IMG/VR virus record: IMGVR_UViG_3300044638_007710
Location: 1-24,543 of that record
Strand: one strand, 5' to 3'
Origin: a virus
Length of the DNA: 24,543 nt
The notes below the pieces were generated by a model that was not told where the DNA came from, did not search any database, and saw only the letters and a list, made by a program, of their open reading frames with translations. The translations under genes and the position numbers were made by a program. Positions 1 to 24,543 of the stretch are shown here, in pieces. Each line of letters begins with the position of its first letter. Position 1 is the stretch's first letter.

Positions 1-1
1 A

Positions 2-307
2 AACAAGAAATTCTCAACAAAAGATTTCCTTCATTTAAATATAGGTGGTTATGATTTTGAGTGGGAAATCACTAATATGGAATATAGAGATTATGATTTT
101 TTTCTATATGGAAAAACTCTACCTGGGGGTTCTGTTACACTTATGGAGGATGGAAGAAATCTAACCTTAGATCAAGCCTTGGAAGATGAAGATATAGGTT
201 GGGAAATCCAAGAAGAAGTTAATGATGTTGTTCAAGATTGTATGAATGAAATAATTTTACCTGTTACAGGATATGATGTAACGGTTCCTTTGGTTACTAT
301 TTATTAG
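2..307 (+). CDS. Hypothetical acidic protein, 5'-truncated by window edge
   Basis: The reading frame is open from base 2 to a TAA at 305-307, giving about 101 residues. An ATG at 77 could serve as a start, but the 25 codons before it have no stop and look protein-like (for instance GGYDFEWEI), so the gene most likely begins upstream of the window. The visible part is acidic (a run like ALEDEDIGWEIQEE) and has no motif I recognise. It ends two bases before the ATG of the next gene at 310, so the two are probably co-transcribed. Its composition resembles the other acidic unknowns of the window (7471-8586 and 8921-10126). Function unknown. Confidence 0.7.
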   Translation, partial: NKKFSTKDFLHLNIGGYDFEWEITNMEYRDYDFFLYGKTLPGGSVTLMEDGRNLTLDQALEDEDIGWEIQEEVNDVVQDCMNEIILPVTGYDVTVPLVTIY

Positions 308-308
308 A

Positions 309-337
309 AATGAAAATAATAATTACAGAATCACAAT
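309..337 (+). repeat. Direct repeat copy 1, leader-coding
   Basis: Bases 309-337 match 659-687 without mismatch. The repeat covers the start codon and the MKIIITESQ codons of two adjacent genes. Identity holds at synonymous positions too and stops abruptly at the end of the leader. Confidence 0.9.
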
Positions 338-660
338 TAAAAACTATAACATTTCAAAATGCGGTTGATATGGCTTGGAAAGACATTGCAGATAACATAA
401 AAGAAGAAGATTATTATGATGAAGGTGGATATGGAGATAACTACGAAGCAATCACAAAAATTGATGTGGTAACGGCATACAAGACTGATAATGTTGTTGA
501 GTTAGGGATAATTATTTATATAGATACAATTTTTGACACATTTGATGTTGGAGACTATTTGTGGGATTTGAAATTAAATTTGGAAAACTATTTAGGAAAA
601 AATAATTTCAAATTCAAATTACTTAATGTTATAAACGAAAATCCAAGAACTGATTGGTAA
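310..660 (+). CDS. Hypothetical protein with MKIIITESQ leader
   Basis: This 116-residue protein opens with the nine residues MKIIITESQ, shared exactly with the next gene and nearly exactly with the protein at 19848. The rest is acidic and rich in Tyr and Asp (NIKEEDYYDEGGYGD near residues 30-45) with alternating hydrophobic stretches, and matches no family I know. The stop overlaps the next start by one base (taATG at 658-662), a translationally coupled arrangement. The leader contains I-T-E, compatible with a T4-type prohead protease site; that reading is inference. A virion-internal protein is possible, but no function can be assigned from sequence. Confidence 0.75.
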   Translation: MKIIITESQLKTITFQNAVDMAWKDIADNIKEEDYYDEGGYGDNYEAITKIDVVTAYKTDNVVELGIIIYIDTIFDTFDVGDYLWDLKLNLENYLGKNNFKFKLLNVINENPRTDW

Positions 661-687
661 TGAAAATAATAATTACAGAATCACAAT
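659..687 (+). repeat. Direct repeat copy 2, leader-coding
   Basis: Second copy of the repeat at 309-337, 350 bases downstream, again starting at the junction with the previous gene's stop and ending within the leader codons. Confidence 0.9.
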
Positions 688-1247
688 ATAACAAACTAAC
701 TGAAGAAAAACTTCAAAAACTTTGTTATACGGTATGGAATAAACAAAAAAAGATGGGTGAAGAACCCCATCTTGACGATGTTATTTATGATATATCTGGA
801 ATTAGAAAAAATACAAACGAAGACTTTCAACTTATTAGACCCATTTGGTATGAATACAACGGTGGATTTAACAATTTAGTTGAAAAACTGAAAAATAAAA
901 TTGATGGTGAAATATACGATCTAAAAAGTAGTTGGGGTAATCTTGATACAAGAATTGAAGTTATTGAAGTAACCCCGTTTGGTAGATTAGGAGAAAACTT
1001 TGGAGTTGATATATTTGTAAATGTTGATGATCAAGGAACTATGAATTTTAACATGTTTGAAGAAGGAACTGATAATCAAATAGAAGTAAATAATACAATT
1101 GAAGCGGCTTATTGGGAGTCTCAAGGTAATTATGAGACTGGAGACCTTCTTGGTTATTTAAGAAGTGAAGTTTATGACTTTTTTTATAAAAAGTTAGAAA
1201 AATATGGAATCCCAATAGATGTGGATGTTGATCTAAAAGAATTTTAA
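660..1247 (+). CDS. Hypothetical protein with MKIIITESQ leader
   Basis: This protein is about 195 residues long. I choose the ATG at 660 rather than the TTG at 654, because the ATG exactly restores the leader MKIIITESQ seen in the preceding gene and overlaps that gene's stop by one base. The first 28 bases are identical to the first 28 bases of the gene at 310, after which the sequences diverge completely. The body is acidic and Asn/Tyr-rich, with no recognised domain. The tandem arrangement of two unrelated bodies behind one leader suggests a shared targeting or processing signal rather than ordinary gene duplication. Confidence 0.75.
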   Translation: MKIIITESQYNKLTEEKLQKLCYTVWNKQKKMGEEPHLDDVIYDISGIRKNTNEDFQLIRPIWYEYNGGFNNLVEKLKNKIDGEIYDLKSSWGNLDTRIEVIEVTPFGRLGENFGVDIFVNVDDQGTMNFNMFEEGTDNQIEVNNTIEAAYWESQGNYETGDLLGYLRSEVYDFFYKKLEKYGIPIDVDVDLKEF

Positions 1248-1250
1248 CGA

Positions 1251-1260
1251 TATATTTATA
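1251..1260 (+). promoter_or_regulatory. NATATTTATN motif before gene at 1267
   Basis: The sequence TATATTTATA lies six bases before the ATG at 1267, between the stop of the previous gene and the start. It belongs to a motif recurring in front of about ten genes here and is a candidate phage promoter box. Confidence 0.45.
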
Positions 1261-1266
1261 ATCACT

Positions 1267-1506
1267 ATGGGACCAATTGAAAAAAAAATCTTAGAAATAT
1301 CAAAAACAGAAGGACTTTCTGAAGAAACTTTAATGGTTTTAACTATTTTAAAAAATCAAGTTATTGAGAATGAAAAAATAATGGTTAATAATGCCTACCA
1401 AAAAGGTTACCACGATAAAGAAATGAGTCGCAGACCCACTTGGAATTACTTTGATCGTCAATACAAGTGTTACTTCTCAAATATGAAATTTGGTGAATTT
1501 AAATAA
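1267..1506 (+). CDS. Small hypothetical protein, 79 aa
   Basis: This short protein has a predicted helical N-terminal half (EKKILEISKTEGLSEETL) and a central segment AYQKGYHDKEM of a kind seen in many small phage proteins. No domain is recognised. It starts six bases after the NATATTTATN motif at 1251 and ends just before a host-type promoter for the next gene, so it may be transcribed singly or as the tail of the upstream operon. Confidence 0.7.
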   Translation: MGPIEKKILEISKTEGLSEETLMVLTILKNQVIENEKIMVNNAYQKGYHDKEMSRRPTWNYFDRQYKCYFSNMKFGEFK

Positions 1507-1520
1507 TTTTCGTATCTTTG
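1489..1520 (+). promoter_or_regulatory. Bacteroidetes-type promoter (TTTG / TAnnTTTG)
   Basis: TTTG at 1489-1492 and TATCTTTG at 1513-1520 are separated by 20 bases, matching the Bacteroidetes primary-sigma consensus (-33 TTTG, -7 TAnnTTTG). The ATG at 1525 begins only four bases after the -7 box, so the transcript would be leaderless or nearly so. Confidence 0.6.
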
Positions 1521-1524
1521 TGAT

Positions 1525-1809
1525 ATGGAAGACTTAAACAAACTTGAATTACCCGAAATTAAATCACTTTGCAAACAATACGGTATTGGTGTTGTTGGAG
1601 ATAAAAAATCTCTAATTAAAAAACTTAAATATTATTTGGATCCTGTTGAAGATGTATTGAATACACATCCTGGTAGAAAACTACCAAAAGATAAAAAAAT
1701 TGTTGGTGTAAAAGTCACTAAACAAGAAGATATTAATTCTGTTCTTAAGAAAAAAGGACATTTTTTATATTATTCTTTGGGTTATCATTATTATATGGTG
1801 ACAGAATAG
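1525..1809 (+). CDS. SAP-domain protein
   Basis: Residues about 4-38 of this 94-residue protein fit a SAP motif: a helix beginning LNKLELPEIKSLCKQYGI, a glycine turn, and a second Lys-rich helix (DKKSLIKKLKYYL). SAP motifs are helix-extended-loop-helix modules that usually bind DNA and occur in phage and eukaryotic chromatin proteins. The C-terminal half (about 50-94) is unrelated to SAP and carries no known motif. The gene has its own host-type promoter four bases upstream, unlike the leader genes around it, so early or middle expression is likely. A DNA-binding accessory role is inferred. Confidence 0.65.
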   Translation: MEDLNKLELPEIKSLCKQYGIGVVGDKKSLIKKLKYYLDPVEDVLNTHPGRKLPKDKKIVGVKVTKQEDINSVLKKKGHFLYYSLGYHYYMVTE

Positions 1810-1817
1810 AAAACTCA

Positions 1818-1827
1818 GATATTTATT
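1818..1827 (+). promoter_or_regulatory. NATATTTATN motif before gene at 1841
   Basis: GATATTTATT lies 13 bases before the ATG at 1841, in a 31-base intergenic gap. Candidate phage promoter of the recurring class. Confidence 0.4.
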
Positions 1828-1840
1828 AAATAAAATTGAT

Positions 1841-2413
1841 ATGAAAAAACAAATACTCCAAGAACTTAATGACATTAAGTATCTTTTAAATTACAATAGG
1901 GGAAAAATAATTTCTGAACAAGAACAGTTTGAAGCTGAAGATATTGATTTTGAAGAGATTGATATTGATGATGAAGATGATGACGAAGACATTAATTACC
2001 TGAAAGGTGAATTTAATGAAGAATATGATGACGATGAAGAATATGATTATATGGTTGATCCTAACGCCGAAGAAATGCTTCCTTCATTCGATAGTTCTAG
2101 TTTTAGCGGAAAATATTTAGGTATGGCAAAACCTATGGGTGACATGGACACTAGAACTCCTAAAGAAAGAGAAAGGGATATGAGAGACATAGATATGGAA
2201 ATTGACGAAGAAATGGATTTACCTGTAATGTTACCGGGAACAAAAGAAAAAGAAAGAACGAAGGTAACTCCCGGAACTAAACCTAAAACAACACCTAAAA
2301 CTCCTTATAACCCAAAACCTGGACCAAAACCGGATCCTAAAGCGGGAAGAAAAGGAAAAGGTCATATACCAAATTGGCTAACATTCAATAAACTTGGAAT
2401 CAATTTGAAATAA
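1841..2413 (+). CDS. Hypothetical protein: leader, acidic run, Pro/Lys-rich tail
   Basis: This 190-residue protein is low-complexity in three blocks. Residues 1-27 form a basic amphipathic leader ending IISEQ, with an I-S-E site. Residues 30-75 are extremely acidic, with long Asp/Glu runs. Residues about 140-185 are Pro, Lys and Thr rich (KPKTTPKTPYNPKPGPKPD). There is no catalytic domain. It ends two bases before the next gene's ATG, which also carries a leader, so the pair is one transcriptional unit preceded by an NATATTTATN motif. An acidic scaffold or internal-head protein is a reasonable guess; a DNA mimic is an alternative. Neither is proven. Confidence 0.7.
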   Translation: MKKQILQELNDIKYLLNYNRGKIISEQEQFEAEDIDFEEIDIDDEDDDEDINYLKGEFNEEYDDDEEYDYMVDPNAEEMLPSFDSSSFSGKYLGMAKPMGDMDTRTPKERERDMRDIDMEIDEEMDLPVMLPGTKEKERTKVTPGTKPKTTPKTPYNPKPGPKPDPKAGRKGKGHIPNWLTFNKLGINLK

Positions 2414-2414
2414 A

Positions 2415-3653
2415 ATGAGAAATATTAGAAAAAAATTATATACTGAGGGTATATCCAAAAAAGACTTATTAAGACTTATGGAAGCCCCAATCGACTACGA
2501 AGGACCTGAAAGGATGGCCGGAGATGTCGAGAGAAAGATTACAGGAAAACAAACACCGTTTCATAATTTTCCTGCAATGCCAAAAATGGATAGAGACTTT
2601 ATTGAGTTAATATCTTCTAAAAGATTCAAGGACTCAGTTGATAAAGTTAGAATGGCAATGGGAGACACAAGAACCATTCAAGGATCAAACGCTCTTATGC
2701 AGTTGATGGGAACCGTAGGTCAAGCGATGCAAAGACTAATTATGATCCAATCTCAAAATGCCGAGGAACTTGAAGCACTTGCGGTTAAACTTGTTAAAGA
2801 TGAATTGGGTATTCCTGAAGGAGCGATGCAATTCGACGCTCAACTTGTGATGCAACCTATGGGTGCTGCTGAAGGAATGAAAAGTGAGCCTGAAATGCCA
2901 AGTGAAGAAGAAGTTGAAGAACTTATGGGAGACATTGAAAACTTTAACTTGGAGAGAGCAAAAAGAAGATTTATCAATTCATTAATTCAGGGAGCCGCTT
3001 TTAAAGGTGGTCATATGTATGTTATGGTTAGAGATGAGATTAACGACATCAATCCACAATTAATGAATCTATATGCTGTAACTCAAGCTTTAATGGAACA
3101 CGCTTATTGGATATTTCCTGATATGGAAGGAATGGCTGGAGGTGGTGGTGGTCAAATGGGACAATCTGAATTCGACCCTGAAACAGATCCACCAACAGTT
3201 AAAGCAAGAGCCGTCACATTCCCATTACTTGTTCATGAGTTAGTTAAAGGTGTTTATGAGATATTTGGAACACATGGACTACCTGATGACCCAAGACAAG
3301 CTGAAATGGTGTTAAGTGCTGAAGATTCATTACCATCAGAAATTTGGGATTCTCGTTTGGGACCAATATTTTGGGAAAAATTTGTATCAACATATCCTAT
3401 GGAATTGTTTGATGATGATATGAAACACATCCAACACTACTTATTTATGAGATTCTCATCGTTAAGTGCTGAAGAGTTCATGAGAGTTGCTAAAATGATT
3501 CTAAGTGGTGATCCCAAAGGACAACAGTTTATCCAAAGAATGGTTGATGAAATCGTTAAAGAATTGAAAGAACAAGATTACAAAGATGCGATGGGCGACG
3601 AAGACGACGACGAAGACTATGGTGATGTAGATCTAAGTGATTTGGGACTTTAA
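2415..3653 (+). CDS. Large hypothetical, likely virion-associated protein
   Basis: This 412-residue protein is Met-rich and largely helical. Its N-terminus carries candidate L-x-E sites (MRNIRKKLYTEG and LLRLMEAP, residues 1-25). A Gly-rich loop (AGGGGGQMG) lies near residue 240, and the last 20 residues are an Asp/Glu run. No family is recognised. The length, the leader and the position downstream of another leader-bearing acidic protein suggest a structural or packaged protein. It is followed directly by a strong terminator that overlaps its stop codon, which makes it the last gene of the block. Confidence 0.75.
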   Translation: MRNIRKKLYTEGISKKDLLRLMEAPIDYEGPERMAGDVERKITGKQTPFHNFPAMPKMDRDFIELISSKRFKDSVDKVRMAMGDTRTIQGSNALMQLMGTVGQAMQRLIMIQSQNAEELEALAVKLVKDELGIPEGAMQFDAQLVMQPMGAAEGMKSEPEMPSEEEVEELMGDIENFNLERAKRRFINSLIQGAAFKGGHMYVMVRDEINDINPQLMNLYAVTQALMEHAYWIFPDMEGMAGGGGGQMGQSEFDPETDPPTVKARAVTFPLLVHELVKGVYEIFGTHGLPDDPRQAEMVLSAEDSLPSEIWDSRLGPIFWEKFVSTYPMELFDDDMKHIQHYLFMRFSSLSAEEFMRVAKMILSGDPKGQQFIQRMVDEIVKELKEQDYKDAMGDEDDDEDYGDVDLSDLGL

Positions 3654-3672
3654 TAAGTCCCATTTCTTTTTT
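3644..3672 (+). terminator. Intrinsic terminator after 2415-3653
   Basis: GGGACTT at 3644-3650 pairs with AAGTCCC at 3655-3661 around a TAAT loop, followed by a T-rich tract to about 3672. The stop codon TAA (3651-3653) lies in the loop. Confidence 0.75.
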
Positions 3673-3712
3673 ATAAGGGATATTTTTCCTATAATTATTA
3701 AAAATGTGAGAT

Positions 3713-4009
3713 ATGAAAAATATTGATTGTGAAATATACATTAAACAACTAATTTCTTTTTTTGAAAATAATCCAGGTGATTTGATGGAACTAATAGGAG
3801 ACATTCAAAAAGAAGAATTTTATTTCAAACTAAGAGAGAAATCTGAAAAGAATGTTGATGATGGTTTAGATCATATTTTATCTAGACAACAAATGATAGA
3901 TATAGTTTTGGAACTAAAGATTCCTGAGTTGTTCGAAAAACCAAACCCACAATCTGTTGTTGAAGGATATGTACAAAAAACAAAGTGGGGAAAAATTATT
4001 TTAAATTAA
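3713..4009 (+). CDS. Small hypothetical protein, 98 aa
   Basis: This protein is helical and charged, with an N-terminal segment MKNIDCEIYIKQLISFFEN and a central SRQQMIDIVLELKIPELFEK. It has no recognised domain, signal peptide or membrane segment. It lies after the terminator at 3644-3672 and before the host-type promoter at 4034, so it may be monocistronic. The 3654-3712 gap contains no clear promoter box. Function unknown. Confidence 0.7.
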   Translation: MKNIDCEIYIKQLISFFENNPGDLMELIGDIQKEEFYFKLREKSEKNVDDGLDHILSRQQMIDIVLELKIPELFEKPNPQSVVEGYVQKTKWGKIILN

Positions 4010-4010
4010 A

Positions 4011-4041
4011 GTTGGTATTTATAAAAAAATTATTATCTTTG
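4011..4041 (+). promoter_or_regulatory. Bacteroidetes-type promoter (GTTG / TATCTTTG)
   Basis: GTTG at 4011-4014 and TATCTTTG at 4034-4041 are 19 bases apart. The bases after the -7 box, CTTTGTAAGGTGA, recur at 24319-24331. It probably drives the small gene at 4065 and the DUF932 gene at 4184. Confidence 0.55.
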
Positions 4042-4064
4042 TAAGGTGATAAACGAGAAACAAA

Positions 4065-4181
4065 ATGAAAACAATAGAACTTACTATGAAGGAGATATGG
4101 CAGGCAACTAGACCTATCGTACAAAAAAGTAAGAAATCATACACTCGTAAAGTAAAACACAAAAACAAAGAAAATAATTAA
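4065..4181 (+). CDS. Very small basic protein, 38 aa
   Basis: An ATG at 4065 opens a 38-codon frame ending TAA at 4179-4181, two bases before the DUF932 start. The product begins MKTIELTMKEIWQATRP and becomes strongly basic at its end (repeated Lys, Arg and His). The tight spacing to the next gene and the promoter 23 bases upstream argue that it is translated, but at this length coding status cannot be proven from sequence. A 22-codon GTG frame at 4046-4111 overlaps it and is less convincing. Confidence 0.45.
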   Translation: MKTIELTMKEIWQATRPIVQKSKKSYTRKVKHKNKENN

Positions 4182-4183
4182 CT

Positions 4184-4942
4184 ATGATATACACACCAGA
4201 ACTGATCAAATCTATTGCACCGGCAGTATTTGCCACATCACCATCTTCTAAAATGACGAACAAATATGAGTTCGTACCAACCAATGAAGTAATGGAGATC
4301 TTCAACCGTGAAGGTTGGAAACTATCATCTGTAAAACAAACAGGTAGAGGTATTCATTCAATGCACGAATTGAAATATCGAAACAGTGAATTACCAAAAG
4401 TTGGTGACACGGTTGTTGAAGCAATCGTTAGAAATTCTCACGATGGAACGGCAACATTCTCAATGGGGGCAGGACTATTTCGGTTAGTATGTTCAAACGG
4501 TCTTACAGTTCCTACATCAGTTGCCGAGAAATTCTCAATTCGACACAATCACTTCTCATTTGACGATGTTAGAGGTTTGGCGGAGGACTTCTCTAAGAAA
4601 CTTCCAAGAATCGAAGAATCAGTAACTCGAATGATGGAAAAAGAGTTGACTGAGAAAGAAAAACTTCGTTTGATCAAAGAAGCAGTTAAGATCCGTTGGG
4701 TAGTTGGAAATGCTCCTGAATCTATCGACATTACAGACCTTCTAACACCGTTTCGACCTGAGGATGAAGGAAGTGATCTTTGGACAGTGTTTAATGTAAT
4801 CCAAGAGAAAATGACTCGAGGTGGGTTCACTTACAAAAGTCCAAGAGGACGACAAACAACACTTCGTGGAATCAAAAGTATCCAAGCCACGAATCGTTTA
4901 AACACTAAACTTTGGGAAGCCGCAGAATTGATGTTGGTTTAA
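4184..4942 (+). CDS. DUF932 family phage/plasmid-like protein
   Basis: This 252-residue protein resembles the DUF932 (phage/plasmid-like, TIGR03299-type) family. Such proteins typically carry a region like the one here at residues 25-115: FVPTNEVMEIFNREGWK, then HELKYRNSE, then sequence around FRLVCSNGLTVPTS. In other members this last segment reads close to 'R.VCTNGL', and SIRHNHF follows. The molecular function of the family is not settled; members are common on phages and plasmids. Residues 130-252 are helical and charged. It is the second gene after the promoter at 4034 and is followed by a short GC-rich hairpin, likely a terminator. Confidence 0.7.
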   Translation: MIYTPELIKSIAPAVFATSPSSKMTNKYEFVPTNEVMEIFNREGWKLSSVKQTGRGIHSMHELKYRNSELPKVGDTVVEAIVRNSHDGTATFSMGAGLFRLVCSNGLTVPTSVAEKFSIRHNHFSFDDVRGLAEDFSKKLPRIEESVTRMMEKELTEKEKLRLIKEAVKIRWVVGNAPESIDITDLLTPFRPEDEGSDLWTVFNVIQEKMTRGGFTYKSPRGRQTTLRGIKSIQATNRLNTKLWEAAELMLV

Positions 4943-4951
4943 AAATAAAAC

Positions 4952-4974
4952 GGGGGTCGATGACCCCCATTTTG
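4952..4974 (+). terminator. Hairpin terminator after DUF932 gene
   Basis: GGGGGTC at 4952-4958 pairs perfectly with GACCCCC at 4962-4968 around a three-base loop and is followed by ATTTTG. The U-tract is short, so termination may be partial before the gene at 4979. Confidence 0.6.
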
Positions 4975-4978
4975 AGTT

Positions 4979-5323
4979 ATGGAAAAATTTAGACACGAAG
5001 AAAAATTTTTAGAGAACTTATCCAAAATGAGTGACCAGTTCTTTTCCATGATTTTAATCACAGATGGACATGGGTTATCTCCTAATGAGTTAAAAACAAG
5101 GACAAAGTTTACAGAGTTTTTTTCTAATTCAGTTCAATATTCTGATGGGACAACTCATTTAGATTCAATATATGTTTTCGATGAAGACATTTACATATAT
5201 TTATCAAAGAGTGATCCTACAATCTCTTCTTTTTCTTGTAAAATTTATTATCCTATAAGAAAGAAAAAAGATGTAGAGTTCTTTATATTAAACTTAAAAA
5301 AAATGAAAAAAAATGGAAATTAG
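4979..5323 (+). CDS. Hypothetical protein, 114 aa
   Basis: This protein has an N-terminal helical part (MEKFRHEEKFLENLSKMSDQ), a central segment with HGLSPNELKTRTKF, and beta-like stretches (IYVFDEDIYIYLSK), and ends in a Lys-rich tail. No family is recognised. It overlaps the thioredoxin gene by 11 bases, which places it in the redox operon with thioredoxin and glutaredoxin and suggests co-translation. The function is unknown. Confidence 0.65.
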   Translation: MEKFRHEEKFLENLSKMSDQFFSMILITDGHGLSPNELKTRTKFTEFFSNSVQYSDGTTHLDSIYVFDEDIYIYLSKSDPTISSFSCKIYYPIRKKKDVEFFILNLKKMKKNGN

Positions 5324-5627
5324 TAGTGTTGAATTACAACAAAAAATTAACGGAGGAGAAAAGTTGATGGTTGAATTTTGGGCTGAATGGTGTGGTCCAT
5401 GTAAAATGATGAAACCAATCTTTGAAAAAGTTGCATCTACAAATCAATCAGATGTTAAGATGTACACATTGAATATTGATAACAATCGTGAGGTTGCAAT
5501 GTCTTTAGGTATTAGAAGTATCCCTACAGTAAAAATGTTTAATGCTGGACAAGTAGTTGAAACTAAAATTGGTTTACTAAGTGAAAACCAAATAAACGAA
5601 CTAGTAACAGAATTAATCAATGGATAA
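5313..5627 (+). CDS. trx: Thioredoxin
   Basis: This is a full-length, single-domain thioredoxin (104 residues, the usual length). The active site WCGPC is at residues 26-30, preceded by VEFWAEW, and the cis-proline loop SIPTVKMF lies near residue 70. It reduces protein disulfides using electrons from thioredoxin reductase, and in phages can also support ribonucleotide reductase or act as a polymerase factor. No reductase or polymerase gene is in view, so the partner would be host-encoded or elsewhere. It overlaps the upstream gene by 11 bases and the downstream glutaredoxin by 8. There is no signal peptide, so it is cytoplasmic. Confidence 0.93.
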   Translation: MEISSVELQQKINGGEKLMVEFWAEWCGPCKMMKPIFEKVASTNQSDVKMYTLNIDNNREVAMSLGIRSIPTVKMFNAGQVVETKIGLLSENQINELVTELING

Positions 5628-5907
5628 GTTAGCAGTACTTTTTACAATGAAAAGCTGTCCTCATTGCCAAGACTTTAAAAAAATGTTAGATGAGGCAGAA
5701 TTAGATTATCTCGAAAGAGACATCTATGAATATGAAGAAGAATATGAAATGTTTATCGAAGCAACAGGAAACGAGTTTGTACCGGCATTCATGTTAATTG
5801 AGAATCCTGAAAGTGAAGAACCAATTACAGGTTTGTATGCTCCTGATCGAGACTTTGAAGATATGGATCAAGGATTAAATATAATCAAAGAGTTCTACGA
5901 AAGATAA
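5620..5907 (+). CDS. Glutaredoxin-like protein
   Basis: This 95-residue protein has a thioredoxin fold of glutaredoxin type. LFTMKSCPHCQDFKKML places a CPHC active site at residues 13-16, and FVPAFMLIE supplies the cis-proline segment. The region ELDYLERDIYEYEEEYEMF fits the glutaredoxin helix-2/strand-2 pattern. CPHC rather than CPYC is unusual and closer to some DsbA/NrdH-like redoxins. The last gene of the redox operon, it overlaps thioredoxin by 8 bases and is followed by a strong terminator. Likely partners are ribonucleotide reductase or other phage thiol enzymes; that is inference. Confidence 0.85.
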   Translation: MDKLAVLFTMKSCPHCQDFKKMLDEAELDYLERDIYEYEEEYEMFIEATGNEFVPAFMLIENPESEEPITGLYAPDRDFEDMDQGLNIIKEFYER

Positions 5908-5941
5908 AAAAAAACCCCACCTACAAAAGTGGGGTTTTTTA
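5907..5941 (+). terminator. Strong intrinsic terminator after redox operon
   Basis: An A-rich run followed by CCCCAC (5915-5920) pairs with GTGGGG (5929-5934). The A and T runs on the flanks extend the stem to about ten pairs, and a T-tract follows. Confidence 0.85.
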
Positions 5942-5956
5942 TTTATGTGATTGTTG

Positions 5957-5966
5957 TATATTTATT
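5957..5966 (+). promoter_or_regulatory. NATATTTATN motif before gene at 5970
   Basis: TATATTTATT lies three bases before the ATG at 5970 and directly after a terminator, so it is the only promoter candidate for this gene. Confidence 0.5.
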
Positions 5967-5969
5967 AAT

Positions 5970-6689
5970 ATGATAAAAGAGGGAAACCATAAAAAGTTAC
6001 TTGAGACAATAAAGACTCTTAAAAAGTACAAAAAAGTTTTATTTTTAACTTGTTCAAATAGATATCAAAAAATACTTGAAAAACAAACTCCTAAGTCTAC
6101 AATCTTGGCAAAAGTTATGGCCAAAGAACTAGACAACTGTAAAATAATTAATGTACCTGATTTAAACATCCATCCTTGTGAGGGAAATGTATCAAGAGAG
6201 GACGGTAATAGATGTGGAATAAAAGATGCGTTATTGAAGGATAAAGAAAAAAATCCTTCAGGTTATCACAGGTGTTGGGCTTCTTTACACAATCCTGATG
6301 ATGAATTGTGGAAAATATCAAAAGAACTTTTTGAATCAGATTGTGTTGTATTTTTTGCTTCAGTTAGATGGGGTAGTGCTAATATGTTTTATCAAAAACT
6401 TATAGAAAGGTTAAATTGGATCAATAACAGATATATTCCTTTAGGTGAGAGTAATATTATAAAAAATATTGGTTCTGGTTTTATATGTATTGGACAACAT
6501 GATGACGCCGAAAAAGTTTGTGCAGTTCAAAAAGATTGCCATGATTACTACGGGTTCAAAGTTAATGACAAACTTTATTGGTATTGGATGGCTGAAGATA
6601 TTGATTTTGATGAAGAAACTTTAGAAGGTTACTTAGAGAGTTATCCTGAATTTTTTGAGGAATTTAAAATTAAAAGAGTTAAATCATAA
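5970..6689 (+). CDS. Flavodoxin-fold NAD(P)H-dependent oxidoreductase
   Basis: This 239-residue protein has features of the NADPH-dependent FMN reductase/flavodoxin-like family. Strand KKVLFLTCSNR (residues 21-31) is followed by a loop and a helix with STILAKVMAKEL, the usual FMN-phosphate site. DCVVFFASVRWGSANMFYQKLIERLNW (about 125-152) corresponds to the second flavin-contact loop, typically 'P.RWG.P...K...DR'. Six or more cysteines in the middle (for example HPCEGN, NRCGIK, HRCWAS) are extra and could bind metal or form disulfides. It lies between two terminators, so it is a single-gene unit. The substrate is unknown; electron supply to the adjacent thiol proteins is possible. Confidence 0.7.
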   Translation: MIKEGNHKKLLETIKTLKKYKKVLFLTCSNRYQKILEKQTPKSTILAKVMAKELDNCKIINVPDLNIHPCEGNVSREDGNRCGIKDALLKDKEKNPSGYHRCWASLHNPDDELWKISKELFESDCVVFFASVRWGSANMFYQKLIERLNWINNRYIPLGESNIIKNIGSGFICIGQHDDAEKVCAVQKDCHDYYGFKVNDKLYWYWMAEDIDFDEETLEGYLESYPEFFEEFKIKRVKS

Positions 6690-6691
6690 AT

Positions 6692-6725
6692 CAAAACCCC
6701 AACTTTAAAGGTGGGGTTTTTGTTT
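6692..6725. terminator. Bidirectional terminator between convergent genes
   Basis: AAAACCCC at 6693-6700 pairs with GGGGTTTT at 6713-6720, with inner pairs (CTTT with AAAG) and one mismatch. It lies between a plus-strand stop at 6689 and a minus-strand stop at 6725, and T-tracts are present in both directions. Confidence 0.75.
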
Positions 6726-7420
6726 TATAGTAATATCACATCTTTCAATCTATCCTGAACCAAATACGGTTTGTCTAATGTTTGATCTGTTACATCTTTT
6801 GTAAAGTCATAATTAGATAACCTTTCTTTAAACTCAGTAAGATTCATATCAAAACAATCCAAAACAAGACTTTCAATAGATCCCTTGGATATTTTAGAAT
6901 CACAGATTACTTTAATTTTATAATCTTCATCTTCATTCAAGTAACTTGAGTATCGGAAATATACTTTATCAACACCCAACAAAGAGTACATGTGATTAAA
7001 GATATAGTGGGAGTAATATAAAATTCCTCTACCACACCCTAAACTGTGACCATAAGGAAATTCTGAAGAAATATTCATTTCTGAAATGGGATCAAACTCA
7101 TCAACATATAACGATTTATTAACTGTAATCCATGCTTTTGTAAAATCCGTAATTTCTTGATCGTATTTAATAATATCAATAATATTAAGATCTTTTTTTT
7201 CTAATGAATTGAATAACTCTTTGTTTGATTCTATAAACTCTGTTTTCAGATCATTTAAAGTTAAAACATCTTTACTTGTTGTTTGACCATTCACAACAAC
7301 AAATGTTTCACAATCTGTTACTTGAATTATTGTATTTTCTGATTTGTTGAATTTTGACAGGATGTAGTCTGCAAATAGATTTACAAAATACCTTCTTGTG
7401 TTTTTTTCTAATTTTCTCAT
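6725..7420 (-). CDS. Hypothetical protein, 231 aa
   Basis: No family can be assigned with confidence. The segment ADYILSKFNKSENTIIQVTD followed by CETFVVVNGQTTSKDVLTL loosely recalls the N-terminal domain of S-adenosylmethionine synthetase, where a helix is followed by 'CET...V..GE.TT...VD'. The catalytic signatures of that enzyme are not evident. The later segment FPYGHSLGCGRGILYYSHY is distinctive. The gene starts 50 bases after the stop of the minus-strand gene 7471-8586 and probably shares its transcript. A profile search would decide the SAM-synthetase resemblance. Confidence 0.65.
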   Translation of the reverse strand: MRKLEKNTRRYFVNLFADYILSKFNKSENTIIQVTDCETFVVVNGQTTSKDVLTLNDLKTEFIESNKELFNSLEKKDLNIIDIIKYDQEITDFTKAWITVNKSLYVDEFDPISEMNISSEFPYGHSLGCGRGILYYSHYIFNHMYSLLGVDKVYFRYSSYLNEDEDYKIKVICDSKISKGSIESLVLDCFDMNLTEFKERLSNYDFTKDVTDQTLDKPYLVQDRLKDVILL

Positions 7421-7470
7421 ATTCTTGGTTTTGTATAATGAATATGAGAATTAAATGAAACTATAAAGAG

Positions 7471-8586
7471 TTAAATATAATCTAAAAACATTTCGTTTAT
7501 GTTTCTTCTTGTTCTGTCCCAATCAGGATAATCAGGGACTCTAATATCAATACATTCGACTTCACCATTATAAATCATATTATTTATAAGTGTTGTGTAT
7601 CCACCAAAGTATTCTAAAAAAGAGTCAGAATATGTTCCGCCTTTGTTATTTTCTAAAAATGTTGTTATATTTCCAATAAAATCTCTAATTTTAATATATT
7701 GGTCGTATTTGGTTTTTTCACCAACCTTTCTTGGAACCTCATCAATACGACCCTCGAAGTATTCACTTAGACCATTATAAACAGCTTCATAAACTTCATC
7801 TTCATATGCTGTATTTTCAGAGTTATAGTAGATACTTCTTAGTTCATCACCAATATCTTCTAAATCTTTTTTGAAAAGTTCGTTTGATGCGTCACTATCT
7901 TTTAATAGGTCGTTTAAATCTTCAGGTCTTATTCTAAAATAACCTTCAGTTTCTTGTATTTCAGATAAATGTTCAAAAAAGTCGGAATTATAATCCTCTA
8001 ATGATAATTCTTGATCTCCTATTTTTTTATAAATAACATCTTTAAGATGTGTTATATTAGAATCATTTAAAACATCTACCGTATCGTGTGGTGACATATC
8101 AGAATCATAATACCAATCGTGACCTAAACCATCTTCACTTAAAATTAGTTTTGCAACATGTCTAGGGTCACTATCACTTCTTCTACTACCACTACAAAAA
8201 TATTCACTTAACTCTTCTCTATCTCTTAAACTTAGATAAAAACCACCATTTCTAATTTCAACATCAGTTATTAGATTATTGATTATAAAATAAACTGTGT
8301 CTTCGTAATTTTCTTCTAAACCTTTTAGAAGTAATATGTTTTTGAGTTCTTCAGGTGCGTTGTCATAACTAAGATTTGTTAAAACACCATTTTCATCTAA
8401 AAAATTAATTAGTTCACTGTCCCAATTACGATAACCTATTTCGTCTAACTCAATTTCATCTAAAAGATTATATTTTTTAACAAACTTAAAAAAAGTAATA
8501 AGGTCATTAAAATATGGTTCAATTTCATCTTCAAATTCACCATCATTAAATGAATCAACTAATTGTCTTGCTCTTTCTAAACTCAT
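7471..8586 (-). CDS. Large acidic hypothetical protein, 371 aa
   Basis: This protein is very acidic throughout and rich in Asp, Glu, Tyr and Asn, with no clear motif, signal peptide or membrane segment. It starts MSLERARQLVDSFNDGEFED and lacks the I-x-E leader. Its composition resembles 8921-10126 and the truncated protein at 2-307, which may indicate a shared solvent or virion environment. It starts four bases after a minus-strand NATATTTATN motif and is the first gene of a two-gene minus-strand unit. Confidence 0.7.
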   Translation of the reverse strand: MSLERARQLVDSFNDGEFEDEIEPYFNDLITFFKFVKKYNLLDEIELDEIGYRNWDSELINFLDENGVLTNLSYDNAPEELKNILLLKGLEENYEDTVYFIINNLITDVEIRNGGFYLSLRDREELSEYFCSGSRRSDSDPRHVAKLILSEDGLGHDWYYDSDMSPHDTVDVLNDSNITHLKDVIYKKIGDQELSLEDYNSDFFEHLSEIQETEGYFRIRPEDLNDLLKDSDASNELFKKDLEDIGDELRSIYYNSENTAYEDEVYEAVYNGLSEYFEGRIDEVPRKVGEKTKYDQYIKIRDFIGNITTFLENNKGGTYSDSFLEYFGGYTTLINNMIYNGEVECIDIRVPDYPDWDRTRRNINEMFLDYI

Positions 8587-8590
8587 ATGG

Positions 8591-8600
8591 TATAAATATC
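8591..8600 (-). promoter_or_regulatory. NATATTTATN motif before minus-strand gene at 8586
   Basis: On the minus strand the sequence reads GATATTTATA and ends four bases before the ATG at 8586. This minus-strand occurrence shows that the motif follows gene orientation. Confidence 0.5.
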
Positions 8601-8609
8601 AATTAAATA

Positions 8610-8645
8610 AAAAAGGTGTCCCAAATAGAACACCTTCTTTTTGAT
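8610..8645. terminator. Terminator downstream of small minus-strand gene
   Basis: AAGGTGT (8613-8619) pairs with ACACCTT (8630-8636). T-tracts follow on both strands; the one on the minus strand is longer and fits termination of the gene at 8658-8813. Confidence 0.7.
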
Positions 8646-8657
8646 GATACGCAAATA

Positions 8658-8813
8658 TTATCTTCTGTAATATTTGTTAATTACTTTTTTCACATTCTCT
8701 TGAACATTGGACTTAACCTGAGTGGCGTTACCACCAGCTTGAGTTTGTGCTTGTTGAGCTTGTTGAGTTTGTTGTATCTGCTGATTAGTTTTGTTTTTAC
8801 ATCCGCAACCCAT
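8658..8813 (-). CDS. Small Gln-rich protein with MGCGCK N-terminus
   Basis: A minus-strand frame of 51 codons runs from an ATG at 8813 to a TAA at 8658-8660. The product starts MGCGCKNKTNQQ, continues as a Gln/Ala/Thr-rich tract (about residues 11-26, including QQTQQAQQAQTQAGG), and ends in a basic, helical tail with VKKVINKYYRR. Support for it being real: it fills the gap between a minus-strand terminator (8610-8645) and a divergent promoter region, and a minus-strand NATATTTATN motif lies upstream. The paired N-terminal cysteines could bind metal or be modified. It has no known family. Similar MGCGCK small proteins would be worth a database search. Confidence 0.6.
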   Translation of the reverse strand: MGCGCKNKTNQQIQQTQQAQQAQTQAGGNATQVKSNVQENVKKVINKYYRR

Positions 8814-8843
8814 GATAGTTATTTTTAAGTGGTTTATTTTATC

Positions 8844-8853
8844 TATAAATATT
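8844..8853 (-). promoter_or_regulatory. NATATTTATN motif upstream of gene 8658-8813
   Basis: On the minus strand this reads AATATTTATA and ends 30 bases before the ATG at 8813, a longer spacing than at most other sites. Confidence 0.35.
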
Positions 8854-8906
8854 ATCTAAAACAACTTTAATCCAAAAAAAATAAAAATCAATTATTTTTA
8901 TTTTGT

Positions 8907-8916
8907 TATATTTATC
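8907..8916 (+). promoter_or_regulatory. NATATTTATN motif before gene at 8921
   Basis: TATATTTATC ends four bases before the ATG at 8921 in a divergent intergenic region. Confidence 0.5.
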
Positions 8917-8920
8917 AAGT

Positions 8921-10126
8921 ATGAGAGACTTTCTAAAAAATTTCATATTAGAACAAGATGAGAATCTTGTCACATTAACTCCTGAACAATATAAAGATGT
9001 ATTAGAAGATGTTGGGGGTATTGCATCAAGAGTTGCAAATCTCAAACCATACAGAGGTAAAGGTATTGTTATTAATGGTGATTTAGATCTTAGAAATTTT
9101 AAAACCGTTGGACCACTTACAGGAATTGTGAGAGTAATAGGTAGGTTAGATATATCCAATACGAATGTCCCAAATCTTGATGGTGTTACCGTAGATAGAT
9201 ATGTTAGTAATTGGGGTTCAACAATGAATACAAATAAATTAAAAAAAGAAAGAGATTATAAAATTTCTCAACTTGATGGTTATAGAGAAGACGATGAGTG
9301 GAATATTGAAAATAATGATGATGAATCTGAAAGAACTGAAGCGTTATATGAATTCTTAGTTCAAGAAGGTATTCCTACATTGTATGAAGACGAAGAAGGA
9401 AATGAAATAGAAGAAGATAAGTATTTTATTTATCCTAGTGGTCGTGGAACTCATGGTGTTGGAAAACAATACGAATGGTTGGGTGGTGATACTTTACAAC
9501 CAGACACATATGATGTTTATGCTCAAGAAGAGTTAGATAGTGCCGCAAGACAATATGTTGAAAGAGCGGTTGATGACATGGGTTATGAGGCATTTACAAG
9601 TTGGGTGTGGGATAATGCACTTGATAAAGGACAATGGCAAAGTTGGTTAGAAGATTTTTTTGAAGATATAGTTAGAGATGACCCTGAACATTATGATATA
9701 GGACTTGAATTATCTACAAATCAACAACATCAAGTTAATCAATTAACAAAAACTATAGAAAATCTAAATAACAGATTAAGAAACGAGGAATTGTCTGACG
9801 AAGAATACGAAAAAATTGAAGGAAAAATAGAAGGTCTAGAAGAGACAATAGAAGACATCAAAGAAGACCCACAAGGTAATTATGATGAAAGTTCCATAGA
9901 GAATGAAATCAATGATAGAGTTAGTGAATATGTTGATGATATTGATGATTTTATTACACACTTTGGTTATGAAAAAAATTTCATAATGGATTTTGTTGAT
10001 TTAGATGAGGTTACGGATATTGTCGTTGGGAGTGATGGATATGGAGCTTTATTAAATTCATATGATGGAGAAATGTTTGAAACACAGGTAAATGGTGATT
10101 GGTATTTTGTAATGAGGGCTAGTTAG
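8921..10126 (+). CDS. Large acidic protein with I-L-E leader and coiled coil
   Basis: I take the ATG at 8921 (401 residues) over the TTG at 8903, which would put the promoter motif inside the gene. The N-terminus MRDFLKNFILEQDEN is a short basic helix ending I-L-E, like other leaders here. Residues about 47-90 (GIVINGDLDLRNFK, then GRLDISNTNVPNLDGV) resemble a short repeat of the leucine-rich or receptor-L type, where 'GDLDL.NT' units build a beta-solenoid. Residues about 267-316 form a strongly charged coiled coil. The rest is acidic and unassigned. A virion-associated role is inferred from the leader only. Confidence 0.72.
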   Translation: MRDFLKNFILEQDENLVTLTPEQYKDVLEDVGGIASRVANLKPYRGKGIVINGDLDLRNFKTVGPLTGIVRVIGRLDISNTNVPNLDGVTVDRYVSNWGSTMNTNKLKKERDYKISQLDGYREDDEWNIENNDDESERTEALYEFLVQEGIPTLYEDEEGNEIEEDKYFIYPSGRGTHGVGKQYEWLGGDTLQPDTYDVYAQEELDSAARQYVERAVDDMGYEAFTSWVWDNALDKGQWQSWLEDFFEDIVRDDPEHYDIGLELSTNQQHQVNQLTKTIENLNNRLRNEELSDEEYEKIEGKIEGLEETIEDIKEDPQGNYDESSIENEINDRVSEYVDDIDDFITHFGYEKNFIMDFVDLDEVTDIVVGSDGYGALLNSYDGEMFETQVNGDWYFVMRAS

Positions 10127-10166
10127 ATCTTTATTTGTTGAACAATATATCATATTTTTATTATGA

Positions 10167-10934
10167 ATGGCACGAAGAAAAAAAATAGAATTTTTGATGA
10201 ACACCGATTGGATGTTCGAAAAACCTATTGATAGAGAATACAAAGAATACAAACTACTTTCTTATTTCCAAAAGATGGGTGAAAAACTTGATAAGTTAGA
10301 GTTATACCCTGGTTTTATCGAACTATCATTACATTTAATGAATGTACAAGCACTTATGAGAGATCATAAAATTGTATACACCGACAAAAAACTCACAAAC
10401 ATTGACGATGAAATTATGGTAAAAGATCTCAAAGTAAGAGAACTTCCTGAAATGTCAGACGATGAATCTAAAGAATTTAGACAAATATTAATTTACTCTG
10501 CACCAAGGATGATGGAGTATTTTAATATTGCCAAATCAGTATGGACAATAGTTTTTGATTCTTTGGATATGAAAATCAAAAGAAACAAAAAAAACATTCT
10601 TCACCCAAAAGGTTACTTTTATTTTATTGATCATGAAAAAACTCATTATGTTTGGGAATATGTGATTAAAAAAGAGACCAAATCAAACCCTCAACAAATG
10701 ACAAATGTAAAATTAATTCACAGTGATGCTTTAAATGATTTGACAATATCAAAAATTATAAATAATTTTTCTTCATTCAGTCCTGTTGATAAAAAGACTG
10801 CTCCGATTTTTCATATGACATCTAGTGGTGTTTTTCCAATAGACGAAACATTACTACCGATGTTCAAAAGAAGAATTGCTGGACACATTTCACAAACCAA
10901 AAAATTTGAAAAATTAAATAAAAACAATGAGTGA
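10167..10934 (+). CDS. Hypothetical protein, 255 aa
   Basis: The protein starts MARRKKIEFLMNTDWMFEKP and is well folded-looking, with mixed helices and strands (YFYFIDHEKTHYVWEYVIKKE near residues 150-170) and a C-terminal basic helix. No domain is recognised. An out-of-frame ATG at 10163 lies four bases before the chosen start, and a degenerate TATTTTTATT stands upstream. It overlaps the next small gene by eight bases and heads a run of small genes leading to glutamine synthetase. Its balanced composition differs from the acidic leader proteins. Confidence 0.7.
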   Translation: MARRKKIEFLMNTDWMFEKPIDREYKEYKLLSYFQKMGEKLDKLELYPGFIELSLHLMNVQALMRDHKIVYTDKKLTNIDDEIMVKDLKVRELPEMSDDESKEFRQILIYSAPRMMEYFNIAKSVWTIVFDSLDMKIKRNKKNILHPKGYFYFIDHEKTHYVWEYVIKKETKSNPQQMTNVKLIHSDALNDLTISKIINNFSSFSPVDKKTAPIFHMTSSGVFPIDETLLPMFKRRIAGHISQTKKFEKLNKNNE

Positions 10935-11052
10935 TAAAGAAAAAATAGAATTGTTAGATTTCTTAAAAGAAATGATATTAAAATACCCAAATGACCAAGA
11001 CTTAGGTAAACAAATTAGGTTATTTTTTTTATCACAAACTAAAAAAAACTAA
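10927..11052 (+). CDS. Very small hypothetical protein, 41 aa
   Basis: A 41-codon frame begins at an ATG that overlaps the end of the previous gene by eight bases and ends at a TAA at 11050-11052. The product begins MSDKEKIELLDFLKEMILKY and is charged and helical, with no known motif. The overlap with its neighbour and the 11-base gap to the next gene fit a translated phage gene, but its size leaves doubt. Confidence 0.5.
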   Translation: MSDKEKIELLDFLKEMILKYPNDQDLGKQIRLFFLSQTKKN

Positions 11053-11063
11053 AATTCATTAAC

Positions 11064-11246
11064 ATGGGATTCAATAAAAGACTTTTAAAAAAAGAAAATA
11101 TTTTGAATAACCTTGAAAATCTTATGAAATATTTGTCAGCCGATGCAATTATTTGTACCGATGAGTTTTCTTGTAAAGTTTATCGGATGTATGAAGAAGG
11201 TTTTACAAAAGAAGAAATAATAAATGTCATAAATAAAATAAAATGA
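11064..11246 (+). CDS. Small hypothetical protein, 60 aa
   Basis: A basic N-terminus (MGFNKRLLKKENILNNLENL) is followed by a helical C-terminal part, YRMYEEGFTKEEIINVINKI, which resembles small helix-turn-helix or ubiquitin-associated-like modules that recognise a short helix pair; this is only a resemblance. The gene overlaps the glutamine synthetase start (ATGA at 11243-11246), which implies translational coupling to that enzyme. Confidence 0.65.
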   Translation: MGFNKRLLKKENILNNLENLMKYLSADAIICTDEFSCKVYRMYEEGFTKEEIINVINKIK

Positions 11247-12361
11247 AAATTCGTTTGGAATATGTGTGGTTAGATGGTTATAAACCTGAACCCAACCTAA
11301 GAAGTAAAGTCAAGATTGTTGAATACGAATCCGTCAAGAACGCTTTCCTTAATGGAAATTTTCCAATTTGGAATTTCGATGGATCATCAACGAATCAAGC
11401 ACAAACAGGAAACTCCGATTGTTTATTAAAACCTGTTAGACATTATGTTCAAGACATGCAATCAACAATCTATATTTTATGTGAAGTATTAAACCCAAAT
11501 GGAACACCCCATGAATCGAATAAAAGATCTAGTATTGGTGAAGGATTTGAAGATCTTTGGTTTGGTTTTGAACAAGAATATTTTATTCGAGAAGAAGTTA
11601 ATGGAAACATTTTGGGTCACAAGAGAAACATCCTTAAAGGACAAGGTGAGTACTACTGTGGTGTAGGTCATAATGTTGTTGGTCGTCCATTTGTTGAGGA
11701 ACATTTGAATATGTGTTTAAACTATGGTATTGATATTACAGGAACAAATGCTGAGGTTGCTTTAGGTCAGTGGGAATACCAAGTTTTTTCAAAAGGAAAA
11801 TTACAAGGCGGAGATGATCTTTGGATGACTAGATATTTCCTATTTAAGATTGCTGAGAAGTACGGTTATCACATTGAACTTCACCCAAAACCAATCACAC
11901 ACGGAGAGTGGAATGGATCAGGACTTCACACAAACTTCTCAACAGACATGATGAGATTTGATGGTAACGAAGAATACTTCATGTCACTATTTAACGCATT
12001 TGAATCAAGACACGAAGATCATATCAAAGCTTACGGATCAAACAATAACCTTCGTTTGACTGGTGAATATGAGACACAGGCAATTGATAAATTTAGTTGG
12101 GGTGTATCTGATCGTGGAGCATCAATTAGAGTTCCACAGGACACAGCAAAAGAATGGAAAGGATATGTTGAAGATAGAAGACCAGGATCAAATGCAGATC
12201 CATATAAAATTGTTCGTGAGATCGTTAATTCATTATATGTAGCTCAACTACTTTATGATACAAAAACTATGATCAATAAAGATGTTAATTTAAACGGTCT
12301 TAGTGAAAAGTATGGAACTATGTCCAATGAAGAATTATTAAAAGAATATAGAGAAGAGTAA
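11243..12361 (+). CDS. glnII: Glutamine synthetase, type II (eukaryote-like)
   Basis: This complete 372-residue enzyme makes glutamine from glutamate, ammonia and ATP. The class II signatures are present in order: FPIWNFDGSSTNQA (40-53); FGFEQEYF (108-114) with metal-binding glutamates; GQGEYYCGVGHN (133-144); GTNAEVALGQWEYQ (167-180); HPKPITHGEWNGSGLHTNFS (214-233); RLTGEYET (271-278); and WGVSDRGASIRV then YVEDRRPGSNADPY (286-321). No key residue looks missing, so it should be active. GSII is not adenylylated, so host GSI control may not apply. It lies in a phage-like run, overlapping the small gene before it by four bases and DUF3310 by one. Its codon use is not obviously foreign to neighbouring genes. 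Bacteroidetes hosts often use GSIII; carriage here is notable. Confidence 0.93.
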   Translation: MKIRLEYVWLDGYKPEPNLRSKVKIVEYESVKNAFLNGNFPIWNFDGSSTNQAQTGNSDCLLKPVRHYVQDMQSTIYILCEVLNPNGTPHESNKRSSIGEGFEDLWFGFEQEYFIREEVNGNILGHKRNILKGQGEYYCGVGHNVVGRPFVEEHLNMCLNYGIDITGTNAEVALGQWEYQVFSKGKLQGGDDLWMTRYFLFKIAEKYGYHIELHPKPITHGEWNGSGLHTNFSTDMMRFDGNEEYFMSLFNAFESRHEDHIKAYGSNNNLRLTGEYETQAIDKFSWGVSDRGASIRVPQDTAKEWKGYVEDRRPGSNADPYKIVREIVNSLYVAQLLYDTKTMINKDVNLNGLSEKYGTMSNEELLKEYREE

Positions 12362-12630
12362 TGGATAAACAATGTGTATGTGGTGGTACTGGACTTTGTC
12401 AATGTCCTTCACCACAAAAAGAACAAGTAAATCATCCTCAACATTACGGAGGAGAAAATAACCCTTACGAAGCAATCAAAGTAATTGATGCTTGGGATTT
12501 AGGGTTTAGTTTAGGAAATACAGTAAAATATATAAGTCGTGCAGGAAAGAAAGGAAAAGATAAAGAACTCGAGGATCTCAGAAAAGCGTTATGGTACCTC
12601 CAACACCATATCCAAACACTCGAAAAATAA
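12361..12630 (+). CDS. DUF3310 phage protein with N-terminal Cys cluster
   Basis: This 89-residue protein carries the DUF3310 domain from about residue 22: VNHPQHYGGENNPYEAIKVI, then GFSLGNTVKYISRAGKKGKD, then LEDLRKALWYLQHHI. These are the family's conserved HPxHY, N-YI-R and KA-WYL elements. The family is common in tailed phages and is thought to relate to nucleotide metabolism, though the function is not settled. An N-terminal extension CVCGGTGLCQCP (residues 5-16) could bind metal. It starts on the last base of the glutamine synthetase stop. The frame after its stop continues as the membrane protein described next, one base shifted. Confidence 0.88.
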   Translation: MDKQCVCGGTGLCQCPSPQKEQVNHPQHYGGENNPYEAIKVIDAWDLGFSLGNTVKYISRAGKKGKDKELEDLRKALWYLQHHIQTLEK

Positions 12631-12712
12631 AACTGGGTTTGATAAAGAGATTAATGTTTGGGATGCTCTTACAACACCAAACGAATTATTAAGAGAAACT
12701 CTCATCAACTTT

Positions 12713-12934
12713 ATGTGGGGTTTTCTCGGGAACTCTATTGTAGTATTTGCGGCAAAAGAACTGGACTTTTTAGTATTGATTAATTATGTTGTTTATTACA
12801 TTCTGATTTCTTATATTGTGAATAGAAAGAAATATGAAACAATGTTAGGCAAGTTTATTATTCTTCCCGGATCCGCAGCTGCAGGGGCTTTTACAGGATA
12901 TAAATTAGCACAAATGATCTCAAATTTTATTTAA
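12713..12934 (+). CDS. Small membrane protein with uncertain start
   Basis: From the first in-frame ATG (12713) the product has 73 residues with two or three hydrophobic segments: WGFLGNSIVVFAAKEL, FLVLINYVVYYILISYIV and the C-terminal GSAAAGAFTGYKLAQM, which suggest an inner-membrane protein. The frame is open further upstream with credible protein sequence (KTGFDKEINVWDALTTPNELL), but no ATG occurs there. The only other start is a GTG at 12539 inside DUF3310. A rare start at ATT 12650, or a +1 frameshift from DUF3310, would also explain this. Phage membrane proteins of this size include holins, but no lysis-gene context is present. Confidence 0.55.
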   Translation: MWGFLGNSIVVFAAKELDFLVLINYVVYYILISYIVNRKKYETMLGKFIILPGSAAAGAFTGYKLAQMISNFI

Positions 12935-12936
12935 AA

Positions 12937-13086
12937 ATGGGAAAAGATTGGAATCTAAATGACTTTCAAGGAAGGTCAAAAAATCATGTAGAAAGAAACT
13001 ACAGAATTTTAGCATTTTCAATTATTGTCTTCTGGTTGTATTTGATGGGAATTTTAGTTTATAAATTTATTAATTTTTTATTTTAA
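12937..13086 (+). CDS. Single-span membrane protein, 49 aa
   Basis: A frame of 49 codons starts at an ATG two bases after the stop of the previous membrane protein and ends TAA at 13084-13086. The N-terminal 23 residues are polar and basic, followed by one clear membrane helix (about residues 24-42, ILAFSIIVFWLYLMGILVY). Positive residues before the helix predict an N-in orientation. The tight spacing to its neighbours supports its being real. A pair of small membrane proteins in tandem could be a holin-type unit; that is speculation. Confidence 0.6.
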   Translation: MGKDWNLNDFQGRSKNHVERNYRILAFSIIVFWLYLMGILVYKFINFLF

Positions 13087-13094
13087 GATATAAC

Positions 13095-13625
13095 ATGAAA
13101 TACTACAAGTTTACATTAGGACACAGAGGGGCTGAAGTCTACCCATTTAAGTTAAACACAGAACAATACAACACCTTCCAAGACAAAAGAGTTGAGTTCG
13201 ATGAAATGGATTACGATCAGATTTGTGAAGTTTTGGGTGTTGAAAGTTATTTTGACTCTGAATTAGACACCCTAATAGGTCCATATCCTGAAACTTTCTA
13301 TTTAAAAGTAGAGGATGAAAACGGAAATTTAGTCTATGAAACGGAAGAACTTAATCGTGAAAAATGTGATTATGAAGAAAAGTATTGTAGTCAGGATGCT
13401 TATCTTATTATAGAAGATCATTGTAAAGGTAATATATTAGTATATGACATACCATTAGAAGAAGAATTTGATGTAGAAAAAATCAGATTTGAAGTTAAAG
13501 ATGTTGGTTGTAGGGTTGAAATTGTCACAGATATGTTCTATGATGATAAAAGATATGAAATTTATAAATCATTTGGGGATATGACATCAAAAGGTTATTA
13601 TTACCACATAACAGCAGGAATTTAA
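13095..13625 (+). CDS. Hypothetical acidic protein, 176 aa
   Basis: This protein has mixed strand and helix character (MKYYKFTLGHRGAEVYPFKL at the N-terminus, GYYYHITAGI at the C-terminus), no membrane segment and no recognised family. It has five cysteines in the middle part. It begins eight bases after the small membrane gene and ends three bases before the methyltransferase start, so it belongs to one operon with both. The function is unknown. Confidence 0.68.
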   Translation: MKYYKFTLGHRGAEVYPFKLNTEQYNTFQDKRVEFDEMDYDQICEVLGVESYFDSELDTLIGPYPETFYLKVEDENGNLVYETEELNREKCDYEEKYCSQDAYLIIEDHCKGNILVYDIPLEEEFDVEKIRFEVKDVGCRVEIVTDMFYDDKRYEIYKSFGDMTSKGYYYHITAGI

Positions 13626-13628
13626 AAA

Positions 13629-14480
13629 ATGATAGAAACAGGAAAAATTATTAACGGAGATTGTATTGAGGTGATGAAGACATTACCTGAGGGTAGTGTT
13701 GATTTGGTAGTCACTAGTCCACCTTATGGTGTTGGAATCGACTATGATGTTCACGAAGATGATGTGGAATTTGAAGATTATGTTGAATTCGCAAAGTCTT
13801 GGTTGACAGAAGTTTATAGATTACTAAAAGATGATGGTCGTATAGCCCTTAACATTCCTTATGAAATTAACAGACAGAAAAAAGGTGGTCGTATCTTTTT
13901 TGTCTCAGAGATGTGGCAGATCATGAAAGAAATTGGTTTTGGATTCTTCGGAATTGTTGATTTGGAAGAACAATCACCACACAGAAGTAAGACAACGGCT
14001 TGGGGATCTTGGATGAGTCCAAGTTCACCTTATATCTATAACCCAAAAGAATGTGTTATATTGGCATACAAAAAACAACACATCAAAAAAATCAAAGGTC
14101 AACCACAATGGACTGGCGAATTAACTGAAATTGAGAATGAAGATGGTTCTAAAAGGAACAAAATGGTCTATGACGAGAATGATAAGAAAGAATTTATGGA
14201 ACTTGTGTTTGGTCAGTGGAATTACTTTGCAGATACTAAATCACTTACCAAGGCAACTTTCTCGATGGATATACCAACCAAAGCGATCAAGATATTGTCC
14301 TACAAGAATGATGTAGTCTTAGATCCGTTCTGTGGTAGTGGTACATCTGTAGTTGCCGCTGAGATATTAGATCGTAGATGGTTAGGAATTGAATTAAGTC
14401 CAAACTATTGTGATGTTGCAAGAGGCCGAGTTCAAACTTTTGTAGATGAAAAAAAACAAGTTAAAATAGAATTGGTTTAA
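13629..14480 (+). CDS. Orphan beta-class DNA methyltransferase (N6A or N4C)
   Basis: This 283-residue enzyme transfers a methyl group from S-adenosylmethionine to an exocyclic amino group of DNA. Motif IV VVTSPPYG (residues 27-34) precedes motif I DPFCGSGT (232-239), the order that defines the beta class. SPPY favours N4-cytosine, but N6-adenine enzymes of this class share it. LDRRWLGIELSPNYCDVARGRV near the C-terminus is the usual motif II/III region. The middle region (about 115-220) is the target-recognition part. No restriction endonuclease is adjacent, so it is an orphan, typical of phage self-protection against host restriction. It ends convergently with DUF192, overlapping by four bases. 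Confidence 0.9.
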   Translation: MIETGKIINGDCIEVMKTLPEGSVDLVVTSPPYGVGIDYDVHEDDVEFEDYVEFAKSWLTEVYRLLKDDGRIALNIPYEINRQKKGGRIFFVSEMWQIMKEIGFGFFGIVDLEEQSPHRSKTTAWGSWMSPSSPYIYNPKECVILAYKKQHIKKIKGQPQWTGELTEIENEDGSKRNKMVYDENDKKEFMELVFGQWNYFADTKSLTKATFSMDIPTKAIKILSYKNDVVLDPFCGSGTSVVAAEILDRRWLGIELSPNYCDVARGRVQTFVDEKKQVKIELV

Positions 14481-14818
14481 ATAAGTTCTACTTGATCACC
14501 ATCGTTAATTTTGTATTGTTTACAAGATCCACCTGGTAACTCAAGAACTAAATCGCCATGACCCTCGAAGTGATCACAATCATTTTCAAAACACGGTTTA
14601 CAGTTGTGATGTATTTTAATAATTTTGTGATTTTGAATAAAAATAATATCTAAATGGACTAAACAATTTTTCATCCAAAAGTTATGTGGTTCGTCTTTCA
14701 TAAAAAACAACATACCATCAAAACCATCAAACTTTTTTCCCATCATACCTTTTTGGGAATCCTTTGAGGTTAATACAGTTTTAACATCGAAAAGATTATT
14801 ATTTATTTTTACTTTCAT
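14477..14818 (-). CDS. DUF192 family protein
   Basis: This 113-residue protein shows the DUF192 core in order: MMGKKFDGFDGMLFFM (25-40), FWMKNCLVHLDIIFI (47-61), and VLELPGG (91-97). In the family these read GLM-R..L....GMLF, FWMKN...PLDIIFI and VLELPAG. The family fold is a small barrel of unknown biochemical role. An insertion with three cysteines, CKPCFENDC (about 73-81), is not typical and may bind metal. Usual members are exported and have signal peptides; this one has none. It is divergent from the NUDIX gene with only 14 bases between the two starts. Confidence 0.85.
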   Translation of the reverse strand: MKVKINNNLFDVKTVLTSKDSQKGMMGKKFDGFDGMLFFMKDEPHNFWMKNCLVHLDIIFIQNHKIIKIHHNCKPCFENDCDHFEGHGDLVLELPGGSCKQYKINDGDQVELI

Positions 14819-14831
14819 ATTTATAAATATC
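14816..14831. promoter_or_regulatory. Palindromic NATATTTATN motif, candidate bidirectional promoter
   Basis: ATATTTATAAATAT at 14817-14830 is a perfect 14-base palindrome and contains the recurring motif in both orientations. The minus-strand ATG starts at 14818, within the palindrome, and the plus-strand ATG at 14833. Both transcripts would therefore be leaderless if this is the promoter. Confidence 0.5.
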
Positions 14832-14832
14832 T

Positions 14833-15249
14833 ATGAAGAAGTTTAGAAAAAGTGCTGGTGTTATTCTTAAACATAATGATGAGGTTTTGCTTTGTAAAAG
14901 AGGACCAAAAGAAACATTACCTAACATTTGGTCAATACCGGGTGGTGGTATAGAAAATGGTGAATCGCCAGGACAAGCAGCAATAAGGGAATTTTATGAA
15001 GAAACCAATGTTGAGATTACTACCGATTTAGATCTTGTTGGGATCATTGACAACTTCAACGACGACGGTACAAAAAGAGGGATGATGTTTGTGTTTCTTC
15101 AAAACACTGAAGAAAAAAAAGAACCTGATTTAAAAAATGCAACTCACGGACACGAACACACAAAATGTAAATATTTCAAAAAAGATGAAATTCCTACACA
15201 AAAACAAAACAAACAACTTATAGAAATTTTAAAAAAAGTTTTGAAGTAA
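14833..15249 (+). CDS. NUDIX hydrolase
   Basis: This 138-residue protein is a single NUDIX domain. The box starts at G38 and reads GGIENGESPGQAAIREFYEE, matching G-x5-E-x7-RE-U-xEE, with the metal-binding glutamates present; the final Gly of the box is Asn here. NUDIX enzymes split nucleoside diphosphates linked to another group. An N-terminal VILKHNDEVLLCKRGPK strand/loop is typical of the sanitising MutT-like branch, but the substrate cannot be told. Phage members may clean nucleotide pools or decap RNA. It is divergent from DUF192 over the palindrome and is followed by a host-type promoter. Confidence 0.9.
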   Translation: MKKFRKSAGVILKHNDEVLLCKRGPKETLPNIWSIPGGGIENGESPGQAAIREFYEETNVEITTDLDLVGIIDNFNDDGTKRGMMFVFLQNTEEKKEPDLKNATHGHEHTKCKYFKKDEIPTQKQNKQLIEILKKVLK

Positions 15250-15250
15250 G

Positions 15251-15281
15251 TTTTTTCAAGTCAAAAGTTTTACTATATTTG
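15251..15281 (+). promoter_or_regulatory. Bacteroidetes-type promoter (TATATTTG)
   Basis: TATATTTG at 15274-15281 fits TAnnTTTG, with a T-run about 20 bases upstream at 15251-15256 in place of TTTG. The ATG at 15298 is 16 bases downstream. Confidence 0.45.
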
Positions 15282-15297
15282 TATAAACAATTGATAT

Positions 15298-15573
15298 ATG
15301 ATAAAAAACACTATAAACCATAAAATTAATATACTTAACGAAAAATTTGGAACAATACTTTCTGAATCTTTTGTTGATCCCACCCAATTTAAAATTTTTT
15401 TAAAAATGGTTGATGGTGCTTTGAATCTTAAAGAAGACCTTTCTTTTTATGATGGTGATATGTTTTTGGTTCATATTCCTCATAAAATATTGAAAGAATC
15501 TATTATTCTTACAAGTATGACTCCTGTAAGTTTAGGTGATCAAGTAAGAAACAAATTGGAAACTTTAGTTTGA
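15298..15573 (+). CDS. Small hypothetical protein with L-S-E leader-like start
   Basis: This 91-residue protein begins with a 20-residue helical segment that ends ILSES, similar in design to the leader-bearing proteins nearby, although a host-type promoter precedes it. The body (DPTQFKIFLKMVDGALNL, then VHIPHKILKESIILTS) has no recognised domain. It is followed by a 100-base noncoding stretch with hairpins. Function unknown; membership of the leader family is uncertain. Confidence 0.6.
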   Translation: MIKNTINHKINILNEKFGTILSESFVDPTQFKIFLKMVDGALNLKEDLSFYDGDMFLVHIPHKILKESIILTSMTPVSLGDQVRNKLETLV

Positions 15574-15646
15574 TGTAAAATATAGTTTCTTTGTTCTATA
15601 AAAACAAAGTGGTGGAGTTAGAAGACATTTCGATGTCGACCTCTTA
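15574..15646 (+). ncRNA. Candidate small structured RNA or leader
   Basis: This noncoding stretch lies between a stop at 15573 and the terminator at 15647. It contains a perfect five-pair hairpin, GACAT-TTCG-ATGTC (15624-15637). Together with the terminator hairpin ten bases later it would give two stem-loops in a row. This could be a short RNA ending at the terminator, or just the 3' end of the upstream mRNA. There is no tRNA-like T-loop. Confidence 0.25.
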
Positions 15647-15676
15647 AAAGGTGGGATTTATTCTCACCTTTTTTTG
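15647..15676 (+). terminator. Strong intrinsic terminator
   Basis: AAAGGTGGGA (15647-15656) pairs with TCTCACCTTT (15662-15671) around a five-base loop, with one G-T pair, followed by a run of seven T. Confidence 0.85.
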
Positions 15677-15683
15677 TTTTCAA

Positions 15684-15693
15684 TATATTTATT
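15684..15693 (+). promoter_or_regulatory. NATATTTATN motif before gene at 15707
   Basis: TATATTTATT lies 13 bases before the ATG at 15707, directly after the terminator at 15647-15676. It is the only promoter candidate for the gene cluster 15707-18722. Confidence 0.5.
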
Positions 15694-15706
15694 AAGAAAA
15701 ACATTT

Positions 15707-16027
15707 ATGAAAAAATTAATCTTAAGTGAGAAACAATATAGTAGAATCAAAAATTTTATTGTAGAAACGGCAATTCTAAATGAACAAACTAAAGATGAAA
15801 TTACGCAAGTTCAACAAAGATTGAAAGATTGCTTCCAAGCAGACTTAGGCAACTCAGGACCAAATAGAGATGGAGTTGATGGGATTTGTGGGGAAAAAAC
15901 AAAAGCGGCTATAGAAAAATATACTAATTATAAATTTGATTCAAAATTGGCCTCAGACGATGATGAAGAAGATCAAGGAAATGAAGGGGATCTCCTATTG
16001 AATCCAAACGCAGAAACTTTGACATGA
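15707..16027 (+). CDS. Leader protein with peptidoglycan-binding-like domain
   Basis: I choose the ATG at 15707 (106 residues) over the TTG at 15674, which would place the promoter motif in the gene. The first 26 residues form a leader with two candidate sites, LILSE at 4-8 and AILNE at 22-26. Residues about 33-78 (QVQQRLKDCF, then GVDGICGEKTKAAIEKY) match a PG_binding_1 module, whose hallmark is a 'G.DG..G..T..A...' turn. The tail is acidic (DDDEEDQ). The gene overlaps the next start by four bases. A wall-contacting virion protein is a reasonable reading. Confidence 0.72.
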   Translation: MKKLILSEKQYSRIKNFIVETAILNEQTKDEITQVQQRLKDCFQADLGNSGPNRDGVDGICGEKTKAAIEKYTNYKFDSKLASDDDEEDQGNEGDLLLNPNAETLT

Positions 16028-17469
16028 AAATATTAGGACCAACATTAGACGGAAAATATTTATTCACATCTAAAGGTTTTTATGTTTGTGAAGAGAAAAA
16101 ATTTGTCAAATTTAATATGAACATGATACCTGAAATCCTGAAGGTTGTAAAAAACAATGCTAAATATCAATATAGTAACGGTTTAATTTCTTTAACTGAA
16201 TATAAATTAGAACCAAAAAAAGTTTTGTATGAATTTTTTAAAGTAATTAGTCCTGATAATTGCAAGTTGGTTTTAAAAGAATGGGACAAAGAATTTGGAC
16301 CAAAATTGGGTTTAATTAAAGAGTCCTCAAACAAGTTAATTTTAGAAAGAGAAATTTCTAAATCTTGGAATGGAGTTGAAATTATAATAGAAGGATTTTG
16401 GGATTGGTTGAAGAAAAAAACTGGACAAGTTTGGAGTGGAATAAAAAATGTCGCCACTTCGGCCATAACTGCAATTGGTAAAGGATTAAAGGCGGTTGCA
16501 CAAAAAATAATAGTTCCTATATTAAAAAAAGGAGTTTTACCTTTATTAAGATGGATAAGAAGAAATTTACAGTCATATGGTGGTATCATTTTTGATTTAA
16601 TTATTTCGGTGACCCCAGGAGTTGTTGTAATGAAAATTGTATGGACATTGATAGTTCTTTTGGATGTCTATGAAATAGGAACAGGTGACTACGATCCTGC
16701 AGAACCTGAAAGAGCAAAAATGCCATTTGTATTATTAATTACGGATATAATTGCACTTTTGTTTACATCTGCAGCAGCTGCAGGTCCAAAACTCGCACTG
16801 AAAATGGCCGTCAAGTCAGGAACTAAGCAACTTGGAAAAGGGCCTGTGAGGTCCCTCCTTCAAAAATTAGTCACAGCATTTCCAAAAATAAAAGGGTTTG
16901 TGGGACAAGCAAAAAACTTTTTAACAAAATTATTTGGTAAAAATGTTATGTCTTTTTTTAATAAAATATTTTCTTTTTTCGATAATGTAATTGACAAAGC
17001 TTTGGTTTGGATAAAATCGTTGGTTGGCCAAACGGCTAAAGTAAGTGTTGGAAGATTATTGGCAGGAACTATTGGTGGGGTTGCAATTGCAGAATTTATG
17101 AAAGATTCTGAACTCAAACTTGGTGATAGAGGAGAAAAAGTAAAAGCCGCTCAAGAAGGTTTATTGGCAATTAAAGAAATACCTGAAGAATATGGTGGAT
17201 TTAGCCAACTAAATTATTCAGGACCGGTTAATGGAGTTTTTGATAAAAACACAGAAAACGCTGTAAAACAACTCCAACAGTATTATAATAAAAAAGATAA
17301 ATCTATTTCTGTCACAGGAAAAATTGACCCAAAGTTGGCATTTGCTTTAGGCGTTGAACTCCAACCGACAAAGTTTGAAAAAATGGTTGGTTCAGAGAGC
17401 ATGAAAAAATTTGGTGAGAAAATGTTTGCTTTTGAAAAATGGATTGAAAGTTTGAAAGATAAAAAATAA
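16024..17469 (+). CDS. Membrane protein with C-terminal peptidoglycan-binding domain
   Basis: This 481-residue protein has three parts. Residues 1-125 are soluble and end in two candidate processing sites, LILE (105-108) and EIIIEG (119-124). Residues about 126-355 are helical and strongly hydrophobic in places: likely membrane segments at 187-213 and 233-253, plus amphipathic helices such as GFVGQAKNFLTKLFG. Residues about 366-445 form a PG_binding_1 module (KLGDRGEKVKAAQEGLL, GPVNGVFDKNTENAVKQLQ). A membrane-active segment joined to a wall-binding module fits a phage entry or ejection protein. A lysis role is the alternative. No catalytic motif is visible. Confidence 0.75.
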   Translation: MKILGPTLDGKYLFTSKGFYVCEEKKFVKFNMNMIPEILKVVKNNAKYQYSNGLISLTEYKLEPKKVLYEFFKVISPDNCKLVLKEWDKEFGPKLGLIKESSNKLILEREISKSWNGVEIIIEGFWDWLKKKTGQVWSGIKNVATSAITAIGKGLKAVAQKIIVPILKKGVLPLLRWIRRNLQSYGGIIFDLIISVTPGVVVMKIVWTLIVLLDVYEIGTGDYDPAEPERAKMPFVLLITDIIALLFTSAAAAGPKLALKMAVKSGTKQLGKGPVRSLLQKLVTAFPKIKGFVGQAKNFLTKLFGKNVMSFFNKIFSFFDNVIDKALVWIKSLVGQTAKVSVGRLLAGTIGGVAIAEFMKDSELKLGDRGEKVKAAQEGLLAIKEIPEEYGGFSQLNYSGPVNGVFDKNTENAVKQLQQYYNKKDKSISVTGKIDPKLAFALGVELQPTKFEKMVGSESMKKFGEKMFAFEKWIESLKDKK

Positions 17470-17483
17470 TTAATAAAAACAAA

Positions 17484-18722
17484 ATGGATTTAGACAAAAA
17501 AACTATACAAGAAATACAAAGATCACAAGAGATAATGTACGGTAAACTTTTAACGGAGGCAGTACCAATAAGAAATGTGGTTTCGACTGCTATCGCAAAT
17601 ATATTGAAAACAGAAATTGACGATGTAATTAAAGCCGCTATCAGGACAATGAAAACTGCAGGGACTAAAGTAGATGATTTTGCTAAGGTTCAAAAGTCTT
17701 CAATTGAGGAATTACTTAAAAGAGTTCAAAAAAAAATAAGAGGTAATTTAACATCGTCTGAAAGAGCAGGAATTTTTCAACAACTAAGAAAAAATCGAAG
17801 ATTCACAAAAAAACTCAAAAATGCCCAAAAAACTGCAGTAGGAACTGGTAAAAACGAATTGATGGTTTTACCAAACACAACTAAGTATGAGGTGGCAAGT
17901 TTATCCACAGCCGCTAAAAGTGAAATAACCCCTTTTGTCAAAAATGAAATTGCAGTTCTGAACAAGACTGGAATTTCTAGAATAGGTGATTTTAAAAGTT
18001 TTTTAACCGCATTTGAACAAAAAGGTATAATAAATACAACATCGAGCGGTGCTAGAACAATCTCAAAAAAAAATCTGTGGGCTTTAGCGATTTTATTGGG
18101 TGTGGGATTTCTTACGGTAAAGGATGAGGCTAAAAAGAATGGTGTTGTACTTGAAGGATCTTCGGATAATAATGTTAAGGGCGGCGGTTCAGAATACAAA
18201 CAAAAAAATGTTCAAACTTTTTATCCAATTGTGAAAGATATACCCGTTTTTAGTACGCCAAAAGATACTGTATGGAAAAAAAGTAAAAATGGTGCATTTG
18301 CCAAAAAAGAATTAAAAACAGGATTTACAAGATTAGGTTTTTCATGTGAGAATTATAAAGATTATGACTTCATTTATGCAAAAAAATGGTTTAAAAATAA
18401 ATTGTTAGGTTCAGTTTTGAAAAAACAATTCTGTAGTGGTAAAACTAATGATCCTGAAGTCCCTGAAGTCCCTGAAGTTCCAGATCCAAACACACCTCTC
18501 GTTAGTGGAATAAGTGGTAACAGATACACATTTGATTTTGGAACAGTAATGAAAGCGATTGATGATACAGGAAAATGTCCAAGAAGTGGGTCAAGCAGTT
18601 TATCAGGAACCTCAGGTACAAGTGGAACACAAGGTACAAGCGGTACTGCAGGAATAGAAACCCCTTTACCAGTTTCTAATAAATTATCATCAGAACTTTA
18701 TTACAAAATGATAGGAAGTTAA
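17484..18722 (+). CDS. Leader protein with membrane helix and collagen-like GTS repeats
   Basis: The 412-residue product begins with a helical leader ending KLLTEAVP (residues 21-28), an L-T-E site. The N-terminal 190 residues are basic and helical. A single membrane helix lies at about 197-213 (NLWALAILLGVGFLTV). The C-terminal part has three PEV units (324-332) and an imperfect Gly-x-x tract, GTSGTSGTQGTSGTAG (375-390). Such GTS tracts occur in collagen-like phage fibre proteins. Four cysteines lie in the C-terminal half. It follows the PG-binding membrane protein by 14 bases, and a strong terminator ends the cluster. A virion protein crossing or contacting the envelope is inferred. Confidence 0.72.
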   Translation: MDLDKKTIQEIQRSQEIMYGKLLTEAVPIRNVVSTAIANILKTEIDDVIKAAIRTMKTAGTKVDDFAKVQKSSIEELLKRVQKKIRGNLTSSERAGIFQQLRKNRRFTKKLKNAQKTAVGTGKNELMVLPNTTKYEVASLSTAAKSEITPFVKNEIAVLNKTGISRIGDFKSFLTAFEQKGIINTTSSGARTISKKNLWALAILLGVGFLTVKDEAKKNGVVLEGSSDNNVKGGGSEYKQKNVQTFYPIVKDIPVFSTPKDTVWKKSKNGAFAKKELKTGFTRLGFSCENYKDYDFIYAKKWFKNKLLGSVLKKQFCSGKTNDPEVPEVPEVPDPNTPLVSGISGNRYTFDFGTVMKAIDDTGKCPRSGSSSLSGTSGTSGTQGTSGTAGIETPLPVSNKLSSELYYKMIGS

Positions 18723-18725
18723 AAT

Positions 18726-18750
18726 AAAGGGAGTTTGACTCCCTTTTTTT
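18726..18750 (+). terminator. Strong intrinsic terminator after 17484-18722
   Basis: AAAGGGAGT pairs with ACTCCCTTT (18726-18734 with 18738-18746) around a TTG loop, followed by a T-run. Confidence 0.88.
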
Positions 18751-18766
18751 ATGCCGTTTTTTTTCT

Positions 18767-18774
18767 TACCTTTG
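18767..18774 (+). promoter_or_regulatory. Bacteroidetes-type promoter box TACCTTTG
   Basis: TACCTTTG lies four bases before the ATG at 18779, with the same CTTTGTGATATGGA context as the site at 1516-1529. A T-run about 20 bases upstream stands in for TTTG. Confidence 0.5.
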
Positions 18775-18778
18775 TGAT

Positions 18779-19168
18779 ATGGAAAAAATGATTTATTTAG
18801 TGAGAGGAATACCAGGTAGTGGTAAATCAACATTTGCAAAAACTTTGGGTGGAGAACATTATGAAGCCGATATGTTTTTTATAGATGGGAACGGTGAATA
18901 TAAATTTGATGGCTCAAAAATTAAATGGGCTCACGAGTGGTGTCACGATATGGTTTATATGGATATGATAAAAGAAATACCAAAAATTGTCGTTTCAAAC
19001 ACATTTACTCAAGAATGGGAAATGGAAACATATTTTGAGATGGCAAAAAAATACGGGTATAAGGTATTTTCAATCGTAATCGAAAACAGACACGGAGGGA
19101 GTAGTGAACACGGAGTTCCTGAAGACAAATTAGAACAAATGAAAAATCGTTTTGAAATCAAATTATGA
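18779..19168 (+). CDS. P-loop kinase (polynucleotide-kinase-like)
   Basis: This 129-residue protein carries a Walker A motif at residues 10-17 (GIPGSGKS) at the very N-terminus, directly after a hydrophobic strand (MIYLVR). A conserved-type EADMFFID follows at about 28-36, as in the AAA_33 and N4BP2-like ATP-binding kinases that phosphorylate nucleic acid or nucleotide ends. The substrate is unknown. It shares an operon with the metallophosphoesterase (overlap of four bases), so a joint kinase/phosphatase function, as in T4 Pnk-type RNA or DNA end repair, is attractive but unproven. Confidence 0.8.
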   Translation: MEKMIYLVRGIPGSGKSTFAKTLGGEHYEADMFFIDGNGEYKFDGSKIKWAHEWCHDMVYMDMIKEIPKIVVSNTFTQEWEMETYFEMAKKYGYKVFSIVIENRHGGSSEHGVPEDKLEQMKNRFEIKL

Positions 19169-19821
19169 AAAACTTTGATAAATTACTTACAACTGGTGTA
19201 GTGTGGATCACATCTGATACTCACTACCATCACAAAAATATCTGTCGAGGTGTTACCAACTGGCGAACACAAGAAGGTGATATTCCCGTAAACTCAACTC
19301 GAGACTTCCGAGATCTTGATGAAATGGATGTTACAATTGTGAACAACATAAACTCAAAAGTTGGCCCAAATGATACTTTGATTCATTTAGGTGATCTTGC
19401 TTTTGGTGGGTTTGAAAGAATTGAACAATTTCTAGATCGTTTAGTTTGTAAAAACATTCACTTAGTCTTGGGTAATCACGATCAGAACATTTTAAAAAAT
19501 AGACAAGAAATCCAAAACAGATTTTTATCTGCTCAACATTATCTTGAGGTTAATATTTGTGATGTAGATTTTGTTTTATGTCATTACCCACTCCAAAGTT
19601 GGCACGGATTAAATAAAGGTGTAATCCATCTTCATGGACATGTTCATTTGTCCGCTCAAAATAAATGGGGTAACGGAAAACGATTGGATGTTGGTATGGA
19701 TGGTAACAATATGTATCCATACAAAATAACTGAGATAGTTCACATGATGGATCGTCGTGAAATTGGATCTGATTTGAGTAACGATCACCACCTTGATGAT
19801 TTGGTTGGAGTTGTGGGATAA
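19165..19821 (+). CDS. Calcineurin-like metallophosphoesterase
   Basis: This 218-residue enzyme has the full set of metal ligands of the family: SDTHYHH (D18, H20), HLGDLAF (D77), LGNHD (N104, H105), CHYPL (H140) and HGHVH (H159, H161). The fold hydrolyses phosphoester bonds in nucleotides, nucleic acids or proteins; the substrate is not evident. It has no signal peptide. It overlaps the kinase gene by four bases, so the two are probably co-translated. The segment between D20 and D77 has the long 'NICRGVTNWR' loop seen in phage members of the family. Confidence 0.9.
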   Translation: MKNFDKLLTTGVVWITSDTHYHHKNICRGVTNWRTQEGDIPVNSTRDFRDLDEMDVTIVNNINSKVGPNDTLIHLGDLAFGGFERIEQFLDRLVCKNIHLVLGNHDQNILKNRQEIQNRFLSAQHYLEVNICDVDFVLCHYPLQSWHGLNKGVIHLHGHVHLSAQNKWGNGKRLDVGMDGNNMYPYKITEIVHMMDRREIGSDLSNDHHLDDLVGVVG

Positions 19822-19834
19822 ACCATAACACCAA

Positions 19835-19844
19835 TATATTTATT
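19835..19844 (+). promoter_or_regulatory. NATATTTATN motif before gene at 19848
   Basis: TATATTTATT lies three bases before the ATG at 19848, the same spacing as at 5970. Confidence 0.5.
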
Positions 19845-19847
19845 ATT

Positions 19848-21098
19848 ATGAAAAATATTATTATCACCGAAAGTCAATTAAGACTAATAACTGAAGCTTT
19901 AGGGGTTCCTGATAACATTTTAGAAGCTGCTGATACGCTATACGATATCGTTGAAAAAGACATCAAATCAATAGATAGTATTAAAGATGAATATGAATTT
20001 GATGGTGATATCGAATTAGAATTAGGTGATAAGAAAAAGATCAAAATTGATTCATATAACCTTGAAGTTAATATAGAAACTGTTGATGGTGAAGAAGGTG
20101 TATTAGACATTATCTCGATGGGGATGGCGGGAGCCTTTGGGTTCAATAGGGATGTGTATATGAAAGAAACTCAACCATCAACAACTTTAGATTTAACAAT
20201 TACTTTTGCTGTTGGTGACAATTGGAAACCAGAAGAACTTATCGCTAAAATGGAAGAGGAAAGAGATGAAAATGTATCGGCTTTGGCTCATGAGATAAAA
20301 CATAAATACGATAAACAAGCTAAAGAATATAGTCGTATGGGTCCTGATGCTGTTTATCAGGCAACACAACAAAAAGGTAATTTTGCAATACCGGCAATCG
20401 ATAGAGTTTTTTATAGATTTATGTATTACATTCATGCAATTGAAAACCTTGTTAGACCAACAGAGGTTGCATACTCAATGAAAAGAAAGAACATTACAAA
20501 ATCACAGTTCAAAGACTTTTTAGAGGACAATAGAGTTTATAAAGAATTATTAAGAATAAAAAACTACACTTTTGATAATTTTATACAAGATTTAAAACAA
20601 CAAGAAGATAGATTGGATGCTCTTTTAGAACACATCGGTGAAGACCCATCTGACATGTCTATTGATGAAAAAATAAACAAAGTATTAGAAGTTGTTTATA
20701 TTGATTTAGTAAATAACAGAATGGATTTTTTTATGCAAATGACTCAAGGTCCTATGGATGACTTTTTAACATTTGGAGCACAACTTGGAATGATACCACC
20801 AGGATTTGAAGAAAAAATGAAACAACTTCAAAAAACAAATGAGATTAGACAAAAGTTTTTATCACGAACTATGAGATATGAAAAAAATCCAACTAAGTTT
20901 TTTGAAGATGAATTTGAAGAATTTAATTATGTTGCAAACAAAATGTTAAAGAAAATTTCTAAACTTTACGCAATGGCAAAAGACGACGAACAAGTTAGTG
21001 AATCGATTCTAAATTGGGATCTTCACCAACAAATTATGGAAAAAAAATATGGAAAAAGAAAAATCGAAACAAAATACAAAAATTGGAATCTTAAATAA
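19848..21098 (+). CDS. Leader protein with zincin-type HEIKH motif
   Basis: This 416-residue protein begins MKNIIITESQLRLITEALGV, a clear member of the leader family with I-T-E at 6-8 and again at 14-16. SALAHEIKHKYDK (144-156) contains HExxH (H148, E149, H152), the zinc site of metallopeptidases, and RPTEVAYSM (E206) is a plausible third ligand. In zincins of this kind a glutamate follows 25-60 residues later in 'P.E..A'; here the gap is 54. The remainder is helical and charged. The pattern suggests a virion-associated protease, possibly one that processes other packaged proteins or the host wall. An inactive or structural relative is not excluded. It is preceded by an NATATTTATN motif. Confidence 0.7.
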   Translation: MKNIIITESQLRLITEALGVPDNILEAADTLYDIVEKDIKSIDSIKDEYEFDGDIELELGDKKKIKIDSYNLEVNIETVDGEEGVLDIISMGMAGAFGFNRDVYMKETQPSTTLDLTITFAVGDNWKPEELIAKMEEERDENVSALAHEIKHKYDKQAKEYSRMGPDAVYQATQQKGNFAIPAIDRVFYRFMYYIHAIENLVRPTEVAYSMKRKNITKSQFKDFLEDNRVYKELLRIKNYTFDNFIQDLKQQEDRLDALLEHIGEDPSDMSIDEKINKVLEVVYIDLVNNRMDFFMQMTQGPMDDFLTFGAQLGMIPPGFEEKMKQLQKTNEIRQKFLSRTMRYEKNPTKFFEDEFEEFNYVANKMLKKISKLYAMAKDDEQVSESILNWDLHQQIMEKKYGKRKIETKYKNWNLK

Positions 21099-21456
21099 AT
21101 TATTGGTATTCTTACCATTTCTGACATTATCTTTTATTTTAAAATTACCCGAATATAAAGGAATTGCTACTTACTACGGACAGCATTGGACAGGTAGGAT
21201 GACAGCTTCAGGGGAAAGATTTCATGCCGATAGTCTAACCGCAGCTCACAAACACTTCAAGTTCGGAACAATACTAAAAGTAACTAATCATCATAACGAC
21301 TCAGTTTGTTATGTTAAAGTTAATGATCGACTTCCAAAAAGTTCTAAATTCATAATTGATCTTAGTTATGGTACTGCAAAACAACTTAATTTTTTAAAAA
21401 GAGGTGTGATAAATGTCACACTAACACCGGTTGATACTGTTGAAATTAGAAAATAA
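21049..21456 (+). CDS. RlpA-like double-psi beta-barrel protein
   Basis: This 135-residue protein starts with a basic tail and one hydrophobic helix (about 15-33), likely a membrane anchor or uncleaved signal. The rest (about 38-129) is an RlpA-type double-psi beta-barrel: GIATYYGQHWTGRMTASGE, then LTAAHKHFKFGT, then VKVNDRLPKSSKFIIDLSYG. The conserved catalytic-type His (in AAHKH) and Asp (in VNDR) are present. RlpA proteins of some bacteria cut glycan strands lacking stem peptides, so a wall-hydrolase or lysis role is possible. The start overlaps the previous gene by 50 bases; no other in-frame start exists before the hydrophobic helix. Confidence 0.82.
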   Translation: MEKEKSKQNTKIGILNKLLVFLPFLTLSFILKLPEYKGIATYYGQHWTGRMTASGERFHADSLTAAHKHFKFGTILKVTNHHNDSVCYVKVNDRLPKSSKFIIDLSYGTAKQLNFLKRGVINVTLTPVDTVEIRK

Positions 21457-21620
21457 TAAATCAAAATGGGAGTTTGCTCAATACACCATAATTGATATAC
21501 AACAATCAAATAGTTCTTCGTATTTATTATAGTACCTCGACCTGCCCATGGTATATGGGGGTTTCCAATTAGGATTCTTCAAGTGAGTATAATAATTAAT
21601 GTGTTTTAATTTTATACGCA
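21457..21620 (+). other. Intergenic spacer upstream of T9SS-sorted gene
   Basis: This 164-base gap is the longest noncoding stretch in the window. It holds a TATTTATTA string near 21520, a small hairpin CCCAT/ATGGG (21545-21559) and a TATAAT-like string near 21589. None is convincing alone, and I see no small gene or tRNA. It suggests the gene at 21621 has a long 5' leader, unlike its neighbours. Confidence 0.4.
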
Positions 21621-24080
21621 ATGAAGAATTTATTATTATCGATTTTTGTTTTTTTTACAAGTTTCGTCACTTTATCACAATCTTGCACTCATTCAATCTA
21701 TTTAACCGATACTTGGGGTGATGGATGGAATGGAGGAAGAGTTTCCGTTAGTGTAAATGGAATAACTGTATTAACTAATCTTGGATCAACCTTCACAAGT
21801 GGTTATGGACCATTAATTTTTAATTTCACAGCATCATCAGGTCAAATCATTAGAGTATGGAGAACAACATCAGGAACTTTTCCTTCAGAAATGAGAGTTC
21901 AAATAAGAAATAACACAGGAACAATTCTACTAAATACAATACAACCCGTAACAGGAACCGCAACTACAGGTGGTTATACTTGTGTTGCTTCGTGTTCTGG
22001 TGGTGGAGGAGGAGGTTGTGTTAATTTATACGCCTATGGATCATTAACTGCACCATCTATACCTGGTGTTCATACAATTAGCACTTGCACTTATCAAGAA
22101 GAATATAATACCATTTTTAATATTGTATCGGGAGGACAATATAGATCTACATATAATTTAGGTGGCTACATTACTGTAAGACATTCATCCTATAACGGAA
22201 CTGTGGTTGCTACTGGTTTTTCACCTTTAACATGGACCGCACCAATATCAGGGACTTATTATATTCATTACAATACTAATTCATCATGTGGGACTGCAAT
22301 TAATTGTGGAACGACAACGATTGAATGTCTTTCTTGTTCAGCCCCTGCTGCACCTGTAAATGATTTAGTTTGTAACGCAACTTCTATCTCATGTGGTCAA
22401 ATTGTATCCGGAACTACGGTCAATTCCACTAATAGCGGAAATGGAGAAAATGGTTTTTGTAATGTCTCACAAACCCAACCTGGAGTTTGGTATATGGTTC
22501 CTGGAAATGGACAGATTATGACGGCTTATCTTTGTAATACTGCTTGGGATAGTAAGATCTCGGTTTTTAGTGGTCCTAATTGTTCATCTTTAACTTGCGT
22601 TGGTGGTAACGATGATTATGGGCCAACATGTGCCACATCATCAGCATCTTATCAATGGACATCAACCGTTGGACTAAACTACTATATATTAGTTCATGGA
22701 TACAACTCAAGTAGCGCCTTTCAGGTTGGATTGATTTGTTCAACACCACCACCCCCTAACCCAACTTCAATATCTGCAACTTCAAATATTGTTTGTAACG
22801 GAACATCAACAACATTAACCGCTAATGGTGGAGTGGGAACGGTTTATTGGTATATTAATGGATGTGGGGTAACTCAAATCGGAGTTGGAAATTCCATCAC
22901 GGTTTCACCTACTACCACCACTACTTATTTTGCTAGAAATTATAATTCAAGTTTATTTAGTTCAGGATGTGCATCAACAACCATAACGGTGAATCCAACA
23001 CCAACAGTTTCAGTAAGTTCAGTAACAAACACAATTTGTTCGGGATCTAACACACAATTGATTTCATCAGTGGGGAATACTGGAGGATCACCAGTAACAT
23101 ACTCATGGTCTCCATCTACAGGACTAACAAATCCAAATGCACCAAGTCCTTTTGCATCACCAACAAGTAATCAATCATATACACTAACGGTGTCATCAAA
23201 TGGGTGTTCGAATGCGACATCAACAACAATAACCGTAAACCCTTCAGTTGGATTTGTTTCCACAGTGTCGGGGAACAACACAATTATTGCGGGAACTCAA
23301 GAAACATATTCTATTACACCTGTCCCAAACGCAACATATCAATGGGCATACACAGAGTCAGTTACCGCACCTTTATGGAATAACATACCAAACTCTAATA
23401 CACCATCAATATCTTTTTATTGGCCTCAAACAACAACCAATGGATCTGTTAGAGTCACAGTTTCAAATTCATCAAACTGTGGAACTCAAGTTAGATTTTT
23501 TAATATAATAACAAATGGAGCATTACCTGTTGAACTATTATCATTTGACGGAACTTGTAATGATAATCTTATCACATTAAATTGGAGAACTGCTACTGAA
23601 CATAACACATCTCACTTTGATGTTCTTAAATCAAGAGATGGTGAAAATTGGTCTAAATTAACAACCTTGAATTCTGCTGGCAACTCAACTCAAGAATTAA
23701 GTTATACAACAAAAGATGAAAATGCAATTGACGGAAACAATTATTATAAATTAATACAATATGATATTGATGGTGTTAGCGATGAATACGGACCGATCAA
23801 TGTTATTTGTAATGGAAATTCAAAAGGATATTTTTCAACATTTCCAAATCCAAGTTCAGGATCTTTTCAAGTTGTATTGAACAATAAAAACATGATCGGA
23901 AATGGTAAAATTGAAATTCAAGATTCAAAAGGCTCAATTGTTTTAGAAAAAGAAATTGAAATAAAAGGGGGTATTAATTTATATAATCTTGATATGTTAA
24001 ATATTGTGTCAGGAGTGTATTATATAAAAGTAACATCAAACGAGTTTTCAACTAACACCTTAAAACAAATAATCAAGTAA
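21621..24080 (+). CDS. Secreted T9SS-sorted multidomain surface protein
   Basis: This 819-residue protein has a signal peptide (residues 1 to about 20). The first domain (about 21-115) carries YLTDTWGDGWNGGRVSVSVN, a Bacteroidetes extracellular beta-domain pattern. A Gly stretch (SGGGGGGC) follows, then Cys-rich beta domains and Thr/Ser-rich Ig-like or PKD-like units (about 380-630; for example TVNPTPTVSVSSVTN). At about 634-730 sits the LPVELLSFDG...LNWRTATEHNTSHFDV...DGENW module typical of T9SS cargo. Residues about 736-819 match a type A T9SS sorting domain (FPNPSSGSFQV, then SGVYYIKVTS). It should be exported by host Sec and then T9SS. No enzyme motif is visible, so adhesion or surface masking is likely. 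The gene looks like a typical flavobacterial protein in a phage-like setting. Confidence 0.85.
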   Translation: MKNLLLSIFVFFTSFVTLSQSCTHSIYLTDTWGDGWNGGRVSVSVNGITVLTNLGSTFTSGYGPLIFNFTASSGQIIRVWRTTSGTFPSEMRVQIRNNTGTILLNTIQPVTGTATTGGYTCVASCSGGGGGGCVNLYAYGSLTAPSIPGVHTISTCTYQEEYNTIFNIVSGGQYRSTYNLGGYITVRHSSYNGTVVATGFSPLTWTAPISGTYYIHYNTNSSCGTAINCGTTTIECLSCSAPAAPVNDLVCNATSISCGQIVSGTTVNSTNSGNGENGFCNVSQTQPGVWYMVPGNGQIMTAYLCNTAWDSKISVFSGPNCSSLTCVGGNDDYGPTCATSSASYQWTSTVGLNYYILVHGYNSSSAFQVGLICSTPPPPNPTSISATSNIVCNGTSTTLTANGGVGTVYWYINGCGVTQIGVGNSITVSPTTTTTYFARNYNSSLFSSGCASTTITVNPTPTVSVSSVTNTICSGSNTQLISSVGNTGGSPVTYSWSPSTGLTNPNAPSPFASPTSNQSYTLTVSSNGCSNATSTTITVNPSVGFVSTVSGNNTIIAGTQETYSITPVPNATYQWAYTESVTAPLWNNIPNSNTPSISFYWPQTTTNGSVRVTVSNSSNCGTQVRFFNIITNGALPVELLSFDGTCNDNLITLNWRTATEHNTSHFDVLKSRDGENWSKLTTLNSAGNSTQELSYTTKDENAIDGNNYYKLIQYDIDGVSDEYGPINVICNGNSKGYFSTFPNPSSGSFQVVLNNKNMIGNGKIEIQDSKGSIVLEKEIEIKGGINLYNLDMLNIVSGVYYIKVTSNEFSTNTLKQIIK

Positions 24081-24081
24081 T

Positions 24082-24285
24082 ATGGAAATAATACTCGTTG
24101 GATTTTTGATTATCATAATGGTTTATTGTATCAGAGATCTTGTCGAGTTATTTTTCGAAATTATAAAACTAAATTTTTTAGTTGGAGTTTCTTTAGTGGT
24201 CTTAATTTTAGTTTCAATATCTTTATTTATTTATTATGAAACAGCATTTCTTTGTGATTTACTAAATAATGGAATTTTTAATTGA
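24082..24285 (+). CDS. Small two-span membrane protein, 67 aa
   Basis: The ATG lies one base after the T9SS gene stop. The product is almost entirely hydrophobic, with segments at about residues 3-19 (IILVGFLIIIMVYCI) and 33-54 (LVGVSLVVLILVSISLFIYY) separated by a short charged linker. No family is recognised. It may share the transcript of the T9SS-sorted protein. Confidence 0.6.
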   Translation: MEIILVGFLIIIMVYCIRDLVELFFEIIKLNFLVGVSLVVLILVSISLFIYYETAFLCDLLNNGIFN

Positions 24286-24315
24286 AATAATTTTCACCCA
24301 TTCAAATTAATTTCT

Positions 24316-24323
24316 TACCTTTG
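24316..24323 (+). promoter_or_regulatory. Bacteroidetes-type promoter box TACCTTTG
   Basis: TACCTTTG lies four bases before the GTG at 24328, with TTTT at 24291-24294 about 21 bases upstream. The following CTTTGTAAGGTGA is shared with the site at 4034. Confidence 0.5.
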
Positions 24324-24327
24324 TAAG

Positions 24328-24510
24328 GTGAAAACCCCCTGTAAAGAATGTCCACACTTAATTCGTAATCGTCATAATGATATGATTGTTGATTTCGGTC
24401 GTAGGACTGGAAAAAGACACAATTGTCATATGACAGAGGGGGTAAAAGATTTGTGGAATGTTAAAGATAAAAAGTTTGAATGTTATGGCTCAAAAAAAGA
24501 AAAAGTTTAG
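24328..24510 (+). CDS. Small Cys/His protein, DUF6283-like
   Basis: This 60-residue protein starts at a GTG four bases after a host-type promoter box. It reads TPCKECPHLIRNRHN at the N-terminus, then RHNCHMTEG, then ECYGSKKEK, giving a C-x2-C-P, C-H and C-x-G pattern. This resembles the DUF6283 family ('C..CP......CH.T....C.G') found in phages, and suggests metal binding. The match is by eye only. It overlaps the next gene by 26 bases. Confidence 0.6.
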   Translation: MKTPCKECPHLIRNRHNDMIVDFGRRTGKRHNCHMTEGVKDLWNVKDKKFECYGSKKEKV

Positions 24511-24543
24511 ATTACCAAGAAAAACAAAAAAAAGATTAGAAAA
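24485..24543 (+). CDS. Basic protein, 3'-truncated by window edge
   Basis: An ATG at 24485 opens a frame to the window end with no stop; the product begins MAQKKKKFRLPRKTKKRLE, strongly basic. It overlaps the preceding Cys/His gene by 26 bases in another frame. Only 19 full codons are visible, so its nature is unknown; nucleic-acid binding is possible from charge alone. Confidence 0.5.
   Translation, partial: MAQKKKKFRLPRKTKKRLE

Follow-up and report, generated by a model that had tools for sequence, protein, structure and literature searches.

A candidate leader RNA precedes interchangeable genes for predicted type IX secretion cargo in giant phages of Bacteroidota

Why would a phage encode a protein that carries the sorting signals of a bacterial secretion system? 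The question is raised by one gene in a 24,543-nucleotide stretch of viral DNA (IMG/VR record IMGVR_UViG_3300044638_007710; the whole stretch is called the window here). The initial annotation had read this gene as a complete surface protein of the type IX secretion system (T9SS), with a signal peptide, extracellular modules, an LPVELLSF module and a type A sorting domain. The gene and the parts of its predicted product are as follows.

21621..24080, + strand: complete open reading frame, ATG to TAA, for the 819-aa predicted T9SS type A cargo
21621..21680, + strand: signal peptide, aa 1-20, MKNLLLSIFVFFTSFVTLSQ, by inspection; the N-terminus is alike in all relatives
aa 21-125: domain with DTWGDGWNG
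aa 133-239 and aa 246-375: further domains
aa 379-459: Ig_7 (CHU_C-associated Ig; Pfam, E 1.5e-7)
aa 460-633: two Ig/PKD-like segments
aa 634-730: LPVELLSF/FN3-like module, with LPVELLSF itself at aa 635-642
23841..24077, + strand: Por_Secre_tail, type A T9SS sorting domain (PF18962; TIGR04183)

That description holds up. Two models place the sorting domain at the C-terminus above their cut-offs: Por_Secre_tail PF18962 from Pfam (aa 741-817, E 2.2e-7, 31.5 bits against a cut-off of 27) and TIGR04183, 'T9SS type A sorting domain', from NCBIfam (aa 741-819, 30.2 bits against 23). Inspection of the N-terminus places the signal peptide cut between MKNLLLSIFVFFTSFVTLSQ and the following SC, and the Bacteroidota origin of the modules was borne out. 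The AlphaFold model is an all-beta chain of domains, at low confidence (pLDDT 65.7), and no PADLOC defence-system model matched the protein. Because relatives are encoded at 31 viral loci and dN/dS is low, the open reading frame is not a chance one. By sequence, the 819-aa protein is a T9SS type A cargo, and its secretion is predicted.

The most informative part of the locus is the spacer in front of the gene, 21457-21620. Its length had been taken as a hint of acquisition from a host; the long spacer is real, but it does not indicate a host source, as all phage relatives share the phage-specific leader that lies within it. The elements upstream of the gene are the following.

21049..21456, + strand: double-psi beta-barrel (RlpA-like) envelope protein, directly upstream (PF03330, E 1.1e-15)
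21521..21527, + strand: TATTTAT promoter-like box, 8 nt before the leader
21536..21587, + strand: conserved phage leader of ~52 nt, a candidate structured RNA (20-locus alignment, covariance model)
21536-21538/21585-21587, + strand: P1 of the leader
21539-21563, + strand: P2 of the leader
21564-21574, + strand: P3 of the leader
21575-21584, + strand: single-stranded linker of the leader
21574..21581, + strand: AUUCUUCA, complementary to the cargo start region 21622-21629, UGAAGAAU

We found the leader in all 20 aligned 5′ spacers, while the DNA upstream is unrelated between lineages. Across lineages the leader is 86-96% identical, compared to 48-65% for the 80 nt upstream and 64-82% for the first 750 nt of coding sequence. 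Its exact 21-nt core occurs in 61 viral contigs, and the covariance model has one strong match each in the window (82.2 bits, E 2.8e-18) and in the large contigs G001, G003, G008 and G009. The published phage LR745206.1 (634,780 bases) carries the leader too.

Nor is the spacer a host remnant, since the leader was found in none of ~93 bacterial loci fetched around the relatives, including the 61% identical locus L079, and in none of about 400 host-class genomes. In the latter, a pattern search of 399 genomes of the host order gave one match only, with 1 mismatch (L309), and the covariance model with stricter filters gave none in 395 genomes of the host class. The L309 match disrupts P1 and sits, in antisense orientation, within an apparent dehydroquinate synthase gene; we rejected it as a chance match. 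A reading of the leader as a coding stretch (MVYGGFQLGFFK followed by a stop in the window) was likewise rejected, as the spacer length shifts by single bases between relatives. Rfam 15 has no match at the leader at E up to 10, and none among four leader-bearing loci at E up to 1. The leader appears to be phage-specific and new within the sources available, and it is a candidate RNA class.

A three-way junction was predicted by RNAalifold from 25 distinct leaders. When 40 distinct leaders were aligned to the model, standard pairs filled 98.3% of the pair cells and two-sided changes occurred in 5 of 15 pairs, a count reached by 0 of 500 shuffles, although this alignment had been fitted to the structure and, because leaders and cargo are related, the shuffle tests and the Fisher test given below overstate significance. 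Covarying, conserved structure is indicated by these pair counts and more weakly by RNAalifold on the same alignment. The two-sided variants of P1 are CUC/GAG, UCC/GGA and CAC/GUG, with independent replacements by UCC/GGA in L266 and by CAC/GUG in L310 and L317; two-sided changes occur in P3 as well. Variation in loop length falls mainly in the P3 loop, which in L299 is longer by up to about 18 nt, and P2 is almost invariant, hence uninformative on pairing. On this larger alignment of 40 leaders RNAalifold keeps P2 only, and single leaders fold no better than shuffles (z from -0.45 to +1.1).

The flanks of the leader point to its place in a transcript. Of 46 distinct leaders, 36 carry TATTTAT at a distance of 6-9 nt on the 5′ side of their first CTC, and 37 carry it somewhere in the 30 nt upstream, compared to 2.4 expected from shuffles; the related 8-mers ATATTTAT and GTATTTAT are about 8-10x enriched upstream of open reading frames in G008 and G009. 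Based on the box position and this enrichment, we infer that transcription likely starts near P1. On the other side, AUUCUUCA pairs with the start region in the minimum free energy fold of 21530-21640 (-27.1 kcal/mol, z -2.3). Strong start pairing is present in about 5 of 12 cargo families. Among cargo genes with Lys at position 2, 31 of 41 use AAG there, versus 21 of 221 Lys-2 genes in four genomes (Fisher p 5e-18, for sequences that are not independent). The interlocking of P1 with the pairing of AUUCUUCA to the start is most simply modelled as a translational switch.

We consider it probable that these elements form a cassette, whereby a phage-specific cis-regulatory leader RNA precedes a swappable slot for T9SS-exported proteins. 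A phage promoter, the TATTTAT box, would start the mRNA close to the leader, and the P1/P2/P3 junction would regulate how the gene behind it is translated. The AUUCUUCA strand would in one state pair with the start region AUGAAGAAU; in the other, P1 and the junction would form and the start would be free, with P1 and the start pairing either mutually exclusive or combined in a pseudoknot. The product would begin with a Sec signal peptide and end in a C-terminal sorting tail, with an exchangeable extracellular part between them; the host's type IX system (SprA/PorV) would carry it out of the infected cell, to be displayed on, or shed from, the host surface. Its likeliest role would be to alter the surface of the infected cell, by receptor masking, adhesion or aggregation, or competition with host adhesins. 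A bolder version, which we hold only tentatively, is that a riboswitch-like leader class gates interchangeable type IX exports, as an 'export slot' common to unrelated giant Bacteroidota phages, by sensing an infection or envelope signal.

The leader could instead act as DNA, as an operator, a late-promoter extension or a recombination or packaging site that also anchors the exchange of cargo. One strong copy per genome searched, its location where similarity between unrelated phages begins, the exchange of the cargo behind it and the inverted repeat CCCAT-n5-ATGGG are all consistent with such a site. Yet RNA is favoured by the compensatory two-sided changes in P1 and P3, by length variation concentrated in the P3 loop, by a place just behind the promoter box and inside the 5′ UTR, and by complementarity to the start region, and no second leader copy flanks the cargo; we judge the DNA site unlikely.

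A regulatory leader before a swappable slot also fits what follows it. A signal-peptide-like open reading frame stands behind the leader in 45 of 45 readable copies, starting 69-104 nt past the model start. Complete cargoes end in a type A domain in 14 of 31 cases, in a second tail in 15 and in neither in 2; L321 is a complete cargo without a recognised sorting tail. The cargoes of L253/L304, L266, L272 and L303 have just the C-terminal module in common with the window protein, to which their N-terminal parts show no relationship. Further different cargoes follow the leader in L313, L315, L317, L321, L323 and LR745206.1, and in L170 leader and cargo come directly after a type B gene. In LR745206.1 (L324:4070-4420, at about 397.4 kb) the cargo is a 117-aa protein with a signal peptide and a sorting-domain-like region that matches Por_Secre_tail weakly (25.6 bits, cut-off 27); this small protein could be a decoy for the secretion machine. 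Judged from these comparisons, the leader stays fixed while the predicted export behind it is exchanged.

The second tail is shorter, of the form ..NLxGQEVxxxxxGIxIEIYxDGTxKRxIK, and has no Pfam or NCBIfam model. Among 15 aligned members of the cargo family, 10 have the type A domain and the remainder end in this tail; examples are the phage loci L008, L016, L017 and L025 and the bacterial loci L242-L251, where it takes the form LGQEV...GIVIExYxDGT..K and comes after an LPVEL-type module. All 10 bacterial proteins inspected end in it. Of 299 genomes sampled from the order to which the L079 genome belongs, 155 encode proteins with the tail region, an upper bound for the tail because the query also covers the LPVEL module. 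The shorter tail is, on this evidence, a normal bacterial ending of putatively secreted proteins, common in the host order, and is presumably a candidate T9SS signal, possibly an undescribed one.

The same phages encode a second kind of sorted protein. A protein with a type B sorting domain (CHU_C) is present in all four large contigs (G001, G003, G008 and G009), and the G009 copy (L043:2758-5214, - strand) is above the TIGR04131 cut-off; LR745206.1 encodes one as well. A scan found relatives in 143 viral stretches, L158-L237 among them. The family has a signal peptide and, for most copies, a near-constant length of 731-819 aa; proteins of 740-819 aa are 57-71% identical between lineages, and the type B motif ends all 73 complete proteins examined (50 by search expression, 23 by reading). 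In Flavobacterium johnsoniae, PorV serves type A cargo, and type B cargo depends on PorP/SprF shuttles (PMC12618676). PorP/SprF gave no match in the phage contigs, in a search whose control was silent too, and phage type B cargo would therefore use host shuttles. Our literature search found no paper joining 'gliding motility-associated C-terminal' with bacteriophage, and the only paper found on T9SS and a jumbo phage concerns host genes.

Two further groups of genes were observed on these contigs. On the minus strand of G001 (23617-28285; L063 is G001 20001-40000) four consecutive signal-peptide genes encode a type A cargo, a glycine-rich protein, a PKD protein and a small protein with type B sorting. 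In L299, which comes from a contig of 436 kb, the sequence behind the cargo again matches the start of the second of these genes. In G009, another type A T9SS protein (287640-289550, - strand; L047) contains a cohesin domain and is encoded beside a run of signal-peptide genes at 279.9-287 kb.

The cargo family is maintained and moves. Pairwise dN/dS (NG86) between the window copy and others is 0.14-0.21, and 0.01 for the sorting domain between the window and L003; the cargo, including its signal peptide and sorting domain, is under strong purifying selection. Uneven dS along its length points to mosaic exchange within the gene, and family lengths of 622 to 1353 aa reflect modular insertion. 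The protein is common to three phage lineages at 64-70% identity, lineages that are otherwise little alike (only 7 reciprocal best hits between G001 and G003; between G003 and G009, identity is 28% for terminase TerL and 32% for capsid), and we infer that the cargo travels between phages. Its nearest bacterial relative, L079 from a Flavobacteriia MAG of Lake Pavin (61% in the best segment), nests among phage copies with support 99/95 in a tree of two domains, so that exchange with hosts has occurred. SprA (SprA_N) is present in 9 of 9 tested genomes that hold bacterial relatives of the cargo, and in none of four phage contigs tested; therefore, the secretion machine must be the host's.

That nesting, a weak PHROG tail-protein match (E 0.003) and the Ig-like modules that phage tail proteins also carry would suit a cargo that is ordinary host-derived baggage or a virion adhesin, and not a protein of the infected cell's surface. 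However, a protein built into virions in the cytoplasm would have no need of a signal peptide or a sorting domain, and here both are conserved under strong purifying selection, while the same phages encode the second, type B sorted protein; we find this reading improbable.

The remaining question is whether the window is phage DNA, as the initial annotation had assumed. For 27 window open reading frames there are homologues in the 272-kb contig G008, 52-99% identical and mostly collinear over the stretch of G008 that runs from about 35.9 back to 13.1 kb. G008 has a terminase, a T4-type Gp23 capsid protein and a weak sheath match, and its 292-kb relative G009 has a terminase, Gp23, a Gp20 portal and an S77 prohead protease (PF03237, PF07068, PF07230 and PF03420 across these T4-like, gp23-type contigs); a terminase is also present in G003. 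Based on this collinearity and these hallmark genes, the window is part of a T4-like jumbo or huge phage, predicted to infect Bacteroidota. A chimeric join near 21457-21620 is excluded, as the same genes recur on both sides in many independent contigs, and homologues of the RlpA-like neighbour stand at the same place in 12 loci. The reading as a bacterial chromosome piece misfiled as virus, which the lack of capsid, portal and terminase genes inside the window and its metabolic genes (glutamine synthetase, thioredoxin, NUDIX) might suggest, is refuted by the collinearity with G008 and the G009 hallmarks and retains hardly any probability.

Other features of these genomes may be recorded. Metabolic and host-takeover genes of the window (11243-12361, 5313-5907 and 13629-14480) encode glutamine synthetase, thioredoxin-/glutaredoxin-like proteins and a DNA methyltransferase. 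In G003, the Gp23 capsid match at 12249-13727 is broken by two TAA codons, possibly an intron or inserted element. A short hydrophobic stretch followed by (I/L)xE, such as MKIIITESQ, opens many otherwise unrelated open reading frames, in the window at 310, 654, 15674 and 19848 and also at 1841, 2415 and 8903, and such starts occur throughout G008 (12) and G009 (15). Because a T4-type S77 prohead protease is present, they look like capsid-targeting sequences of head-packaged proteins.

Phage-encoded T9SS cargo was already known from Cryophage (PMC7468147) and crAss-like phages (PMC6949934), and the novelty of the protein alone is thus lower than first claimed. Cryophage (Bellas et al. 2020, PMC7468147) likewise has type A T9SS domains on phage proteins encoded by variable genes, and its authors propose export through the host system with competition or superinfection exclusion. 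Its cargoes are an endoglucanase, a GH39 protein and a PA14 protein, whereas those described here are of Ig/adhesin type, belong to T4-like jumbo phages and are accompanied by type B cargo and an unvarying candidate leader RNA; the available text on Cryophage mentions no leader. In crAss-like phages (de Jonge et al. 2019, PMC6949934), T9SS domains adjoin, and once lie inside, a BACON open reading frame; these are other phages and domains, and the portion of that report at hand mentions neither a type B tail nor a leader.

Among bacterial systems, the type A (TIGR04183/PF18962) and type B (TIGR04131/PF13585) substrates of F. johnsoniae have the same domains and the same layout of signal peptide and C-terminal domain, and many are adhesins (PMC12618676), but the cargo here is phage-encoded. 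The best structure match is the base of the grappling-hook adhesin GhpA of Aureispira (PDB 9fly, 9flx; Foldseek E 3e-12); with a TM-score of only 0.23 to a low-confidence model, the two are alike as chains of beta-domains, and identity with GhpA is not implied. The leader resembles riboswitches and other cis-regulatory leaders of Rfam 15 in being a short, conserved, structured 5′ UTR element with a plausible start-sequestering alternative, and differs from them in matching no family and in its tie to predicted exported proteins of phages.

These comparisons extend an isolated note on T9SS-labelled phage genes to a system, with type A and type B cargo, that recurs in giant Bacteroidota phages and is under selection. 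The leader may represent a new class of RNA, for which the regulatory model can be tested, and is a one-copy marker for finding more phage cargo in metagenomes; the system as a whole gives direct access to the question of whether phages use the host's own secretion machine to remodel the surface of infected Bacteroidota cells. Compared to the known systems, the phage T9SS cargo itself is a new family and not unprecedented, and the phage leader before interchangeable exports, together with the widespread type B cargo, appears new within the sources available.
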